Part shown: positions 1 to 64,000 of the stretch, in pieces
How the letters are laid out: every line of letters starts with the position of its first letter
How positions within the stretch are numbered: the stretch's first letter is position 1
NCBI RefSeq assembly: GCF_000974985.2
Contig: NZ_LAVA02000090.1
Coordinates: forward strand, 62,001-126,000
DNA: 64,000 nt
Direction of reading: 5' to 3'
DNA from: Streptomyces mangrovisoli
Lineage (GTDB): Bacteria > Actinomycetota > Actinomycetes > Streptomycetales > Streptomycetaceae
The notes under the pieces: generated by a model
Told to the model about the DNA's origin: nothing
Seen by the model: only the letters and a program-made list of their open reading frames with translations
The model's database searches: none
Made by a program: the position numbers and the translations under genes

Positions 1-53
1 TCGGCAAAATGCTCGATCACGGATGCCTGCGGACCGTCGGCGCGGGTGAGGAG

Positions 54-656
54 TCAGAGAAGATCCCGCCAGAAGGGAGCCGTCGCCCGGGGGCTCCAGG
101 TCTCATCGACCTCGCCCCGCGCCTCGTCGAACTCCTGGTGCATGTAGTCGACCAGGTCCAGCCCGTAGTAGATGATGTCGGTCTGCCACATCGAGAGCAC
201 GGGATGTCCGAAGCCTCCCCGACCGGCGGGCAGGTACCGGTGGGCGTACACGGGCACCAGCACCGGCACTTGGCGCAGGTGATGCCGGGCCGTATCCAGC
301 GCCGCGGCCCTGTCAGCCGGACGCGCACCCCAGCCGTCGTACCAGAACGCGTTGCGCTCGACATCGAGCAGAACACCCTCGACCGGCCAGTCGAGCTGCC
401 GTCGTACGCTGTCCAGGTCGCCGCCGCGCCATTCCGGCCAGGGCCTGGACCAGGTCTGCCCGTCCTCGGGAGGCACGTTGACCGGAAGACCCGCCGCGAG
501 GAACGCCCGGTGATCGTCCGCGAACTCGAAGCCGTACTCGCGCTCGATGCGCTCGAACTCGGCGTCCGTCAGCCCCGGTTCGAACTCATAGAGACCTGTC
601 TCCGCCAGACGACGTGCGGCCACCGCACCCAGACGCGTTCCCTCGAAGCTGATCAC
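54..656 (-). CDS. SMI1/KNR4-like hypothetical protein
   Basis: This 200-residue cytoplasmic protein has no signal peptide or membrane segment. The stretch GLTDAEFERIEREYGFEFADD near residues 28-48 followed by HRAFLAAGLPV is the typical opening of SMI1/KNR4 (SUKH) proteins, where an acidic helix precedes a 'dh..fL..G' loop. The rest is rich in Trp, Tyr and Asp, as in many Streptomyces members. Known SUKH proteins include toxin-immunity proteins, but no toxin gene is visible next to this one, and the upstream neighbour lies outside the window. The family assignment is inferred from the motif; the function is unknown. Confidence 0.7.
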   Translation of the reverse strand: MISFEGTRLGAVAARRLAETGLYEFEPGLTDAEFERIEREYGFEFADDHRAFLAAGLPVNVPPEDGQTWSRPWPEWRGGDLDSVRRQLDWPVEGVLLDVERNAFWYDGWGARPADRAAALDTARHHLRQVPVLVPVYAHRYLPAGRGGFGHPVLSMWQTDIIYYGLDLVDYMHQEFDEARGEVDETWSPRATAPFWRDLL

Positions 657-733
657 CGCCGCACGCTAGCGCCCACCGTGGCCCTCCGTCATCCGAGTTC
701 CGCGCCTTCCTTCTCCGGGTGCCGGTGCGGACG

Positions 734-2098
734 TCAGTAGCCGGTGCCGCGCTTGACCTGGGCCCGCTCGTGCCCGTGCGTCGCGCCCTTGGCGTCCAAG
801 GTGCTGCACGCGTCGGCGATGTCCTGGCTCAGGCGGTCGATCTGCTCGCGGCTCAGGGTCTCCTTGACCAGGGCACGCATGATCTTCACCCGCTCCGCGT
901 TGGGCGGGAGCGTGTACGCCGGCACCATCCAGCTCCGCTCCGCCGAGAGCTGCCAGGCGACATCGGACTCGTCGTAGGCGTGGTCACCGACGAGGCGGAA
1001 GGCGACCAGCGGCAGTTGCTCGAGGTCGCTGCCGATCACTTCGAAGCGGCCGCTGTCGCGCAGGTTGTCCGCCAGGGCCCGGGCGTTCTCCTGCATCGTC
1101 TTCATGACGTAGGTGTAACCCTGACGGCCGAGGCGTACGAAGTTGTAGTACTGCGCGAGCACCATCGACGCACCGGTGGAGAAGTTCAGGGTGAACGTCG
1201 CGTCGGTCTTGCCCAGGTAGTTCTCGTAGAAGACGAGGTCCTTGGCCAGGTCGGACTCCTCGCGGAAGACCAGCCAGCCGATGCCGGGGTAGACCAGGCC
1301 GTACTTGTGGCCCGAGACGTTGATGGAACGGACCTGTTCGAGCCGGAAGTCCCATTTCGAGTCCGGGTAGAGGAAGGGCCACACGAAGGCGCCGCTGGCT
1401 CCGTCGACATGGATCGGGATGTCGAGGTCCCGCTCCTTGCGGACGTCCCGCAGGAGCTTGTCGATCCCGACGACGTCGTCCTTGTGGCCCGTGAACGTGG
1501 TGCCGAGGACGGCGACGACGCCGATCGTGTTCTCGTCGAGGTGGGGTGCCACGTCCTCGGGGCCGATCGTGTACTTGCCCTCGGACAGCGGTACGATCCG
1601 CGGCTCGACGTCGAAGTAGCGGCAGAACTTCTCCCATACGACGTGGACGTCTCCCCCGAAGATCAGGTTGGGCCGGTCGGTGGACAGACCGGCCGCCTGG
1701 CGGCGCTCGCGCCACTTCCACTTCAGCGACAGCGCGCCGAGCATGATCGCCTCGGACGATCCCTGGGTCCGGCAGCCGGCTGTCGGGCCCGGAGCGTGGA
1801 AGAGGTCGGCCAGCATGCGCACGCATCGCTGCTCGATCTCGGCGGAGATGGGGTACTCCGCGTGGTCGATGAAGTTGCGGTGGAGGTTTTCGGCGATCAG
1901 CCGTTGCGCCTCCGGCTCCATCCACGTGGTGACGAACGTGGCGAGATTCCGCTGCGGATCACCCTCCATGGCGAGATCCACGTCCACGAGCCGCATGGCG
2001 TCCGTCGCCGTCATGCCCTCCTCGGGAAACTTCTCCGCAGGGGCGGGCACGGTCAGGAAACGGTTGCCGAACAGATCCGCAGCGTCACTCTTGGTCAT
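734..2098 (-). CDS. gadB: Glutamate decarboxylase
   Basis: This 454-residue PLP enzyme should convert L-glutamate to GABA and CO2 in the cytoplasm, consuming a proton. It shows the full group II decarboxylase layout: the N-terminal acidic segment, the substrate-pocket motif TQGSSEA near residue 111, HVDGASGAF near residue 230, and the PLP lysine in SGHKYG at K265. The length matches bacterial GadB and plant GAD (about 450-470). It appears to stand alone, with no GadC antiporter beside it, so in this organism it may feed a GABA shunt rather than a classical acid-resistance exchange. The ATG at 2098 fits the usual GAD N-terminus. Confidence 0.94.
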   Translation of the reverse strand: MTKSDAADLFGNRFLTVPAPAEKFPEEGMTATDAMRLVDVDLAMEGDPQRNLATFVTTWMEPEAQRLIAENLHRNFIDHAEYPISAEIEQRCVRMLADLFHAPGPTAGCRTQGSSEAIMLGALSLKWKWRERRQAAGLSTDRPNLIFGGDVHVVWEKFCRYFDVEPRIVPLSEGKYTIGPEDVAPHLDENTIGVVAVLGTTFTGHKDDVVGIDKLLRDVRKERDLDIPIHVDGASGAFVWPFLYPDSKWDFRLEQVRSINVSGHKYGLVYPGIGWLVFREESDLAKDLVFYENYLGKTDATFTLNFSTGASMVLAQYYNFVRLGRQGYTYVMKTMQENARALADNLRDSGRFEVIGSDLEQLPLVAFRLVGDHAYDESDVAWQLSAERSWMVPAYTLPPNAERVKIMRALVKETLSREQIDRLSQDIADACSTLDAKGATHGHERAQVKRGTGY

Positions 2099-2236
2099 AC
2101 CGGTGACTCAACCACGGCCGGGCAGGGAGCCGTGCCCAGGACCTGTGGACGGGGCTCGGGATGCACGCGAACGGCGTACCTTCCCGGGCCACGTCCGTGG
2201 TCGAAATCCTGAGGGCGAGGCCGGAGCCCGCCGGGA

Positions 2237-4300
2237 TCAGAGGGTGTCGGTAACCGCCGGTACGTCGGGGGCGATGTGGGCGCCGAGGGCCTCGCGGTAC
2301 AGGGCGACCTCGGCCAGGAGGGAGCGGCGGACGCTGTCCGCCTTGCGGAAGCCGTGGCCCTCGCCCTCGAAGAGGAGGAAGCGGTGCCACACGCCGCGTT
2401 CGGCGAGGTGGTCCACGATCCGGGTGGCCTGGTCCGGGCGGCAGATGAAGTCGTCCGCGCCCTGGAGCATGACCAGGGGTGCGGTGATGCGGTCGGCGTG
2501 GGCGGCGGGTGAGATCTTCTCGAAGCGGGCCCGGTCCTCCGGCAGGACGCCGACCAGTGTGTCGACGTACCGGGACTCGAAGTCGTGGGTCTGCTCGGCC
2601 CGCCAGCTCGCCGGGTCGCTGATGGGGTAGTAGACGGTGCCCGCGCAGAACGCGTCGGTGTGGGCCAGGCAGGCCAGCGTGGTCCAGCCGCCGGCCGAGC
2701 CGCCGCGCACCGCCGTACGGTCCGGGTCGGCCAGGCCCTCGGCGGCCAGGGCGCGGGCGACCGTGACGCAGTCGTCGACGTCCACGACGCCCCACCCGCC
2801 GCGCAGGCGGTCGCGGTAGGCCCTGCCGTAGCCGGTGGAGCCGCCGTAGTCGACGTCGGCGACGACGAAGCCGCGGCTGGTGAAGAAGGAGTACTCCAGG
2901 TCGGCGGTGAGGCCGCAGGTGCTGGTGGGGCCGCCGTGCACCTGCACCAGCAGCGGCGGGAGTTCGCCGTCGGGTGCGGTGGCGGTGGGGTGGCTCGGGC
3001 GGTGCAGTACGTAGTGCACCGGGCGGCCCTGCGCGTCGTGGACGGTACGGCGTTCGGGCAGCGGCTGCCACGCGGCCAGCGGGTCCTCCGACTCGGGCCG
3101 CACGCGCAGGGCCGGTCCGGCGCCGGGCGCGAGGGGGACCGACAACAGGGCGGAGCCGAGGGCGGGATCGGCGGATCGGACCAGGACCCGTTCGCCGTCC
3201 GACCACAGGTCGCCCTGGAACCTGCTCCAGCCTGGGGCGAGTTCGCTCAGGCTGCCGTCCTCGGGGCTCCAACGGGAGAGTTTCTGCGGCCCGTTGCCGT
3301 GCGCGAACACCACGCCGTACGGGGACACGGTGAACCAGGCGGGGCCCACCCGCCAGACGGCGCCGGCGCAGTCCTCCTCCAGGGGAAGGACGTTGGCGAT
3401 CTTCAGCGCCTCGGGCCGGTCCGCCGCGAGGTCGACACGGTGCAGGTTCCACCAGCCGTCGGGGTCGGCCATGGCGTAGAGGGTGTCGGGGTCCGCCCAC
3501 TCCGCCTGGGAGACGGAGACCTCGGTGCCGTCGTGGCTGCCGCCGCACAGCCGTACGGCCTCGCCCGCGACGCCGTCGCGCAGTTCGGCGACCATCAACT
3601 CGGAGCTGTCCCACGGCATATGGGGGTGGTCCCAGCCGATCCAGGCGAGCCTGCGGCCGTCCGGGCTGGGGCGGTGTCCGGAGAGGAAGTGGTGCGAGCG
3701 GGCGACCACGCGCAGGGCCTCGGGGTCGTCCGCGGCGGCGCCCGACAGCGGTACGGCCACGATGTCGCGGGTGGTGCGGGCGGCCGGGTCGGCGTCGTCC
3801 GGTCCGGTCGCGGCGCGGGTGGTCTCGCGCACGCACCACACCTCGGTCCCGTCGGGTGACGGCACCGGGTCGGCCCAGCAGGTCTCCCGGCCGGGCGGAT
3901 CGGCCGGGGTGAGCGGCGCGGTCGCCGGGAAGGCCGTCTCCGACGCCGTCCCGATGCGGGGTACTTCGGCGCGGTGGAGCCGCTGGTCGCGGTGGTCGGT
4001 GAAGACCAGCAGGTGGCTGTCGGCGCCGGGCGCGGCGGGGCGCACCCAGTACGGCTTGCCGCCGTAGCCGAGCGAGCGGTTGCGGACCGAGATGCCGGGG
4101 GCGAGCACGGGCACGGGCTGCTCGTGGCCGGGGGCGTTGCGCAGCAGTCGTACGGTCGCGGTGGCCGGGTCGGAGGCGCACCACCAGTTCTCCTCCCCTG
4201 CCCCGGAGGGCCAGGCGGTGGACCCGGAGGCGTCGGCGACCGCCTCGGCGGTGATCGGTGACGGCCAGGTGCCGTAGGGCAGGTGGGACGTGCTGGGCAT
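2237..4300 (-). CDS. S9 family prolyl oligopeptidase / acylaminoacyl-peptidase-like
   Basis: This 687-residue protein has an N-terminal beta-propeller followed by an alpha/beta-hydrolase domain. The catalytic triad is visible as S535 in GGSAGGW, D617 in GADDF and H649 in EGHGF, with the oxyanion-region sequence VQHGGP upstream. No signal peptide is seen, so it should hydrolyse short imported peptides in the cytoplasm. I chose the ATG at 4300 because the codons upstream in the same frame overlap lysA antisense sequence, and a GGAG lies nine bases before this ATG. It is the last gene of a leftward set after the LysA-type decarboxylase and the XRE-cupin regulator, next to a divergent peptide-import operon. 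Confidence 0.93.
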   Translation of the reverse strand: MPSTSHLPYGTWPSPITAEAVADASGSTAWPSGAGEENWWCASDPATATVRLLRNAPGHEQPVPVLAPGISVRNRSLGYGGKPYWVRPAAPGADSHLLVFTDHRDQRLHRAEVPRIGTASETAFPATAPLTPADPPGRETCWADPVPSPDGTEVWCVRETTRAATGPDDADPAARTTRDIVAVPLSGAAADDPEALRVVARSHHFLSGHRPSPDGRRLAWIGWDHPHMPWDSSELMVAELRDGVAGEAVRLCGGSHDGTEVSVSQAEWADPDTLYAMADPDGWWNLHRVDLAADRPEALKIANVLPLEEDCAGAVWRVGPAWFTVSPYGVVFAHGNGPQKLSRWSPEDGSLSELAPGWSRFQGDLWSDGERVLVRSADPALGSALLSVPLAPGAGPALRVRPESEDPLAAWQPLPERRTVHDAQGRPVHYVLHRPSHPTATAPDGELPPLLVQVHGGPTSTCGLTADLEYSFFTSRGFVVADVDYGGSTGYGRAYRDRLRGGWGVVDVDDCVTVARALAAEGLADPDRTAVRGGSAGGWTTLACLAHTDAFCAGTVYYPISDPASWRAEQTHDFESRYVDTLVGVLPEDRARFEKISPAAHADRITAPLVMLQGADDFICRPDQATRIVDHLAERGVWHRFLLFEGEGHGFRKADSVRRSLLAEVALYREALGAHIAPDVPAVTDTL

Positions 4301-4482
4301 GAGTGGACACTCCGGGTGCGGGGCGGAAGGCGGGACGGGGCAGGGGGTCGGCGCCGTCACGGGACGGGCGGGGGTCCGGGCCGGCCCGGGACGGATCGGG
4401 GTCGGCCCGGACGAGACGCCGTAGGACCGGCGTCCGCGAGAGACGGGCGCGGCGGACGGGCGCGGCGGCCCGGTCCCGCGGA

Positions 4483-5868
4483 TCACACCGTGTTCAGTTG
4501 CACCGGTTCGCCGTGGGCGTCGCGGCGGCGCAGGTCCTCCGGGGTCTCCCGGCGGACCATCAGGCGCGCCTCGCCGTCGCGTACGGCGACGACGGCGGGC
4601 CGGGGCTGGGCGTTGTAGTTGCTGGCCATGGCGTGGTGGTAGGCGCCGGTGGCGGGGACCGCGAGGAGGTCGCCGGCGGCGATGTCGTCCGGCAGGGCGA
4701 TGTCGGGCACGACGACGTCCCCGCTCTCGCAGTGGCGGCCGACGACCACGGCGTGCACGGGCCCGCCCTCGGCGGTCCGGTTCGCGGTCCAGGCGGTGTA
4801 GCGGGCCAGGTAGAGGGAGGGCCGCAGGGCGTCGCTCATGCCTCCGTCGACGGAGACGAACCGGCGGCGCAGGCCGTCCTTGACCGCACCCACGCGGTAG
4901 AGCGTCACGCCGGCGGTGCCGATCATCGAACGGCCGGGTTCGACGGCGAGGCGGACCGGCGCCCCGGGCAGCGCCCGGTCCAGTCCGGCGCGCAGCGCGG
5001 CGGTGAACTCGGTCGGCTCCAGGCGTGGTTGGCCGGGCAGGTAGGGGATGCCAGCGCCGCCGCCGAGGTCGATCTCGTCGACCGTGATGCCGTGCCGTTC
5101 GGCGAGCGCCGCGACGAAGGCGCCGACCCGCTCGGCGGCGAGGGTCAGCCCCTCGGTCGCGGTGATCTGTGAGCCTATGTGGGAGTGCACGCCCGCCAGT
5201 CGCAGCGCGGGGCGGTCGGCGACGGCGAGGACGGCGCGTTCGGCGTGGCCGCCGCGGACCGGGAAGCCGAACTTGACGTCGTCGCCGCCGGTGGCCATGT
5301 AGTCGTGGGTCTCGGCGGCGACGCCGGGGGCGATGCGGACGTACACGTCCTGGACGCGGCCGGCCGCCGCGGCGGCGGCCGCGAGCCGGTCGATCTCCTC
5401 CAGGCAGTCGACGACCACGACCCCGACGCCGTGGGCGACTGCGGCCTCCAGTTCGGCCACGGACTTGTTGTTGCCGTGGAAGACGATCCGGGCGGGGTCG
5501 AAGCCGGTGTCGACGGCCATCCGGAGTTCGCCTCCGCTGCACACGTCCAGGTGGAGTCCTTCGGAGTCGACCCAGCGGACCATCTCCGCGCACAGGAACG
5601 CCTTGGAGGCGTAGTGCACCCGGTCCGCGCCGGATGCCCGCCAACTGCGGGCGCGGTGGCGGAAGTCGGCCTCGTCCACGACGTACAGCGCGGTGCCGCA
5701 GGCCGCGGCCAGGTCGTCCAGGGCCACGCCTCCCACGTGCAGTCGGCCGTCGACGGTCCGGGCGGTCAGCGGCCACACCTCGGGGGCGGTCTCCGGGGAG
5801 GCCGCGGGGGCCAGTCCGTCGGGCAGCTCGGTCCCTGCGGGGGCGGGCAGGGATGCGGCGGTGGGCAC
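4483..5868 (-). CDS. lysA: Diaminopimelate decarboxylase-like (LysA family) enzyme
   Basis: This 461-residue fold-III PLP decarboxylase has all LysA landmarks: the PLP lysine in YASKAF (K89), HIGSQ, the phosphate-binding EPGRS, VDGGMSDALRP, the active-site CESGD and GAYHHAMASNYN. The family removes the carboxyl group at the D-centre of meso-diaminopimelate to give L-lysine. It begins three bases after the stop of the XRE-cupin regulator and precedes an S9 peptidase, so it is not in a lysine-biosynthesis setting. It differs in several motif positions from what I recall of the housekeeping Streptomyces LysA and is probably a second copy. A role in breaking down diaminopimelate from cell-wall peptides is inference; another D-amino acid substrate is possible. 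Confidence 0.88.
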   Translation of the reverse strand: MPTAASLPAPAGTELPDGLAPAASPETAPEVWPLTARTVDGRLHVGGVALDDLAAACGTALYVVDEADFRHRARSWRASGADRVHYASKAFLCAEMVRWVDSEGLHLDVCSGGELRMAVDTGFDPARIVFHGNNKSVAELEAAVAHGVGVVVVDCLEEIDRLAAAAAAAGRVQDVYVRIAPGVAAETHDYMATGGDDVKFGFPVRGGHAERAVLAVADRPALRLAGVHSHIGSQITATEGLTLAAERVGAFVAALAERHGITVDEIDLGGGAGIPYLPGQPRLEPTEFTAALRAGLDRALPGAPVRLAVEPGRSMIGTAGVTLYRVGAVKDGLRRRFVSVDGGMSDALRPSLYLARYTAWTANRTAEGGPVHAVVVGRHCESGDVVVPDIALPDDIAAGDLLAVPATGAYHHAMASNYNAQPRPAVVAVRDGEARLMVRRETPEDLRRRDAHGEPVQLNTV

Positions 5869-5871
5869 GGG

Positions 5872-6570
5872 CTACTCCTCGGTGAGGACGACCAGCATGA
5901 GCAGGTCGTCGCTGGGGTCGGTGAAGTGGTGTTCGTCGGTGGCGGCGAAGTGGCAGCTGTCGCCGCGGCGCAGCAGCCGTACGGCGCCGCCCACCGACAC
6001 CCGGCAGGAACCGGCGAGGACGTGTGCGAACTCCTCGCCGGGGTGGGCCGTCGGGTGGTCGTGGTCGCCGAGGTCGGCGTGGAGCAGCCGGGCTCCGAGC
6101 CGGGTCGCGCCGGGGGCGGTGAGGTCGAAGATGCCGCGGTGCCCGTCGGCCTGGGCGAGCAGCGGTGCCGGGGCGAAGCGCGGCGGGAAGCCCGGGGCGG
6201 CCGCCGGGGCGACCGGCGTGGTGCCGCCGAGGAGTTCGGCGGGGGTGGCGCCGAGGGCGTCGGCGATCTGACCGAGGGTGCGGACCGTGGGGTTGGCGGC
6301 GCCGGACTCCATCTGGGAGACGTACGCCGGGGAGACGCCGGCCCGGGTCGCCACCGCGCTGAGCGTGAGTCCGGCGGCGCGGCGCACACGGGCGACGGAG
6401 GCGGCGAGCACGTCGCCGGTGTCCGCCCGGTCGGGGGGCGTGCTGCCCTTCGGGGGCGCGGGCGCCGCCTCCGCGCCCGAACCCGTGTCCGGGCCGCGAC
6501 GCAAGTTCTGTTCCGGGTCGGGGGGATCGGCCGAAGAGTTTTCCGCGCCGGTGGCTCTTGACGAGGTCAT
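5872..6570 (-). CDS. XRE family transcriptional regulator with C-terminal cupin domain
   Basis: This protein of about 232 residues has an N-terminal low-complexity leader, a helix-turn-helix of the XRE type (LTLSAVATRAGVSPAYVSQ with NPTVRTLGQIADALG following) and a C-terminal cupin (GEEFAHVLAGSCRVSVGG, then RRGDSCHFAA). This is the standard layout of XRE-cupin regulators that sense small amino-acid or polyamine ligands. It is the first gene of the leftward set with the LysA-like decarboxylase and the S9 peptidase, and is divergent from the RpiR-like gene, so it may control both directions. An upstream in-frame ATG at 6594 is an alternative start. Neither has a clear ribosome binding site, so the message may be leaderless. 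Confidence 0.87.
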   Translation of the reverse strand: MTSSRATGAENSSADPPDPEQNLRRGPDTGSGAEAAPAPPKGSTPPDRADTGDVLAASVARVRRAAGLTLSAVATRAGVSPAYVSQMESGAANPTVRTLGQIADALGATPAELLGGTTPVAPAAAPGFPPRFAPAPLLAQADGHRGIFDLTAPGATRLGARLLHADLGDHDHPTAHPGEEFAHVLAGSCRVSVGGAVRLLRRGDSCHFAATDEHHFTDPSDDLLMLVVLTEE

Positions 6571-6594
6571 GCGGCGACAGTAAGACTCACGCAT

Positions 6595-6698
6595 CGCTTA
6601 GATCAAGCAATCTGACACCGCCGTTTAACTGTCAGCAGAGACGCAGTTCAGCAGCCGGACTCTCGGGTGTGGGCTGCCCTGAACCGGAGGGGTGAGCA
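6595..6698. promoter_or_regulatory. Divergent intergenic region between XRE-cupin and RpiR-like regulators
   Basis: This 104-base divergent region must carry promoters for both arms of the peptide-salvage locus. It is more AT-rich than the flanks and contains the small inverted repeats GCTTagatcAAGC (6596-6608) and AGATcaagcaATCT (6600-6613), which overlap each other and could form an operator. A GGAGG at 6687-6691 serves the GTG start at 6699. The operator call is inference from symmetry only. Confidence 0.4.
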
Positions 6699-7790
6699 GT
6701 GACCGGACCGCTGGCGCCGACGCCGACCCTCGAGTTGCTGCGGGCGGCCGCCGTACTGTGCGGGCCCGCGGCGCAGCGCCTGTTCGAGGTGGTTGCGGAG
6801 GACTACCCGGCCTCGCTGGAGCGCCGTCCCGGTCAACTGCTGCGGGCGGCCGACGCGAGCGCCGCGGACCTCGACGGCCTGCTGGCGGCGGCCGGGGTCG
6901 CCTCGACCGACGACCTGCGCCTGCTCGCGGCCCGGGAGAGCGGTCTGCGCCTGGCGGAGCCGGATCTGCGGTTCACCAGCCGCGACCCGGAGTCCGAGCC
7001 GCGGGAGCGGTCGGCGCTGCGCCGGATGATCACCGCGGAGGAGGGCAACCTCCGCCGCACGCTGGCCGATCTCCAGGCCAACGGCGCCCTGGAGTTGGCG
7101 GCCGCGGCCCTGCTGCGGGCGCGGCGGCGGTGGGTGCTCGGCGACCTGAAGTCCGCCGGGTACGCGTCGCTGCTGACCAGCGACCTCACCAGCAGCATGC
7201 GGGACGTGTTCCTCGTACCGCCAGCCACGGGCGCCGCGGTCAACGCGATCAGCGACGCGCACACGGAAGACGTCCTGGTCGTGTTCAGCTTCCGCAACTA
7301 CAGCCGGCTGACGGTGGACGTGGCCCGGGAGTTCCACGCGCTGGGCGCCTCGGTGATCGCGCTGACGGACAGTTACACCAGTCCGGTGTGCGCCTTCGCC
7401 TCGCACGTACTGGCGGTGGACACCCGCAGCGAGTCGCCGCACCACTCTCCCACGGCGGTGGCGGCGGCGGCCCATGTGCTGGCGGCACTGGCCGCCGCGG
7501 GCGCCAAGGGGGCGGCCCGGCGCAGCCGGCGCCGAGCGGAGCTCTTCCGCTCCCTGGGCAGCTACGGCCTGGGCGAGACGCCGTCCGCCGCGACGGAGGG
7601 CGGGGCGGCGGGCGCGCCGGATCTCCCGGGACACGGCATCCGGGCCACGGACGCCCCGTCCACCCGCGCCACGGACGCCCCGTCCACCCCCGCCACAGAC
7701 CGCGCCACGAGCGACCCGTCCGCCCGCGCCACGGACAACCCCTCCGGCTTACCGGCCGTCCCCGGGGACGAGCCGCCGCACACGCGGTGA
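6699..7790 (+). CDS. RpiR/MurR-like transcriptional regulator with SIS domain
   Basis: This 363-residue protein has an N-terminal helical region resembling the HTH_6 fold (residues about 10-80) and a SIS sugar-phosphate-binding domain (about 125-275) with DVLVVFSFRNYSRLTVDVA and VIALTDSYTSPV, the usual SIS core. RpiR family members such as MurR sense amino-sugar phosphates, including MurNAc-6-phosphate; that ligand would suit a cell-wall salvage locus but is not shown here. The start is the GTG at 6699, behind GGAGG. Residues after about 300 are an unusual tail of Ala/Thr/Asp/Pro/Ser octapeptide repeats encoded by a 24-bp tandem repeat. The gene lies just upstream of the M20 gene, in the same direction. 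Confidence 0.82.
   Translation: MTGPLAPTPTLELLRAAAVLCGPAAQRLFEVVAEDYPASLERRPGQLLRAADASAADLDGLLAAAGVASTDDLRLLAARESGLRLAEPDLRFTSRDPESEPRERSALRRMITAEEGNLRRTLADLQANGALELAAAALLRARRRWVLGDLKSAGYASLLTSDLTSSMRDVFLVPPATGAAVNAISDAHTEDVLVVFSFRNYSRLTVDVAREFHALGASVIALTDSYTSPVCAFASHVLAVDTRSESPHHSPTAVAAAAHVLAALAAAGAKGAARRSRRRAELFRSLGSYGLGETPSAATEGGAAGAPDLPGHGIRATDAPSTRATDAPSTPATDRATSDPSARATDNPSGLPAVPGDEPPHTR
7644..7745 (+). repeat. 24-bp tandem repeat encoding ATDAPSTR-type octapeptides
   Basis: Within the 3' end of the RpiR-like gene, a 24-base unit starting GCCACGGACGCCCCGTCC is repeated almost exactly at 7644 and 7668. It continues in degenerate form from 7692 to about 7745. The unit is eight codons long and keeps frame, giving a disordered, acidic, Pro-rich tail. 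Such arrays usually vary in copy number between strains. Confidence 0.75.
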
Positions 7791-7921
7791 CCGCCCCGCC
7801 TCCCGCACCCTCCCCCGTCCCGTCTGTTCCCCGTTTCCGCGAGTCCTTCTCGCTGAGCCATCGGCGGCAGAGGCCCCGTCCTCGCGCCCTGTCGCCGGGA
7901 AAGCACGTGGTGGTTCCCCCT

Positions 7922-9334
7922 ATGAACGACTCCTCCCTCGACCAGGGCGGCGGCGCTCCCGCCCCCGCCGAGGACGCCGCACTGATCTCCGAAGTCACCG
8001 AGCTGTGCGCCCGGTTGATCCGTTTCGACACCAGCAACTACGGCGGTGGCGACTCCCGCGGTGAGCGGGAGGCGGCCGAGTGGACCGCCGGGCTGCTCGC
8101 CGAGTCCGGCTACGAGCCGGTCGTGCTGGAGTCGGCCCCGGGCCGGGCCAGCACCGTGGTCCGCATCCCCGGCGAGGACCGCGACGCCCCGGCGCTGCTG
8201 GTCCACGGCCACCTCGACGTGGTTCCGGCCGCGCCCGCCGACTGGAGCTTCGACCCGTTCTGCGGGGAGATACGCGACGGCGCGATCCTCGGTCGCGGGG
8301 CGCTGGACATGAAGGACATGGACGCGATGATGCTCGCGGCCGCCCGGTCCTGGGCGCGCCGCGGGGTACGGCCGGCGCGCGACATCGTGATGGCGTTCGT
8401 CGCGGACGAGGAGGACACCGGCGAGCTGGGGGCGGGCTTCCTCGTCGACCGGCACGCGGACCTCTTCGAGGGCGTCACGACCGCGATCGGCGAGTCCGGC
8501 GGCTATTCGGTCCATCTGCCGGACTCCTCCCGGCTCTACCCGATCGCCGTCGGCGAGCGCGGCAGCGCCTGGATGGACCTGACGGCGCGGGGCGCGGCGG
8601 GCCACGGCTCCCGGCCCGGCTCGGACAACGCCGTCGCCACCCTCGCGGCGACGCTCGCCGCACTGGCCGCGCACCGCTGGCCCGTGCGGGTCGTACCGCC
8701 CGTGGCCGCGCTGCTGGAGGGGCTCTCGGCCCGGCTGGGCGTCACGGTCGACCCGGCGGACCCGGCGTCCCTCGCGCAGCTGGGCGAGGCGGCCAGACTG
8801 GTCGAGGCCACCGTCGCCAACACGCTCAACCCGACCATGATGAAGGCGGGTTACAAGCACAACGTCATTCCGAGCGAGGCGACGGCCGCCGTGGACGGCC
8901 GGATCCTGCCGGGCGCGGAGGAGGACTTCTTCGCGACCGTGGACGCCCTGCTCGGCGAGAAGGTCTCGCGGTCCTTCCACAGTTTCGCCGCGCCGGTCTC
9001 CGCGGACCACACCGCGCCCGCGTTCGAGGAGATGGCGGCGGCGCTGCGCCGCGCCGATCCCGGGGCGCTGGTGCTGCCGTTCATCATGTCGGGCGGCACC
9101 GACGCCAAGGCGTTCACCCGACTGGGCATCCAGTGCTACGGGTTCGGCCCCGGCCTGACCCCGCCCGGCTTCGACGCGTGGCGGTATGTGCACGGTGTCG
9201 ACGAGCAGGTCCTCGTCAGCAGTCTGGAGTTCGGCGTACGGGTGCTGGAGGACTTCCTGCGCACCGGCACCGGCGTGAACACCGCCACGAGCACCGGCAC
9301 CGGCCTCGGCGTCACCGCGAACACCGGCGCCTAG
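7922..9334 (+). CDS. M20/M25/M40 family metallopeptidase (dipeptidase or N-acyl-amino-acid deacylase)
   Basis: This 470-residue di-zinc hydrolase has the M20 signature set: HGHLDVVP (metal H97, catalytic D99), GRGALDMKD (bridging D129), DEEDTG (base E163 and metal E164) and the dimerisation-domain sequence GYKHNVIPSEATA. The central insert from about 200 to 320 is the usual lid/dimerisation domain. Family members cleave dipeptides or remove acyl groups from N-acyl amino acids. No secretion signal is present. The ATG at 7922 is the first sensible start, although it lacks a strong ribosome binding site; a GTG a few codons upstream is an alternative. It lies between a MurR-like regulator and an oligopeptide importer, which supports a role in peptide use. 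Confidence 0.88.
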   Translation: MNDSSLDQGGGAPAPAEDAALISEVTELCARLIRFDTSNYGGGDSRGEREAAEWTAGLLAESGYEPVVLESAPGRASTVVRIPGEDRDAPALLVHGHLDVVPAAPADWSFDPFCGEIRDGAILGRGALDMKDMDAMMLAAARSWARRGVRPARDIVMAFVADEEDTGELGAGFLVDRHADLFEGVTTAIGESGGYSVHLPDSSRLYPIAVGERGSAWMDLTARGAAGHGSRPGSDNAVATLAATLAALAAHRWPVRVVPPVAALLEGLSARLGVTVDPADPASLAQLGEAARLVEATVANTLNPTMMKAGYKHNVIPSEATAAVDGRILPGAEEDFFATVDALLGEKVSRSFHSFAAPVSADHTAPAFEEMAAALRRADPGALVLPFIMSGGTDAKAFTRLGIQCYGFGPGLTPPGFDAWRYVHGVDEQVLVSSLEFGVRVLEDFLRTGTGVNTATSTGTGLGVTANTGA

Positions 9335-9345
9335 CCCCGCAGTCC

Positions 9346-9380
9346 CGCACCCCGCACCCCGCACCCCGCACCCCGCACAC
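9346..9380. repeat. Heptanucleotide CCCCGCA tandem repeat
   Basis: Right after the M20 stop codon the 7-base unit CCCCGCA is repeated about five times in direct orientation. It separates the M20 gene from the AT-richer 12-bp array upstream of the transporter. No function is evident. Confidence 0.7.
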
Positions 9381-9396
9381 CCATATGCATGCATAC

Positions 9397-9444
9397 ACCA
9401 ATGCATGAACCAATGTGCGCACCAATGTATGTACCAATAAATGC
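9397..9444. repeat. Four-copy 12-bp ACCAAT array upstream of the peptide-transport operon
   Basis: ACCAAT occurs at 9397, 9409, 9421 and 9433, exactly 12 bases apart, with semi-conserved filler (mostly GCAT/GTGC/GTAT). The block is much more AT-rich than the surrounding DNA and lies about 40-85 bases upstream of the substrate-binding-protein start. It could be a set of tandem operator half-sites or an A+T-rich promoter element. It happens to be open in the frame of the downstream gene, but that frame lacks a ribosome binding site this far up. Confidence 0.6.
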
Positions 9445-9481
9445 ATCCCACGGTCGCCCGCGTCCCCAGGAGAAGTCCACG

Positions 9482-11326
9482 ATGATCACGCCCGCCCCCC
9501 TGCGCAGAACCGGCCGCAAGGCCGCCGCGCTCGCCACCTCAGTGCTGCTCGCCACCGCCGCGGGGCTCGCACTCGCCCCGGCCGCCTCGGCCGAGGACGG
9601 CAGCAGCACCCTGCGGATGCCGATCACCGGGATCGGCATCGACTCCCTCAACCCGTTCCTCGCCTACTTCGCCGGCAGCCTGGACGTGTTCTCCGGCATC
9701 TACCCGGCGCTGGACCGGGTGGAGCAGGACGGCACCGTCAAGCCCTACCTGGCGGACTCCTGGACCACCTCCAGCGACAAGCTCACCTGGACCTTCAAGA
9801 TCCACAAGGGTCTGAAGTGGAGCGACGGCAAGCCGATCACGGCCGAGGACGCCGCCTGGACGTTCAACCTGATCATGACCAACTCCACGGCGGCCACCGC
9901 CAACGGCTCCCTGGTGAGCAACTTCGCCTCCGTCACCGCGCCGGACGCCACCACGCTGGTCGTGAAGACCAAGAAGCCGCAGGCCACCATGTTGTCGGTC
10001 AGCATCCCGGTCTCGGGCATCCCGATCGTGCCGAAGCACATCTGGGAGTCCCACGTGAAGGACCTCAAGAACTACAAGAACGACAGCTTCCCGATCGTCG
10101 GCTACGGCCCGTGGACGCTCACGGACTACAAGCCCGAGCAGTACGCCAAGTTCGACGCGAACAAGGACTTCCTGCTCGGCGCGCCCAAGTACGACCACAT
10201 GATCGAGCAGTCCTTCAAGAACACGGACGCCGCCGTGGCGGCCCTGCGCTCGGGGCAGTTGGACTACGTCAGCGGCCTCAACCCCACCCAGTACCAGGCG
10301 CTCAAGGGCCAGTCCGGCATCAAGGCCTACGAGCAGGTCGGCAACCGCTGGAACGGCATCGAGGTCAACGGCGGCGCCCGCACCCGCGACGGCAAGAAGA
10401 TCGGCACCGGTCACCCGGCACTCGCCGACTCCAAGGTGCGTGAGGCGCTCGCGCTCGCCATCGACCGGGCGACCATCGTGAAGAAGGTCCGCGACGGCCT
10501 GGCCGAGGTCGGCGGCAGCTACCTGCCGCAGTCGCTGCCGCAGTACGCGTGGCAGCCCTCCGCCTCGGAGAAGTTCGACTACGACCCCACCAAGGCCAAC
10601 TCCGTGCTGGACGAGGCGGGTTACAAGAAGGGCAAGGACGGCATCCGCGTCGACCCGAAGTCGGGCCGCAAGCTGGAGTTCCGCCTGGGCATCCACTCCG
10701 ACGACGACGCCGACGCCAAGGTCTCCACCTATCTCTCCGGCTGGTTCAAGGAGATCGGCGTCAAGGTCGACATCCAGTCGATGAGCTCCGCCAAGCTCAA
10801 CGCCGACCTGGCCAAGGGCGACTGGGACATCCTGATGGACTCCTGGTCGACCGGCCCCGACCCGACGTACCTGCTCGGCATCCAGACCTGCTCGGCCCTG
10901 CCCGACAGCAAGGGCGAGGGCGGCAGCACGGACTCGTTCTTCTGCGACAAGGACTACGACGACCTGTTCCTGCGTCAGCAGAGCGCCTTCGACGACAAGG
11001 AGCGCGCGGACCTGCTCCGGCAGATGCAGGCCATCCTGTACAAGGCCAACGAGAACATCATGATCTACAACGCCAGCGGTCTCGCCGCCTACCGCACCGA
11101 CAAGGTGAGCGGCATCGTGTCCGGCAAGGCGAACTCCGCCGGCGCCTACCCCGCGCAGGACTCCTTCCACCAGTACCTGAACGCGGCCCCCGCCAACGCC
11201 TCGTCCTCCTCCTCGGGCGGCAACTCCGGCACGGTGATCGGCGCTTCGGCGGCCGTCGTGGTCGTACTGGCCGCGGGCGGAGTGCTCATCGCGCGCCGCC
11301 GTTCCTCCTCCGACGACCGCGAGTAG
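9482..11326 (+). CDS. Oligopeptide ABC transporter substrate-binding protein (family 5) with C-terminal membrane anchor
   Basis: This 614-residue extracytoplasmic binding protein should capture peptides for the importer encoded next to it. Residues 1-37 are a Sec signal peptide ending APAASA, with no lipobox cysteine. The body shows family 5 (DppA/OppA) features such as YLADSWTTSSDKLTWTFK and SDGKPITAEDAAWTFN. The C-terminus has a Ser/Gly linker and one transmembrane helix (about 582-605) followed by ARRRSSS. The protein is therefore tethered by a C-terminal helix rather than a lipid, which is unusual for this class. The ATG at 9482 is preceded by AGGAG and starts the signal peptide; earlier in-frame ATGs in the 12-bp array are unlikely. 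Confidence 0.92.
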   Translation: MITPAPLRRTGRKAAALATSVLLATAAGLALAPAASAEDGSSTLRMPITGIGIDSLNPFLAYFAGSLDVFSGIYPALDRVEQDGTVKPYLADSWTTSSDKLTWTFKIHKGLKWSDGKPITAEDAAWTFNLIMTNSTAATANGSLVSNFASVTAPDATTLVVKTKKPQATMLSVSIPVSGIPIVPKHIWESHVKDLKNYKNDSFPIVGYGPWTLTDYKPEQYAKFDANKDFLLGAPKYDHMIEQSFKNTDAAVAALRSGQLDYVSGLNPTQYQALKGQSGIKAYEQVGNRWNGIEVNGGARTRDGKKIGTGHPALADSKVREALALAIDRATIVKKVRDGLAEVGGSYLPQSLPQYAWQPSASEKFDYDPTKANSVLDEAGYKKGKDGIRVDPKSGRKLEFRLGIHSDDDADAKVSTYLSGWFKEIGVKVDIQSMSSAKLNADLAKGDWDILMDSWSTGPDPTYLLGIQTCSALPDSKGEGGSTDSFFCDKDYDDLFLRQQSAFDDKERADLLRQMQAILYKANENIMIYNASGLAAYRTDKVSGIVSGKANSAGAYPAQDSFHQYLNAAPANASSSSSGGNSGTVIGASAAVVVVLAAGGVLIARRRSSSDDRE

Positions 11327-11329
11327 ACC

Positions 11330-12391
11330 GTGCCAGAGACCCTCGACGCCACCGTCACCGGCGCCGTCACGGCCGAGCCCGCCGCCCCGCGCGGCGGGCG
11401 CCGGCCCGGCTCCGGATTCGCCCGCTACCTGGCCACCAAGCTGGTGGCCGCGGCCATCAGCTTCCTGGCCACCCTCGTCATCGGGTTCGTCCTGTTCAGC
11501 CTGATGCCGGCCGACCCGGTGCAGTCCATCACCCGCGGCCGGCCCACCAGCGACGCACAGATGGCGCAGCTGCGCCACCAGCTCGGCCTGGACCAGTCGG
11601 TGCCCGAACGCTTCCTCCACTTCGTCACCGACACCCTGACCGGCCACCTCGGCACCTCCTGGGAGTTCCAGCAGCCGGTCAGCTCCCTCATCGGCGACCG
11701 CTTGTGGCCGACCCTGCTGCTGATGGGCACGGCCACCGCCATCTCGGTGGTGCTCGGTCTCTGGCTGGGCATCAGATCGGGCTGGAGGCACGGGAGTTGG
11801 CTGGACCGCATCGCCACCGGCGCCTCACTGACGCTGTGGTCGGTGCCGACGTTCTGGCTGGGCATGATCCTGCTGATCACCTTCAGCGTCGGCATCGGCC
11901 CGATCCCCGGCTTCCTGCCCGCGGGCGGAATGAGCGACCCGGCGATCACCGGCGGCCTCGACCACGTCCTCGACGTCGCCAAACACCTGGTCCTGCCCTG
12001 CCTGACCATGGTCCTGGTGATCTTCGCCCAGTACGTCGCCGTCATGCGCTCGTCGATCATCGACGAGCTGGGCAGCCCGTACCTGCTCACCGCGCGGGCC
12101 AAGGGCCTGCGCGACGACGACGTACGGCGCAGGCACGCGGTGCCCAACGCGCTGCTGCCCTCGGTCACCATGATCTTCATGCACGTGGGCACGCTGCTCG
12201 GCGGCGCCATCACCGTGGAGACCGTGTACTCCTGGCCGGGCCTCGGCCAGCTCAGCTACCAGGCCCTGAAGGTGCCCGACCTGCCGCTGCTGCAGGGCAC
12301 GTTCATCGTCTTCAGCGCGTCGGTGATCCTCATGAACCTGCTCGCCGACGTGATCTACCGCTTCCTCGACCCCCGGGTGCGTGCCCAGTGA
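11330..12391 (+). CDS. Peptide ABC transporter permease, DppB type
   Basis: This 353-residue inner-membrane protein has about six transmembrane helices and the BPD_transp_1 loop (near residues 245-275, containing ARAKGLRDDDVRRRHAVPNA) that docks with the ATPases. The N-terminal helix and following periplasmic domain with PADPVQ and LGLDQ are typical of DppB/OppB. It starts at a GTG four bases after the binding-protein gene and its stop overlaps the start of the next permease by four bases (GTGA), so all transporter genes are translationally coupled. Confidence 0.93.
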   Translation: MPETLDATVTGAVTAEPAAPRGGRRPGSGFARYLATKLVAAAISFLATLVIGFVLFSLMPADPVQSITRGRPTSDAQMAQLRHQLGLDQSVPERFLHFVTDTLTGHLGTSWEFQQPVSSLIGDRLWPTLLLMGTATAISVVLGLWLGIRSGWRHGSWLDRIATGASLTLWSVPTFWLGMILLITFSVGIGPIPGFLPAGGMSDPAITGGLDHVLDVAKHLVLPCLTMVLVIFAQYVAVMRSSIIDELGSPYLLTARAKGLRDDDVRRRHAVPNALLPSVTMIFMHVGTLLGGAITVETVYSWPGLGQLSYQALKVPDLPLLQGTFIVFSASVILMNLLADVIYRFLDPRVRAQ

Positions 12392-13341
12392 CCGACCACG
12401 AACCCCTCACCCTGGCCGTCGCCCCGCCGCAGGCTGAGGCCGACCCCGCGCCGCCGGTGGCCCCGGCCGCGCCGAAGCCGCGCCGCAACGGACTCGCCGG
12501 CTTCGTCCGCTCCTTCGTCCGCATCCGCTCCGGCGTCGCCGGCCTCACCATCCTGGTCGTGTTCGGCCTGCTGGCGATCTGCGCGCCGCTGTTCATCTCC
12601 GACAACGACCTCGACGTCATCAAGGTCGACGGGCCCTCCCTGCACTCCCCCACCGGCGGCTACCCGCTCGGCACCGACCAGGAGGGGCGCTCCATCCTCC
12701 TGCTGGTCATCTGGGGAGCGCGCTCCTCGCTGTCCATCGGTCTGATGGCCACGGTGCTGACGGTGGTGCTGGGCAGCGCGATCGGCCTGGTCGCCGGGCA
12801 CTACGGCGGCTGGATCGGCAAGGCGCTGATGCACCTCACCGACTGGTTCATCGCGCTGCCGAGCCTGCCGCTCGCCATCTCCCTGTCGGCGGTGATCGGA
12901 CAGGGCACCGCGTCCATCACGATCGCCATCGCGGTCACCAGCTGGTCCTCCACGGCCCGGCTGGTGCGGGCGCAGACCCTCGCGGTGGAGGCCAAGCCCT
13001 TCATCGAGCGGGCCAGAGCGCTGGGCGCGGGCGGCCCGCAGGTGATGCTGCGGCACGTCCTGCCGAACGTCACCCCGCTGATCCTCGTCTCCTCCACCCT
13101 GACGGTGGCCTCGGCGATCCTGTCCGAGGCGACCCTGACCTTCCTCGGTCTGGGCGACCCGACGGGCATCTCCTGGGGCGCGATGCTCAACTCGGCGCTC
13201 AGCGGCGGCGCCGTCACCTCCGGCGCCTGGTGGTACCTGTACCCGCCGGGCATCGCCATCCTGATCGTCGTCCTCGGCTTCACCCTGACCGGCCGCGCCG
13301 TGGAGACCATTCTCAACCCGAGGTCGGTGAAGACGCGTTGA
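12388..13341 (+). CDS. Peptide ABC transporter permease, DppC type
   Basis: This 317-residue permease pairs with the DppB-type subunit. It has a cytoplasmic Pro/Ala-rich N-terminus, the OppC_N helix, the sequence YPLGTDQEGRS diagnostic of DppC/OppC proteins, and the EAA loop ERARALGAGGPQVMLRHVLPN. The GTG start at 12388 overlaps the preceding stop codon (GTGA), and its own stop overlaps a TTG start of the first ATPase gene. Confidence 0.93.
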   Translation: MTDHEPLTLAVAPPQAEADPAPPVAPAAPKPRRNGLAGFVRSFVRIRSGVAGLTILVVFGLLAICAPLFISDNDLDVIKVDGPSLHSPTGGYPLGTDQEGRSILLLVIWGARSSLSIGLMATVLTVVLGSAIGLVAGHYGGWIGKALMHLTDWFIALPSLPLAISLSAVIGQGTASITIAIAVTSWSSTARLVRAQTLAVEAKPFIERARALGAGGPQVMLRHVLPNVTPLILVSSTLTVASAILSEATLTFLGLGDPTGISWGAMLNSALSGGAVTSGAWWYLYPPGIAILIVVLGFTLTGRAVETILNPRSVKTR

Positions 13342-14387
13342 ACCCGATGCTGGAGGTCAAGGACCTCGCGGTCACGTATCGCGGCGGCGGGCGCACGGTG
13401 CCCGCCGTGCGCGGGGTGGACCTCACCCTGGACGCCGGGCAGACGCTCGGCCTGGCCGGCGAGTCCGGTTCGGGCAAGTCCACGCTGGCGATGAGCCTGC
13501 TGCGGCTGCTGCCGGCCGCCGCGAAGGTCACCGGCCAGGTTCTCTACCAGGGCGAGGATCTGCTCACCGCCAAGTGGAGCCGGATGCGCGCGGTGCGCTG
13601 GGCGGAGGCCTCCGTGGTCTTCCAGGGCGCGATGACCGCGCTCAACCCGGTGCACACCATCGGCGACCAGCTCGTCGAGCCGATCCTGCTGCACGGCCGC
13701 AGGGCCGGCGAGGACGGCGGCCGGATCACCGACAAGCAGGCCCGCACCCGCGCGGCCGAACTGCTGGAGTCGGTGGGCGTCCCGGCCCGTCGGATGCGCA
13801 GCTACCCGCACGAGTTCTCCGGCGGCCAGCGCCAGCGCATCATGATCGCGATGGCGCTCGCCTGCCGCCCGAACCTGATCATCGCGGACGAGCCCACGAC
13901 GGCGCTCGACGTGATGGTGCAGGCCCAGATCCTGGACCTGCTGTCGGACCTCGTACACGAGGAGGGCATCGGCGTCATCATGATCAGCCACGACCTGTCC
14001 GTCCTCGGCCAGATGTGCGACCGGCTGGCCGTGATGTACGCCGGTGAACTGGTCGAGTCCGGCCCGTCCCGCCAACTCCTGGACGACCCGCGCCACCCCT
14101 ACACCCGGGCGCTGTCCCGCGCCTTCCCCACCATCGGCGACCCCGCCTCCCGCAGGGCCCCAGCCGGCCTGCCCGGCGACCCGCCCGACCCGGCCGCCCT
14201 CGGCACCGGCTGCCCGTTCGCGGCCCGCTGCCCCGACGTGCACGAGATCTGCGCGACCACGCCCGCACGTCTGGTGCAGGCCGGTCCGGACCGGCTGTCG
14301 GCGTGCCTGCGGGTGCTGCCCGGTTTCCCCGACGTCGCCACGGCCCCGCCCGTGCCCGAACCCTCCGCGGAAGGAGCGCGCTCATGA
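13338..14387 (+). CDS. Peptide ABC transporter ATP-binding protein, DppD type
   Basis: This 349-residue ATPase powers the importer. Walker A is GESGSGKST, the ABC signature is FSGGQRQR, Walker B is LIIADEPTTALD and the switch histidine follows in ISHDLS. The C-terminus has the oligopeptide/dipeptide C-terminal domain with GCPFAARCPDVHEIC. A TTG at 13338 overlaps the permease stop (TTGA) and is six bases after GGTGAAG. The ATG at 13347 is the alternative start, with a less well placed ribosome binding site. Confidence 0.93.
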   Translation: MNPMLEVKDLAVTYRGGGRTVPAVRGVDLTLDAGQTLGLAGESGSGKSTLAMSLLRLLPAAAKVTGQVLYQGEDLLTAKWSRMRAVRWAEASVVFQGAMTALNPVHTIGDQLVEPILLHGRRAGEDGGRITDKQARTRAAELLESVGVPARRMRSYPHEFSGGQRQRIMIAMALACRPNLIIADEPTTALDVMVQAQILDLLSDLVHEEGIGVIMISHDLSVLGQMCDRLAVMYAGELVESGPSRQLLDDPRHPYTRALSRAFPTIGDPASRRAPAGLPGDPPDPAALGTGCPFAARCPDVHEICATTPARLVQAGPDRLSACLRVLPGFPDVATAPPVPEPSAEGARS

Positions 14388-15412
14388 CCGCCACCACCAC
14401 CGGCACCGTCACCGGACCCACCGCGGCCACGGCGCCCGCGCTGGAGGTCCGCGACCTGCACATCACCTATCCGCCGCGGGCCGGCCGCGGCCCCGCCCGC
14501 GCGGTGGACGGCGTCGACCTCGAACTGGGCCGCGGCGAGATCCTCGCGCTGATCGGCGAGTCCGGCTGCGGCAAGTCCACCCTGGCCCGCGCGCTGACCG
14601 GACTGGTGAAGCCGACGTCCGGGCAGGTGCTGTGCGACGGCGAGCCGCTGCGCTACACGAGCGCCGCGCTCAAGGCGCACCGCCGCAAGGTGCAGTTCGT
14701 CCTCCAGGACCCCGGCGGCGCGCTGAACCCACGGCAGAACGTCTTCGACGCCGTGGCCGAGGGGCCACGGCTGCACCGGATGCGGGACGGCCTCGAACAG
14801 CGGGTGCACACCGCGCTCTCCAAGGCGGGGCTGCGTCCGCCGGAGCAGTTCCTGTCGCGCTTCCCGCACGAGATGTCCGGCGGTCAGCAGCAGCGCGTCG
14901 TGATCGCGGGCGCGCTGGCGCTGGAGCCGTCCGTGATCGTCGCCGACGAGCCGGTGGCCTCGCTGGACGCCTCGGTGCGCGGCGAGATCCTGAAGCTCGT
15001 CCTCGACCTGCGCCGCGATCTCGGCCTGTCGTCCCTGGTGGTCAGTCACGACCTGGGCCTGGCCTGGAACATCGCCGACCGGGTGGCGGTGATGTACCTG
15101 GGCCGGATCGTCGAGGTCGGCACCGTCGAGGAGGTCCTGCTCGCGCCCCGCCACCCGTACACCAAGGCGCTCCTGTCCGTGGTGTCCGCCGAGGGCGCGC
15201 GCGGCGGGCGGCCGCAACTGCTCCAGGGCGAGCCGCCGGACCCGACGGCCGTGCCCGAGGGCTGCCGGTTCCATCCGCGCTGCCCGCTGTGGGCGGGCCT
15301 CGATGCGGCGGACCGCGCGGAGGCGGGCTGCGACCGGCGTACCCTGCCGGTGCTGCCGGCGCAGGCGCCGGCCGGCGGTCAGGCCGCGTGTCACCTCGCG
15401 AGCGTCTCGTGA
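14384..15412 (+). CDS. Peptide ABC transporter ATP-binding protein, DppF type
   Basis: This 342-residue second ATPase forms the heterodimer with DppD. It shows Walker A GESGCGKST, the signature MSGGQQQR, Walker B VIVADEPVASLD and VVSHDLGLA, plus the C-terminal oligopeptide-transporter domain (EGCRFHPRCPLW). The ATG at 14384 overlaps the previous stop (ATGA) and follows AAGGAG. Its stop overlaps the GTG of the acyltransferase gene, linking the importer with the D-amino-acid enzymes in one message. Confidence 0.93.
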   Translation: MTATTTGTVTGPTAATAPALEVRDLHITYPPRAGRGPARAVDGVDLELGRGEILALIGESGCGKSTLARALTGLVKPTSGQVLCDGEPLRYTSAALKAHRRKVQFVLQDPGGALNPRQNVFDAVAEGPRLHRMRDGLEQRVHTALSKAGLRPPEQFLSRFPHEMSGGQQQRVVIAGALALEPSVIVADEPVASLDASVRGEILKLVLDLRRDLGLSSLVVSHDLGLAWNIADRVAVMYLGRIVEVGTVEEVLLAPRHPYTKALLSVVSAEGARGGRPQLLQGEPPDPTAVPEGCRFHPRCPLWAGLDAADRAEAGCDRRTLPVLPAQAPAGGQAACHLASVS

Positions 15413-16314
15413 ACTCGACGGCGACACCCAGGACGGCACGCCGGTCCCCGCACGGCCCGCCGCTGGTCGTGCGGGACGTGGACGGCCCGCGCGAGATGGC
15501 CGACTGCGTCGCGCTGTACGAGCGGGTCATGGGCCTGCGTCCCGGCGACGGCAGCCTCAACCCGCGCCTGCTCACCGCGCTCCAGCACAACAGCGGCCTG
15601 GTCGTCGGCGCCTATCTCGACGACGACCTGGTCGGATTCACGTACAGCTTCCTCGCCCGCGAGCACGGCACGGACCGCACGAACGGCATGGACTGCTACG
15701 GGCCGCGCCTGTACCAGTACTCGCAACTCGCCGTGGTCGCGCACGAGCGCCAGGGCCTCGGCATCGGACGCCTGCTCAAGCTCGGCCAGCGCGACCGCTG
15801 TCTCGCGGAGGGCACCACGCTGATCCGCTGGGCGTACGATCCGATGCAGACCCGCAACGCCCACTTCAACCTGGACGTGCTCGGCGCGGTCGTGGACTCC
15901 TTCAAGCCCGCGATGTACGGCACCGCGGGTTTCGGCGCCGCCACCGGCGAGTCCACCGACCGCTTCATCGTCTCCTGGCACCTGGACGGCCCGGCACGCC
16001 CGGCCTGGCCCGCACCCGCCGCGCCGCCCGGCGGCCACCGCGCCGGCGAGGTCTACGACGACGGCGACGACCGGATCGTGGTCCTGCCCGACGACTGGGA
16101 CCGGCTGCGGGCCGAGACCGGCCCGGAGCACGCCGCCCTGCTGCGCGCCCGGCTCACCCGCACGTTCGCCCGGCTGCTCGCCGACCGGTCGGCCGTCTCC
16201 TGCGTACGGCTGCGGGGCGGCCTCGCCGCGTACCGCTTCACCCCCAGGCCGCCGCACATGCCACGTTTCCCCGCCCCTGACCGGGCCCCGCACGGTAGGA
16301 CGACCCACCCATGA
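15409..16314 (+). CDS. GNAT family N-acyltransferase (COG3375-like)
   Basis: This 301-residue protein carries a GNAT acetyl/succinyl-CoA fold: LVVGAYLDDDLVGFTYSFL (beta strands), QLAVVAHERQGLGIGRLLKLGQ (CoA pyrophosphate loop) and IRWAYDPMQTRNAHFNLDVLGA. This type of large GNAT is found beside N-succinylamino-acid racemases in other bacteria, where it acylates the amino group of D-amino acids. The C-terminal third (about 195-300) is a variable extension. The GTG start overlaps the dppF-type stop (GTGA), and its stop overlaps the racemase ATG (ATGA). Donor and acceptor cannot be read from the sequence; succinyl-CoA and a D-amino acid are inferred from the neighbour. Confidence 0.85.
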   Translation: MNSTATPRTARRSPHGPPLVVRDVDGPREMADCVALYERVMGLRPGDGSLNPRLLTALQHNSGLVVGAYLDDDLVGFTYSFLAREHGTDRTNGMDCYGPRLYQYSQLAVVAHERQGLGIGRLLKLGQRDRCLAEGTTLIRWAYDPMQTRNAHFNLDVLGAVVDSFKPAMYGTAGFGAATGESTDRFIVSWHLDGPARPAWPAPAAPPGGHRAGEVYDDGDDRIVVLPDDWDRLRAETGPEHAALLRARLTRTFARLLADRSAVSCVRLRGGLAAYRFTPRPPHMPRFPAPDRAPHGRTTHP

Positions 16315-17465
16315 CCGTCACTCTCGCCGAGATCGAGCTGGCGCTGGTCCGGCTCGACCTCGTCCACTCCTTCGAGACCAGCTCGCACCGCAAGTCCCAC
16401 CTGGAGCACATCGTCGTCCGCGCCACCGCCACGGACGGCAGCGTCGGCTGGGGCGAGTGCGCCTCGCCCAGCGACCCGTACTACTGCGGCGAGTCCACCT
16501 GGAGCTGCTGGCAGGTGCTCGGCGAGCACCTGGCCCCGATGCTGCTCGGCCGGCCCTGGGAACACCCCGGTGAGGCGGCCCGCCTCACCGCGAAGGTGAG
16601 CGGCAACCACTTCGCCCGCGCGGGCCTCGACATGGCCTGCTGGGACCTGTACGGGCAGCGGCAGGGCGAGCCCCTCGCGGACCTGCTCGGCGCCGAGGCC
16701 GACGCGGTGCCCGCCGGGGTGAGCCTCGGCATCGAGCCGACGATCGACGCGCTGCTCGCGCAGGTCTCCCGGCATGTCTCCGACGGCTACCGCCGCATCA
16801 AGCTGAAGATCCGTCCCGGCTGGGACCTCGAACCGGTCCGCGCCGTCCAGGCCGCCTTCCCCGGCGTCGCTCTCCAGGTGGACGCCAACACCGCCTACCG
16901 ACCCGAACAGGAGGCGGTGCTCGCCGAGTTGGACGGCCGTGGACTGCTGATGATCGAGCAGCCGTACGCCGCCACCGATCTGCTCTCGCACGCCCGCCTC
17001 GCCGCGCGGCTCGACACCCCGGTCTGCCTCGACGAGTCCGTCACCACCGCGGACGTGCTGCGCACCGCACTGCACCTGGGCGCCGCCGACGTCGTCAACA
17101 TCAAGGTGTCCCGGCTCGGCGGGCTCGGCCCGTCCAAGACCGTGCACGACCTGTGCCTCCAGGCCGGTGTGCCGGTGTGGTGCGGCGGAATGCACGAGTT
17201 CGGCATCGGCCGGGCCGCCAACCTCGCCCTCGCGGGCCTGCCCGGGTTCACCCTGCCCTCGGACGTCTCCGGCTCCGACAAGTACTACCGGCGCGACATC
17301 GTCACACCGCCGATCCGCGCCGTGGACGGCATGGTCGCCGTGCCCCGCTCCCGCCCCGGCATCGGCCTGGACGTCGACGTCGAGGAACTGGCGCGGCACA
17401 CCGTGCGCACCTGGAGGATCCGTCCGGGCGCCCACCTCACCGCCCCGAAGGAGCAGGCAGCATGA
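16311..17465 (+). CDS. N-acylamino-acid racemase / o-succinylbenzoate synthase family enolase-superfamily enzyme
   Basis: This 384-residue enzyme has the muconate-lactonizing subgroup of the enolase fold. The catalytic residues are all present: K164 and K166 of the KxK motif, metal ligands D191, E216 and D241, and the opposite base K265 in NIKVSR. Members are either OSBS (menaquinone) or N-succinylamino-acid racemases, or both. No other menaquinone gene is nearby, while a GNAT, two M20 deacylases and a D-aminopeptidase are, so racemisation of N-acyl-D-amino acids is the better reading. It is coupled by ATGA overlaps on both sides. Confidence 0.88.
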   Translation: MTVTLAEIELALVRLDLVHSFETSSHRKSHLEHIVVRATATDGSVGWGECASPSDPYYCGESTWSCWQVLGEHLAPMLLGRPWEHPGEAARLTAKVSGNHFARAGLDMACWDLYGQRQGEPLADLLGAEADAVPAGVSLGIEPTIDALLAQVSRHVSDGYRRIKLKIRPGWDLEPVRAVQAAFPGVALQVDANTAYRPEQEAVLAELDGRGLLMIEQPYAATDLLSHARLAARLDTPVCLDESVTTADVLRTALHLGAADVVNIKVSRLGGLGPSKTVHDLCLQAGVPVWCGGMHEFGIGRAANLALAGLPGFTLPSDVSGSDKYYRRDIVTPPIRAVDGMVAVPRSRPGIGLDVDVEELARHTVRTWRIRPGAHLTAPKEQAA

Positions 17466-18301
17466 AGGTCCTGATCTCGGCCGACATGGAGGGCGTCACC
17501 GGCGTCACCTTCCCCGACGACTGCGAGCCCGGCCACCCCAGATGGGAGTACCACCGGCGCTTCCTCACCGACGACGTCAACGCCGCGATCGCCGGTCTCG
17601 CGGCCGCCGGCGCCACGGAGATCCTCGTCAACGAGGCCCACGCCGACCAGCGCAACCTGCTGCTCGACCGGCTCGACAGGCGGGCCACGCTGCTCATCGG
17701 CACCCACAAGCCGCTCGGCATGATGGAGGGCGTCGACCGCTCCCCCGACGCGGTCGCCTTCGTCGGCTACCACACCGGAGCAGGCCAGCCCGGCGTCCTC
17801 GCGCACACCTATCTGCCCAACACCATCACCGCGGTCCGCATCAACGGCGAACCGGCCTCCGAGGGCCGCATGAACGCGCTCCTCGCCGACGAGTACGGCG
17901 TCCCGGTGATCCTCGTGACCGGTGACGACCTGGCCTGCGAGGACGCCCGCGGCTGGGCGCCGCACGCCGCGCACGCCGTGGTCAAGACCTGCGTGGACCG
18001 CTACTCCGCGATCTGCCTGCCGCCGGAGCTGAGCGCCGCCCGGATCACCGAGGCCGCCCGCGAGGGCCTCACCGCCCTGCCCGCCCCCACCGGCGCGATC
18101 GCCCCGCCCGCCGAGGGCTACACCTACGAGGTCTCCTTCGACGCCGCCCACCTCGCGCCCGCCGCCTGCTACATCCCCGGAATCGTCCAGACCGACCCGC
18201 TGACCGTGCGGTTCACGCTGCCGACGATGTACGAGGCGATCCGCTGCTTCCGCGCGCTGACCCGGGTCGTCACCTCGGCCGTGGAGAACTGCTATGGCTG
18301 A
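17462..18301 (+). CDS. D-aminopeptidase, M55 family (DppA-type)
   Basis: This 279-residue zinc peptidase should release D-amino acids from the N-terminus of D-peptides such as D-Ala-D-Ala. The DppA metal ligands are all at the expected spacing: D8 and E10 (ADMEG), H60 (NEAHAD), H104 (GYHTGAG) and E134 (EGRMN), with H115 matching the proposed nucleophile/base. It starts at an ATG overlapping the racemase stop and follows GAAGGAG. Bacillus subtilis DppA is encoded with a dipeptide transporter in the same way, so the gene order supports use of cell-wall D-dipeptides. Confidence 0.93.
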   Translation: MKVLISADMEGVTGVTFPDDCEPGHPRWEYHRRFLTDDVNAAIAGLAAAGATEILVNEAHADQRNLLLDRLDRRATLLIGTHKPLGMMEGVDRSPDAVAFVGYHTGAGQPGVLAHTYLPNTITAVRINGEPASEGRMNALLADEYGVPVILVTGDDLACEDARGWAPHAAHAVVKTCVDRYSAICLPPELSAARITEAAREGLTALPAPTGAIAPPAEGYTYEVSFDAAHLAPAACYIPGIVQTDPLTVRFTLPTMYEAIRCFRALTRVVTSAVENCYG

Positions 18302-19460
18302 GCCGACCGAACTGCTCGCTCTCTCCCGCACGTTCGGCGACCCCGTCCTCGAACGCTGGGAGCGCCTGGTCTCGTTGGAGACGCCCTCGGCGGACGCCGA
18401 CCGCACGGCCGTGTTCGGCAGGGAACTCGCCGCGGGCCTCGCCGCCACGGCGGACCGGATCGAGCACCCGCCGGGGCCGGGCGGCGACCACCTGGTGGCG
18501 CACTGGAACGGCCGCGGGACACCGTCCCCGGACGACGGTGCGCCCCCCGGGCACACCCTCCTGGTGGCCCACAGCGACACCGTCTTCCCGGCCGGCACGG
18601 CCGCCCGGCGGCCCTTCACGCTCGCCGAGGACGGCGACACGGTCACCGGCCCCGGCGTCTTCGACATGAAGGGCTCCCTGGTCGCGGTCGAACTGGCCAT
18701 GGACCTGCTCGCGCGCACCGGTGCCGCGCCGAGACGCCCGGTCCGCATGGTGGTGGTCAACGACGAGGAGATCGGCAGCCCCGACGGCAGCCGTCTGGTC
18801 GCCCGGCACGCCGAGGGCGCCCGTGCGGTGCTCGGCCTCGAACCGCCGCTGCCCGGCGGCGCGTTGAAGATCGGCCGCCGGGGCGTGGCCCGCGTCCTGC
18901 TCAGCGTGCGGGGGGTCAGCGCCCACGCCGGGCTCGACGCCGCCCTCGGCGTCTCCGCGATCGACGAACTCGTCGACCAGCTCGCCGCGTTGCGGGCCAC
19001 GGCCGCCTCCTTGCCGGACGCCGCGCTGAACGTCGGCACCGTCACGGGCGGCACCCGGGCCAACGTGGTCGCCGACCACGCCGAGGCGGAGATCGGCCTG
19101 CGGTACGCCACGCCCGAGACCGAACAGGCCCTGCTGAAGGCCGTACTGGAACCGACGCCGGTCCGGCAGCGGGCCCACCTGTCCACCCGGAGACTGTCCC
19201 ACCGCCCGGCCTGGGCGATGGACCCCGGCAACCCCCTGGCCGCCGAACTCGTGGCGCTGGCGGGCACGTTGGACCTGGAACTGCCGCTCGGTTCCTCCGG
19301 CGGCGCGGGCGACACCAACCTCACCGGCGCGCTCGGCATCCCGACCGTCGACGGGCTCGGACCGGCGGGCGCGGGCGCACACGGCGAGGACGAACACGCC
19401 TCGCTGTCGTCCTTGCTGGAGCGGGCGGCCCTCATCGCGGCCTTCCTCCAGTCGCACTGA
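18294..19460 (+). CDS. M20 family deacylase/carboxypeptidase (CPG2-like)
   Basis: This 388-residue metalloenzyme is shorter than the first M20 protein and resembles glutamate carboxypeptidase/ArgE members. Zinc and catalytic residues appear in VAHSDTVFP (H93, D95), GVFDMKG (D124) and NDEEIGS (E158/E159), and the last metal histidine is in AHGEDEHASL. It overlaps the D-aminopeptidase gene by eight bases. In the proposed pathway it would remove the acyl group from the N-acyl-L-amino acid made by the racemase. A folate- or dipeptide-type substrate is an alternative. Confidence 0.86.
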   Translation: MAEPTELLALSRTFGDPVLERWERLVSLETPSADADRTAVFGRELAAGLAATADRIEHPPGPGGDHLVAHWNGRGTPSPDDGAPPGHTLLVAHSDTVFPAGTAARRPFTLAEDGDTVTGPGVFDMKGSLVAVELAMDLLARTGAAPRRPVRMVVVNDEEIGSPDGSRLVARHAEGARAVLGLEPPLPGGALKIGRRGVARVLLSVRGVSAHAGLDAALGVSAIDELVDQLAALRATAASLPDAALNVGTVTGGTRANVVADHAEAEIGLRYATPETEQALLKAVLEPTPVRQRAHLSTRRLSHRPAWAMDPGNPLAAELVALAGTLDLELPLGSSGGAGDTNLTGALGIPTVDGLGPAGAGAHGEDEHASLSSLLERAALIAAFLQSH

Positions 19461-19583
19461 CCGACGGCCTTCGTCCGCCCCGTCGCCGCCCGCAGCCGCA
19501 GGGGGCGTGAGAACCCCGCGCCCGCCCCACACCTCGGCCCGCCCGCCGGGCCGCACCCTTCACCTTCACCCCCAAGGAGTCCC

Positions 19584-20519
19584 ATGCCCACGCTCACCCT
19601 GCCCCCGGCGGGACTCGTCCGCCCCGCGGCACCCCGTCCCGGTGACCGTGTCGCCGTCATCGCCGCCAGCGGCCCGCCCAACCAGGAGAACCTGGAGGTC
19701 GGCCTCGAATCGCTGCGCGGGCTCGGCCTGAAGCCCGAGGTCTTCGCCTCGGCGCGGGCGGGCGGCGAGTACCTCGCCGGAGACGACGCCCTGCGCGCCC
19801 GCGACCTCACCACGGCGCTCACCGATCCGGCGTTCACGGCCGTCTTCTGCGCGTCCGGCGGCTACGGCGCCCAGCGGACCCTCGAACTGGTCGACTGGGA
19901 CGCCGTCGGCACCCCCACCCCGCGCACCGTCATCGGCTTCTCCGACGTGACGGCGCTGCTGGAAGCGGTGGCCGTGAAGCTGGGCTGGACGGGACTGTTC
20001 GGCCCGATGCCCGCCATCCGCGGCTTCCACCCCGGGCGGGCCGACTTCGACGCACTCGCCGCCCTGCTCACCGACCCCGCCTCGGTGAAGGAGCTGCGCT
20101 TCCCCGACTCCCGTCCGCTGGTGGGCGGTTCGGCCGAGGGCGTCACCCTGGGCGGCACGGTCACGCTGCTGGCCTGCTCGCTGGGTACCGGGACGTCGCT
20201 GCCGGCGCGCGGCGGCATCGTCCTGCTGGAGGACGTCGACGAGGAGACCTTCCGCCTCGACCGCTTCCTCACCCAGCTGCGCCGCGCCGGCTACTTCGAC
20301 GGCGCCGCCGGCATCGTCTGCGGCACCTTCACCGACTGCGGCACCCGCGAACGCGTCGAGGAACTGCTGCACGACCGGCTCGGCGACCTCGGCATCCCGG
20401 TCCTGGCCGGCGCGGACATCGGCCACGGCGTCCCGCAGCAGACGTTCCCGGTCGGCACCCGGGCCCGCCTCGACGCGGACGCGGGCGTCCTGACGTTCCT
20501 GGACCCGGTGCTCGCCTGA
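19584..20519 (+). CDS. L,D-carboxypeptidase, S66 family (LdcA-like)
   Basis: This 311-residue serine peptidase should remove D-Ala from murein tetrapeptides by cutting the bond between an L-centre of diaminopimelate and D-Ala. The S66 triad is present: S120 in GFSDVTAL, E216 in LLEDVDE and H281 in IGHGVPQQ. No signal peptide is seen, which fits a cytoplasmic recycling enzyme. It has its own strong AAGGAG ribosome binding site 124 bases after the M20 gene and is followed immediately by a strong terminator, so it closes the operon. Confidence 0.93.
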   Translation: MPTLTLPPAGLVRPAAPRPGDRVAVIAASGPPNQENLEVGLESLRGLGLKPEVFASARAGGEYLAGDDALRARDLTTALTDPAFTAVFCASGGYGAQRTLELVDWDAVGTPTPRTVIGFSDVTALLEAVAVKLGWTGLFGPMPAIRGFHPGRADFDALAALLTDPASVKELRFPDSRPLVGGSAEGVTLGGTVTLLACSLGTGTSLPARGGIVLLEDVDEETFRLDRFLTQLRRAGYFDGAAGIVCGTFTDCGTRERVEELLHDRLGDLGIPVLAGADIGHGVPQQTFPVGTRARLDADAGVLTFLDPVLA

Positions 20520-20542
20520 CCGGCCACGCGAACGGAACCGAC

Positions 20543-20583
20543 AGGGCGGGGAGCGGGCCAAAGGGTCCGCTCCCCGCCCTTTT
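20543..20583 (+). terminator. Rho-independent terminator of the peptide-salvage operon
   Basis: A perfect 14-bp stem (20543-20556 with 20567-20580; AGGGCGGGGAGCGG) with a 10-base loop is followed by a short T run. It lies 24 bases after the L,D-carboxypeptidase stop. Confidence 0.9.
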
Positions 20584-21153
20584 CGCACCTCCGACGGGCC
20601 GCCGACCACCATCACCCGGGCGACGGCGCCGTGTTCAAGAGTTGACGCCATCTCAGGTCGGCGGCGAGCCCGCAGTTCGCGTCCGCGTACGGCAAGCGGA
20701 TACCTCTTTCTCGGCGAACCCAGAGCCGCGGGACACCCCGCCCTCGAAGCACCCGGGACCGCGGGACACCCCGGCCAAGCGCCCGGTCCGACCCGCCGGA
20801 TCGGTCCGACCCGGCCACCCAGGTCAACCTCTCCCGCCCGTCCTCGCAGGCCATCACCCTGCATGGACCGATCAAGGCGAGGCTCCAGAACACCACCACC
20901 GCGCACCGGGCACACCCCGCCTGCCGCACTCGCTCGCCCTCACCGCCGTACCCCGGCGGCCGTGATCCCACGCGACCCGCGGCGGGACTTTCGCATCTGC
21001 GATCCTTCCGTGACGCGGCCCGCCGCCCCGCTCCGTCGAGGGAGACCCACCCTCGCGCATTTCCCTCGACGACGGGCGACACCCGACGGCCCCTCAAATC
21101 CCCTTTGCTGCACGCTCATTGACGCCCCCCACCCGCGGTGATTCACTTCGTGG
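20584..21153. other. Long intergenic region without a convincing gene
   Basis: These roughly 570 bases between the terminator and the glucanase promoter have open frames on both strands, but none has a ribosome binding site, a start with codon bias, or a recognisable domain. The one internal structure seen is an exact 15-base direct repeat CCGCGGGACACCCCG at 20726-20740 and 20759-20773, 33 bases apart. The part after about 21050 becomes more AT-rich and likely holds the promoter of the downstream gene. Confidence 0.5.
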
Positions 21154-21169
21154 CTGAGAGCGCTCTCAG
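21154..21169. promoter_or_regulatory. LacI-type palindromic operator upstream of GH55-like glucanase
   Basis: CTGAGAGCGCTCTCAG is a perfect 16-bp palindrome centred on CG, 58 bases before the glucanase ATG. It has the GAGAGCGCTCTC core typical of LacI-family operators in actinobacteria, related to but different from the CebR box TGGGAGCGCTCCCA. The same 12-bp core occurs in the GH16 glucanase gene at 28614-28625. Confidence 0.75.
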
Positions 21170-21227
21170 AGATCGGGGGCCAGTTGACGGCCCCGTCCAT
21201 TCACCCTATGCAGGGAGAGCCGTGTCC

Positions 21228-23042
21228 ATGATTCCCTCTCGTCGTGGTGTGCTGCGCGGGGCGGCCGCCGCGTCGGTGCCGCTGATCAGCGGTATCTGCT
21301 CAGGACCGGCGTTCGCGTCGACCACCGCCGACTCGCACGGGTCCGGCGGAGGCCCCGGCGGGGCCCACGCCACGCTCGGCCCGAACGTCATCGTCTTCGA
21401 TCCGTCCATGAGCGACGCGTCGATTCAGGCCAAGGTCGACGCCGTGTTCGCCGTCCAGGAGTCCAACCAGTTCGGCGACGAACGCTTCGCCCTGGCCTTC
21501 CTGCCGGGCACCTACACCGTCGACATCAACGTCGGCTTCTACACCCATGTCCTGGGCCTGGGCGCCAGCCCCTCCGACGTGGTGATCAACGGTCATGTCA
21601 CCGTCGACGCCCAGTGGTTCGACGGCAACGGCACCCAGAACTTCTGGCGGGCCGCGGAGAACCTGACCATCGTGCCGCCGGACGGACTGGAGCGCTGGGC
21701 GGTCGCCCAGGCCGCCCCGATGCGCCGCGTCCACATCAAGGGCAACATCACCCTGTGGCCGAGCCCGCCCGGCAACCAGTGGTCCAGCGGCGGCTTCCTC
21801 GCCGACAGCGTGGTCGACGGGTACGTCGAGTCCGGCTCCCAGCAGCAGTGGCTCTCCCGCAACGACACCTTCGGCAGCTGGAACGGCTCCAACTGGAACA
21901 TGGTGTTCGTCGGGACCCAGGGCGCCCCCGCGCAGTCCTTCCCGACGCCGCCGTACACCACCGTCGACCGCACCCCCGTGATCCGGGAGAAGCCGTTCCT
22001 CACCGTGGACCGCCACGGCTCCTACCAGGTGTTCGTGCCCGCGCTGCGCACCAACAGCACCGGCACGACCTGGGCCGGCGGCCCGGCCAAGGGACACACC
22101 ATCCCGCTCTCGCAGTTCCATGTCGCCTCCCCCGGCGACTCGGCCGCGACGATCAACCGCGCCCTCGCGTCCGGCAAGCACCTCCTGTTCACGCCGGGCA
22201 TCTACGACATCTCCGCGCCGCTGCGCGTGAACCGGCCCGGCACCGTGGTCCTCGGCCTCGGCCTGACCACCCTGCGCTCCACGCACGGCAACACCGTGAT
22301 CGAGGTCGCCGACGTCCCCGGCGTCACCCTCGCCGGGCTGCTCTTCGAGGCGGCCTCCCGGCACACCCCGGTCCTGCTGCGGGTCGGCGACGGCTGCGGC
22401 CGGCGCCGGCACGACACCGACCCGACCGTGCTGTTCGACATCGTCGCCCGGATCGGCGGCGCGCTCGCCGGGGGCGCCGGCGTCAGCGTCCAGATCGACA
22501 GCAACGACGTGGTCCTCGACCACCTCTGGCTCTGGCGCGCCGACCACGGCCTGGACGGCACCGTGGGCTGGACGGTCAACCCCGCCGACAGCGGCATCGT
22601 GGTCAACGGCGACCACGTCACGGCGTACGGGCTGTTCGTCGAGCACTTCCAGAAGTACGAGGTGAACTGGCAGGGCGAGCACGGCCGCACGTACTTCTTC
22701 CAGAACGAGCACCCCTACGACGTCCCCACCCAGACCGCGTGGCGGCACGGCTCCACCCTCGGCTACGCCGCCTACAAGGTCGGCGACCACGTGCGCGACC
22801 ACCACGCCTGGGGCCTGGGCAGCTACTGCTACTTCAACCTCAACGCGGACATCTACACCGACTGCGCGTACGAGGTCCCCGACACCCCCGGCGTCGTCTT
22901 CACCGACCTGATGACGGTCTGCCTCAACGGGGCCGGTGGCGGCGGCATCCTGCACGCCATCGACAAGGCCGGCGACCCGGTCCAGAACGGCTTCGCCACG
23001 TACTACATGAAGTCGTACTCGAACGGCGTCGCCGGCGCCTGA
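21228..23042 (+). CDS. Tat-exported GH55-like beta-1,3-glucanase (double right-handed beta-helix)
   Basis: This secreted protein of about 604 residues starts with a twin-arginine signal (SRRGVLRGAAAASV, cleavage near AFA). The mature part has two pectin-lyase-like beta-helix halves joined by a linker, with VIVFDPSMSD near the start, FLPGTYTVDINVGFYTHVLGLGASP and later FTPGIYDISAPLRV. That layout matches Streptomyces GH55 exo-beta-1,3-glucanases, which are often misnamed adenylyl cyclase or factor 5/8 proteins in databases. The GTG at 21222 is an alternative start; both follow AGGGAG. A LacI-type palindrome upstream suggests sugar-controlled expression. Family assignment is from memory of sequence style and should be confirmed. 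Confidence 0.72.
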   Translation: MIPSRRGVLRGAAAASVPLISGICSGPAFASTTADSHGSGGGPGGAHATLGPNVIVFDPSMSDASIQAKVDAVFAVQESNQFGDERFALAFLPGTYTVDINVGFYTHVLGLGASPSDVVINGHVTVDAQWFDGNGTQNFWRAAENLTIVPPDGLERWAVAQAAPMRRVHIKGNITLWPSPPGNQWSSGGFLADSVVDGYVESGSQQQWLSRNDTFGSWNGSNWNMVFVGTQGAPAQSFPTPPYTTVDRTPVIREKPFLTVDRHGSYQVFVPALRTNSTGTTWAGGPAKGHTIPLSQFHVASPGDSAATINRALASGKHLLFTPGIYDISAPLRVNRPGTVVLGLGLTTLRSTHGNTVIEVADVPGVTLAGLLFEAASRHTPVLLRVGDGCGRRRHDTDPTVLFDIVARIGGALAGGAGVSVQIDSNDVVLDHLWLWRADHGLDGTVGWTVNPADSGIVVNGDHVTAYGLFVEHFQKYEVNWQGEHGRTYFFQNEHPYDVPTQTAWRHGSTLGYAAYKVGDHVRDHHAWGLGSYCYFNLNADIYTDCAYEVPDTPGVVFTDLMTVCLNGAGGGGILHAIDKAGDPVQNGFATYYMKSYSNGVAGA

Positions 23043-23163
23043 CATCCGGGAACACGACAGGCGCCCGGGTGGCGACGTGGCCACCGGACCGTGCACGGCG
23101 GCGGGTACGCCGGCGCCGGGCGGGCCGTGCGACGGTCCGCCCGGTCGGTCCGGGGCCTCCTCG

Positions 23164-24846
23164 TCACCGTGTACACACGAAGGCGGAGGCACTGTCCGGG
23201 TCGCCGGTGCGGTAACGGGGCCACCGCGGATAGGCGCACAGGGGACGGGTCCGGTCGTGGAGCGTGTCCGTCACGACCGGGTTCGTCGGCGCCTTTCCCT
23301 GCTCGGACCAGTCTTCGAGCGCGGAGACCGAGTCCCATGCGGCCGCGAACGCCGGCGTGCCGAAGTTCGCGTGGTTCGCCCCGGGAACGACGTAGTACCG
23401 CAGGAACGTGCCCGTCGTCCGGGGGCCCAGGAGGCCGCGTACCCGCGCGTAGTAGTCGGTCGTGGAGAGCGGGGAGACGAGTTCGTCCGCGGCGCCGTGG
23501 AGCAGGATCAGCTTCCCGCCCGCGCGGGCGAACGGCCCGAGATCCGTGTCGTTGCGATCCTCGACCGTGGACAGACGGCTGATCCGGTCGAGCCATTCCC
23601 CAGGGTGGCGGGGGTCCACGTCGAGGCCGCTGTGGTCCGGGTCCCGCGTCAGGAAGTACTTGACCCACTGGTCCCAGTACTGGAACCCGTAGCCGCTCGT
23701 CACCGGCATGGGATCGGCCGGCGCGGTGGTGCCGAACCCGAGGAACGGGGTCCGCATGTCCGCTCCCGCGAGGAACGGGAACCCCGGGTACCCGGTCTCA
23801 CCGCTGGCGATCCGGTACGGCCACCTGAACGGTGAGGACAGGGCGACGACCGCGCCGATCTGGGGGTCCGACAGGCAGCCCGGACCGGTGTCGGTGCCGC
23901 CGGGGCAGCGCAGGACGTGCGGATCGAAGTGGCAGCCGGACGGGTCCGAGACGACGCCGTCCTCGACCCCGTCCAGACCGTCGCAGGCCCTCACGACACG
24001 GTCGTGGAGGAGAGTCTGCTTCTCCGGGCCGGGGAAGGCGCCCGGGCGGGACAGCACCTGCGCCAGATACCCCAGGTCCAGGCCCTCGCTGAGGTTGTTC
24101 CAGGCGGGAAAGGCCGAGATCACCCCGTCGAACGCCCGCGGCCACCGCTGTGCGACGACGAGACCCTCACGGCCACCGGTCGAGCCTCCGGAGAAGTAGA
24201 CCTCGGCGGGGTCCGTTCCGTAGGCGTGCCGGATGAGGAACAGGCTCGCGTCGCGCGTCTTCTTGAGCGCGTCACCGGCGGCGAAGTTGTCCAGGGCCTC
24301 GTCGTTCACGCCGAACGAACCGTCCAGGGACGGAGGGGAGGCCGGGTTCTGCCGATGGCCCGAGTCACTGGCGAAGGTCGCGTAGCGCCGGGCCAGCGGA
24401 ACCGGCTGGTCCGCGGGGCCGAACGGCACGTTCTCCGCCAGGTCGGGAATCGTGCCGTCGAAGCCGCCGCCACCGAACATCATCGCCTTGCGGTTCCAGT
24501 CGTACGGCAGGTCGACGCGCATCCTGATGTCGGGCGCGGACGGGTCGACGGGGAAGAGGTCGGCGTCGGCCCGGCAGTACGTGACCGTCCGGCCGCTGAC
24601 CTGAGCGGTCTCGACCGAGACCGACTCGACGAGGCCGCCGGTCGTCGGCAGGCTCATGGCCGAGGCGGGAATCCGCATCCCGGCCAGTGCGGCGCACTGC
24701 GGAACGGTCGCCGCGCGGCCGGGCACGGGCGGGCTCCCGGCGACGGGTCCCGCCCCGAGCAGGGGCAGCACGCCCGCCAGCAGAATCAGGGTGCTCGGCA
24801 CGCCGGACCGGCGGGTCCTGGTGCCCTGTGCCGGTGTTGCGCTCAC
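23164..24846 (-). CDS. Secreted tannase/feruloyl esterase family hydrolase
   Basis: This 560-residue alpha/beta-hydrolase has a Sec signal peptide (hydrophobic core LILLAGVLPLLGAG) and the tannase-family serine motif FSGGSTGGREG, followed by FDGVISAFPAWN. Downstream it has the family's conserved Cys pair and calcium-site region (ACDGLDGVEDGVV) and the acid and histidine of the triad near HGAADELVSP and GANHANFG. It should release phenolic acids from plant esters outside the cell. The GTG at 24846 follows AGGAG by five bases. It is downstream of a metabolite:H+ symporter gene and a divergent GAF-PucR regulator, forming a small uptake and hydrolysis unit. Confidence 0.9.
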   Translation of the reverse strand: MSATPAQGTRTRRSGVPSTLILLAGVLPLLGAGPVAGSPPVPGRAATVPQCAALAGMRIPASAMSLPTTGGLVESVSVETAQVSGRTVTYCRADADLFPVDPSAPDIRMRVDLPYDWNRKAMMFGGGGFDGTIPDLAENVPFGPADQPVPLARRYATFASDSGHRQNPASPPSLDGSFGVNDEALDNFAAGDALKKTRDASLFLIRHAYGTDPAEVYFSGGSTGGREGLVVAQRWPRAFDGVISAFPAWNNLSEGLDLGYLAQVLSRPGAFPGPEKQTLLHDRVVRACDGLDGVEDGVVSDPSGCHFDPHVLRCPGGTDTGPGCLSDPQIGAVVALSSPFRWPYRIASGETGYPGFPFLAGADMRTPFLGFGTTAPADPMPVTSGYGFQYWDQWVKYFLTRDPDHSGLDVDPRHPGEWLDRISRLSTVEDRNDTDLGPFARAGGKLILLHGAADELVSPLSTTDYYARVRGLLGPRTTGTFLRYYVVPGANHANFGTPAFAAAWDSVSALEDWSEQGKAPTNPVVTDTLHDRTRPLCAYPRWPRYRTGDPDSASAFVCTR

Positions 24847-24957
24847 GGTCACTCCTCGGCTGTTCGGAGCTCTGCAGCTCGTCGGCGGGGACCGCCGCCG
24901 CTCACGCGGTCCCCTCGGGTCGCCCGGCACCGGTCCTTTCCGTACGGCCGCACCGCG

Positions 24958-26349
24958 TCAGCGGTAGAGATGGGTGCCCGGGACGGCGTCCGGATCGGCA
25001 CGGACCTCGGCGGTGTTCGTCTCGGGCAGGAACCACGCGCAGAGGGTGGTGATCAGCCCCATGCACGCGATGTAGCCGGCCACCGGCAGGGTGCTTCCGG
25101 TCCTCGCGATCAGCGCCGTCATGAGAAACGGTGTGCTGCCGCTGACGGCGATCGCGGAGAGCTGGTAGGCCAGCGACGCGCCCGAGTAGCGGACGCCGGG
25201 CGGGAACAGCTCGCCGAGGAAGCCTGCGATGGGGCCGTAGGTGAGGCACTGGAACAGGAATCCCACCGTGATCGCGATGAAGATCAGCGGCAGGGACGCG
25301 GTGTCGATGAGCCCGAAGTAGGGGAAGGCCCAGACCACGACCCCGAGGCCGCCGACCAGGATCAGGGGCCGGCGGCCCATCCTGTCCGACAGGTGGCCGG
25401 ACCAGGGGAGGACGACGAGCATCGCCACCGAGCTGGTCAGCACCACCGCGAGGAGCGGGTTGCGCTCGATGCCCAGCGTGTCCGTGCCGTAGCTGAGGAG
25501 TCCGGAGATGCTGACGTAGAAGAGGCTGTTGGTGGCCGAGAGGAGGCCGCAGCCGAGCAGGATGGTCCGCCACCGCTCGCGCACCACCTGGACCAGCGGG
25601 GCCCGGACCACCGCGTCCTGCGACTGTGCCGCCTCTCGCTGCAGTTCGCGGAACTCGGGCGTGTCCTCCACCTTGGTCTGGATGTGGAGAACCACCAGGA
25701 ACATCACGGCGCTGGCCAGGAAGGGTATGCGCCAGCCCCAGCCGAGGAACGCGTGGTCCGGCAGCAGACCGCTCGCGGTCACGAAGATCAGGTTCGAGAC
25801 GATCACGGCGACGGGGACGCTGGTCTGACCGAACGTCCCCGCGAAGCCCCGCCGTTTGGGACCGGCCGACTCGGTGAGCAGGAGCATGATGCCGCCCCAC
25901 TGGCCGCCCGCTGCGAGCCCCTGCACGAAGCGCAGGAGGACCAGCAGGGCCGGTGCCCACGCACCGATGGTCGCCGCGCCGGGAAGACACCCGATCAGGA
26001 ACGTGGCGGCCCCCATGACGGCCAGGCAGGTCACCACGACCGGCTTGCGTCCGTGCATGTCACCGAGGTGTCCGGCCAGCACCCCGCCGATCGGACGGGC
26101 CACGAACCCCGCCCAGAACGTGCTGAAGGCGAGGAGGGTCCCCGTCACGGCCGAGGAGTGCGGAAAGAAGACATGGGGGAACACCAGCGCGGCCGCGGTG
26201 CCGTAGAGGAAGAAGTCGTACCACTCCATCGAGCTGGCGATGAGACCGGCGGCCAGCAGCCTGCGGGAGACCGGGCGTCGGGGGGTGTGCGTTCCGGCGC
26301 CGGGGAGGCTGCCGGACTGCCCTTCGGGTTGTGCGAGCGGAGTTGCCAT
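24958..26349 (-). CDS. MFS transporter, metabolite:H+ symporter (MHS) type
   Basis: This 463-residue protein has about 12 transmembrane helices. LAGHLGDMHGRKPVVV after helix 2 is the MFS signature, and the N-terminus SRRLLAAGLIASSMEWYDFFLYGTAAAL is characteristic of MHS members such as ShiA, KgtP and ProP, with the WYDF motif. These import organic acids or small aromatic acids with protons. It sits between the tannase gene and a divergent PucR-type regulator, so an aromatic acid released by the esterase is a reasonable substrate. This is inference. Confidence 0.92.
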   Translation of the reverse strand: MATPLAQPEGQSGSLPGAGTHTPRRPVSRRLLAAGLIASSMEWYDFFLYGTAAALVFPHVFFPHSSAVTGTLLAFSTFWAGFVARPIGGVLAGHLGDMHGRKPVVVTCLAVMGAATFLIGCLPGAATIGAWAPALLVLLRFVQGLAAGGQWGGIMLLLTESAGPKRRGFAGTFGQTSVPVAVIVSNLIFVTASGLLPDHAFLGWGWRIPFLASAVMFLVVLHIQTKVEDTPEFRELQREAAQSQDAVVRAPLVQVVRERWRTILLGCGLLSATNSLFYVSISGLLSYGTDTLGIERNPLLAVVLTSSVAMLVVLPWSGHLSDRMGRRPLILVGGLGVVVWAFPYFGLIDTASLPLIFIAITVGFLFQCLTYGPIAGFLGELFPPGVRYSGASLAYQLSAIAVSGSTPFLMTALIARTGSTLPVAGYIACMGLITTLCAWFLPETNTAEVRADPDAVPGTHLYR

Positions 26350-26417
26350 GGGTGCCGCCTTCGTCCATAGCGGTGGCAGGGGATCGCCGTTACATTAGGG
26401 CGCCGTTGAGCTGTGGT

Positions 26418-26442
26418 TGAGGTGTGCTTCCCCCACACCTCA
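26418..26442. promoter_or_regulatory. Inverted repeat in the MHS transporter / PucR divergent region
   Basis: TGAGGTGTG-N7-CACACCTCA is a perfect 9-bp inverted repeat between the divergent transporter and regulator genes, 52 bases before the regulator GTG. It could be the operator of the PucR-type protein or a hairpin. There is no T tail, so a terminator is unlikely. Confidence 0.5.
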
Positions 26443-26493
26443 CGCCGATGCGGTGGGTGTTTTCTCCACCTCGTGCCGAGGAGGGATGGCGCT

Positions 26494-28284
26494 GTGTTCA
26501 GCGACCCCGGTGGCGGAGCAGGGCTGTGTTCGCTCGCGCGTCGCGAGCGCGAACTGGCGTCGTTGTACGAGACCGCCAAGTCGCTGACCGCGCTGGGCGA
26601 GCCCGACGAGGTGCTCCAGTCGATCGTCCGTCACGCCTACGACCTGATCCGTACGGAGTTCACCTATCTCTCGCTGGTCGGCGCCGACGGCCTGCTGTCG
26701 GTCAGGGCGTCGCAGGGAGCGGTGTCGGCCGCCTTCCTGGAGGGGGGCATACCGACCGACGTGGGGCTGGCCGGGAAGGTGCTGGCCTCCCGGACACCGC
26801 ACTGGGTGCGGCACTACGCGACCGCGACCGTCATCGATCACGATCCGGACCTCGACCGCGTGATCACCACCGAGGGAATCGTCGCGCTGCTCGGCGTGCC
26901 CCTGGTCGTCCGAGGGCGGGCGGTGGGCGCCCTGTTCGCCGCGGACCGGTCCGAACGGGCCTTCCACGCCGACGAGATCGCGCTGCTGGGCGCGTTCGCC
27001 GATCACGCCGCGGTCGCCCTCGACAACGCCCGCCTGTACGAGGCGAGCCGGACGGCTCTGCGGGAGCTGCAGATCGCGTACGGGCGGATCGAGGAGCACA
27101 TGACCGTCGTGGAGCGTGCTCAGGCGATCCACGAGGCCCTGACCGGTGTGGTCCTGCGGGGCGGGACGCCGGGCGACGTGACCCAGCTTCTCGCCGATCA
27201 GCTGGGCGGGAGCGTGACCCTCCTCGACCCGTACGGCGCGGCTCGGGTGCGCCGGGAATCGGCGTCGAGCCCGTGCCCGACCGCGACGGGGACCGGCCTG
27301 GCCGACGCCGTGGAGGACGCGCGCCGCTCGGGCCGCAGCACGACGACGGTGGACGCCGCCGCGGTGGCCCACAGCGTGGCGTCGATCCAGGCGGGCGACA
27401 GCTACCTCGGCGCGCTGGTGTGGACCCGGGAGCCGGTCCCCGGCCACGGAGTCCCGCACGAGACGGACCTGCGGACGCTGGAGCGGGCCACGCACATCCT
27501 CGGGCTGCTCATCCTCAAGGAACGGGCCGTCGCCGAGGCGGGCGAGCGCCTGAGCGGAGAACTCCTGACCGAACTCATGGTCGCAGGCCCCGGGATCAGC
27601 CCCGCCCAGCGGGCCCGCGCACAGGCCCGTGACATCGACACCGAGCGGCTGGACCTGGTGCTGGTCGCGGACTCGGCAACGTTGTCATCGACCGAACTCG
27701 CGCGTCGTCTGCACGACTTGGCGCGGGCCCGCTGCGGTCTGGCCGGCGAGCATCTGGGCCGGGCCACGATGATCCTGCCGAGCACCGACGACGAGCGCAC
27801 CGCCGAGGAGGTCCACCGTGTGCTGCGCCGGACGCTGGGCGGCCCCGTCGCCGTCGTCGCGGAACGGGTGGTCCGTCAGGACTGGGCCCGCGCCTTCTCG
27901 CTGGCCGGCCGCTGCGGCGCCGTGATGCGGGCGATCGGGCACACCGACCTGGGCGCCACGACGGGCCGGTACGCCCTCTACGCCATGATCTTCGACTCCG
28001 AACGGGCGGGTGAGCTCGACCGCTTCATCTCCGACTCCATCGGCCCGCTGCTCGAATACGACCGTCGGCGCGGCACCGACCTGGTGGACACCCTCAGCAC
28101 TTACTACGTCCATCGCGCCAATGTGGCCGCGACCGCAAGGGCGTTGTACGTGCACGTCAACACGCTGCTCAAACGGCTGGATCGCGCCGACAGCGTCCTC
28201 GGCCTCGACTGGCGCCGCGCGAACGACCTGGAACTCCAGCTCGGGCTCCGGCTGCACCGGCTCAGAGGGATCGCGACCGGTTGA
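26494..28284 (+). CDS. GAF-domain PucR/CdaR-type transcriptional regulator
   Basis: This 596-residue regulator has a GAF domain near residues 20-180 (AYDLIRTEFTYLSLVGADG, then GIVALLGVPLVVRGRAVGALFAADR), a short coiled helix, a central GGDEF-like/CdaR region, and the C-terminal PucR helix-turn-helix (STYYVHRANVAATARALYVH with VNTLLKRLDR). The family activates catabolic genes, often for aromatic compounds or purines. The GTG at 26494 lies eight bases after GAGGAGGG. Divergent placement argues that it controls the transporter and tannase genes. Confidence 0.88.
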   Translation: MFSDPGGGAGLCSLARRERELASLYETAKSLTALGEPDEVLQSIVRHAYDLIRTEFTYLSLVGADGLLSVRASQGAVSAAFLEGGIPTDVGLAGKVLASRTPHWVRHYATATVIDHDPDLDRVITTEGIVALLGVPLVVRGRAVGALFAADRSERAFHADEIALLGAFADHAAVALDNARLYEASRTALRELQIAYGRIEEHMTVVERAQAIHEALTGVVLRGGTPGDVTQLLADQLGGSVTLLDPYGAARVRRESASSPCPTATGTGLADAVEDARRSGRSTTTVDAAAVAHSVASIQAGDSYLGALVWTREPVPGHGVPHETDLRTLERATHILGLLILKERAVAEAGERLSGELLTELMVAGPGISPAQRARAQARDIDTERLDLVLVADSATLSSTELARRLHDLARARCGLAGEHLGRATMILPSTDDERTAEEVHRVLRRTLGGPVAVVAERVVRQDWARAFSLAGRCGAVMRAIGHTDLGATTGRYALYAMIFDSERAGELDRFISDSIGPLLEYDRRRGTDLVDTLSTYYVHRANVAATARALYVHVNTLLKRLDRADSVLGLDWRRANDLELQLGLRLHRLRGIATG

Positions 28285-28288
28285 AGAC

Positions 28289-28317
28289 TTGACCGTATTG
28301 GTCTGGTCCAATAATCT
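28289..28317 (+). promoter_or_regulatory. Sigma-70-like promoter with DasR-box-like inverted repeat
   Basis: TTGACC (28289-28294) and TAATCT (28312-28317) are separated by 17 bases, a good housekeeping promoter pattern for Streptomyces. Within and around the spacer, ATTGGTCTGGTCCAAT (28297-28312) is an inverted repeat that matches the published DasR consensus ACTGGTCTAGACCACT at 12 of 16 positions. If real, it would tie the GH16 gene 260 bases downstream to GlcNAc signalling. The long leader leaves this uncertain. Confidence 0.5.
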
Positions 28318-28575
28318 CTGGCCCGCACAGAACTACACAGGGCTCAACACCCCCAGCCGTCAACCCAGTTGATGATGCAGCCGCCGGCTGGAGGAGAGCC
28401 CGGCCGTCCACCGAGGACCCGCCCGGCCGTGGCGGCCCCCGGTCGGCGGCGCCTTCGCCCCGCTCGTCGCCATCCAGGAACCACACACGCACCTGCGTTT
28501 CCCACCGCCGACACCGATCACTGCAGGCGACGGGGCGAACGACGCGATCATGTCTCTTCTCCGGAGGCCACACCC

Positions 28576-30300
28576 ATGCAACTGATCCCCCCACGAGAGC
28601 CGCGCGCGTGGAAGAGAGCGCTCTCACTGATTCCCGTGGTCCTGATGACGGTGGCGGCCACCGTCACGACGACCCTCGAAGCCCAAGCGGCGGTGCCCGC
28701 CACGCCCTCGGGCTTCACGCTCACCTGGAGCGACGACTTCAACGGCGCGTCCGGCACCGGCATCGACCAGAGCCTGTGGAAGTACGACACCGGGCCGGGC
28801 AGCAGCTTCGGCACCGGTGAGATCGAGACCATGACCAACAGCACCTCGAACGTCTACTACGACGGTCAGGGTCATCTGGTGCTGCAGGCGCTGCACTCGG
28901 GCTCCGACGCGAAGAGCGGCTGGACCTCCGGGCGTGTGGAGACCCAGTCGGCCTCCTTCGGCGCCGACGCCGGCGGTGTCGTACGCATCGAGTCCGTGCT
29001 CCAGCAGCCCGACGTCAGCACCGCGAACGGCGCCGGGTACTGGCCGGCGTTCTGGATGCTCGGCGCGCCGCTGCGCGACGGAGTGACCTGGCCCAAGTCG
29101 GGCGAGGTCGACATCATGGAGGACATCAACGGCCGCAGCTCCGTCTTCAGCACCCTGCACTGCGGCGTGAACCCGGGCGGCCCGTGCAACGAGTCGACCG
29201 GCATCGGCTCGGGCGAGCGCGCCTGTTCGGGCTGCCAGACCGGCTTCCACGACTACGCGGCGGAGATCGACCGCTCGGTGTCGCCGGAGCAGATCCGGTT
29301 CTACCTGGACGGGACCAACTTCTTCACCATCAGCGCCAACCAGGTGGACGCCACGACCTGGTCCGACGCCGTCGACCACCCGTTCTTCATCATCTACGAC
29401 CTGGCCATGGGCGGCGGCTTCCCCGACGCCTTCGGCGGCGGGCCGACCTCGTCCACGGTCTCCGGCGGCAAGCTGGTCATCGACTCGGTGGCCGTCTACA
29501 ACAAGGCCGCGGGCTCCGGGGGCGGCAGCGGTTCGGTGACGGGCCAGACCATCACCGGTCCGGGCGGCAAGTGCGTGGACGTGTCCGGTGACGACACCGG
29601 CGGCGACGGCACCGCGGTCCAGCTCTGGGACTGCCAGTCGGCGGCCAAGGACCAGCACTGGACCTGGAGCGGCCAGACCCTGCAGACCCTGGGCAAGTGC
29701 CTGGACATCGCCGGCGGCGCCAGCGCCAACGGCACCAAGCTCCAACTGGCCACCTGCAACGGCGGCGGCTACCAGAACTGGGTGCGCCAGAGCGACGGCT
29801 CCCTGCGCAACCCGACCACCGGCCGGTGCATCGACTCCCCGTCGGGTGCCACCGCGAACGGCACCCGCCTGCAGATCTACGACTGCAACGGCTCCACCGC
29901 CCAGCAGTACGCCATCGGGACCCCGATCTACGGACCGGGCAGCAAGTGCGTGGACGTGGCGGGCGACGACACCGGCGGCGACGGCACCGCGGTCCAGCTC
30001 TGGGACTGCCAGCAGGCCACCTCGCTCGACCAGAAGTGGACCTGGAACGGCCAGACGCTGCGCACGCTGGGCAAGTGCCTGGACATCGCCGGCGGGGTCA
30101 ACGCCAACGGCACCAAGCTCCAGCTGGCGACCTGCAACGGCGGCGGCTACCAGAACTGGGTCGCCAACTCCGACGGTTCGATGTCCAACCCGACCACCGG
30201 CCGGTGCATCGACTCCCCGTCGGGCGCCACCGCGAACGGCACCCGCCTGCAGATCTACGACTGCAACGGCTCCGCCGCGCAGAAGTTCGCGCTGGCGTGA
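28576..30300 (+). CDS. Secreted GH16 beta-glucanase with two ricin-type (CBM13) lectin domains
   Basis: This 574-residue protein has a Sec signal (to about AQA), a GH16 domain (about 42-312) and two near-identical ricin B-type beta-trefoil domains (about 325-448 and 452-573). The GH16 active site GEVDIMEDI gives the nucleophile E177, D179 and acid/base E182. With this motif and a beta-1,3-glucan context, a laminarinase is likely; mixed-linkage glucan is the main alternative. The ATG at 28576 follows GGAGG by eight bases. A LacI-type palindrome lies inside the signal-peptide codons, and a strong terminator follows the gene. Confidence 0.93.
   Translation: MQLIPPREPRAWKRALSLIPVVLMTVAATVTTTLEAQAAVPATPSGFTLTWSDDFNGASGTGIDQSLWKYDTGPGSSFGTGEIETMTNSTSNVYYDGQGHLVLQALHSGSDAKSGWTSGRVETQSASFGADAGGVVRIESVLQQPDVSTANGAGYWPAFWMLGAPLRDGVTWPKSGEVDIMEDINGRSSVFSTLHCGVNPGGPCNESTGIGSGERACSGCQTGFHDYAAEIDRSVSPEQIRFYLDGTNFFTISANQVDATTWSDAVDHPFFIIYDLAMGGGFPDAFGGGPTSSTVSGGKLVIDSVAVYNKAAGSGGGSGSVTGQTITGPGGKCVDVSGDDTGGDGTAVQLWDCQSAAKDQHWTWSGQTLQTLGKCLDIAGGASANGTKLQLATCNGGGYQNWVRQSDGSLRNPTTGRCIDSPSGATANGTRLQIYDCNGSTAQQYAIGTPIYGPGSKCVDVAGDDTGGDGTAVQLWDCQQATSLDQKWTWNGQTLRTLGKCLDIAGGVNANGTKLQLATCNGGGYQNWVANSDGSMSNPTTGRCIDSPSGATANGTRLQIYDCNGSAAQKFALA
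28614..28625. promoter_or_regulatory. LacI-type palindrome inside the GH16 coding start
   Basis: GAGAGCGCTCTC is a perfect 12-bp palindrome located 39-50 bases into the GH16 gene, encoding part of the signal peptide (KRALS). It is the same core as the operator upstream of the GH55-like gene. A position just inside the coding region would fit repression by roadblock. Confidence 0.65.
29566..30297 (+). repeat. 375-bp internal duplication of the CBM13 domain
   Basis: The two lectin domains of the GH16 protein are encoded by near-identical DNA offset by 375 bases (125 codons); for example, the stretch ending GTGCGTGGAC ends at 29580 and again at 29955. The two copies differ by scattered substitutions. 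This indicates recent duplication or ongoing gene conversion within the gene. Confidence 0.85.
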
Positions 30301-30346
30301 GCATGGCTCCGGGCGCCGCGTGCACCGCGGCGCCCGGGGTGACGTG

Positions 30347-30378
30347 AGAGGGGCCCGGCTGATGCCGGGCCCCTCTTT
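30347..30378. terminator. Terminator between GH16 and cspA-like genes
   Basis: A 13-bp stem (AGAGGGGCCCGGC with its complement, 30347-30359 and 30364-30376) with a 4-base TGAT loop is followed by TTT. It lies 46 bases after the GH16 stop and between convergent genes. Confidence 0.88.
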
Positions 30379-30501
30379 CGCGACGGGGGGCAGCGGGTGG
30401 ACCGGCGGCCTGCGGACCATGAGTCCGGCGAGCCGCCGATCCGCTCCACCCCGCGTCGGCGATGTCACGGCGCACAGGCCCCTGCGGGCCGGTGGCGGAC
30501 G

Positions 30502-30705
30502 TCAGCCGCGGACGATGTTCTCCGCCTGGGGGCCCTTCTGGCCCTGCGTGACGTCGAAGGTGACCGGCTCGCCCTCGATCAGCTCGCGGTAACCGTTGCC
30601 GGAGATGTTCGAGTAGTGGGCGAAGACGTCCGGGCCGCCGCCGTCCTGGGCGATGAAGCCGAAGCCCTTCTCGGAGTTGAACCACTTCACGGTGCCGCTG
30701 GCCAT
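30502..30705 (-). CDS. Cold-shock protein, CspA family
   Basis: This 67-residue single-domain OB-fold RNA chaperone has both nucleic-acid-binding motifs, KGFGFI and DVFAHYS. It melts RNA structure and is commonly abundant at low temperature or during growth in Streptomyces. AAGGA lies six bases before the ATG. A second, very similar copy is encoded at 49824-50027 on the other strand. The two differ mainly after residue 35. Confidence 0.96.
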
Positions 30706-30928
30706 ACTGCGTCCTTCGATCTTGCCGGGTTTGCCGGCCGGGATGATAAGCGGGTTTTCCCTTGACGAGAAAGGCCCGGCGTCCGTCCTACCCCGACAAG
30801 GGTGGCTCTATTCGATCATCCTTAGACGAGTCCGGCAAGGCCCCGGGAGCACGGCCTGCCGACACCGCCGACTTCGCACCCGTGACCGTGGGCGCGCCTC
30901 GGGGCGGCGGACGGCGCCGCACGGAGGG

Positions 30929-31744
30929 TCAGGCGGGGCGCTTCTCGCCCACTCCCGCGTACACCCAGTACTGCGACGGGTTCTCCGGAATCTCGTCCTG
31001 CGGGCCGGGGCGCCACAGGGGGACGTAGACGAGTCCGGGGTCCACCAGGTCGAAGCCGTCGAAGAGTTCGCCGATCTCGGCCCGGGACCGGGCGGTGACC
31101 GGGGAGGTGGCCCGGGAGCTGTACAGCTGCCCGACGGCCGCCGCCGTCTCCGGGCGGTCCTCGTCGGTGGCGTGGGTCAGCGCGAGCCAGCTGCCGTCGG
31201 GGACCGCGTCCCGGTAGGCCGCCACGATCTTCGCCGGGTCCTCCTCACGGGTGATGAAATGCATGATCGTGATCATCAGGACCGCGACCGGCTGGTCGAA
31301 GTCGATGAGTTCACGCACCTGCGGTGCGGACAGCACGTCCGCGGGCCGGCGGATGTCCGCCGCGACGATCGCCGCGTCCGGGTTCCCGGCGAGCAGGGCC
31401 TCGCTGTGCGCGACCGCGACGGGGTCGTTGTCCACGTAGACCACTCGGGTACCGGGACTGAGCGACTGAGCGGCCTCGTGGACGTTGCCCTGGGTGGGGA
31501 TGCCGGAGCCGAGGTCGATGAACTGGCGGACCCCACGCTCGACGAGGAAGCGCACCGCGCGCTGGAGGAAGGCCCGGTTGGCGCGGGCCAGCGTGCGCAC
31601 CTGCGGATCGATCGCGGTGAACGCGGCGACCGCCTCGCGGTCTATGGCGAAGTTGTGCTCGCCGCCCAGCATGGCGTCGTACATCCGGGCGACACTCGCC
31701 TTGTACGGATCGACGCCCTGCGGCAGTCCGGCCTCGTCCTGCAT
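30929..31744 (-). CDS. SAM-dependent methyltransferase, DUF574 (Methyltransf_19) type
   Basis: This 271-residue protein belongs to a family expanded in Streptomyces. The opening with ARMYDAMLGGEHNFAIDR and FIDLGSGIPTQGNVHE (SAM-binding glycine loop) and VVYVDNDPVAVAH is diagnostic. The substrates of this family are not established. The ATG at 31744 follows GGAG by five bases, with a GTG one codon earlier as an alternative. It is divergent from the GAF-SpoIIE phosphatase gene, a common pairing of regulatory-type genes in streptomycetes. Confidence 0.9.
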   Translation of the reverse strand: MQDEAGLPQGVDPYKASVARMYDAMLGGEHNFAIDREAVAAFTAIDPQVRTLARANRAFLQRAVRFLVERGVRQFIDLGSGIPTQGNVHEAAQSLSPGTRVVYVDNDPVAVAHSEALLAGNPDAAIVAADIRRPADVLSAPQVRELIDFDQPVAVLMITIMHFITREEDPAKIVAAYRDAVPDGSWLALTHATDEDRPETAAAVGQLYSSRATSPVTARSRAEIGELFDGFDLVDPGLVYVPLWRPGPQDEIPENPSQYWVYAGVGEKRPA

Positions 31745-31976
31745 CACAACTCCCGTAGGTTACGGCTGACTTGACTATGCATCATATAGTTGCCGATGGC
31801 ACGATCCGCCGCACCCGGCTGCTGCCGAACGCCCCACGAGCCCGACACCCCGGCCGGCTCCCCCCGGAAGGCGACGAACACTGCGGAACACAGAACGCGG
31901 CACGCCCGACGAACCGCCTCCCCCTGCCTCGTCGCCTTCCCCCGGCGTATCGCCTCCCCCTGCCTCATCACCCCTC
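31745..31976. other. Divergent region with AT-rich promoter and a 36-bp direct repeat
   Basis: Between the methyltransferase and the phosphatase there is a short AT-rich stretch with ACTATGCATCATATAGT (5-bp arms ACTAT/ATAGT), likely promoter DNA. Further right, CGCCTCCCCCTGCCTC occurs at 31915 and again at 31951, giving a 36-base (12-codon) direct repeat that is open in the phosphatase frame. No ATG, GTG or TTG in that frame precedes 32088. Confidence 0.5.
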
Positions 31977-32087
31977 CTGGCCCGCTTCTCCCCCGCGGCC
32001 GACGCCATCGGATCCGAACTGGACCTGCACCTCACCGGCCGCCATGTCGTCCACGCCCTCACCCCGGGCTTCAGCGACGCGGCCTCG

Positions 32088-33374
32088 GTGTACCTGCTGC
32101 AGCACTGGCTGCGGGAGGAGAGCGCGAGCGCCCCGCTCGACCCGCCGCAGATCGAGGCGCGCCGGCTGGCCCTGCGGATCGGTCTCGGCAGCTCCGAGGA
32201 ATGGGACCACCTGCTGCCCATAGGGGAGACGATCGTGTTCCCCAAGGACACGCCCTACGCCCGCGCCGTCGCCGACGGACGGACCCAACTCCTCGACTCC
32301 GTGGACCCGCACACGTTCGACCGGCTGCGGCTCACCGATCCCGACGACCCTGGGCTGCGCGGCCTGCTGCGCACCGCCTCCTTCCTCATCGTCCCGCTGC
32401 ACCTGCGCGGCGCGGCGATCGGGTTCATCGCCTGCACCCGGGGGCCGGACCGCGCCCCGTTCAGCCACGGCGAGGCCGTCGCCCTGGAGTCGCTCGCCGC
32501 GCGTACGGGCGTGGCCCTCGACAACGCCCGCCGCTACGAGCGGGAACGCCGCACCGCGCTGTCCATCCGCCGAAGCCTGCTGCCCGAGACCGGCCAGTCC
32601 TTCGACGGATGCCGGGTCGCCCACGCCTGTCGCCCGGCCGGTGAGGACAACGTTATCGGGGGCGACTGGTACGACGTGGTGCCCCTCGCGGGCCGCAGGC
32701 TCGCCATGATCGTCGGCGACGCCATGGGACACGGCCCGGAGGCCGCCGTCGCGATGATCCAACTGAGGACCGCCGTACGGACGCTGGCCACCCTGGACAT
32801 CGAACCCGCCGAAATGATGCGCCGGCTCGACACGGTCGCCTCGGACACGCCCGGCGCGTCCTTCGCGACCTGCGTCTACGTCGAGTGGGACGCCGACCGG
32901 CAGACCTGCACCCTCGTCGGTGCCGGCCATCCCCCGCCGCTGGTACGCCCGTTGAAGGGTCCGGCCGTACCGGTGTCGCTCAAGAGCGCGGGACTGCCCC
33001 TCGGACTGGGCACCGCCCGCTACGAACCCACGGTGCTCCACATCACCGAGCCGACGCTGCTCCTCCTCTACAGCGACGGGCTGGTGGAGTCCCGCACCCA
33101 TGACATCGACGAGGGCATCGACCGGCTCGCCGCCGCCCTCGACGCGGCCGTCGCACTCGATGCAGCTGTCGCCCTGGACGCCGCGCACGCCGTCGCACCC
33201 GCCGCCCTGTCCGCCGTGTGCAGCCAACTCCTGGGCGACGTACAGCCCATGCAGCGGACCGACGACCGGACGCTGCTTCTCGCCGCACTGGGGCCGGACG
33301 GACCCCCACCGGCCGCGCGGGCCCGGCGTCCCGCGGTCGCCGCAAGGAACCGGGAGGCGGATCCGCCGGAGTGA
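32088..33374 (+). CDS. GAF-SpoIIE (PP2C-type) serine phosphatase
   Basis: This protein of at least 428 residues combines a GAF sensor region (about 1-160, with FLIVPLHLRGAAIGFIACTRG and GVALDNARRYERER) and a SpoIIE/PP2C phosphatase domain (GGDWYDVVPLAGRRLAMIVGD, then GHGPEAAVAM, GAGHPPPLVRP and LLLYSDGLVE). Members dephosphorylate anti-sigma-factor antagonists. The given start is the first GTG in frame, but conserved GAF sequence continues in frame upstream from about 31975 (LARFSP, then ELDLHLTGRHVVHAL), so the true protein either uses a non-standard start or has lost its 5' end. A short Ala-Val-Leu-Asp repeat sits near residues 353-370. Confidence 0.88.
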   Translation: MYLLQHWLREESASAPLDPPQIEARRLALRIGLGSSEEWDHLLPIGETIVFPKDTPYARAVADGRTQLLDSVDPHTFDRLRLTDPDDPGLRGLLRTASFLIVPLHLRGAAIGFIACTRGPDRAPFSHGEAVALESLAARTGVALDNARRYERERRTALSIRRSLLPETGQSFDGCRVAHACRPAGEDNVIGGDWYDVVPLAGRRLAMIVGDAMGHGPEAAVAMIQLRTAVRTLATLDIEPAEMMRRLDTVASDTPGASFATCVYVEWDADRQTCTLVGAGHPPPLVRPLKGPAVPVSLKSAGLPLGLGTARYEPTVLHITEPTLLLLYSDGLVESRTHDIDEGIDRLAAALDAAVALDAAVALDAAHAVAPAALSAVCSQLLGDVQPMQRTDDRTLLLAALGPDGPPPAARARRPAVAARNREADPPE

Positions 33375-33381
33375 GCCGGTG

Positions 33382-34065
33382 CTACCTGATCGAGGGGGCG
33401 ACCGGCCCCTGGGCGATCAGGACGTCGGCCGCGTGGTGCCAGCCGAGTGACGCGTAGAGGCGCCGGCCCTCCTCGCTGGCGATGAGCAGACCGGTACGGG
33501 CGCCCTGGGACACGGCGCTCTCCGCCAGAGCACTCATCATGGCGCGGCCCAGGCCGCGGCGGCGGTGCGCCGCGTCCGTCTCGATGCGGTCGGCGATCGC
33601 GTGGGCGCCGACCACGGCCATGGTGCCGCGCGCCGCGAGCTCTCCGGAGGCGTCATGGAGGGAAACAACGGTGACCGGCCCGTCCGTGCGGACCTCACGC
33701 TCGTACGGCGCCGCGGGCCCGTACTTCGGGTGCTCGGTCAGATCGGTCGTCATGAAGCACTCGGAGCGGAAGACCAACTCCAGTCCAGCGGCGGCGACGA
33801 CGGCTTCGACGGCGACCGGGCGCAGGGTGGGGACCGTGAGCCAGGTGGTCCGTGTGGCGGCGGCCACGCCTGCCGCCAGCCGTGCCACGGACTCGGGCTG
33901 CTCATCCGCTCGGAGCGCGAACACCTGCACGTCCCGGCCGGGTTGACGGCACTCGGACCGCAGGCCGTCCCCGGCCGGCTCGATCGCCTCGGCCTCGGGC
34001 AGGGAGCGGGCCTCGGTCCAGCCGTTCACCCAACGCCGTATCAGCTCTGGTTCGATCTTCGTCAT
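33382..34065 (-). CDS. GNAT family acetyltransferase
   Basis: This 227-residue protein has its GNAT core in the C-terminal half: GTMAVVGAHAIADRIETDAAHRRRGLGRAMMSAL gives the acetyl-CoA loop RRRGLG, followed by the family's usual RLYASLGWHHAA. The N-terminal part is less conserved. Substrate is unknown. It is convergent with the phosphatase gene, with seven bases between the stops. I took the ATG at 34065, since upstream codons in the same frame lack a start with a ribosome binding site. Confidence 0.85.
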   Translation of the reverse strand: MTKIEPELIRRWVNGWTEARSLPEAEAIEPAGDGLRSECRQPGRDVQVFALRADEQPESVARLAAGVAAATRTTWLTVPTLRPVAVEAVVAAAGLELVFRSECFMTTDLTEHPKYGPAAPYEREVRTDGPVTVVSLHDASGELAARGTMAVVGAHAIADRIETDAAHRRRGLGRAMMSALAESAVSQGARTGLLIASEEGRRLYASLGWHHAADVLIAQGPVAPSIR

Positions 34066-34159
34066 CCGGCGATTAGACCATGACCGCGTACGGTGGGGGG
34101 TGAGCGGCCATCCCCCGTCGAGGGCTGCGCCCCGGCACCGCGGTCCGCAGACTGGGACC

Positions 34160-34742
34160 ATGCCGAAGCCCGACGTACGAGCGCTTTTCGATGCCACCGG
34201 CGTCGTCCGTCTCTCTGGTGCGTTCACCGCGGACGAGGCGTCCGCCATGCGCCACGCGATGTGGCGGCACGCCGAACACCAGGCGGGGCTGCGGCCCACC
34301 GACCCCGCCTCCTGGGCGGACTCGCCCGTACTGAACTGGCGGGGTCTCACCCGTGATCCGGTGTTCACGCCGCTCGCGGACAACCCGCCGGTGAGCGACG
34401 CCCTGGACGCGATCTTCGGGACGCCGCTACCGCAACGCCTTGCCGGCGCCGGTCGGCGCGGGCAGGGAGAACTGGCGCGCGTTCATGCGCCATCAGCCCT
34501 GGCCGGCCCGCCTTCTCGACGGCGCCGGCCTCCCGGACGGCGGTCGGCCGCTGGTCGGCGAGGCGGGTGTGATCGACGGAGTCCCGGTCGAGGTCATCGA
34601 GTTGACCGGACTGCCGGGTGACGTCGTGATCACCCACTCACACGTGTTTCACGCGCGCTCGCCCAACACCGGCGCGACTCCCCGCCTGATGCTGGGCAAG
34701 GAGATCCGCCGCGCCCGGACTCACGGGGCGGAACTTCACTGA
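34160..34742 (+). pseudogene. Phytanoyl-CoA dioxygenase-like gene, deleted and frameshifted
   Basis: The first 85 codons (ATG at 34160, starting MPKPDVRALFDATGVV) match the N-terminus of bacterial phytanoyl-CoA dioxygenase-like proteins and end at DAIFG. From about 34420 another frame carries RYRNALPAP, then NWRAFMRHQPW and the C-terminal part with VIELTGLPGDVVITHSHVFHARSPN. About 90-100 residues that should lie between, including the first iron ligands (HxD), are missing. Only the distal His region remains. The gene cannot encode an active dioxygenase. Confidence 0.8.
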
Positions 34743-34777
34743 CAGAAGATGTCAGCGGAGCTCCGGATAGTGGTGCC

Positions 34778-36247
34778 ATGATCTTCCGTCACCCCTCCCC
34801 GCGCGCCGAACGGCTGCTCGTCTCCGCCGCCTTCGCGACCGCCCTCGGCAACAACGTCCAACTCATCGTCGGGGCGCTGCTCCTGGTCCGGGAGCAGCAG
34901 ACCATGCTGGCCGTGGGCTGGCTGTTCATCGCCGTCGCCGTACCGCAGGCGCTGCTGTCGCCCTTTTTCGGCCGGATGGCCGACCGCCACGACCGGCGCG
35001 CCCTGTGGATCGGCTGCGATGCCACGAGCGCGGCCCTGGCCCTGGCGCTGCCGCTGTGGCTCGCCTGCGGCGGCGCCCCGGGGCGTGGGATCTACGGAGC
35101 CAATCTGGCGCTCGCCGTGGTCGGTGCGCTGTTCCTTCCGGCCAGTTCCGCGCTGATCAAGGAGCGGATCCCGGTGGAGCGGCTGCGGCGGTTCAACGCC
35201 CGCTACGAGATGGGGACCCAGGCGGGCATGCTGCTGTCGGCGACCATCGGCGGGCTGTGCGTCCAGGCGTTCGGCAGCGTGCCGCTGCTGGTGTTCAACG
35301 CCGGGACCTTCGCGGTCTCCGCGCTCTGCGTCGTCGCGGTCGGGCGCCGCCCGGACCGGGTGCCGACGTCCGCCGTCACCCCGGAGCCGACCCCCCTGCG
35401 GACGGCCGAGCGCCGACGGCTGCGCCTGCGCAGCTTCATCCTGCTCTACGCCCAGGGCAGTGTCGTCGTGACGGTCTTCAACGCGCTGATGCCCACCGCC
35501 GTCATCGGTGAACTCCATTTCAGCGCGGCCACGTTCGGTGCCGTGGACGCCCTCGGGGGCCTGGGCTTCCTGGCCGCGGCCGGCTGCTACCGGATCGTCG
35601 GCAGGCGCAGTCCGGACCTCCGGATCGCCGTCACGGGTTTCCTGCTCTGCAGCGTCGGCCTGGTGCTCCAGAGCCAGTTCGGGATCGCCGGATACGTCGT
35701 CGGCGTGCCGCTGGGGGCCTTCGTCTTCGGGCAGGCGCGGATCGCGTCCCGCACCATGCTGATGGCCTCCGCCGACGAGGCCTCGGTGGGCCGGGCCTTC
35801 GGACTGGCGAACGGTGGCGGGCTGCTGGCCACGGTCGGCGTGATGTTCCTCGTCGCGACGGTCACCGACCACAGCGACACGCGCTACGGCTTCGGGGTCC
35901 TCGCCGCGCTCCAGCTGCTGGCCACCGTGACCGCCGGAGTGCTGCTGCGGTCGCCGGCATCCTCGAGCGGCGCGGCGGCGTCCGCGGGACGGTACCGGTC
36001 GAGCACGGCCGCCGCGGTCTTCGCGATCTTTCGGCGCAGCTCCTCGGGCGACAGCACCTCGATCTCCGGACCCAGTGACAGCAGCGCGGGCACGGCCAGG
36101 TCGACCGACTCCAGCGGCAGCGTCGCCGTCACCCAGCCGTCGCGGTCCGGCGGTCCGGCCGAGGCTTCGACGGCCCGGACCAGCGCCGCGTCCAGCCGGT
36201 CCGGCAGTGCGGCCAGCAGCGACGGCGCGATCCGCACGCAGGCCTGA
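34778..36247 (+). CDS. MFS transporter (DHA-like) with abnormal C-terminal read-through
   Basis: This 489-codon reading frame has a typical 11-12-helix MFS domain in residues 1-395, with the signature FFGRMADRHDRRALWIG after helix 2 and a second half beginning near RLRSFILLYAQGS. It resembles drug or lipid efflux carriers. The natural end is expected near LATVTAGVLLRSP (about 35955), but no stop codon follows, and the frame runs about 95 codons into the antisense of the convergent WYL regulator, giving a Ser/Ala-rich tail. This suggests that a deletion removed the original stop. Confidence 0.8.
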   Translation: MIFRHPSPRAERLLVSAAFATALGNNVQLIVGALLLVREQQTMLAVGWLFIAVAVPQALLSPFFGRMADRHDRRALWIGCDATSAALALALPLWLACGGAPGRGIYGANLALAVVGALFLPASSALIKERIPVERLRRFNARYEMGTQAGMLLSATIGGLCVQAFGSVPLLVFNAGTFAVSALCVVAVGRRPDRVPTSAVTPEPTPLRTAERRRLRLRSFILLYAQGSVVVTVFNALMPTAVIGELHFSAATFGAVDALGGLGFLAAAGCYRIVGRRSPDLRIAVTGFLLCSVGLVLQSQFGIAGYVVGVPLGAFVFGQARIASRTMLMASADEASVGRAFGLANGGGLLATVGVMFLVATVTDHSDTRYGFGVLAALQLLATVTAGVLLRSPASSSGAAASAGRYRSSTAAAVFAIFRRSSSGDSTSISGPSDSSAGTARSTDSSGSVAVTQPSRSGGPAEASTARTSAASSRSGSAASSDGAIRTQA

Positions 36248-36957
36248 AGCCGCAGCCTGCGGGCGTCGTAGGCGGCGAGGTAGTCCTGCCAGTGGGCGGT
36301 GAGGTCGAAGCCGTCGGGGCGTTCGAAGCCGTCCTCGCCGACGTCGAGGCGGAGGATCGACGAGACCCGGTAGGTGCGCACCGTCCCGTCCACCGCCGCG
36401 ACCAGGTACCAGACGCCCGCCTTGAGCACCAGACCGTACGGGTCCAGCTCGCGTTCGACCTCCTGCGGCTTGGCCCAGCGGCGGTAGCGCACCTGGATGC
36501 GCCGCTGGTTCCAGACGGCCTCGGCGAGCGCGACCAGGACGGGCGGCGAGTCCTTCTCCCGGTACCAGCCGAGCGCGTCGAGGTGGAAGCGCTCACGGAT
36601 CCGGCCGTCGCGTTCCCGCAGCGGGGCCGGGAGCGCCGCGGTGAGTTTCAGCTGGGCCGCCGCGAGCACCTCGCCCAGCCCCAGGTCGTCCGCGGCACCG
36701 GGCAGCCCGGCCAGGAACAGCGATTCGGCCTCGTCGGCGTGGAGTCCGGTGAGCCGGGTCCGGTAGCCGCCGACCAGTTGGTAGCCGCCACCGTGCCCGG
36801 CGTCGCCGTAGACCGGGACGCCGGCGCTGATCAGCGAGTCGACGTCCCGGTAGACGGTCCGGGCCGAGACACCGAGCTCCGCAGCGAGCTCGTCGGCCGT
36901 CAGCCTGCCCCGGTTCTGCAGCAGGAGCAGCAGGGAGAGGAGCCGGGCCGCACGCAT
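35884..36957 (-). CDS. HTH-WYL domain transcriptional regulator (YafY family)
   Basis: This 357-residue regulator starts with a DeoR-like helix-turn-helix (LTADELAAELGVSARTVYRDVDSL) followed by GGYQLVGGYRTRLTGL, then a WYL domain (about 145-235; LKAGVWYLVAAVDG and VRTYRVSSI), and a C-terminal extension. WYL domains sense nucleotides or single-stranded DNA. The normal end is expected near AAAVLDRYRP. About 28 further residues encoded antisense to the MFS gene appear non-native. I chose the ATG at 36957, which begins the conserved N-terminus (MRAARLLSLL). Confidence 0.87.
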   Translation of the reverse strand: MRAARLLSLLLLLQNRGRLTADELAAELGVSARTVYRDVDSLISAGVPVYGDAGHGGGYQLVGGYRTRLTGLHADEAESLFLAGLPGAADDLGLGEVLAAAQLKLTAALPAPLRERDGRIRERFHLDALGWYREKDSPPVLVALAEAVWNQRRIQVRYRRWAKPQEVERELDPYGLVLKAGVWYLVAAVDGTVRTYRVSSILRLDVGEDGFERPDGFDLTAHWQDYLAAYDARRLRLQACVRIAPSLLAALPDRLDAALVRAVEASAGPPDRDGWVTATLPLESVDLAVPALLSLGPEIEVLSPEELRRKIAKTAAAVLDRYRPADAAAPLEDAGDRSSTPAVTVASSWSAARTPKP

Positions 36958-37068
36958 GGCCCGATCATTCCAGGTCCGAACGCCCTTGCGCGCGGGCACC
37001 GGTCGTCCGACGCACGACGCGTTCCGTGTACGGCGCCGTCGCCCGCGCCGCTGGTCTGCGGGGGCAGG

Positions 37069-37953
37069 TCACCTGACGTCGACGTAGTCACCGGTGGCCG
37101 TGGCCGCGTCGGTGGCCTTGGTCCCCGCGTACAGGAAGCGGTAGTAGCCGTCGTACGTGGCCTTGGTCGTGGCCGACAGGCTGCCGCCGGTGCCGCTCGT
37201 GACCGTCTTGAGCGTGCTGTAGGTGGTGCTGCCCTTCTTGCGGAACTGCAGCTTCACGGGCTGGCCCTTGTACCCCGGGTAGGTGCCCTTGGCCCAATCG
37301 GCCTGCGTGAGCTTGCCCTTGACCGTGATGGTCCGGCCCTTCTTGACGGGCTCCGGAGTGGCGTCGGCGGTCAGCTTGGCGGCGCGCTTGATCAGCGTGG
37401 TGGTGACGTCGTCGTCGGTGCTGGCGTCCGCGTACAGGTCCCAGGCGCCCAGCAGCAGCTTCCACGTGCCCGGCACGCCGTTGCCGGCCAGGTCGTGCTT
37501 CGGGTCCACCGAGAAGGCGGCCGTGCAGCTGTAGTGGCCCTGCTGAGTCGCCGACTCCGTGCAGTCCGAGACGTCGGACGCCTCCAGCGCACCAGTGATG
37601 CCGTCCTCGGTCGTCGAGTCGGTGCCCTGCCACAGGTAGGCGACCGAGAGGGCGACACCGCCCGCGTAGTAGACGTCGTAGCTGACCTTGAACGACTTCT
37701 TCGCGGTCGCGCCGACGACCACGCTCTTGCCGCCGTTGATGACCGCGTTGCTGAACTTGGCGTTGCCGATCACGGTGTCCGGGCGGGCGGCGAGGGACTG
37801 GAGGTCGGCCGTGACGCCCGGCCGGGATTGCGCCTGGGCCTGCGTCTGTGCGTGCGCCTGTGTCTGTGCGTGCGCCTGTGCCGCGGACGACAGGGCGATC
37901 GGGCTGAGCAGGGCAAGACCGGCGGCGACGCCGACGGCGGCACGTATACGCAT
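37069..37953 (-). CDS. Secreted protein with C-terminal immunoglobulin-like domain
   Basis: This 294-residue protein has a Sec signal peptide (MRIRAAVGVAAGLALLSPIAL, cleaved near AQA) followed by a short AHAQTQ repeat region (about residues 26-42). The mature part has a beta-rich domain with one likely disulphide pair (near residues 125-140) and a C-terminal domain with PVKKGRTITVKGKLTQADW and PVKLQFRKKGSTTYSTLKTV, the style seen in bacterial Ig-like calcium-binding or adhesion-type domains. No catalytic motif is seen. Similar secreted proteins of unknown function are common in Streptomyces. Confidence 0.72.
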   Translation of the reverse strand: MRIRAAVGVAAGLALLSPIALSSAAQAHAQTQAHAQTQAQAQSRPGVTADLQSLAARPDTVIGNAKFSNAVINGGKSVVVGATAKKSFKVSYDVYYAGGVALSVAYLWQGTDSTTEDGITGALEASDVSDCTESATQQGHYSCTAAFSVDPKHDLAGNGVPGTWKLLLGAWDLYADASTDDDVTTTLIKRAAKLTADATPEPVKKGRTITVKGKLTQADWAKGTYPGYKGQPVKLQFRKKGSTTYSTLKTVTSGTGGSLSATTKATYDGYYRFLYAGTKATDAATATGDYVDVR

Positions 37954-38069
37954 GTGGGATCCCAACGCAGAGTGGTACGGCGGGAGACCCCGTGTCGGCG
38001 GCCCCCCGCGTGGTCCACTTCAGGCTGTCATCCGCCGGCCCGCCCGCGGATCCGTGGAACTACGTATCC

Positions 38070-38480
38070 TCAGTCGCCGGCCCGGGTGACCTCGGCTCCC
38101 TGGCGCAGGGCTCGGGGAATCTCCGCAACCTCCCCGACGGTCGCGATGAGCGCGGTGACGACGGCCTCGGGCGCGTCGCCGTCGACCTCGACGCCATAGG
38201 TGATCCCGGTCGATCGCCACGTCGCCGTGTCGAAGCCGCCCTCCGCCCGGACCCGGACGCCACGGAGTTCGAGTCCGCGGGCCGCGGCCTCGCGGTAGAG
38301 GTCGTTCAGCACGCACGCGGCCACGGCCAGATTCAGGACGTGTCCACCAGTGAACGCCGATCGCACCTCGACGCCGCCGGACGTCCACCGGTGCGGCCAG
38401 CGCAGGACGTACTCGGCGTCGCCCTCGGCCTCGGTGCGGAACGACCCCGCCTGCGCCACCACTTCGAACCGCTCGTCCAT
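38070..38480 (-). CDS. OsmC family protein
   Basis: This 136-residue protein has the OsmC/Ohr layout: an N-terminal beta region (RFEVVAQAGSFRTEAEGDAEYVL), a central helix with a conserved cysteine (LNLAVAACVLNDLYREAAARGLEL) and a C-terminal beta-alpha region. The second active-site cysteine of peroxide-reducing Ohr is not apparent, so this is a more general OsmC-like member. Such proteins protect against hydroperoxides or bind small electrophiles. The ATG at 38480 is the first start in the conserved region. Confidence 0.83.
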   Translation of the reverse strand: MDERFEVVAQAGSFRTEAEGDAEYVLRWPHRWTSGGVEVRSAFTGGHVLNLAVAACVLNDLYREAAARGLELRGVRVRAEGGFDTATWRSTGITYGVEVDGDAPEAVVTALIATVGEVAEIPRALRQGAEVTRAGD

Positions 38481-38617
38481 GCCCTGTCTCCCGCCTGGCC
38501 GCTGGTGAATGCAGCCATCATCGAGCAATTCCGGAGCGAGGGCGTGCCCCGCGCCGCACCGGCCCGCGCGGGGGATGATGGCGACGCACACGACGGAGCA
38601 CGAGGTCAGGAGCTTTC

Positions 38618-38956
38618 ATGGCGAAGCGGGTTCACCAGCCCCGCGAGGACGCGGAGTTCGATTTCATCCTCGGGATGAGCCCGGTCCCTGTCCTCGCCTA
38701 CTTCATCGGCACCTGGCCCAAGGCGATCGAACCCTGCCGGGCGGTGGATCTCGTGATGGCCGCCGTCGCCGACGAGTACGCGGGCCGGCTGACCGCCGTC
38801 CGCACCGACATGACGCGCTGTCCGGCCGCCACCCGGCGCTACGCGATCACCCAGGCCCCGTCCCATGTCCTGCTCAAGGACGGGGAGGCCGTGGCACACG
38901 GCACCGGACCGGTGACCGACGCCGAGGTGCGGAACCTACTCGACAGCCACCTCTGA
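38618..38956 (+). CDS. Thioredoxin-like protein lacking the CxxC motif
   Basis: This 112-residue single-domain protein has the thioredoxin pattern: an ILGMSPVPVLAYFIGTWPKAIEPC strand-loop, a central helix, then VRTDMTRCPAATRRYAITQAPSHVLLKDGEAV, which matches the thioredoxin cis-Pro region. In place of WCxxC it has GTWPKAIEPC, so only the resolving-position cysteine remains. It probably cannot perform normal dithiol reduction and may act through a single cysteine or as a structural partner. AGGAG precedes the ATG. Confidence 0.72.
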   Translation: MAKRVHQPREDAEFDFILGMSPVPVLAYFIGTWPKAIEPCRAVDLVMAAVADEYAGRLTAVRTDMTRCPAATRRYAITQAPSHVLLKDGEAVAHGTGPVTDAEVRNLLDSHL

Positions 38957-38957
38957 G

Positions 38958-38993
38958 CGGCCGCCCCGGGCTCGCGGGGCTCCGGGGCGGCCG
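38958..38993 (+). terminator. Hairpin terminator after the thioredoxin-like gene
   Basis: A perfect 12-bp stem CGGCCGCCCCGG (38958-38969 with 38982-38993) and a 12-base loop follow directly after the stop codon. There is no T run, as is common for Streptomyces terminators. Confidence 0.7.
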
Positions 38994-39010
38994 TCCAGTC
39001 CGGCCGGTCT

Positions 39011-39103
39011 GATCGGGTTTTGGTCGGCTCGGGTCCGGTCGGATCGGGTCGGGTCCGGTGGGGTCCGGTCGGGCCGGATCCCGTCCGGTCGAGTCGGGCT
39101 GGT
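39011..39103. repeat. Degenerate GGTCSGG short tandem repeat
   Basis: About 90 bases are built from irregular copies of GGTCCGGTCGG and GGATCGGGTC-like units. They lie between two convergent genes. No coding potential fits both strands. This may be a simple slipped-strand array, with no evident function. Confidence 0.65.
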
Positions 39104-39877
39104 CTATTCGTCCACGCCGAGCGTGAGTGTCCCGGTGTAGCCGGAGGACGCCGAACTGCCGAGTGCCGTCAGGGTCAGCAGCCCGGAGGAGGCGCCCCCG
39201 CCGTCGTAGACCGAGTCCTGGCTGAGCGTGGTGCGGGTGACCTTGTTGGTGGAGTACGGCGAGATCTTCGCGACCGCCGTGGTGACCGTCTCGCTGAAGA
39301 ACAGCTGGCCGGTGTGCAGGGTGGTGCCGCCGGTGAAGGAGCCGTCGGAGGTGAGCGTGACACCCGTGTGCACCTTGACGTGCACGTGGATGCAGCGACC
39401 CCGGTACCAGCCCGGGTAGATCGAGGTGAGGGCGGCGAGGCCGGAGCTGTCGGTGAGCACACCGCCGCGCAGGAACGTACCGTCGTCGCTCTCGCTGTGG
39501 CCGTTGTTGCCGACGTAGCCGGAGTACTCGCCGAGGGCGTCGCAGTGCCAGATCTCCACGAGCGCGCCCGACAGGGGCGTGCAGGCGGAGTCGACGACGG
39601 TCAGGGACAGCTTGAGCGGGACACCCGCCTTGCCCTCCGTCACATCCGACCGGACGAGGGCTCCGTCCAGGTAGTAGGGACCTTCGGTCATCTCCTTGGT
39701 GAGGGAGCACACGGCGGCCGCGGCCTCGGCGGCGGCCGGAGTCATGCGCGGGGTCTGCTGGGCGGTCGCGGTCTGCGGTGCGGCCGCGGCTCCCACGGCC
39801 AGCGCGGCTGCCGTGGTTCCGGTGGCGATCAGTACGGTGCGGCGCCCCGGGGCGCGGCCGTTCGAGGTGTCTGTCAT
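39104..39877 (-). CDS. Tat-exported intradiol ring-cleavage dioxygenase
   Basis: This 257-residue protein has a twin-arginine signal (GRRTVLIATGTTAAALAVG) and an intradiol dioxygenase domain. Fe(III) ligands are recognisable: Tyr in TEGPYYLDG, Tyr in YPGWYRGR and two His in CIHVHVKV. The N-terminal helix used by catechol dioxygenases for dimerisation is absent, as in the secreted actinobacterial subgroup that acts on lignin-derived or plant phenolic catechols outside the cell. The ATG at 39877 fits the Tat signal. A GTG two codons upstream is an alternative. Confidence 0.9.
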   Translation of the reverse strand: MTDTSNGRAPGRRTVLIATGTTAAALAVGAAAAPQTATAQQTPRMTPAAAEAAAAVCSLTKEMTEGPYYLDGALVRSDVTEGKAGVPLKLSLTVVDSACTPLSGALVEIWHCDALGEYSGYVGNNGHSESDDGTFLRGGVLTDSSGLAALTSIYPGWYRGRCIHVHVKVHTGVTLTSDGSFTGGTTLHTGQLFFSETVTTAVAKISPYSTNKVTRTTLSQDSVYDGGGASSGLLTLTALGSSASSGYTGTLTLGVDE

Positions 39878-39999
39878 GGACACCGCAACCTAGGAGCGGG
39901 ACCTGAAGCGGAGCTGTGCCGCCGGCAAAGTGCGCCGCCGTCAAGACCTTTGCGCGCCACGTTGCGCGGGGCGCGACGGGCGGGCACCGAGAGGCATGA

Positions 40000-40157
40000 C
40001 GAAACTTTCGACGCCATCGAACGTTTTCGCGCACCCGCTCACCCTTGGCGTGACTTCTAGCCGAGTCTCGAAGTCGAAGCAGGCGCATTCACCTGCGGCG
40101 ACACGAGCACTTCGCACCCGCTCACCTCTTCGCAGCTTTCGAAACAATTACCGAAAG
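40000..40157 (+). promoter_or_regulatory. Xylanase promoter region with CGAAA/TTTCG boxes
   Basis: Upstream of the GH11 gene lie CGAAACTTTCG (40000-40010), TCGAACGTTTTCG (40018-40029), CTTTCGAAAC (40136-40145) and CCGAAAGG (40150-40157). These resemble the GAAA-N-TTTC boxes reported upstream of several Streptomyces xylanase genes. An exact 14-base direct repeat CGCACCCGCTCACC occurs at 40030-40043 and 40113-40126. Tandem TTGACA hexamers near 40160-40172 may be -35 elements. The whole interval 39884-40221 is otherwise non-coding. Confidence 0.6.
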
Positions 40158-40170
40158 GATTGACAGTTGA

Positions 40171-41315
<1,145 letters not shown>

Positions 41316-41376
41316 CAGCACCAGCACCACCTGCGCGGCACGGCGGGCACACCGCCGTGCCGCTGCGGCACGACGG

Positions 41377-41970
41377 TCAGGCCCCGCTGTCGTGGGGCAC
41401 CGTTCCGGCGGCGACGCGAAGGGGTCCCCCGAGCCAGTGCGCCGTCTCCGCCCGGTCGCGCAGCCGGACCACCATCAGCTCCGGCCGGGCGTCGAGCACC
41501 GCGCTCACCCTGGCCGCCGTCTTGGCGTGGGTGTTCCACGCCCAGCGCACGATGTGCTCGCGGTCGGTGAAGATCGTCCACAGGGGTGGCTCCACGTTGC
41601 CGTTCCACAGCCGCTCACGGCGCAGACGGCGCCTGAGGGTGCGACGGACCACCTGACGCATGACCCGCGTGCGGGGCAGGTCCAGCCAGATCAACAGGTC
41701 GGCCCGTTCGGCGAGATGGGCGCGGACCAGGCCGTACTGCCACTCCGTCACCCACCCCTGCTCGGCGCTGAAGCGGTGGACGTCCGTCTCGAACGTGGGG
41801 CGCGGGGTCCAGTCGGGGCCGTGGTAGAGCGCGTCGATCTCCACGTGCGGCACGCCGAGCTCGGCGCCCACACGCGCGGCGAGGGTCGTCTTGCCGGATC
41901 CGGACGTACCGGCGACAAGGACGCGACGGGGCAGGTCGGGCAGCGGGTCGTTCGGTCCTAGCAGGGGCAC
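41377..41970 (-). CDS. P-loop ATPase/kinase-like protein (FlaR/topology-modulation type)
   Basis: This 197-residue nucleotide-binding protein starts with a clear Walker A (VAGTSGSGKTT) and has LLIWLDLPRTRVMRQVVRRTLRRRL, a helix style found in adenylate-kinase-like proteins annotated as topology-modulation or FlaR proteins. Substrate and role are unknown. It lies 28 bases after the CbiZ-like gene in the same direction, so they may be cotranscribed. Confidence 0.83.
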   Translation of the reverse strand: MPLLGPNDPLPDLPRRVLVAGTSGSGKTTLAARVGAELGVPHVEIDALYHGPDWTPRPTFETDVHRFSAEQGWVTEWQYGLVRAHLAERADLLIWLDLPRTRVMRQVVRRTLRRRLRRERLWNGNVEPPLWTIFTDREHIVRWAWNTHAKTAARVSAVLDARPELMVVRLRDRAETAHWLGGPLRVAAGTVPHDSGA

Positions 41971-41998
41971 GTGGGTCAGGTTAGAGCCTGCCGCTCCG

Positions 41999-42679
41999 TC
42001 ACGGCTCGATCGTCGCGGCTCGTACGGCCGCGTGCACGGCCCGTGCCAGGCGCGCGCCCCACACGGACCGGGGGCCGGCGAAGGCGTGGGCCTGCTCGCC
42101 GACGCGCACCGTCCGTGCCGCGACGCAGACGGCGTCCGTCGGTGTGCCGGAGCAGTCGTAGCCGGATTCGAGGAGTGCCTGCACCTTCGCCTCGGTGGCC
42201 GTGGCCACCGCGTTGACCAGCGCCGCGTCCGTCAGCGGCACCGGGAGCGCGGCCACGATGTTGATCGTGCCCGGGGCGGGTGGCAGCGCGCTGCCCGCGA
42301 TGGGGGTCGCCGCCCATCCCCGTACCCCGAGTCCCGCGGTGGCGACGACGTCGACGCCTCCGTCCCGGGCCCGGCCGTGTGCCGTGACGTCGGCCGCCGT
42401 CATCAGCCCCACCCCGGCGCCGCGCGCGCCCGCGGCCTCGGCCAGTTCGGCGAGATGGCGGTCGGGGTCGGTGCGCCGGTATCCGTGGGACACCTGCGCG
42501 TTCAGGACCCACGCGCGTTCGCCGAGTCCGCCGCCGAGGACGGCGCTGGAGACCATGCGCCAGCCGTCACCCGCCCTCCACAGCAGCGCGTGCAGGCGCT
42601 CGCCGTTCTCGGTACGGGTGAGCTGCTGCACCCGCAGCAGCTCACCGACGGGACGGGGCGGCGGTACGACGACGGTCAC
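41999..42679 (-). CDS. cbiZ: Adenosylcobinamide amidohydrolase, CbiZ family
   Basis: This 226-residue protein contains the CbiZ signature GTINIVAALPVPLTDAALVNAV, with ATEAKVQALLESGYDCSGTPTDAVCVAA following. CbiZ cleaves adenosylcobinamide or pseudo-B12 to adenosylcobyric acid so that scavenged corrinoids can be remodelled into the proper cobalamin. No other cobalamin gene is nearby, and I found no obvious B12 riboswitch in the upstream region. Confidence 0.88.
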   Translation of the reverse strand: MTVVVPPPRPVGELLRVQQLTRTENGERLHALLWRAGDGWRMVSSAVLGGGLGERAWVLNAQVSHGYRRTDPDRHLAELAEAAGARGAGVGLMTAADVTAHGRARDGGVDVVATAGLGVRGWAATPIAGSALPPAPGTINIVAALPVPLTDAALVNAVATATEAKVQALLESGYDCSGTPTDAVCVAARTVRVGEQAHAFAGPRSVWGARLARAVHAAVRAATIEP

Positions 42680-42842
42680 GTGGGCGGACTTCCTGCGAGG
42701 CGGACACCGGCTGAGCCTACGTCAGCGGGCCGGCGCGTCCGTGACCGTCGCGGTCGTGCGGCGGGGCACGCGGGTTCCGTCCCGGGTGGCCGGAGTGGGC
42801 CGCGCGCCGGGAATCGTGAATGGCCTTGTGCATCCCCTAGGC

Positions 42843-42860
42843 GTACCGACTAGTCGGTAC
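42843..42860. promoter_or_regulatory. 18-bp perfect palindrome, TetR-type operator
   Basis: GTACCGACTAGTCGGTAC is an 18-bp perfect palindrome 96 bases upstream of the MFS gene, in a more AT-rich pocket. Its layout (ACCGACTAGTCGGT core, central TA step) resembles TetR-family operators. No TetR gene is adjacent, so the repressor would act in trans. The divergent CbiZ gene is on the other side. Confidence 0.7.
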
Positions 42861-42955
42861 TACCCTCTGGCCACGTTCTCGGAGCCGGGCCGTCACGCAC
42901 CCTCGTCGCACCGACGCAGGCGCCTGGTTCACGGGGTATTCCTGGGAGGAGCCGT

Positions 42956-44662
42956 ATGTCCGCCACTACGACGCCGTTCGACGCCGGCAGACCCGAGCCC
43001 GACGCATCGACCGCGAACGCCCGTGGCCCGCTGGCCTGGTTGTACCGTCGCGAACTGACGGACTATCCGCCCACCGGTCGCCGCATGGCGTATCTCGCGA
43101 TCGTGGTCGTCACCACGGTCGTCCTCTACTACATGCTGTACATCCAGTACGCGGTGGCGACGTCGATCATCACGCACTTCGGCATGACGTACCGCTACTT
43201 CATCTGGGTCTCGGTGATCGGCAACGCGATCGGGGCCTTCGCCTCGCTCGTGGCCGGTCTGGCGGACCGCTGGGGCCGGGCGAACCTGGTGGTCTACGGG
43301 CTGCTGATCGCCTCCCTGCTCGTCTTCTTCGGACTGCCGAACGCGGCGAACAAGACCACCTATCTGGTGCTCTTCGCGCTCGTGAGCTTCATCGAGGGCA
43401 TCGTGCTGGTCGCGACCCCCGCGCTGATCAGGGACTTCTCCCCGCAGCTCGGCCGGGCCACCGCGATGGGGTACTGGACGATGGGCCCGGTCATCGGCTC
43501 CCTGGTGGTCACCACCGTCACCAGCAACACCCTCGACAGCGCCACCTGGCAGGACGAACTGCGCTATTCGGCGATCGCCGGGTTCGTCGTGTTCCTCGTC
43601 GCGATCTTCGCGCTGCGCGAGCTGTCCCCCGCGCTGCGCGACCAGATCATGGTGACGCTGCGGGACCGGGCGCTGGTCGAGGCACGCGCCAAGGGGCTGG
43701 ACACCGAGGCGCTGCGGCGCGGCGAGTGGCGGCAGATGATGCGCCTGGACGTGCTGGGCTCGGCCTTCGCCATCGCCGTGTTCCTGCTGCTGTACTACGC
43801 GGCGGTCGGCAACTTCGTCGTCTACTTCTCGACCGTCTTCGGCTACAGCGAGCAGCGCACGAACGCGCTGGCCAACTGGTACTGGGGCGCGAACGCGATC
43901 GCCCTGGTCCTGGTCGGCCTGCTCTCCGACCGGCTGAAGGTACGCAAGCCCTTCATGATCGTCGGCGCGGTCGGCTCGATCGTGGTGACGGCGGTGTTCG
44001 CCACCCGCGCCACCCATCTGACGACCGACTACTACACCTTCGCCTGGCTGTTCGTCGGCATCGGCGTCTTCAGCGGCATCGCCTACGCGCCCTGGATGGC
44101 GAGCTTCACCGAGACGGTCGAGAAGCACAACCCGGCGGCGACCGCGGCGGGTCTGGCGGTGTGGGGATGGACGGTGCGGATCGTCGTCGCCGTCTCCGCG
44201 GCCTTCATCCCGGTGCTGGTCACCTCGGTGACCCCGCTGGTGGAGCACGGCGCCGAGGTCAAGGTCGCCTCGGCGCAGGCGGCGCCCGCGCTGGCCATCG
44301 TCAACGCGCACCCGGACCTGTTCGCCGAACTGAACAAGTACACCGCGGCCGACACCCCGCCCGCGCTGAGCGCCCGCGCCGTCAAGGAGGTCGGCGCGGC
44401 GGACCTCGCCGTGGTGCAGAAGGCGGCACCGCAGCTGAAGGTGCTGCAGGAGTACGGCACCAAGGTGCAGAAGGCGTCGAAGGACGGCCCTGGGCAGTGG
44501 CGCGACTGGTGGTGGATCTGCGTCGGCGGCCAGGTGCTCTTCCTGCCGTTCGTCTTCGTGATGGCGGGCCGCTGGAGCCCGAAGAAGGCGCGCACGGACG
44601 CCGAGGAGCACCAGGCCGCGGTCGACCGCGAACTGGCCTCGCTCGCCGCTGCCGCGGAGTGA
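42956..44662 (+). CDS. MFS transporter
   Basis: This 568-residue carrier has about 12 helices (first near residues 42-64) and the MFS signature GLADRWGRANLVVYG. The long loop between helices 11 and 12 (about 420-500) rich in Lys, Ala and Glu is an unusual extracytoplasmic insert. Substrate is unknown; sequence style is like actinobacterial metabolite carriers rather than drug pumps. Control by the palindrome upstream is likely. It ends at a bidirectional terminator. Confidence 0.9.
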   Translation: MSATTTPFDAGRPEPDASTANARGPLAWLYRRELTDYPPTGRRMAYLAIVVVTTVVLYYMLYIQYAVATSIITHFGMTYRYFIWVSVIGNAIGAFASLVAGLADRWGRANLVVYGLLIASLLVFFGLPNAANKTTYLVLFALVSFIEGIVLVATPALIRDFSPQLGRATAMGYWTMGPVIGSLVVTTVTSNTLDSATWQDELRYSAIAGFVVFLVAIFALRELSPALRDQIMVTLRDRALVEARAKGLDTEALRRGEWRQMMRLDVLGSAFAIAVFLLLYYAAVGNFVVYFSTVFGYSEQRTNALANWYWGANAIALVLVGLLSDRLKVRKPFMIVGAVGSIVVTAVFATRATHLTTDYYTFAWLFVGIGVFSGIAYAPWMASFTETVEKHNPAATAAGLAVWGWTVRIVVAVSAAFIPVLVTSVTPLVEHGAEVKVASAQAAPALAIVNAHPDLFAELNKYTAADTPPALSARAVKEVGAADLAVVQKAAPQLKVLQEYGTKVQKASKDGPGQWRDWWWICVGGQVLFLPFVFVMAGRWSPKKARTDAEEHQAAVDRELASLAAAAE

Positions 44663-44667
44663 GCCGG

Positions 44668-44710
44668 ACCCGTCTCCGGCCGTCTGCAGACGGGACGGCC
44701 GGAGACGGGT
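44668..44710. terminator. Bidirectional terminator between MFS and TPR genes
   Basis: A perfect 17-bp stem (ACCCGTCTCCGGCCGTC at 44668-44684 with 44694-44710) and a 9-base loop lies between the convergent MFS and TPR genes. No T run is present. Confidence 0.85.
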
Positions 44711-44800
44711 ACCTGGTTGCCTTGGGGGCGGTGTGCCGTAGGTGGCACGGGGCGCGGGCTGGCGCCCGGGCCCCCTCTCACCCTCGCGAGAGCCCCGCGG

Positions 44801-47800
44801 CTACCCGTTCCTCTCCATCCCTGTCAGTAGCCGGCGGATCGCCAAAGTGTCGGGATGGTTTTCGCCCAGCAGCCGGCACCGGCGGGACAGCGTGTCCTCG
44901 GCCAGTGCCTGGGCTTCTTCCGCCCGCCCCGACCTGGCCAGGACATAGGCGAGCCGGTGCGCAGCCTTCAGAGTGTCGATGTCGTCGTCGCCCAGGATCC
45001 GCCGACTGAGCTCCAGCGCCTCCGTGCCCAGCTCGCGTGCCTCGTCCCACCGTTCCAGACAGCCCAGGCTGTAGGCGTAGTCGTAGACCGCGCTGATCGT
45101 GCCGGCGTGATCCTCGCCCCACACCCGGCGACTGCGCTCCAGCGTGTCTTCGTCCAACGCAAGAGCCTCCTCCCACCGCTGCTCCTTGGTCAGGGAGTAG
45201 CCCAGGCCGGATGCCCTCCGCAGCGTGTCGGTGTGGTCCTCGCCCAATACCCGCCGACTACGCTCCAGCGTGTCCTCGTCCAACGCCCGGGCCTCCTCCC
45301 ACCGCTCCAGCACACACAGAGTGCTGGCCAAGTGCTCGGCGACGATCAGCGTGTCAGGGTCGTCCTCGCCCCGTACTCGACGCCACTGATCCAGCACATT
45401 CTCGTACAGCGCGCAGGCGCCCTCCGGCCGTTCGAGGCCGACGAGGTCGTTGGCCAAGTTGACCGCGGTGCGAAGGGTTTCGGCGTGATCCTCACCCAGC
45501 ACGCGACGCCTACGGGCCAACGTGTCCTCGTACAGCACGCACGCATCCTCGACCCGCCCCGACCTGCTCAGGAAATAGGCCGTGTTGTGGGCGATGCGCA
45601 GTGTGCCGGGGTCGTCCTCACCCACCACACGCCGCCTGCGCGCCAACGTGTCCTCGTAGAGCGGGCAGGCCTCATCCAACCGGCCCAACTTGCCGAAGAG
45701 ATAAGCGGTGTTGTCGGCGCTGGCCAGCGTGCCGGGGTCGTCCTCACCCAACACACGCCGCCTACGCGCCAACGTGTCCTCGAACAACACACAAGCCTCG
45801 TCCAACCGCTTGAGCCCCAGAAGGCTGTTGGCCATATCCATGGCAGTGCGCAAGGTTTCCGCGTCATCCTCACCCAGCACCTGACGCCTACGGGCCAACG
45901 TGTCCTCGAACAACACACGGGCCTCATCCAACCGCCCCAGGCCCACCAGCTCGTTGGCCAGGTTCGTGGCGGTGCGCAAGGTTTCCGCGTCATCCTCACC
46001 CAGCACGCGACGCCTACGGGCCAACGTGTCCTCGTACAACACGCACGCATCCTCGACCCGCCCCGACCTGCTCAGGAAATAGGCCGTGTTGTGGGCGATG
46101 CGCAGTGTGCCGGGGTCGTCCTCACCCACCACACGCCGCCTGCGCGCCAACGTGTCCTCGTAGAGCATGCGGGCCTCATCGAACCGGCCCAACTTGCCGA
46201 AGAGATAAGCGGTGTTGTCGGCGCTGGTCAGCGTGCCGGGGTCGTCCTCACCCAACACACGCCGCCTTCGCGCCAACGTGTCCTCGAACAGCGCACAGGC
46301 CTCGTCCAACCGCCCCAGGCCGAGAAGGCTGTTGGCCGTGCTCATGGCGGTGCGCAAGGTTTCCGCGTCATCCTCACCCAACACCCGACGCCTACACGCC
46401 AAGGTGTCCCCATAGAGCACACAGGCCTCATCCAACCGCTGCAGGCCCACCAGCTCGTTGGCCAGGTTCGTGGCGGTGCGCAAGGTCTCCGCGTCATCCT
46501 CACCCAGCACCCGACGCCTACGGACCAATGTGTCCTCGTACAGCACGCAGGCTTCCTCGACCCGTCCCAACCTGCTCAGGCAGTACGCCATGTTGTGGGC
46601 GGTGGTCAGTGTGCCAGGGTCGTCCTCACCGAATACACGTCGGCTACGAGCCAACGTGCCTTCGTACAGGGCATGGGCCTCATCCAACCGCCCCACTTCG
46701 TCCAAGTGGTAGGCGGTCCGGTGAGCCGTGCTCAGCGTACGGGCGTCGTCCTCACCCAGTACTCGGCGTCTACGCGCCAGCGTATCCTCGAACAGCACAC
46801 AGGCCTCATCCGACCGCCCCAGCCTCGCCAGGACGCGCGCCAGGTTGGTGGCAGTCCTCAGCGTGCTGGCGTGGTCCTCGCCCAACACCCGGCGTTGGTC
46901 CATCAACACCGCTTCGAGCTGTGGAAGCGCGAGTTCGGCGCTGTCCGTGACTACATACACGCTCCAGGCCAGGTTCGAGCGAATGGTCAGTGTCAGACGG
47001 TGCTCGGGGCCCAGCACCGTCTCGGCTTGGATGTGTACGCGTTCGCACAATTCCTTCGACGCCGCTGGGTTCAGGTCCCAGAGCGCGAGGAAGCTGACGT
47101 GTCCCAGCGAGATGGATTCGGGATGTTCCTCGCCGAGAACACGGCACGCGTCCGCGTAGGCGCTTTCCGCCAGTTCGGCAGCTCCGTTGTGATCTCCGGA
47201 CGACCAAGTGACGCCGGCGTGCCTGCCCCTGATGGCCAACGTCAGGACGTGGTCGTCACCGAGGTGTTCTCTTGCCGTGGTGACCAGCTCGTCGAGCAGT
47301 GTCAATCCGCGCCCGGGTTCGCCCGCGTGTTCGTAGGCGAAGGCTTCCTCCGCGCGAGCGGTGAGAACGGTGGGGTGCCGGGCGCCGAAAGTGCGCTCCA
47401 GGGCGGGGACCAGAAACCTGATCTGTGCGGCTGCCTCGGTTGCGTCTCCCGCGTCGACGAGCGCGGTGGCACTGCCCAGGCGGGCAACCAGGCTGATGGG
47501 GTCGTCGATTCCGGTGACCAGGCGGCGGAAGAGGCGACGGCTGCCGTTGAAGTCGCCGCAGCGCAGGGTCCAGGTTGCCTGACGCAGGAGGGCGAGACGC
47601 GTGAGGGGGTGGTCGGGCACGAGATGCTGCTCGCAGTCACGGGCGAGTTGGGAGGTGAGGTCGCGTGCCTGGCGGACGTCCCCGGCCTCACCGGTCCAGT
47701 AGGCGCAGATGTGCCGGGCTGCCAGCGCTCCTTCCGAGGCCGGTGGGAGTTGTTGTTGGACGGTGTGGAGAAGCTGGTGACCGATGCGTGCGGCTTCTTG

Positions 47801-48316
47801 CGGCAGCCCGGCGTCACGGAGGCTTTCGATGATGCCGGCGAGACGGGCGTGCTGCGGGTGGGGAAGCCATTCGGATGCGGAGAGGTTCAACGCTTCCACC
47901 GCGCCGTCCCAGCCCAGCAGGCCGTCGGCCGGCGCGAACAGGGTCCGTCCCTCTTCCACGGGAGGCGTAGGAGGCTGCTGGGCGACGGGCGTCGCTTCAT
48001 GGAGGCGGTACCAGCGCTGGTACCAACTCTTGTCATTCATCCATGGCCTGGCCGCACGAAGCTCCTCCGACACCAAGGAACGCAGGAAGTGCACGAGGGG
48101 TTTCAGACGGTCCGGGCCGGTACCGACCGCATGATTGATCGAAGTGTCGAGCATCCTCTGGACCGTCGACAGCGGTATCCCGGAGTGCTTCGCTATGGCG
48201 CGCAAAGCCGGAGGCTTCTCCGCGGCCTTGCGCAAGCCCTGCAGATCGCCGCGGAAGGCCAGCCACGAATCCCGCTCGCCGTGTACGGGCCCCTCTTCAC
48301 CAGCTGTGATCGTCAT
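44801..48316 (-). CDS. Large HTH-TPR repeat protein (kinesin-light-chain-type TPRs)
   Basis: This 1171-residue cytoplasmic protein has a short N-terminal helix-turn-helix-like segment (LRAIAKHSGIPLSTVQRML, about residues 38-56), a divergent helical region to about 420, and then about 17 canonical 42-residue TPR units with the consensus RRxxGEDxxxTLrtaxnlA, in the KLC/TPR_12 style. The TPRs should form a long superhelix for protein binding, in the manner of actinobacterial NB-ARC or SARP-like regulators, but no NB-ARC, SARP or effector domain is present. Units 3-12 show a 168-residue higher-order repeat. The ATG at 48316 starts the conserved N-terminus. Function is unknown. Confidence 0.85.
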   Translation of the reverse strand: MTITAGEEGPVHGERDSWLAFRGDLQGLRKAAEKPPALRAIAKHSGIPLSTVQRMLDTSINHAVGTGPDRLKPLVHFLRSLVSEELRAARPWMNDKSWYQRWYRLHEATPVAQQPPTPPVEEGRTLFAPADGLLGWDGAVEALNLSASEWLPHPQHARLAGIIESLRDAGLPQEAARIGHQLLHTVQQQLPPASEGALAARHICAYWTGEAGDVRQARDLTSQLARDCEQHLVPDHPLTRLALLRQATWTLRCGDFNGSRRLFRRLVTGIDDPISLVARLGSATALVDAGDATEAAAQIRFLVPALERTFGARHPTVLTARAEEAFAYEHAGEPGRGLTLLDELVTTAREHLGDDHVLTLAIRGRHAGVTWSSGDHNGAAELAESAYADACRVLGEEHPESISLGHVSFLALWDLNPAASKELCERVHIQAETVLGPEHRLTLTIRSNLAWSVYVVTDSAELALPQLEAVLMDQRRVLGEDHASTLRTATNLARVLARLGRSDEACVLFEDTLARRRRVLGEDDARTLSTAHRTAYHLDEVGRLDEAHALYEGTLARSRRVFGEDDPGTLTTAHNMAYCLSRLGRVEEACVLYEDTLVRRRRVLGEDDAETLRTATNLANELVGLQRLDEACVLYGDTLACRRRVLGEDDAETLRTAMSTANSLLGLGRLDEACALFEDTLARRRRVLGEDDPGTLTSADNTAYLFGKLGRFDEARMLYEDTLARRRRVVGEDDPGTLRIAHNTAYFLSRSGRVEDACVLYEDTLARRRRVLGEDDAETLRTATNLANELVGLGRLDEARVLFEDTLARRRQVLGEDDAETLRTAMDMANSLLGLKRLDEACVLFEDTLARRRRVLGEDDPGTLASADNTAYLFGKLGRLDEACPLYEDTLARRRRVVGEDDPGTLRIAHNTAYFLSRSGRVEDACVLYEDTLARRRRVLGEDHAETLRTAVNLANDLVGLERPEGACALYENVLDQWRRVRGEDDPDTLIVAEHLASTLCVLERWEEARALDEDTLERSRRVLGEDHTDTLRRASGLGYSLTKEQRWEEALALDEDTLERSRRVWGEDHAGTISAVYDYAYSLGCLERWDEARELGTEALELSRRILGDDDIDTLKAAHRLAYVLARSGRAEEAQALAEDTLSRRCRLLGENHPDTLAIRRLLTGMERNG
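45378..46640 (-). repeat. 504-bp higher-order repeat inside the TPR gene
   Basis: A block of four TPR units (168 codons, 504 bp) occurs about two and a half times in tandem. For example ACGCGACGCCTACGGGCC is found at 45501 and 46005, with a diverged third copy at 46509, each exactly 504 bases apart. Neighbouring single 126-bp units are much less alike than units four positions apart, so whole four-unit blocks were duplicated. Confidence 0.9.
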
Positions 48317-48542
48317 ACCCGCCCCCCGATCCGGCGTCCGTCCCGAACACCGTCGGCGGCGTCCTGGACAGCCTTTGCCCGAACTATGGTGACGTACCGG
48401 ACACGCATACAGGGCGTCCTGGTCCGAATTGCCGTACCGGACACGGTCGATGACACGCATGGGACAGGCAGGGTGGTGCTCTCGACAGCCGTCACCCGCT
48501 GCTTCAGGGGTACGGCCGCCCGTGACGATCCGGGAGGTCACC
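48317..48542. other. Divergent intergenic region
   Basis: These 226 bases separate the TPR gene and a small membrane-protein gene and must hold promoters for both. I see no strong inverted repeat. GGGAGG at about 48533-48538 is the ribosome binding site of the rightward gene. Confidence 0.4.
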
Positions 48543-48758
48543 ATGCCCACGCCCCGCCGCCGCTCCGATCCCGACCGCGTCCCGTCCGGTCGGCGCCTGG
48601 CGGACAAGGTCGTCGACCTTGTCGGGCTGCTGGCACTGCTGCTCGGCGCGGCCGTGGTCTACCGCGTGACGGGTCCGGGAGCGTTCACCGGGGTCCTGGG
48701 CGGAGTCACGGCCCTGTACGCCCTCCTCCAGGGCGGTCGCGGCAATCGTCGCCGGTAG
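48543..48758 (+). CDS. Small membrane protein, unknown function
   Basis: This 71-residue protein has a basic N-terminus (RRRSDPDRVPSGRR) and two short hydrophobic segments (about 25-42 and 46-62) and ends GRGNRRR. It starts at an ATG five bases after GGAGG. Codon bias is normal for the window. No family is recognised. A second small membrane protein of the same length is convergent at 48835-49050. Confidence 0.65.
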   Translation: MPTPRRRSDPDRVPSGRRLADKVVDLVGLLALLLGAAVVYRVTGPGAFTGVLGGVTALYALLQGGRGNRRR

Positions 48759-48834
48759 GGTCCGCGAACGCAGGCACCGTGACGCCTCTGCGGACCATCG
48801 CCACGGCGTTGCCGGCCCCACTCAAGGACCACCG

Positions 48835-49050
48835 TCAGCGGCCCATTCGGCGCTGCTCGTCGAACCGGCGCAGCACCCGCACCAGACGCCACAGTCCAGC
48901 CGCCCCTGCGAGCAACGCACCTCCGACCGACACGCCCTTCCTCGCTGAACCAGAGACGCCAAAGGCCAGCGCGGGAGTCAGAACGACCGCGAAGACCGCC
49001 GCGGCCAGCGCGACGGCGGTCACCAGTGCGAAGACAATCTCCACCGTCAT
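48835..49050 (-). CDS. Small membrane protein, unknown function
   Basis: This 71-residue protein has a long N-terminal transmembrane helix (about residues 3-26), a second hydrophobic stretch (about 38-50), and a basic C-terminus (RVLRRFDEQRRMGR). The ATG at 49050 follows AAGGA; 13 further codons upstream in frame are unlikely. No family is recognised. Confidence 0.62.
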   Translation of the reverse strand: MTVEIVFALVTAVALAAAVFAVVLTPALAFGVSGSARKGVSVGGALLAGAAGLWRLVRVLRRFDEQRRMGR

Positions 49051-49214
49051 CGCATCCTTCTCCCACCGCGACTCACGCCCCATGTCCATGCCGCAAGTCT
49101 GGCATCGCGGTCACGTCTCGGAGCCGGCTGGTGGCCGGCAGGTCCCGGCGCGCTTCGGCGGACCAGAGCGGGGGGAAAGACGGACAGGCCCAGCGGCCAC
49201 GAGAGCCAGGCGCT

Positions 49215-49515
49215 TCATCCGGCGCCCAATGCCTCCCAGCGGAGCGAATCGGGAGCGAAGTACACCATCTCGCCGGGCCCGTCAGGACGTCCCGCCGCGC
49301 CGGGGTCCGCGTTGTTCACGGCGAAGACGCCGCCCAGCACGTCGTAGGCCACGACCAGGCCGCCGTCGGGTCGCCGGGCGGCGTCGGGGCCGACCGGGAA
49401 CCGATTGACGGTCGCCAGGCCGGGGAGGGCTCCCGGGGTGACCGGTGTCGAGCTCCTGTTGCAGCACGGGCCACGCCGGGTCGTCGACCTCGATCAGCTC
49501 GGACAGATCACGCAC
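49215..49515 (-). pseudogene. DUF2625-like gene remnant
   Basis: The GTG at 49515 starts a typical DUF2625 N-terminus (RDLSELIEVDDPAWPVLQQEL). After about 24 codons the frame is lost, and a second frame encodes LPGLATVNRFPVGPDAAR, then LVVAYDVLGGVFAVNNADPGA and GEMVYFAPDSLRWEALGAG before a stop at 49215. The segment between the two pieces (about 45 residues) and the C-terminal third are missing, so this is a remnant with at least one deletion. Confidence 0.7.
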
Positions 49516-49823
49516 CGCCGCGTCCTCGCACCAGCCTCACGCATCGTGCACCATCGGTGTCCCGCCCGTGGATGGTGCAAGACGTCGCACGCCGGAAGCG
49601 AATATCTGCAGTCGCGACAGGAGATATCCGCGCGGGTCTCGACCATTATTTTTGTGGCCGCGACCGGTACGGAATTGTTCCCTCTCCGTGATCGACATCG
49701 ACGTGATAGTGTCGTCATCAGTTGCAGTTGTGGTTGCCAAGGTTTTTTCCGACGGTCGATCATCGCGGCGACACGGAATACGCACACGGCGTGTTCCTGA
49801 CACCGTCTCCGAAGGAGAAACAA
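49516..49823. other. AT-richer leader region of the cspA-like gene
   Basis: About 300 non-coding bases precede the cold-shock gene. The part from about 49610 on has unusually low GC for this window, with runs such as ATTATTTTTGTGG and AAGGTTTTTTCC. A long, structured 5' leader is usual for cold-shock genes and may regulate translation. I did not find a clear promoter pair. Confidence 0.45.
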
Positions 49824-50027
49824 ATGGCTACCGGCACCGTGAAGTGGTTCAACTCGGAAAAGGGCTTCGGCTTCATCGAGCAGGACGGCGGCGGCCCCGA
49901 CGTCTTCGCCCACTACTCGAACATCGCCAGCCAGGGCTTCCGCGAGCTGCAGGAGGGCCAGAAGGTGTCCTTCGACATCGCCCAGGGCCAGAAGGGCCCG
50001 ACGGCCGAGAACATCGTCTCCGTCTGA
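49824..50027 (+). CDS. Cold-shock protein, CspA family
   Basis: This 67-residue OB-fold protein carries KGFGFI and DVFAHYS RNA-binding motifs. GAAGGAG lies close before the ATG. It is followed by a hairpin and then by a DEAD-box RNA helicase, a common pairing for RNA remodelling under cold stress. It is about 75% identical by eye to the copy at 30502-30705. Confidence 0.96.
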
Positions 50028-50058
50028 CGCAGCCACGCGCAACGCGTACTTCGCAGCT

Positions 50059-50098
50059 GGGGCCCGCACCTGGAGGTGCGGGCCCCGGCTCGCTTCGT
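50059..50098 (+). terminator. Terminator or attenuator after the cspA-like gene
   Basis: A 13-bp stem GGGGCCCGCACCT (50059-50071 with 50074-50086) with a very short loop is followed by a T run at about 50096-50100. It lies between the cold-shock and helicase genes; partial read-through would allow joint expression. Confidence 0.82.
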
Positions 50099-50207
50099 TT
50101 TCAGGGCTGTTCCGCCCTGCATTTCCCGGCCCGTTCTCGCGATTCCTGCGCTGCCCATTTCGCTGCGGAAATTCCTTGATACGCGCCCGCATCGAGGAAG
50201 GTTCCCC

Positions 50208-51641
50208 GTGAACCGCAACCGCCCCACTCGTTCACGCGCCACGGGCGCCACCGGCGCCAGTCGCGCCTCCAGCCGATTCGCGGACCGCTCCGTCGCGAAC
50301 CGCTCCGGCGGTCCCCGAAAGCGACAGGCCCCGCCCAGCGAGTTCGCGCTGCCGGAAACGGTCACGCCCGCACTGCCCGCCGTCGAGTCGTTCGCCGATC
50401 TCGCCATGCCGAAGGCGTTGCTGACCACACTCGGCCGGGAAGGGGTGACCGTACCGTTCCCCATCCAGGCGGCGACACTGCCGAACGCGCTGGCCGGCCG
50501 TGACGTGCTCGGCCGGGGCCGCACCGGGTCGGGCAAGACGCTGGCCTTCGGCCTGTCGGTGCTCGCCCGCACGGCGGGCCGACACGCCGAACCGCGCCGC
50601 CCCCTGGCCCTGATCCTCGTCCCCACCCGCGAACTGGCCCAGCAGGTCACCGACGCGCTCACGCCCTACGCCCGCCCCGTGCGGCTGCGGCTCGTCACGG
50701 TCGTCGGCGGCATGCCGCTGGGCCGGCAGGCCAGTGCGCTGCGCGGCGGCGCCGAGGTGGTCGTCGCCACGCCAGGGCGGCTCAAGGACCTCATCGACCG
50801 GGGCGACTGCCTCCTCGACGACGTCGGCGTCACCGTGCTCGACGAGGCCGACCAGATGACCGACATGGGCTTCATGCCCCAGGTCACCGCCCTCCTCGGC
50901 CTGGTGCGTCCGGAGGGTCAGCGGATGCTGTTCTCCGCCACCCTGGACCGCAATGTCGATCTGCTGGTGCGCCGCTACCTGACCGATCCGGTCGTCCACT
51001 CGGTCGACCCGTCGGCCGGCGCCGTCAGCACGATGGAGCACCACGTACTCCACGTGCACCACGCGGACAAGCACCGCACCATCACGGAGATCGCCGCCAG
51101 GGACGGCCGGGTCATCATGTTCCTGGACACCAAGCACGACGTGGACCGGCTGACCGAGCACCTGCTCAGCAGCGGTGTCCGCGCCGCGGCCCTGCACGGT
51201 GGCAGGTCCCAGCCGCAGCGCACCCGGACCCTGGCCCAGTTCAAGGACGGCCACGTCACCGTCCTGGTGGCCACCAACGTCGCGGCCCGCGGCATCCACA
51301 TCGACAACCTCGACCTGGTCGTCAACGTCGATCCGCCCTCCGACCACAAGGACTACCTGCACCGCGGCGGACGCACCGCCCGTGCCGGCGAGTCCGGCCG
51401 GGTCGTCACCCTCGTGACCCCCGGTCAGCGCCGCGGCGTCACCCGGCTGATGTCGTCGGCCGGGATCACCCCGCACATCACGCCGGTCCACTCGGGCGGG
51501 CCGGAACTGAGCCGGATCACGGGCGCGCAGGCGCCCTCCGGTGTTCCCGTGGTGATCAGCGCGCCGGTCGTGGAGCGCCCGCGCCGCACGCCTTCGCGGT
51601 CCCGGAGCCGCCGCTCGGCCGTTCGGTCGCCGCGCGGATGA
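50208..51641 (+). CDS. DEAD-box RNA helicase
   Basis: This 477-residue enzyme has all core helicase motifs: Q motif (TVPFPIQAATLP), Walker A GRTGSGKT, PTRELAQQ, TPGRL, DEAD in VLDEADQM, SAT in LFSATLD, and the second-domain motifs ARGIHIDNLDLVVN and HRGGRTARAG. The N-terminus (to about 50) and C-terminus (after 440) are basic, Arg/Ser-rich and disordered, which helps RNA binding. The GTG at 50208 is six bases after GAGGAAGG. Confidence 0.95.
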   Translation: MNRNRPTRSRATGATGASRASSRFADRSVANRSGGPRKRQAPPSEFALPETVTPALPAVESFADLAMPKALLTTLGREGVTVPFPIQAATLPNALAGRDVLGRGRTGSGKTLAFGLSVLARTAGRHAEPRRPLALILVPTRELAQQVTDALTPYARPVRLRLVTVVGGMPLGRQASALRGGAEVVVATPGRLKDLIDRGDCLLDDVGVTVLDEADQMTDMGFMPQVTALLGLVRPEGQRMLFSATLDRNVDLLVRRYLTDPVVHSVDPSAGAVSTMEHHVLHVHHADKHRTITEIAARDGRVIMFLDTKHDVDRLTEHLLSSGVRAAALHGGRSQPQRTRTLAQFKDGHVTVLVATNVAARGIHIDNLDLVVNVDPPSDHKDYLHRGGRTARAGESGRVVTLVTPGQRRGVTRLMSSAGITPHITPVHSGGPELSRITGAQAPSGVPVVISAPVVERPRRTPSRSRSRRSAVRSPRG

Positions 51642-51780
51642 TCGCGCCGGACCAGCACGGACCGCGGAGCGGGTGGCCGTCCTCGTAGCGTCTCGCTTCG
51701 CCGACGCGTGCGGCGCCGCGCGGCCGGAGGCCGGCTCGACGGTGGAAACCGCCGAGCCCCCGATGGTGTTGAATCTCTAC

Positions 51781-51812
51781 GGGGCCCCGGTGCCGAACGG
51801 CGCCGGGGCCCC
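51781..51812. terminator. Hairpin terminator after the helicase gene
   Basis: A 14-bp stem with one G.T pair (GGGGCCCCGGTGCC at 51781-51794 with 51799-51812) and a GAAC loop lies between the helicase gene and the MerR-type gene. The 139 bases from the helicase stop to this hairpin show no gene. Confidence 0.75.
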
Positions 51813-51838
51813 TGGACGCGCTGCACGACGAGGGTGAC

Positions 51839-52225
51839 ATGACATCGGACAACCCATCGGACAACCCGCTCAATGATCGGCTGGACGACGACGACTACCC
51901 CGCCTACACGATGGGCCGGGCCGCCGAGATGCTCGGTACCACCCCGGCCTTCCTCCGCGCCATCGGTGAGGCCCGGCTGATCACTCCGCTCCGCTCGGAG
52001 GGCGGCCATCGCCGCTACTCCCGCTACCAGCTGCGGATCGCCGCCCGCGCCCGCGAGCTCGTGGACAAGGGGGCCCCGATCGACGCGGCGTGCCGCATCG
52101 TCATCCTCGAGGACCAGCTCCAGGAAGCGCAGCGCATCAACGCGGAGTACCGCCGCGCCGCCGGCGAGAAGAGCGGTGACACCAAGGAGAACGCCGACGG
52201 CGAGGACGGTCGCGACTCCGGCTGA
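51839..52225 (+). CDS. MerR-type transcriptional regulator (short)
   Basis: This 128-residue protein has a MerR winged-helix at about 22-90: YTMGRAAEMLGTTPAFLRAIGEARLITPLRSEGGHRRYSRYQLRI. The rest is a short helix and an acidic, disordered tail. It lacks a recognisable effector domain, like several short Streptomyces MerR proteins. The ATG follows AGGGTG. Its target is unknown; a convergent terminator follows. Confidence 0.88.
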   Translation: MTSDNPSDNPLNDRLDDDDYPAYTMGRAAEMLGTTPAFLRAIGEARLITPLRSEGGHRRYSRYQLRIAARARELVDKGAPIDAACRIVILEDQLQEAQRINAEYRRAAGEKSGDTKENADGEDGRDSG

Positions 52226-52239
52226 GACCACGCTCTGTT

Positions 52240-52277
52240 CCGCCAGGCGCCGCCGGAGGAGCGGCAGCGCCTGGCGG
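52240..52277. terminator. Bidirectional terminator
   Basis: An 11-bp perfect stem CCGCCAGGCGC (52240-52250 with 52267-52277) with a 16-base loop lies between the convergent MerR and lactonase-like genes. Confidence 0.78.
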
Positions 52278-52289
52278 TGGGTGGGGTGG

Positions 52290-53522
52290 TCAGCGCCCGG
52301 CGATCTCTCGGGCGACGGGGTGGCAGTGGCGCACGGCGATGCTGTCGGGGTTGGGCACCGCCACGGACATGCCCGTGTCGGTGAGGCCGCCCGACGCGGG
52401 GTCGACGCCGAACAGGTTGACGGTGCTGCTCGTCTCGTTCGCCACGAACAGCCAACGGCCGCTCGCGTGCAGCGTCATGCTCCACGGCGTGACTCCCCCG
52501 CAGGGGACGCGCTGGATCTCGGTGAGCAGGCCGGTCGGCCGGACGGCCGAGAAGACGACCAGGGCGTTGTCGCCGCGGTTGGACACGTAGACGTACCGGC
52601 CGTCGCGGCTGACGGCGAGTTCGGCGGCGCTCGTGGAGCCGGTGTGTTCCGGCGCGTTCGTCATCAGGAGCTGGCGCTCCGTCAGTGTCCCTGTGTGCGC
52701 GTCCCAGTCGAGGGCCCGCAGGTCGGCGGTGAGTTCGCTCAGGAGGTAGACCGTGTGTCCGTCCGGGTGGAAGACCAGGCGTCTGGGGCCCGAACCCGGT
52801 GTGGTGGCGAAGGAGCCGGGACCGTCCGCGCCGGTCGACAACCGGTGGGTCGGCGCGTCGTAGTCGTAGACGAAGACCCGGTCCGCGCCGAAGTCCGCGA
52901 CGAGGGCGAATCCGCGGCTCGGGTCGACGACCACGTGGTGGGGGTGCGGTGCCGCCTGGCGTGGGTTGGGGCCGGAGCCGGTGTCCTGCACGCTGGAGAC
53001 CACCTCCCCGAGCGCGCCGTCCGCGGTGAGCGAGACGGTCGCCGCCGCGCCCGCCGCGAAGTCGGCGACCAGGAGCGCCCCGCCGTCCGCGGTGGGCGCG
53101 ATGTACGACAGTCCCCCGCTGCCGGTCGGAACGGGCTCCGTCTCGATCTGGCCGGTCTGCAGCAAGGCGCCTGTGGTGTCGTCGATGCCGAAGGAGCGTA
53201 CGAATCCGCCCTGTTCGGCGCCGCCGACGTACAGGACCGGGCGGTGCGGGTGCACGGTGACCCAGCTGGAGCTGGTCTGCGCGACCGCTCCGAGCGGCGT
53301 CATGGTGCCGCTCTCGGGGTCGAACCGCACCGCGTGCACCTGGTTCTGGTTCCAGGTGCCGATGTACAGAAGGTCCTCGCACGGGCCGGGAGCCGCTGCG
53401 GCGGGGCTCGCGGACAACAGCGGTACGGTCGCGGCGGCCGATACGGCGGTGAGGGCGCCGAGCACGGCTCTTCGGGAGGGTCCGCGGCCGGCGTACGGCG
53501 GCGGGGGTGGGGTTTCGTTCAT
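52290..53522 (-). CDS. Tat-exported seven-bladed beta-propeller, lactonase (YbhE/Pgl) family
   Basis: This 410-residue protein has a twin-arginine signal (PSRRAVLGALTAVSA, cleaved near AAA) and a repeated propeller pattern (for example HPHRPVLYVGG, DPSRGFALVADFGADRV, HPDGHTVYLLSE, SRDGRYVYVSNRGDNA and HASGRWLFVANE), which is the lactonase family shared by 6-phosphogluconolactonase and 3-carboxymuconate cyclase. Secretion argues against the pentose pathway, and a role in a lactone or aromatic pathway fits the cluster. It lies 29 bases after the permease gene. Confidence 0.85.
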   Translation of the reverse strand: MNETPPPPPYAGRGPSRRAVLGALTAVSAAATVPLLSASPAAAAPGPCEDLLYIGTWNQNQVHAVRFDPESGTMTPLGAVAQTSSSWVTVHPHRPVLYVGGAEQGGFVRSFGIDDTTGALLQTGQIETEPVPTGSGGLSYIAPTADGGALLVADFAAGAAATVSLTADGALGEVVSSVQDTGSGPNPRQAAPHPHHVVVDPSRGFALVADFGADRVFVYDYDAPTHRLSTGADGPGSFATTPGSGPRRLVFHPDGHTVYLLSELTADLRALDWDAHTGTLTERQLLMTNAPEHTGSTSAAELAVSRDGRYVYVSNRGDNALVVFSAVRPTGLLTEIQRVPCGGVTPWSMTLHASGRWLFVANETSSTVNLFGVDPASGGLTDTGMSVAVPNPDSIAVRHCHPVAREIAGR

Positions 53523-53551
53523 CAGGATCGTCCCGTTCCTGTGCGGAGGTA

Positions 53552-54424
53552 TCAGTGCTTGGGCTGCGGTCGGCGGCGGGCCGCCAGGCCGAGGCGCTTG
53601 AGGGCGTACGAGTCGAGGGCGGTCAGCACGCCGTTGAGGGCCAGGGTGATCGCGACCAGGACGATCAGACCGGCGAACTCGGCGGCCGCGTCCAGGTTCT
53701 GGGCCGCGGTGAACAGCTCGTGTCCGACCCCCTCGGACGAGGCGATGAACTCGCCGCCGATCACGCCGAGGATCGCCAGCGGGCCCCCGGTCTTGAGTGC
53801 GGCGAAGAAGGGCGCGGCGAGGGTGGGCAGGGTGACGTAGCCGAGGACGTGGTGCCTGCGCCCGCCCATCACCTGGACGACTTCGACGAGTTCGCGCTCC
53901 CTGAGCCTGAGCCCGAGGTAGATGTTGTAGAAGACGACGAACGCGACGCCGGTCATGGCGATGGTGATCTTCGACCACTGGCCGATGCCGAAGAACAGCA
54001 GGAACAGCGGGGCGAGCGCGATCTTCGGTATGCCGTTGACGGCGGCGACCAGCGGTTCGAGGACCCTTCCCAGGATCGGGAAGGAGCCGAGGACCAGGCC
54101 CATCACCGTGCCGGCCAGGACGCCGAGGCCGAATCCGGCGAGAACCTCGACGGTGGTGACCTTGATGTCGGTCCAGCCGCTCGCCGAGCCGAGCATGTCG
54201 GTGAGCGCGTGGTAGACGTCGGTGGGCTTGCTGACCGCGTACTCGGGCACGACGGGCCCGCTCATCGCCTGCCACAGCACGAGCGCGACGAGGATCACCA
54301 GGATGCGCAGCGCGATGATCGAGCCGGTGCTCTCCAGCCGGGCGCGCGCCCTCCCGCGGGCGGGGGCCGCGCTGCCGGGGCCGGGGTCGGGCCTGGTCAC
54401 AGCCTTGTCGGCGACGGTTGCCAT
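53552..54424 (-). CDS. ABC transporter permease, SsuC/TauC type
   Basis: This 290-residue protein has about six helices after a Pro/Ala-rich N-terminus and the EAA-type loop (ELVEVVQVMGGRRHHVLGYVTLPTL). This is the family for sulfonate, nitrate, taurine and pyrimidine-precursor import. The ATG at 54424 follows GGGAG. It is next to its binding protein, but no ATP-binding subunit is encoded in the window. Confidence 0.92.
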   Translation of the reverse strand: MATVADKAVTRPDPGPGSAAPARGRARARLESTGSIIALRILVILVALVLWQAMSGPVVPEYAVSKPTDVYHALTDMLGSASGWTDIKVTTVEVLAGFGLGVLAGTVMGLVLGSFPILGRVLEPLVAAVNGIPKIALAPLFLLFFGIGQWSKITIAMTGVAFVVFYNIYLGLRLRERELVEVVQVMGGRRHHVLGYVTLPTLAAPFFAALKTGGPLAILGVIGGEFIASSEGVGHELFTAAQNLDAAAEFAGLIVLVAITLALNGVLTALDSYALKRLGLAARRRPQPKH

Positions 54425-54456
54425 GGTCTGCTCCCTTCCACGTGGGTGAGGCCGTG

Positions 54457-55494
54457 TCACGGCAGGTAGGTGTTGGTCCAGTTGTCGGCGGAGATGCTCG
54501 CGTCGGGCACCGCGCCGATCCCGTCCTTGACGAAGGCGAGGGTCTTCTTCCATCCCTCGTCGTCCTGCTGGGCGCTGACCGGCCACTGCACCTGGCCGAC
54601 GGAGGCGCTCAGCACGTCGTCGGGGGTGCCCGGCAGGGTCGTGCGTGCCGCGGCGAGGATCTTGGCGTCGCCGGAGTCGTGGGAGCTGAGGTAGGCCGTC
54701 GCCTGCTGTACCGCGGTGGCGAATCCCTTCACCACCTTCGCGTCGGACTTCACGTAGCTCTTCTTCGCCACGACGACCTGCCCGTATCCGGCTTCGGCGT
54801 AGGACCACTCGGGGACCTTGGCCGGGTCGGCCACCACGACGCCGTCGCCCTGGTGCTGGACCTGGAGCGGGATCGGCTCGGAGGTGATGAACCAGTCGAC
54901 CTCGCCCTTGGTGAGGGCGGCCTTGTCGGCGGCGGGGCTGGGCAGGGTGACCCACTTCACCTTGGCCGGGTCGATGTCGTGGGCCTTGAGGAAGATGCCC
55001 GCCTCGGCCTTGGTGTTGGCGGAGCTGACACCGGCCGTCGAGCTCGCAAGGGCCTGGGCCACCTGGTCCGCGGGGGTGTCCGCGGTCAGCTTGTGCTTCT
55101 TGGCGAACTCGTCGCTGACGACCACGCCGAGCGGGTTGCCGCCGCCGTTCGTGGCGACCGAGATCTCCGGGAGCTTCTTGGAGAGCGCGGCGAGGAACCC
55201 GGTCGGGCTGGAGTTGAGGAACTGCACCGAGCCGGACTCCAGGGCGGAGGTGCCGGTGGCGGCGGTCAGCGTCACGTACTTGATCTTTATCTTCTGCTTC
55301 GCGAAGTAGCCGTTCGCATCCGCCAGGCGGATGGACAGGTCGAAGACGTTGCCGCTGACGCCCACCGAGACGGTGGTCGTGCCGTCGGAGGCGACCGAGG
55401 TCGACCCGTTGTCGCCGCAGGCGCTCAACAGGGCGGCGCCGAGCAGCGCCGCGGTGGCGGGGGCGAGACGGCGGGCGGTGGTACGGCTTCTCAT
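54457..55494 (-). CDS. ABC transporter substrate-binding lipoprotein, NMT1/SsuA type
   Basis: This 345-residue protein has a lipoprotein signal with lipobox LSAC (Cys near residue 26). The mature part is a NMT1/SsuA-like two-lobe domain (NVFDLSIRLADANGYFAKQKI, then FLNSSPTGFLAAL). These bind small acids such as sulfonates, or aromatic and pyrimidine precursors. AAGGAG precedes the ATG. It lies between a carboxylesterase and its permease, so the ligand may be an ester or acid degraded by the cluster. Confidence 0.92.
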   Translation of the reverse strand: MRSRTTARRLAPATAALLGAALLSACGDNGSTSVASDGTTTVSVGVSGNVFDLSIRLADANGYFAKQKIKIKYVTLTAATGTSALESGSVQFLNSSPTGFLAALSKKLPEISVATNGGGNPLGVVVSDEFAKKHKLTADTPADQVAQALASSTAGVSSANTKAEAGIFLKAHDIDPAKVKWVTLPSPAADKAALTKGEVDWFITSEPIPLQVQHQGDGVVVADPAKVPEWSYAEAGYGQVVVAKKSYVKSDAKVVKGFATAVQQATAYLSSHDSGDAKILAAARTTLPGTPDDVLSASVGQVQWPVSAQQDDEGWKKTLAFVKDGIGAVPDASISADNWTNTYLP

Positions 55495-55516
55495 GGGAAC
55501 TCCTTTGTTCACCTGG

Positions 55517-57106
55517 TCACCAGGCCTGTTGGGTGCTGAAGAAGCGGATCCAGAAATCGGTGCGTACGGGGTCCGCGATGCGGATCGGCCCGAACCGCGC
55601 GCCGAGTTCCATGACGGAGCCGGCGCCGGGGGCGAAGGCGGGCCAGCGGGGCAGGCCCTGGCCGCCCGGGTCGCCGGTGGCGGCGAAGTTGATCCAGTAG
55701 GAGGAGAGGACGCGGGCGATGTCGTGGTCCCGTTCGGTCCACGAGGCCCTGCCGTCGGCGGGGTTGCCGAAGACGTAGTCGATCTCGGAGCCGTGCGAGG
55801 CCCGTCGGGGGCCGCCGCCCGGCACCTGGGTGCGGTGGGTCCAGAAGTAGGTGTGCAGGCTGCCGGCGGTGTGGCGGCCCCAGTCCGTGCCCCACAGGTA
55901 CGTCGACAGACGGGAGTTGTCGCGGGCGGCCCGGCTGCCGGCGTCGGCAGCCTCGTCGTCCGTGGTGGCCGGGTACAGCCGCAGGAACTCCTCGGCCAGG
56001 TCCCCGAACTTGCGCCGGGCCGCGGTGACATGCTGCTCCAGCGTCACGTGGACCGGCGGCGATCCCGGGCGGACCGTGCGCCGCCCGGCCCGCAGGGCCG
56101 CGACCATCGTCGGAGGCACGGCGCCGCTCTCGTCGAGGTTGTTCCCGGTGAGGTAGTCGACGTCGTTCTGTGTGCCCTTGGCGTACGTCTCGTCGTAGCC
56201 GGCGGGGATCACCCAGCCGTCGACGACGGGTCGGAAGAGGGGAGGGCCGGCCGGACCGCCGGTCTCGACGGTCGTGTCGACGGGGTGGTGTCCGTCGACC
56301 AGCTTCCTCCAGTGCAGGGCGCGCAGTGCGCGCGTGGTGGGCGCGCCGTGCGCCCGTGCGTAGCGTTCCCCCGCCGCCTCGGCGTCGGCCGGCAGCCGGT
56401 AGGAGGTGGAGAGGTAGCGCAGTTCGGGGTCTCGCGCGTAGCGGGCGTGGCTCTGCGCGATGGCCCGGTGGAACAGCCCCCCGGCGAGCGGGGAGAGGGC
56501 GAGGAAGTTGACCATGCCCGCTCCCGCGGACTGGCCGGCGACGGTGACCCGGTGGGGGTCCCCGCCGAAGCGCGCGATGTTGTCGCGGACCCAGCGCAGG
56601 GCGGCGACGCAGTCGAGCAGCCCGTAGTTGCCGGACGAGCCGTGTCCGGACTCCTCGCTCAGCTCGGTCGTGGCGAGGAAACCGAAGGCGCCCAGACGGT
56701 AGTTGAACGTGACGACGACCAGGCCGCGCCGGGCCAGGTCCTCACCGTCGTAGCGGGGATGTGCTCCCGTGCCCTCGCGGAAGCCGCCGCCGTAGATCCA
56801 CACCAGGACCGGGCGGTGTTCCGCGGTGGAGGCGGCGCCCGTCCAGATGTTCAGGCTCAGGCAGTCCTCGCTCATGGGCACGTCGACCCCGGTCGCCGCC
56901 GCGTCGGTCGGCGACTGCGGGCACATCGGCCCGAAACGGTCGGCCCGGCGTACGCCCTCCCACCGCGGCGGTGGCTGCGGCGGCCGCCATCTCAGCTCGC
57001 CGACCGGCGGGGCCGCGTAGGGGATGCCGCGGAACACGGTGACGGACCGGTCCCGGCAGGGCACTCCCTCGACGGGGCCCGCCTCGGTGTGCACGGCATG
57101 GGGCAT
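55517..57106 (-). CDS. Type-B carboxylesterase
   Basis: This 529-residue alpha/beta-hydrolase has the type-B signatures EDCLSLNIW and GGDPHRVTVAGQSAGAG (S193), with the oxyanion motif YGGGF. The acid (near LDESGA) and the histidine (ASHGSEIDYVF) are also present. Members hydrolyse p-nitrobenzyl, phthalate or other carboxylic esters. No signal peptide is seen, so its substrate must enter the cell. AAAGGA lies six bases before the ATG. It sits between the GntR regulator and the binding protein. Confidence 0.93.
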   Translation of the reverse strand: MPHAVHTEAGPVEGVPCRDRSVTVFRGIPYAAPPVGELRWRPPQPPPRWEGVRRADRFGPMCPQSPTDAAATGVDVPMSEDCLSLNIWTGAASTAEHRPVLVWIYGGGFREGTGAHPRYDGEDLARRGLVVVTFNYRLGAFGFLATTELSEESGHGSSGNYGLLDCVAALRWVRDNIARFGGDPHRVTVAGQSAGAGMVNFLALSPLAGGLFHRAIAQSHARYARDPELRYLSTSYRLPADAEAAGERYARAHGAPTTRALRALHWRKLVDGHHPVDTTVETGGPAGPPLFRPVVDGWVIPAGYDETYAKGTQNDVDYLTGNNLDESGAVPPTMVAALRAGRRTVRPGSPPVHVTLEQHVTAARRKFGDLAEEFLRLYPATTDDEAADAGSRAARDNSRLSTYLWGTDWGRHTAGSLHTYFWTHRTQVPGGGPRRASHGSEIDYVFGNPADGRASWTERDHDIARVLSSYWINFAATGDPGGQGLPRWPAFAPGAGSVMELGARFGPIRIADPVRTDFWIRFFSTQQAW

Positions 57107-57132
57107 GTCGTCCTTTCCGCCCCGGCCGTGCG

Positions 57133-57858
57133 TCAGCTGACGGGCGGCTCCGGGGACTTGTCCAGCAGCAGCGCCCTGCGGGCGGAGCCGACGTGATGGC
57201 GCATCGCCGCGACGGCGGCGTCGGGGTTGCGCGTGAGGATGGCGAGGAAGATCGCCTGGTGCTCCTCCAGCGACCCGGATCGCGGGTGCTGTGCGGAGAG
57301 GTTGCGGTACTGCCGCATCACGAGCGGGTAGAGCAGGGTGTCGTAGGCGCGGGCCAGCGTCGCCTGGTGCGCCGCCTGTTTCACCTGCTGGTGGAAGCTG
57401 CGGTTGCCGCGCGAGTAGGAGGCCTGGTCGCCCCGCGCCTTCGCCTCCTCCATGTCCTGGAGGGTGCGGCGCATGCCCTCGATCTCGTCGGGTGTGGCCC
57501 GCTCCGCCGCCTTGCCGGCGAGCGCCGACTCCAGCGTCTCGCGGGCCTCCAGGATGTCCGCGGCCTCCTCGACGGAGAAGCTGCGGGTGCGCACGCCGCG
57601 GTTGACCTCGCTGGTGACGTAGCCCTCCTGCGTCAGGCGCGCCAGCGCGGAGCGCATGGTGCTGCGCGACACGTCGAACATCCGCGTCAGGTCGGCCTCG
57701 GTCAGCCGGGTGCCGGGCGGGATGCTCCCCGACATCAGCAGGGAGCGCAGCCCCTCGTAGGCGTGGCTCTGTCTGGTACCGGACGCTCTCGCCTCGGAGG
57801 GTGCACCGTCGCCGTCGTAGTCCACCGTGACCGCCTTTTCTGTTCGTGGGGTTGGCAT
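57133..57858 (-). CDS. GntR family regulator, FadR/FCD type
   Basis: This protein of about 241 residues has an N-terminal GntR winged helix (SHAYEGLRSLLMSGSIPPGTRLTEADLTRMFDVSRSTMRSALARLTQEGYV) and a C-terminal helical FCD ligand domain (ILEARETLESALAGKAAERAT, then FHQQVKQAAHQ). FCD domains bind small carboxylic acids through a metal. A GTG at 57825 with AAGGCGG upstream is an alternative start. It lies inside the cluster and is the obvious candidate regulator. Confidence 0.88.
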   Translation of the reverse strand: MPTPRTEKAVTVDYDGDGAPSEARASGTRQSHAYEGLRSLLMSGSIPPGTRLTEADLTRMFDVSRSTMRSALARLTQEGYVTSEVNRGVRTRSFSVEEAADILEARETLESALAGKAAERATPDEIEGMRRTLQDMEEAKARGDQASYSRGNRSFHQQVKQAAHQATLARAYDTLLYPLVMRQYRNLSAQHPRSGSLEEHQAIFLAILTRNPDAAVAAMRHHVGSARRALLLDKSPEPPVS

Positions 57859-57899
57859 CCGAGGCGGGAACCCTAACCGACTCCATGGCAGGTCAGCCT

Positions 57900-58751
57900 C
57901 TACCTGGTCAGAGAGGGGTAGAGGCGCCGCGCGGTTCCGGCGAAGATCTCCGCCCGGACCGCCTCGGGCAGGGGGGCCAGCACCGTGCGCGCCAGGTCCA
58001 CGAGTTCGGGCAGGGTCTGCTCGGCGGCGGGGAGGTTGGATCCCCAGGCGATGCGCCCGGCGCCGAACGCGTCGACCACCGGGGTGAGGAACTCGACCGC
58101 CTCCTCCCCCGCGGCGTGCAGCGGTTCGAGGTTGCGGTGGGTGAGCTTGAGGTACAGGTTCGGGTGGGCGGCCAGCTCGGCGACCTCCTTGCCGGACCGG
58201 GCGGGCGAGCCGGCGATGTCGGGGTATCCGATGTGGTCCAGGAGCACCCGAACGCCGGGGAAGCGCTCCAGCACGTCGGCGAGTTGCCGGTTGGCCGGAC
58301 CCAGGCGCATCTGGAGGCAGACGGTGACGCCGAGTTCGCCGGCCGCGCTCCAGAAGTCGTACGACTCCGGCGCGGCGAACCACTCGCCCTGGACGGGGAC
58401 GGTGCTGCCGCTGGTGAACAGCCGTACGCCCGAAAGGCCCTGCCCGGTGACGGCGGTGGCCAGCCGGGCCGGGGCGTCGGGGGCCAGCGGGTCGAAGGTG
58501 CCGACCGCGATGAACCGGTCCGGGCGGGCGGCGCTCGCGTCCAGGACATAGGCGTTGTGGTAGCCGTAGGCGGTCGTGGCCTGGACGAGGACGGACCGCC
58601 CGATGCCCGCGAGGTCCATCTGTACGGCCATGTCCTCGGCCGTGACCGGGCGGGTCGTGGCCCAGGCGGAGGCCTTCCCGCCGATGGGCGACCAGGGGTA
58701 GCGGTCCTGGTCGGCGGCGATGATGTGGCAGTGGGTGTCGATGATGTCCAC
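57900..58751 (-). CDS. Amidohydrolase family 2 (TIM-barrel) protein
   Basis: This 283-residue protein has the metal motif DTHCHI at the N-terminus, a central HIGYPD and a late WGSNLPAAE, matching amidohydrolase-2 members. These include 2-pyrone-4,6-dicarboxylate lactonase, ACMSD-like decarboxylases and gamma-resorcylate decarboxylase. The GTG at 58751 follows AGGAG by eight bases. The enzyme could hydrolyse a lactone or decarboxylate an aromatic acid in the pathway. The exact reaction cannot be told from sequence. Confidence 0.88.
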   Translation of the reverse strand: MDIIDTHCHIIAADQDRYPWSPIGGKASAWATTRPVTAEDMAVQMDLAGIGRSVLVQATTAYGYHNAYVLDASAARPDRFIAVGTFDPLAPDAPARLATAVTGQGLSGVRLFTSGSTVPVQGEWFAAPESYDFWSAAGELGVTVCLQMRLGPANRQLADVLERFPGVRVLLDHIGYPDIAGSPARSGKEVAELAAHPNLYLKLTHRNLEPLHAAGEEAVEFLTPVVDAFGAGRIAWGSNLPAAEQTLPELVDLARTVLAPLPEAVRAEIFAGTARRLYPSLTR

Positions 58752-58765
58752 GGTGGGGGCTCCTG

Positions 58766-59749
58766 TCAGGCGTCGGGGTAGTCGCCGTCGGCGAACAGCG
58801 CGTGCGGGTCGGCCGGGGAGTCCGCGTCCAGCAGTCCCTGGCCGCGTGCGTAGCGCACGAGGGCGTGGAGGCTGGGCTCGTTGGCGGCCACGCCGTAGGG
58901 CACGGGGTCGCCGTCGACGAGGGCGGCCTGGCGGGCGAACCGGGGCAGCCGGGTCCAGCCCGGGTCGCCGGCCGTCTCGCGCCGCTTGGCCTCGGCGCAC
59001 GCGGTGTACAGCACGGTCGGCAGGGCGGGGTCGCGGGCGACGAGGTCGGCGCGCAGGGCGATCAGGGAGTGCAGCGGGTAGACGCCGGTGCGCAGGTAGT
59101 GGTCGGCGGCGAGGATCTCGGCGTCCGGGAACAGCGGGTAGGGAGTGTCGGCGTCGCCCGGCCGCGGCTCGGCGGTCGCGGTCCAGCCGCTGCGCGGGGC
59201 GCCGGCCCGGCCGGTGCCCGCGTTGCCGGTGAACGCGGCGTCGATCTCGCCGGCCCGCAGCAGTTCGCCCAGTGAGCGGCCGTCGGTGACGCGCTCCACG
59301 TTGGCGGGGACCCGGCCCTCGACGTGGTCGTCGTCGTCCACCACCCAGGTGATCTTGTCGACGTCGACGCCGTACTCCTCGGTGAGCACGCCGCGCGCCC
59401 ACACGCCGGTACTGACCGAGTAGGCGCGCACGCCCACGCGGCGGCCCTCCAGGTCGCGCGGCACGCGGATGCCGGAGCGGGCGCCGCACTGGATGTCCCC
59501 GTGGTGGAAGCGGCGGTTGAGGAAGACGGGGATCGCGGTGAGCGGGACCCCGGCCTGGCGGGCCATCAGGTAGGAGACCGGCGCCAGTTCGCACACGTCG
59601 AACTCGAGGTCGCGGATCATCCGCCGGTAGGCGCCGATGACCGGCCTGACCTGGATCTCCTCGATCGCGTAGGTGGCCGTGTCGGTCACCGGGGCGGGTA
59701 GGTCACGCGCGTGCGCGTACTCCCCGAGGACGGTGGAGAGCTTCTCCAT
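58766..59749 (-). CDS. 4,5-dihydroxyphthalate decarboxylase-family protein, copy 1
   Basis: This 327-residue cytoplasmic protein has a periplasmic-binding-protein-like fold used by the Pht5-type decarboxylase family. Landmarks are FDVCELAPVSYLMARQAGVP, LNRRFHHGDI and GVRAYSVSTGVWARGVLTEEYGVDVDKITWV. The known family member decarboxylates 4,5-dihydroxyphthalate to protocatechuate; others are uncharacterised. It is the first of three paralogues in the cluster. Only about a third of residues are shared with the others, so each likely has a separate role. Confidence 0.82.
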   Translation of the reverse strand: MEKLSTVLGEYAHARDLPAPVTDTATYAIEEIQVRPVIGAYRRMIRDLEFDVCELAPVSYLMARQAGVPLTAIPVFLNRRFHHGDIQCGARSGIRVPRDLEGRRVGVRAYSVSTGVWARGVLTEEYGVDVDKITWVVDDDDHVEGRVPANVERVTDGRSLGELLRAGEIDAAFTGNAGTGRAGAPRSGWTATAEPRPGDADTPYPLFPDAEILAADHYLRTGVYPLHSLIALRADLVARDPALPTVLYTACAEAKRRETAGDPGWTRLPRFARQAALVDGDPVPYGVAANEPSLHALVRYARGQGLLDADSPADPHALFADGDYPDA

Positions 59750-59843
59750 TGCCTGCCTTTCGTGTTGTGGTGTTCGGTGGGGGCCGTCCTGGGGTGCGGG
59801 ACGGCCTCCGGGTGACGGGTACTGCTGTCGGGCTACGGGGCGG

Positions 59844-60716
59844 TCAGCCGCCCAGGCGGGACGCCGGGACGCCCAGGGCCGCGCAGGTGCGGTCGACGAT
59901 CTCCTCGAAGTCCACGGCGCGCGGGATGACCTCCTGCTCCAGGGCGTAGGCGGATGCCCTGGTGAAGGGGGCGCGCAGGCCCGCGAAGCCGGCCGGGTCG
60001 ATCGCGGCGGTGGGTGCCGCGGCCGCCGCCGTACGCAGCGCGTCGAAGGCGGCGAGGATCGCGGGCGCGTGCTCGCGGGCCGCCGTCTCGCGCACGCCGA
60101 GGACGTGGTTGACGGGGGTGAAGCCGGTCCTTGCCGCCCAGGCGGCGGCCACCTCGCGGGCGTCGGCGATCGCGGTGCGGATACGGTCGTCGCCAGGCAG
60201 CTCGTTGCCCATGATCCCGAAGTCGATCCGTCCGTCGAGGAAGTCGGCGGGCAGCTTGGCGCCTTGGGGTGCCCGGGTGACCCAGGAGGGGTCGTCGAAG
60301 CCGTCGACGTGGGCGCCCTCATAGGTCCGCCAGTCGACCTTGCGCAGGTCGACGCCGTACTGCTCGGTGAGGAAGCCGCGCACCCACACGCCGGTGGTCT
60401 GGCTCCAGGCGCGTACGCCGACGCTGCGGCCCTCGATGTCGTCGACCGTGAGCCGGCCCAGGGTGACGAGGGTGTGGTGCTGGTCGCGGCCGAGGGCGGT
60501 GATCGGCAGCAGGAGCACCTCGCGGCCCTGCGCGATCGCCTGCAGCAGGGTGACGATGGCCAGTTCGCACAGGTCGGCGCCAGTGCCGTCGACGAAGCCG
60601 CGGGATGCCCTGTGGACCGGCTTGATGTCCAGCCGCTCGTACGGCGTCCCGGTCTCCGCCACGGCCGCCGCGGCCGCCTCGGCCAGGTCGTCGCGGCCCA
60701 GAACCACCTTCATCAT
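59844..60716 (-). CDS. 4,5-dihydroxyphthalate decarboxylase-family protein, copy 2
   Basis: This 290-residue paralogue is the shortest of the three. The landmarks are DLCELAIVTLLQAIAQGREVLLLP, DQHHTLVTL and GVRAWSQTTGVWVRGFLTEQYGVDLRKVDW. It starts at an ATG overlapping the DUF3500 stop (ATGA); a second ATG follows at 60713. The three genes share the central VGVRxxxxTTGVWxRGxLxExYGV block (with variation), which probably forms part of the ligand site. Confidence 0.8.
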   Translation of the reverse strand: MMKVVLGRDDLAEAAAAAVAETGTPYERLDIKPVHRASRGFVDGTGADLCELAIVTLLQAIAQGREVLLLPITALGRDQHHTLVTLGRLTVDDIEGRSVGVRAWSQTTGVWVRGFLTEQYGVDLRKVDWRTYEGAHVDGFDDPSWVTRAPQGAKLPADFLDGRIDFGIMGNELPGDDRIRTAIADAREVAAAWAARTGFTPVNHVLGVRETAAREHAPAILAAFDALRTAAAAAPTAAIDPAGFAGLRAPFTRASAYALEQEVIPRAVDFEEIVDRTCAALGVPASRLGG

Positions 60717-61885
60717 TTGCTCCTCGGTCCGTCGTGGGGGTGGCGTGCGTGGTGCTGGCGCAGCAGGTCGGCGCCGTAGTCGCCGCCGTTGGGGGTGCGC
60801 ACGATGGTGTGGATGTGCCGTCGGGTGGGGTGGTCGTTGGCGTACATCACGCCGGCCATGTGCTCGAACTCGACGAGGATCACCGGACTGTGCAGGCGGT
60901 AGTAGAAGACGCCGTCCGGGTCGCCGACCCACCCGAAGTAGGTGTCGCCCTCGTGGGCCAGGACCTCGTCCGTGCGGACCTTGGCGTGGCCGGGGCCCGC
61001 CCGGTCGGTGTAGAGGGCGATCAGGTCGAGGGCGGCGTGCCGCTGGTCACCGATGAGTTCGCTCAGGGGGAGGCCGGCGAAGTCCAGTTCCCAGTTGTCC
61101 CGGAAGGCGCCCACGAACAGCTCGTCCGGCAATTCGTCGGCGATCGTGGCCCGTTGCCGCTGGGGCACCGACAGTCCCGCGAACACCTCCTGTCCCGCGG
61201 CCTCTTCGGCACGGAAGGCGGTCGTTCCGGCGAACTTCCCGCCCTCCGCGAGAACGGGTTCTGCGCCCAGGAAGGTCGGGGTAAGGACCATGTGGTCCTC
61301 GACCAGGGCGCAGTTGACGTTCACGTGGTGGCCGTCGAGCTGCCAGCCGAAGGGGCCCTCGCCGAGCGGGTCGCCGTAGACGCTGAACCAGTACAGCCAC
61401 TCGTTGAGCGCGTCGGTCTCGCCGCGGATCTCCCCGATGGTCAGGTTGAGCCGCATCAGGTCGACGACCTGCCGGAATCCGGCCCCGCTGAGGGACGCCC
61501 GGACCAGGTCGAGGGCCAACTGCCTTTTGACGTCGTCGAGTTCTTCCAGGCACAGGCCGTGGCGGAGGAAGTAGCGGGCACCGTTGTTCCAGTGGCGCCA
61601 GGTCACGTCCCGCATGGGGAAGCGCGCGTCGTGCAGTTCGTTCGGGGTGAGCGCCCTCAGGTAGGCCGCGGCCGCCTCGCGGATGCGGGTGGTGTCGACG
61701 CCGGTGCCGGTCAGCGGGTAGAGGCCGGGGACCGGTCCGTCGGAGGTGACCACTCCGCGCAGCGGCTCGTCGGCCGCCTCACGGCGCCAGTCGACCTTGG
61801 CGAGCAGTTCGGGTGTCCAGAGCTCCGGTTCGCGGGTGGGGGCCGAGGGGCGTATCCGCAACCGCGCGTCGTCCGTGCCGTCCAT
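60713..61885 (-). CDS. DUF3500 family protein
   Basis: This 390-residue protein matches the DUF3500 pattern: an N-terminal helix-rich region (LRALTPNELHDARFPMRD), GWQLDGHHVNVNCALV followed by TPTFLGAEP, and a C-terminal FGWVGDPDGVFYYRLHSPVILVEFEH with HIHTIVRTPNGGDYG. Conserved His residues suggest a metal-dependent enzyme, but the biochemical role of the family is unknown. It is coupled to the copy-2 decarboxylase-like gene, which suggests a linked step. Confidence 0.85.
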   Translation of the reverse strand: MDGTDDARLRIRPSAPTREPELWTPELLAKVDWRREAADEPLRGVVTSDGPVPGLYPLTGTGVDTTRIREAAAAYLRALTPNELHDARFPMRDVTWRHWNNGARYFLRHGLCLEELDDVKRQLALDLVRASLSGAGFRQVVDLMRLNLTIGEIRGETDALNEWLYWFSVYGDPLGEGPFGWQLDGHHVNVNCALVEDHMVLTPTFLGAEPVLAEGGKFAGTTAFRAEEAAGQEVFAGLSVPQRQRATIADELPDELFVGAFRDNWELDFAGLPLSELIGDQRHAALDLIALYTDRAGPGHAKVRTDEVLAHEGDTYFGWVGDPDGVFYYRLHSPVILVEFEHMAGVMYANDHPTRRHIHTIVRTPNGGDYGADLLRQHHARHPHDGPRSK

Positions 61886-61926
61886 CGCTGCCGGCTCCTT
61901 TCTCGTGGGATGGGTCGCCGGTCCGC

Positions 61927-62925
61927 TCACGCGTCGAGGAACGCCACGTCCTTGTGGATGCGGTCCAGGTCGACGGGGGTGCGGACGAGTCCTTGTTCGA
62001 GGGCGTAGCGGGCCGCGATCTCCAGGCAGCGGGCGAGGGAGTCGCTGCAGCCGGCGGTGACCGCCCGGCCCGCCGGGGTGGCGGGGTCCCGCTCGCCGAC
62101 TGTCTCGTCGATGCCCCGGGCGAGCGCCCGGAACAGGGCGGTGACCGCGTCGGGGCGGGAGCGCAGGACGTCGTCGCGGACGACCAGCAGATGGTTCGCG
62201 GGCACCGTGCCGTGCCGCTCGACCCATGCGGCGGCCGCTTCCTCCGCGTCCTCGATCACGGGCACCAGGGGGACGCCCTGGACACCGATGGCGCGCGGCC
62301 CGAGCACCGCCGCGTCCACGTCGGCGGCCCGCAGCAGGGCGGCGACGCCGCCGGCCGAGGACCGCCGGACGTTCGGCGGGTTCACGTAGGTGTCGACGTG
62401 CGCGTCCTCGGTCGTGACCCAGGTGACGTCCGACGCCTCGACGCCGTAGTCCTCGCGCAGGATGCCGCGCACCCACAGACCGGTGGTCTGGCCGTACGAC
62501 CGCACCCCGATCCGGCGCCCGGCGAGCCGCCGCACGTCCAGCTCGGGCCCGTCGGGCAGCCGGGTCAGCGAGTGGTGGTGCGTGGCGCCGATCAGCACGG
62601 CCGGGAGCAGGGTGAGGGGGACGCCCGCGTCACGTGCCATCAGGTAGGTGGCGACGGGCATCTCGCAGACGTCGAACTCCAGCGCGCGCACCATCCGTGG
62701 GAACGCGGTGTGCAGCGGGGAGGCGGACAGGAAGCGGCAGTCGGCGCCCGCCACGGGGATCGTGCCGTCTCTCAGGACGCGGGTGTGGGGGTAGTCGCCG
62801 AGCAGGACGTCGAGCGTCTCGCCGGTCCGGACGTGCGGCTCTTCGTGGCCTTGGACGAGTGGCGTGTCGCGGTCCGCCGCAGGGGTGTTCACGGTCGCGG
62901 TCTCCTCGCTCCTGGCTCTGCTCAT
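61927..62925 (-). CDS. 4,5-dihydroxyphthalate decarboxylase-family protein, copy 3
   Basis: This 332-residue paralogue carries FDVCEMPVATYLMARDAGVPLT, GATHHHSLTRLP and GVRSYGQTTGLWVRGILREDYGVEASDVTWV, the same blocks as copies 1 and 2. The N-terminal 35 residues are an extra acidic leader. Its ATG at 62925 overlaps the stop of the TPP enzyme (ATGA). Confidence 0.82.
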   Translation of the reverse strand: MSRARSEETATVNTPAADRDTPLVQGHEEPHVRTGETLDVLLGDYPHTRVLRDGTIPVAGADCRFLSASPLHTAFPRMVRALEFDVCEMPVATYLMARDAGVPLTLLPAVLIGATHHHSLTRLPDGPELDVRRLAGRRIGVRSYGQTTGLWVRGILREDYGVEASDVTWVTTEDAHVDTYVNPPNVRRSSAGGVAALLRAADVDAAVLGPRAIGVQGVPLVPVIEDAEEAAAAWVERHGTVPANHLLVVRDDVLRSRPDAVTALFRALARGIDETVGERDPATPAGRAVTAGCSDSLARCLEIAARYALEQGLVRTPVDLDRIHKDVAFLDA

Positions 62926-64000
62926 ACGTCCTCGCCGTACCAGAGGCGCCGGTAGGGCGGGCTGAGCACCGTGCGGGTGATGCGGACGTCGATGACGGTG
63001 GGGCGGGGTTCGCGGACGTACTCGGCGAGTGCGGAACGCAGTTGGTCCGTGGTGCGCACGGTGGCGCCCGATCCGCCCAGGGCCACGGCCACGGCGCCGA
63101 GTTCCGGTGTCGGGATGACGGCGAGTTCGGGGTCGAGGTTCTTGGCCGCCGACTTGTGGTACTCGGCGCCGAGGCCCTCGTCGTTCATGACGACGACCAG
63201 CAGGGGCAGCCCGTAGCGGCAGGCGGTCTCGAACTCCGGAAGGTGCATGAGGAAGCTGGCGTCGCCCTCGACCACGAAGGAGGGCCGGCCGCCGTCCGCG
63301 ACGATCTTCCCGATGGTCAGCAGCGGAGCCTGGCCGATGGCGCCGAACATCCCGTAGTTGGAGACGATCTCGCGGGAGCGCTGGAACAGCATGGTCCCGA
63401 AGTCCGTCTGGTGTCCGCTGCCGAGCACCAGGTCGATCTCGCCCGGGAGTTGCTCGTCGAGCACCGTGATCGCCTCGCGCGGGTCGATCAGTCCCGGCTC
63501 GCGGACGAGGTCGGCCGGATCGACGAGCGGTGCGGCCAGCCGGCCGCGGACCCCGGCGGTGTGGAAGCCCTCGATCCGTACGGAGCGGCTCGCGAGTTCC
63601 CGCTCCAGCGCCGCCAGCGCGGTCACCGCGTCGGAGCGGACGTAGACGTCGGCGGCGGCGCCGTTGCCCATGATCAAGTGCTCGGCGGAGTCGATCTGCA
63701 CGTACGTGGCTTCGGGGAAGAGGTAACCGGCCTCGGTGGTGTAGTGGTTGAGGCTGGCGCCGACCGCGATCACGCAGTCGGCCTCCTGGAGCAGTTCCAT
63801 CGCCACCCGGTTACCGAACAGCCCGGAGATGCCCACGTGGTGCTCGGTCCGCTCGCGCAGCCAGTTCTTCGCCTGGAGTGTGGTGGCGATCAGGGCGCCC
63901 GTACGCTCCTGAAGCCGCAGCACACCCTCGCCCGCGTCGGCCTGCCGGGCGCCGCGCCCCACGATGATCACGACACGCTTGCTCGCCTGCACCACGTCGG
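62922..64000 (-). CDS. TPP-dependent enzyme (acetolactate synthase/benzoylformate decarboxylase superfamily), partial
   Basis: The gene runs off the right edge, so only the middle and C-terminal domains (about 360 codons) are seen. The middle domain has VVIIVGRGARQADAGEGVL; the C-terminal TPP domain has GMFGAIGQAPLLTIGKIV, EGDASFLMHLPEFETACRYG and VVVMNDEGLGAEYH, which is the GDx...N diphosphate-magnesium motif. These enzymes decarboxylate 2-oxo acids or join them to aldehydes. The N-terminal PYR domain with the catalytic glutamate is outside the window. Gene order puts it at or near the start of the cluster's message. Confidence 0.88.
   Translation of the reverse strand, partial: DVVQASKRVVIIVGRGARQADAGEGVLRLQERTGALIATTLQAKNWLRERTEHHVGISGLFGNRVAMELLQEADCVIAVGASLNHYTTEAGYLFPEATYVQIDSAEHLIMGNGAAADVYVRSDAVTALAALERELASRSVRIEGFHTAGVRGRLAAPLVDPADLVREPGLIDPREAITVLDEQLPGEIDLVLGSGHQTDFGTMLFQRSREIVSNYGMFGAIGQAPLLTIGKIVADGGRPSFVVEGDASFLMHLPEFETACRYGLPLLVVVMNDEGLGAEYHKSAAKNLDPELAVIPTPELGAVAVALGGSGATVRTTDQLRSALAEYVREPRPTVIDVRITRTVLSPPYRRLWYGEDV

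Follow-up and report, generated by a model that had tools for sequence, protein, structure and literature searches.

The locus occupies the right-hand end of the window, by which we mean the whole stretch of 64,000 nucleotides analysed here from contig NZ_LAVA02000090.1 of Streptomyces mangrovisoli. It consists of one minus-strand operon of 15 genes that runs from 52290 to ∼68120, past the window's right edge, with intergenic gaps of −4 to 182 bp and four overlaps of 4 bp. All genes named in a preliminary description of the window were found by Pfam searches and sequence inspection, but position 64000 is not the end of the cluster, since four more genes follow on the same strand. The genes and associated features are as follows.

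52290..53465, minus strand: Tat-signal β-propeller lactonase (PF10282; Pfam, 276 bits), the operon's last gene
53552..54424, minus strand: ABC permease (Pfam BPD_transp_1), SsuC/TauC type, conserved next to the solute-binding protein
54457..55494, minus strand: SsuA/NMT1-type solute-binding lipoprotein (Pfam NMT1; lipobox LLSAC), the transporter's real solute-binding protein
55517..57094, minus strand: type-B carboxylesterase (PF00135; Pfam, 360 bits), an optional member that some of the clusters lack
57133..57825, minus strand: GntR-FCD regulator (Pfam FCD, 100 bits)
57900..58751, minus strand: amidohydrolase (Amidohydro_2; Pfam, 137 bits)
58766..59749, minus strand: Pht5-like C (PhtC), cytoplasmic protein of solute-binding-protein fold (match to 9jp7, E 1.7e-29)
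59844..60716, minus strand: Pht5-like B (PhtB), cytoplasmic, same fold (modelled with AlphaFold2 at pLDDT 95; closest structure 9jp7)
60713..61885, minus strand: DUF3500 protein (PF12006; Pfam, 272.9 bits against a gathering cut-off of 27.2)
61927..62925, minus strand: Pht5-like A (PhtA), cytoplasmic, same fold (match to 9jp7, E 4.5e-22)
62922-64580, minus strand, cut by the window edge: TPP-dependent enzyme (Pfam TPP N/M/C; HEGSG glutamate motif)
64577-65656, minus strand, outside the window: LigJ, 4-oxalomesaconate hydratase (full-length match to 6dwv)
65839-66696, minus strand, outside the window: HpaI aldolase (Pfam family)
66693-67274, minus strand, outside the window: CoxG-like protein (CoxG/SRPBCC; right flank taken from the genome)
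67320-68120, minus strand, outside the window: ABC ATPase (right flank taken from the genome)
68289-68299, outside the window: operator site
68555-68812, outside the window: TolB-like remnant

The importer, of the SsuABC/TauABC type, is complete, with the ABC ATPase that the preliminary description had sought beyond the right edge present there as the operon's first gene. At the other end of the operon, the lactonase carries the N-terminal sequence SRRAVLGALTAVSAAATVPLLSASPAAAA; many actinobacterial clusters contain or adjoin a homologue (52–71%), and the betaproteobacterial ones contain homologues as well (39–42%).

The gene-neighbourhood comparison proposed earlier found the same gene order in ∼18 other actinobacterial clusters, and this conserved order, together with the short gaps and the 4-bp overlaps, indicates that the cluster is more than a chance assembly. 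The operon is split in four genomes, all of which retain both halves and have LigJ and the TPP enzyme adjoining each other at a separate site. Among 150 genomes of the family, a TPP orthologue is present in 6 of 6 with a DUF3500 orthologue and in 1 of 144 without one (Fisher p ∼5e-10, with genomes counted as independent and phylogeny ignored). Because co-occurrence of the genes outlasts the splitting of the operon, we counted it as evidence for one linked system. PhtA stays with DUF3500 in two of the four split clusters (L061 and L062) and is not at its usual place in three other clusters (L050, L056, and L065), while the minimal cluster L055 keeps DUF3500 together with the importer. In the paralogous cluster L158, neither DUF3500 nor LigB adjoins; in genome G130, the lower half is present and DUF3500 was not found.

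All 28 upstream regions examined contain an operator of the TTGTYNRACAA type, with 55 sites in total where shuffling predicts 0.08, and both halves of the split operons carry it as well. This shared operator supports co-regulation of the operon and its split halves, as judged from sequence, and with it the earlier view of the locus as an uncharacterised, co-regulated catabolic cluster; the concern that the genes might not be co-regulated was not borne out. The sequence TTGTCGGACAA represents the operator, a candidate GntR target, and the GntR-FCD protein (57133..57825) is presumed to be its binder. A longer operator pattern, WTTGTYNRACAAW, gave zero matches, the flanks not being A/T on both sides. 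When the source genome was scanned for the operator, a reversed control pattern was commoner (12 vs 5), and the four other operator-like sites, which lie in or near unrelated genes, were rejected as further regulon members.

LigJ aligns with the crystallised 4-oxalomesaconate hydratase 6dwv at 425 bits over residues 16–356, its whole length, and retains the motifs DCHGH, HGGGAVPYHWGR, and SEM-GAVRG. Targeted searches, by which genome-wide questions were answered, found no second LigJ in the source genome. This strongest functional clue sits just outside the window. The neighbouring aldolase belongs to the HpaI family, whose chemistry is what a 4-hydroxy-2-oxo acid requires, and by homology the two enzymes point to conversion of 4-oxalomesaconate to pyruvate and oxaloacetate rather than to a route through phthalate; the earlier suggestion that the pathway is likely something other than phthalate degradation is thereby strengthened. 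The operon shares the LigJ-type hydratase and, we infer, an aldolase giving pyruvate and oxaloacetate with the protocatechuate 4,5-cleavage/gallate pathway (LigAB or DesB/GalA, LigI, LigU/GalD, LigJ/GalB, and LigK/GalC). It differs from that pathway in (i) lacking LigAB/GalA, the canonical oxalomesaconate tautomerase (LigU/GalD), and the canonical aldolase (LigK/GalC), in whose place it has the HpaI-type enzyme, and in (ii) containing the additional DUF3500, TPP-dependent, and Pht5-like proteins. One genome (L163) has a canonical-looking LigI-LigK-LigJ-PrpF cluster beside this operon type. The operon's amidohydrolase scored 43 bits against LigI structures and had no BLAST match to the L163 LigI, and we therefore ruled it out as a true LigI; it is presumed to be a lactone/pyrone hydrolase or a decarboxylase, within the LigI superfamily but distant from LigI. 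Its homologues in proteobacterial clusters are at 38–44%.

Four betaproteobacterial plasmid clusters, from Diaphorobacter HDW4B, Acidovorax DW039, Burkholderia multivorans, and Cupriavidus campinensis, resemble the operon in having LigJ (55–60%), HpaI, PhtC, a PhtA/B-like protein, the amidohydrolase, the secreted lactonase, and a TolB-like protein, and three of the four include a TPP enzyme, although of a different subfamily. Their transporters differ, and they carry LigB and no DUF3500, whereas the actinobacterial clusters show the reverse, with DUF3500 present and LigB absent. The TolB-like protein and the cluster LigB (at least 78%) occur in exactly the same 7 records among 72,556 plasmids. 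The mutual exclusivity of LigB and DUF3500 in otherwise related clusters makes DUF3500 the best candidate for the ring-opening enzyme of the operon, with the qualification that the two kinds of cluster differ in phylum, TPP subfamily (23% identity), and transporter, so that the exclusivity represents few independent events. The two PF02900 (LigB) genes elsewhere in the source genome are YgiD-like and HpaD-like by inspection and would therefore not supply oxalomesaconate.

Across 53 sequences of the operon's DUF3500 branch, the residues GHH(185–187), D263, E339, HxH(357,359), and R363 are invariant. The predicted DUF3500 model (pLDDT 91.8) had a sole good match, 9x86 (ApmL/Amc20; Z 21.5 over 250 residues), and matched no known dioxygenase of the LigB, vicinal-oxygen-chelate, or cupin type: of the chains that Foldseek had pre-ranked, the best unrelated one reached Z 3.9, which does not in itself establish a new fold. 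The sole DUF3500 protein with a solved structure is 9x86, which shares the family, the fold, GHH, E, and HxH with the operon protein; however, its title assigns it as a dehydratase with a biosynthetic role, in amipurimycin biosynthesis, and it lacks the D263-N264 pair that is invariant in the operon-branch alignment. Our genome scan confirmed at least 572 DUF3500 relatives in many phyla. Some lie in operons resembling meta-cleavage operons, such as DUF3500-FAH-HpaH-HpaI in Thioclava. The Pfam counts for neighbours of ∼37 distant DUF3500 genes (∼43% identical, many phyla) showed no aromatic theme, so that a link to aromatics across the entire family finds no support.

The open literature searched contained no established reaction for DUF3500, no matching pathway in work on amipurimycin or on ellagate and tannins, and nothing relevant on Amc20. 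A fungal DUF3500 protein, AN10530 of Aspergillus nidulans, is described in a review as the putative dioxygenase of gallate degradation (PMC12388069), which parallels the ring-opening role on a polyhydroxylated benzene suggested here. That pathway proceeds via 1,2,3,5-tetrahydroxybenzene made by PhyA (PMC12388069), whereas inspection of the operon showed no hydroxylase resembling PhyA, and the earlier statement that a ring hydroxylase is absent holds for the operon. In Aspergillus niger, deleting every one of the 17 recognised ring-cleavage genes does not abolish growth on gallate (PMC10512348). It is conceivable, at somewhat less than an even chance, that DUF3500 constitutes a new family of metal-dependent dioxygenases that cleave aromatic rings, distinct in structure and without relationship to the LigB, vicinal-oxygen-chelate, cupin, or intradiol families. 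On this view, it has taken the place of LigB in a bacterial pathway that is shared in other respects, and it would also be the gallate ring-opener still missing in Aspergillus.

We consider the chances evenly balanced that this GntR-FCD-regulated operon serves to import an aromatic acid, probably polyhydroxylated and carboxylated, and to degrade it completely, with DUF3500 as the ring-cleaving oxygenase; that the acid is polyhydroxylated and tannin-like is a guess. As a hint about the substrate only, a tannase lies near the Acidovorax cluster, and none was found in the other fetched cluster loci. In the proposed scheme, the secreted lactonase and the esterase would liberate the acid, either extracellularly or just within the cell, helped in relatives by the secreted TolB-like propeller protein, and the ABC system would bring it into the cell. 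The ring would then be cleaved by DUF3500 acting as a metal-dependent oxygenase, in the position that LigB occupies in betaproteobacteria, while the Pht5-like proteins, the amidohydrolase, and the TPP enzyme would decarboxylate, open, or trim either a precursor or the ring-fission product to yield 4-oxalomesaconate. Hydration by LigJ would give 4-carboxy-4-hydroxy-2-oxoadipate, which the HpaI-type class II aldolase would cleave to pyruvate and oxaloacetate.

Three alternatives place a different chemistry upstream of, or instead of, this ending. That DUF3500 is a metal-dependent hydro-lyase, and that the operon's substrate is a cyclic acid, non-aromatic or partly reduced (e.g., polyhydroxy cyclic or quinate-like), which is dehydrated before the oxalomesaconate/HpaI end, seems to us unlikely, although the deposition of 9x86 as a dehydratase, the distant DUF3500 genes in non-aromatic neighbourhoods, and the inclusion of MqnA/MqnD-type enzymes (2czl and 6o9a, both among the structural matches of PhtB) in the solute-binding-protein-fold family would fit it. 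Against it, a LigB ring-cleavage dioxygenase takes the place of DUF3500 in the equivalent betaproteobacterial clusters, ApmL is without residues invariant in the operon's branch, and neither the operon nor, by the genes found, the genome has another ring-cleaving enzyme that would yield oxalomesaconate. Less probable still is the import of a ready-made pyrone or lactone (e.g., 2-pyrone-4,6-dicarboxylate) that the amidohydrolase and lactonase open to oxalomesaconate, leaving DUF3500 an accessory role: two lactonase-type proteins, if the LigI-superfamily amidohydrolase is counted, and the downstream LigJ and aldolase are in its favour, but the amidohydrolase is far from LigI, the counterpart clusters carry LigB, and the retention of DUF3500 alongside the importer in L055, the minimal cluster, suggests an early and essential role. 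A phthalate or phthalate-ester pathway with successive decarboxylations by the Pht5 paralogues, raised in the preliminary description, we regard as very improbable. The homology and fold of the Pht5 family, the carboxylesterase, and the aromatic-acid-type ABC importer are compatible with it; yet the phthalate (ring-hydroxylating) dioxygenase, dihydrodiol dehydrogenase, and protocatechuate dioxygenase of phthalate catabolic operons are absent from the 15 genes and their immediate flanks, and LigJ stands where 3-oxoadipate enzymes would be expected.

The Pht5-like proteins themselves bear on this question as well as on the reading, to which we give almost no credence, that all three are solute-binding proteins of transporters. 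They do have a periplasmic-binding-protein fold, and databases often annotate their homologues as solute-binding proteins. However, the PhtB model matched dihydroxyphthalate decarboxylase 9jp7 best (Z 27.6, rmsd 2.5, 275 residues; ∼20% identity), ahead of the best solute-binding protein, SsuA (Z 18.4), and inspection of the N termini of PhtA, PhtB, and PhtC (MSRARSEETATV..., MMKVVLGRDD..., and MEKLSTVLGE...) revealed no signal peptide or lipobox, whereas the true solute-binding protein (54457-55494) has one. These observations support all three as cytoplasmic relatives of dihydroxyphthalate decarboxylase. Sharing the fold and family of Pht5/OphC (9jp7), they nevertheless have a changed cleft motif, (V/I)GVR(A/S)(Y/W)(S/G)(Q/V)(T/S)TG, in place of GLPEYQLTANVW in 9jp7; this difference, VGVR(A/S)(Y/W)S-TTG in outline, further disfavours the phthalate route, and the VGVR..TTG loop may be catalytic. 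The preliminary description had spoken of three copies in a row; in fact, DUF3500 separates PhtA from PhtB. The three proteins fall into three distinct clades (100/100 support), that of PhtC also containing proteobacterial members (100/100). An obligate PhtA-PhtB-PhtC complex is unlikely, because the proteins belong to separate clades, are separable by operon splitting, and include one, PhtA, that is missing from its usual place in some clusters.

For the Pht5-like proteins, the operon offers a testable context for a large and usually misannotated group of cytoplasmic proteins with the solute-binding-protein fold. In the same operon, DUF3500 stands in place of a recognised ring-cleavage dioxygenase and ahead of enzymes whose chemistry is established, which opens the gallate question to direct experiment.

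The catabolic cluster of the preliminary description proved to be real and larger than described: 15 minus-strand genes, transcribed right to left and running past the right window edge, form one operon in the 9.17-Mb source genome (GC, ∼71% in the window region). The gene order is ABC ATPase, CoxG/SRPBCC protein, HpaI aldolase, 4-oxalomesaconate hydratase (LigJ), TPP enzyme, PhtA, DUF3500 protein, PhtB, PhtC, amidohydrolase, GntR-FCD regulator, carboxylesterase, SsuA-type lipoprotein, permease, and lactonase, where PhtA, PhtB, and PhtC are the three Pht5-like paralogues. Neighbouring genes lie -4 to 182 bp apart, four pairs overlapping by 4 bp. The ABC ATPase, which was to be sought beyond the right edge (64000), was found there at the head of the operon.

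67320-68120, minus strand, ABC ATPase, first operon gene
66693-67274, minus strand, CoxG/SRPBCC protein
65839-66696, minus strand, HpaI aldolase
64577-65656, minus strand, LigJ
62922-64580, minus strand, TPP enzyme
ending the operon at 52290, minus strand, lactonase

Both flanks, named by inspection, are seemingly unrelated to the operon (left, a cold-shock protein and others; right, an NB-ARC/TPR-like protein, a multicopper oxidase, and dTDP-sugar genes). At 68555-68812 (minus strand; L008:18556-18813) lies what is left of a secreted TolB-like propeller protein, namely 87 C-terminal residues with a stop (75% identical); the gene is intact beside many sister clusters and is decayed in the source strain.

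Co-regulation of the cluster genes is supported by a common predicted operator, a TTGTNNNACAA palindrome lying 5' of the first gene in every operon, including the CoxG-led split halves, mostly as TTGTYNRACAA and in its best form as CTTGTCGGACAATC. Sites are present in all 28 upstream regions of 450 bp (55 in total; dinucleotide-preserving shuffles gave 0.08 on average), although, with one species duplicated and some loci overlapping, the independent regions number slightly fewer. The exact site of the source operon (68289-68299) is 169 bp ahead of the ATPase start; there is none within the 64-kb window, and the other four of the five exact sites genome-wide lie near unrelated genes.

The operon is accessory within the family, with the same gene order in 5 of 150 genomes (protein identity, ∼55-80%); screening of 84,980 species genomes revealed further clusters in at least Streptomyces, Amycolatopsis, Nonomuraea, Actinomadura, Planomonospora, Actinophytocola, Nocardia, and Actinospica. 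Nonomuraea sp. NEAU-A123 has two copies on different scaffolds (L059 and L068). Among the 150 genomes, a DUF3500 orthologue occurs in six, the source included, all six with a TPP orthologue (Fisher p ∼5e-10, uncorrected for phylogeny). One further genome, G130, has the TPP half, and neither DUF3500 nor the importer permease was found in it, both being missing together or unassembled. In four genomes the system is split: L055 retains ATPase-DUF3500-GntR-SBP-permease-lactonase, L061 ATPase-PhtA-DUF3500-GntR-esterase-SBP-permease, and L062 ATPase-PhtA-DUF3500-GntR-esterase, with a related arrangement in L051. The LigJ-TPP part lies elsewhere in all four genomes (for L051, in a divergent operon on the same contig). 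In these split systems DUF3500 thus remains linked to the importer, which would suit an early pathway step, while LigJ, HpaI, TPP enzyme, PhtC, and amidohydrolase constitute the lower part.

LigJ, the only copy found in the source genome, aligns along its full length with the crystallised 4-oxalomesaconate hydratase (425 bits). Its product, 4-carboxy-4-hydroxy-2-oxoadipate, is cleaved by an aldolase to pyruvate and oxaloacetate, a step that the HpaI-family aldolase of the operon would perform. The amidohydrolase belongs, by sequence, to the LigI superfamily, without being LigI itself. An MFS transporter gene accompanies a canonical-looking LigI-LigK(RraA)-LigJ-PrpF(LigU-like) cluster (L163:5833-11065) in a Streptomyces genome that also holds a split DUF3500 system.

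PhtA, PhtB, and PhtC are Pht5-fold enzymes of the cytoplasm and probably act as decarboxylases or lyases on ring-fission products or precursors. That they might instead be transporter solute-binding proteins is contradicted by the lack of export signals in all three sequences and by the PhtB model (pLDDT 95), which matches the dihydroxyphthalate decarboxylase structure 9jp7 (Z 27.6; rmsd 2.5; 275 residues) far better than SsuA (18.4). They form three clades (100/100 support), the proteobacterial members grouping with PhtC. A phthalate-type substrate, considered earlier, is not supported: the 9jp7 motif GLPEYQLTANVW is replaced in all three by (V/I)GVR(A/S)(Y/W)...TTG, and the lower pathway is of the LigJ type. 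A second module recurs near some clusters and combines a different ABC importer with a Pht5-like protein that forms a separate clade (A2) and another amidohydrolase (35-38% to the first). Also recurrent are small clusters in which a Pht5-like protein accompanies a LigJ-like amidohydrolase, a zinc alcohol dehydrogenase, and an RraA/LigK-type aldolase, which suggests that supplying the oxalomesaconate route is a common role of Pht5-like proteins.

L156:12988-19000, second module
L157:438-6659, second module
L158:3061-9012, second module
L160:957-6336, second module
L065:3974-4846, second module
L162:7736-13150, small cluster
L165:8971-14057, small cluster
L166:8971-14051, small cluster

None of the 15 genes encodes a recognised ring-cleavage enzyme; outside the operon, the source genome has two LigB-family genes, which by inspection look YgiD-like and HpaD-like, the latter in a homoprotocatechuate-like cluster. 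Betaproteobacterial plasmid clusters from Diaphorobacter, Acidovorax, Burkholderia multivorans, and Cupriavidus campinensis share with the actinobacterial ones LigJ (55-60%), HpaI (50-53%), amidohydrolase (40-44%), PhtC (42-44%), one PhtA/B-like protein, the propeller lactonase (39-42%), and the secreted TolB-like protein (52-60%). All four contain a LigB protein (PF02900; at least ∼75% identical mutually) and lack DUF3500, whereas the actinobacterial clusters contain DUF3500 and never LigB. Such either-or occurrence within an otherwise common gene set is characteristic of non-homologous replacement, although phylum, transporter, and TPP subfamily are also different between the two sets. Both the TolB-like protein and this LigB (78% or more) are confined to the same seven records among 72,556 plasmids. 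Across 53 sequences, the invariant DUF3500 residues, GHH(185-187)...E339...HxH(357,359) with D263 and R363, are consistent with a metal site. Some actinobacterial DUF3500 proteins (L028 and L029) have export-signal-like N termini, so some family members may function extracellularly. A fungal DUF3500 protein is the proposed ring-opening dioxygenase of gallate catabolism (PMC12388069), and growth of A. niger on gallate persists after 17 deletions of recognised ring-cleavage genes (PMC10512348).

DUF3500 could instead be a dehydratase, which we consider unlikely but deserving of real weight, given that 9x86, the sole DUF3500 structure solved, was deposited under the title dehydratase ApmL, that no aromatic neighbourhood was found around distant DUF3500 genes (∼37 genes surveyed), that the DUF3500 model matched no known dioxygenase among the chains pre-ranked by Foldseek, and that neither DUF3500 nor LigB adjoins the paralogous cluster L158. 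Yet 9x86 lacks D263-N264, though it keeps GHH, E, and HxH, and the L158 genome does hold DUF3500 elsewhere.

As a first guess, the substrate is a gallate- or tannin-derived acid, on the basis of the fungal gallate link, the oxalomesaconate end point, and a subtype B tannase (L172:2250-3758) located ∼8 kb away from the LigB-type plasmid cluster of duckweed-associated Acidovorax sp. DW039, the only cluster examined with a tannase nearby. Other DUF3500 genes share operons with meta-cleavage-type enzymes. In Paraburkholderia, Streptomyces chartreusis, and Rhodococcus the operon partners are Rieske, FAH, or aldolase genes, and a Thioclava plasmid operon has the order DUF3500-FAH-HpaH-HpaI (L044:7911-11701); the latter, adjoined by hpaD on the opposite strand, offers a second good system for probing DUF3500 function. 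On our best reading, the operon encodes a new form of oxalomesaconate-type aromatic catabolism in which DUF3500 would fill the ring-opening slot.
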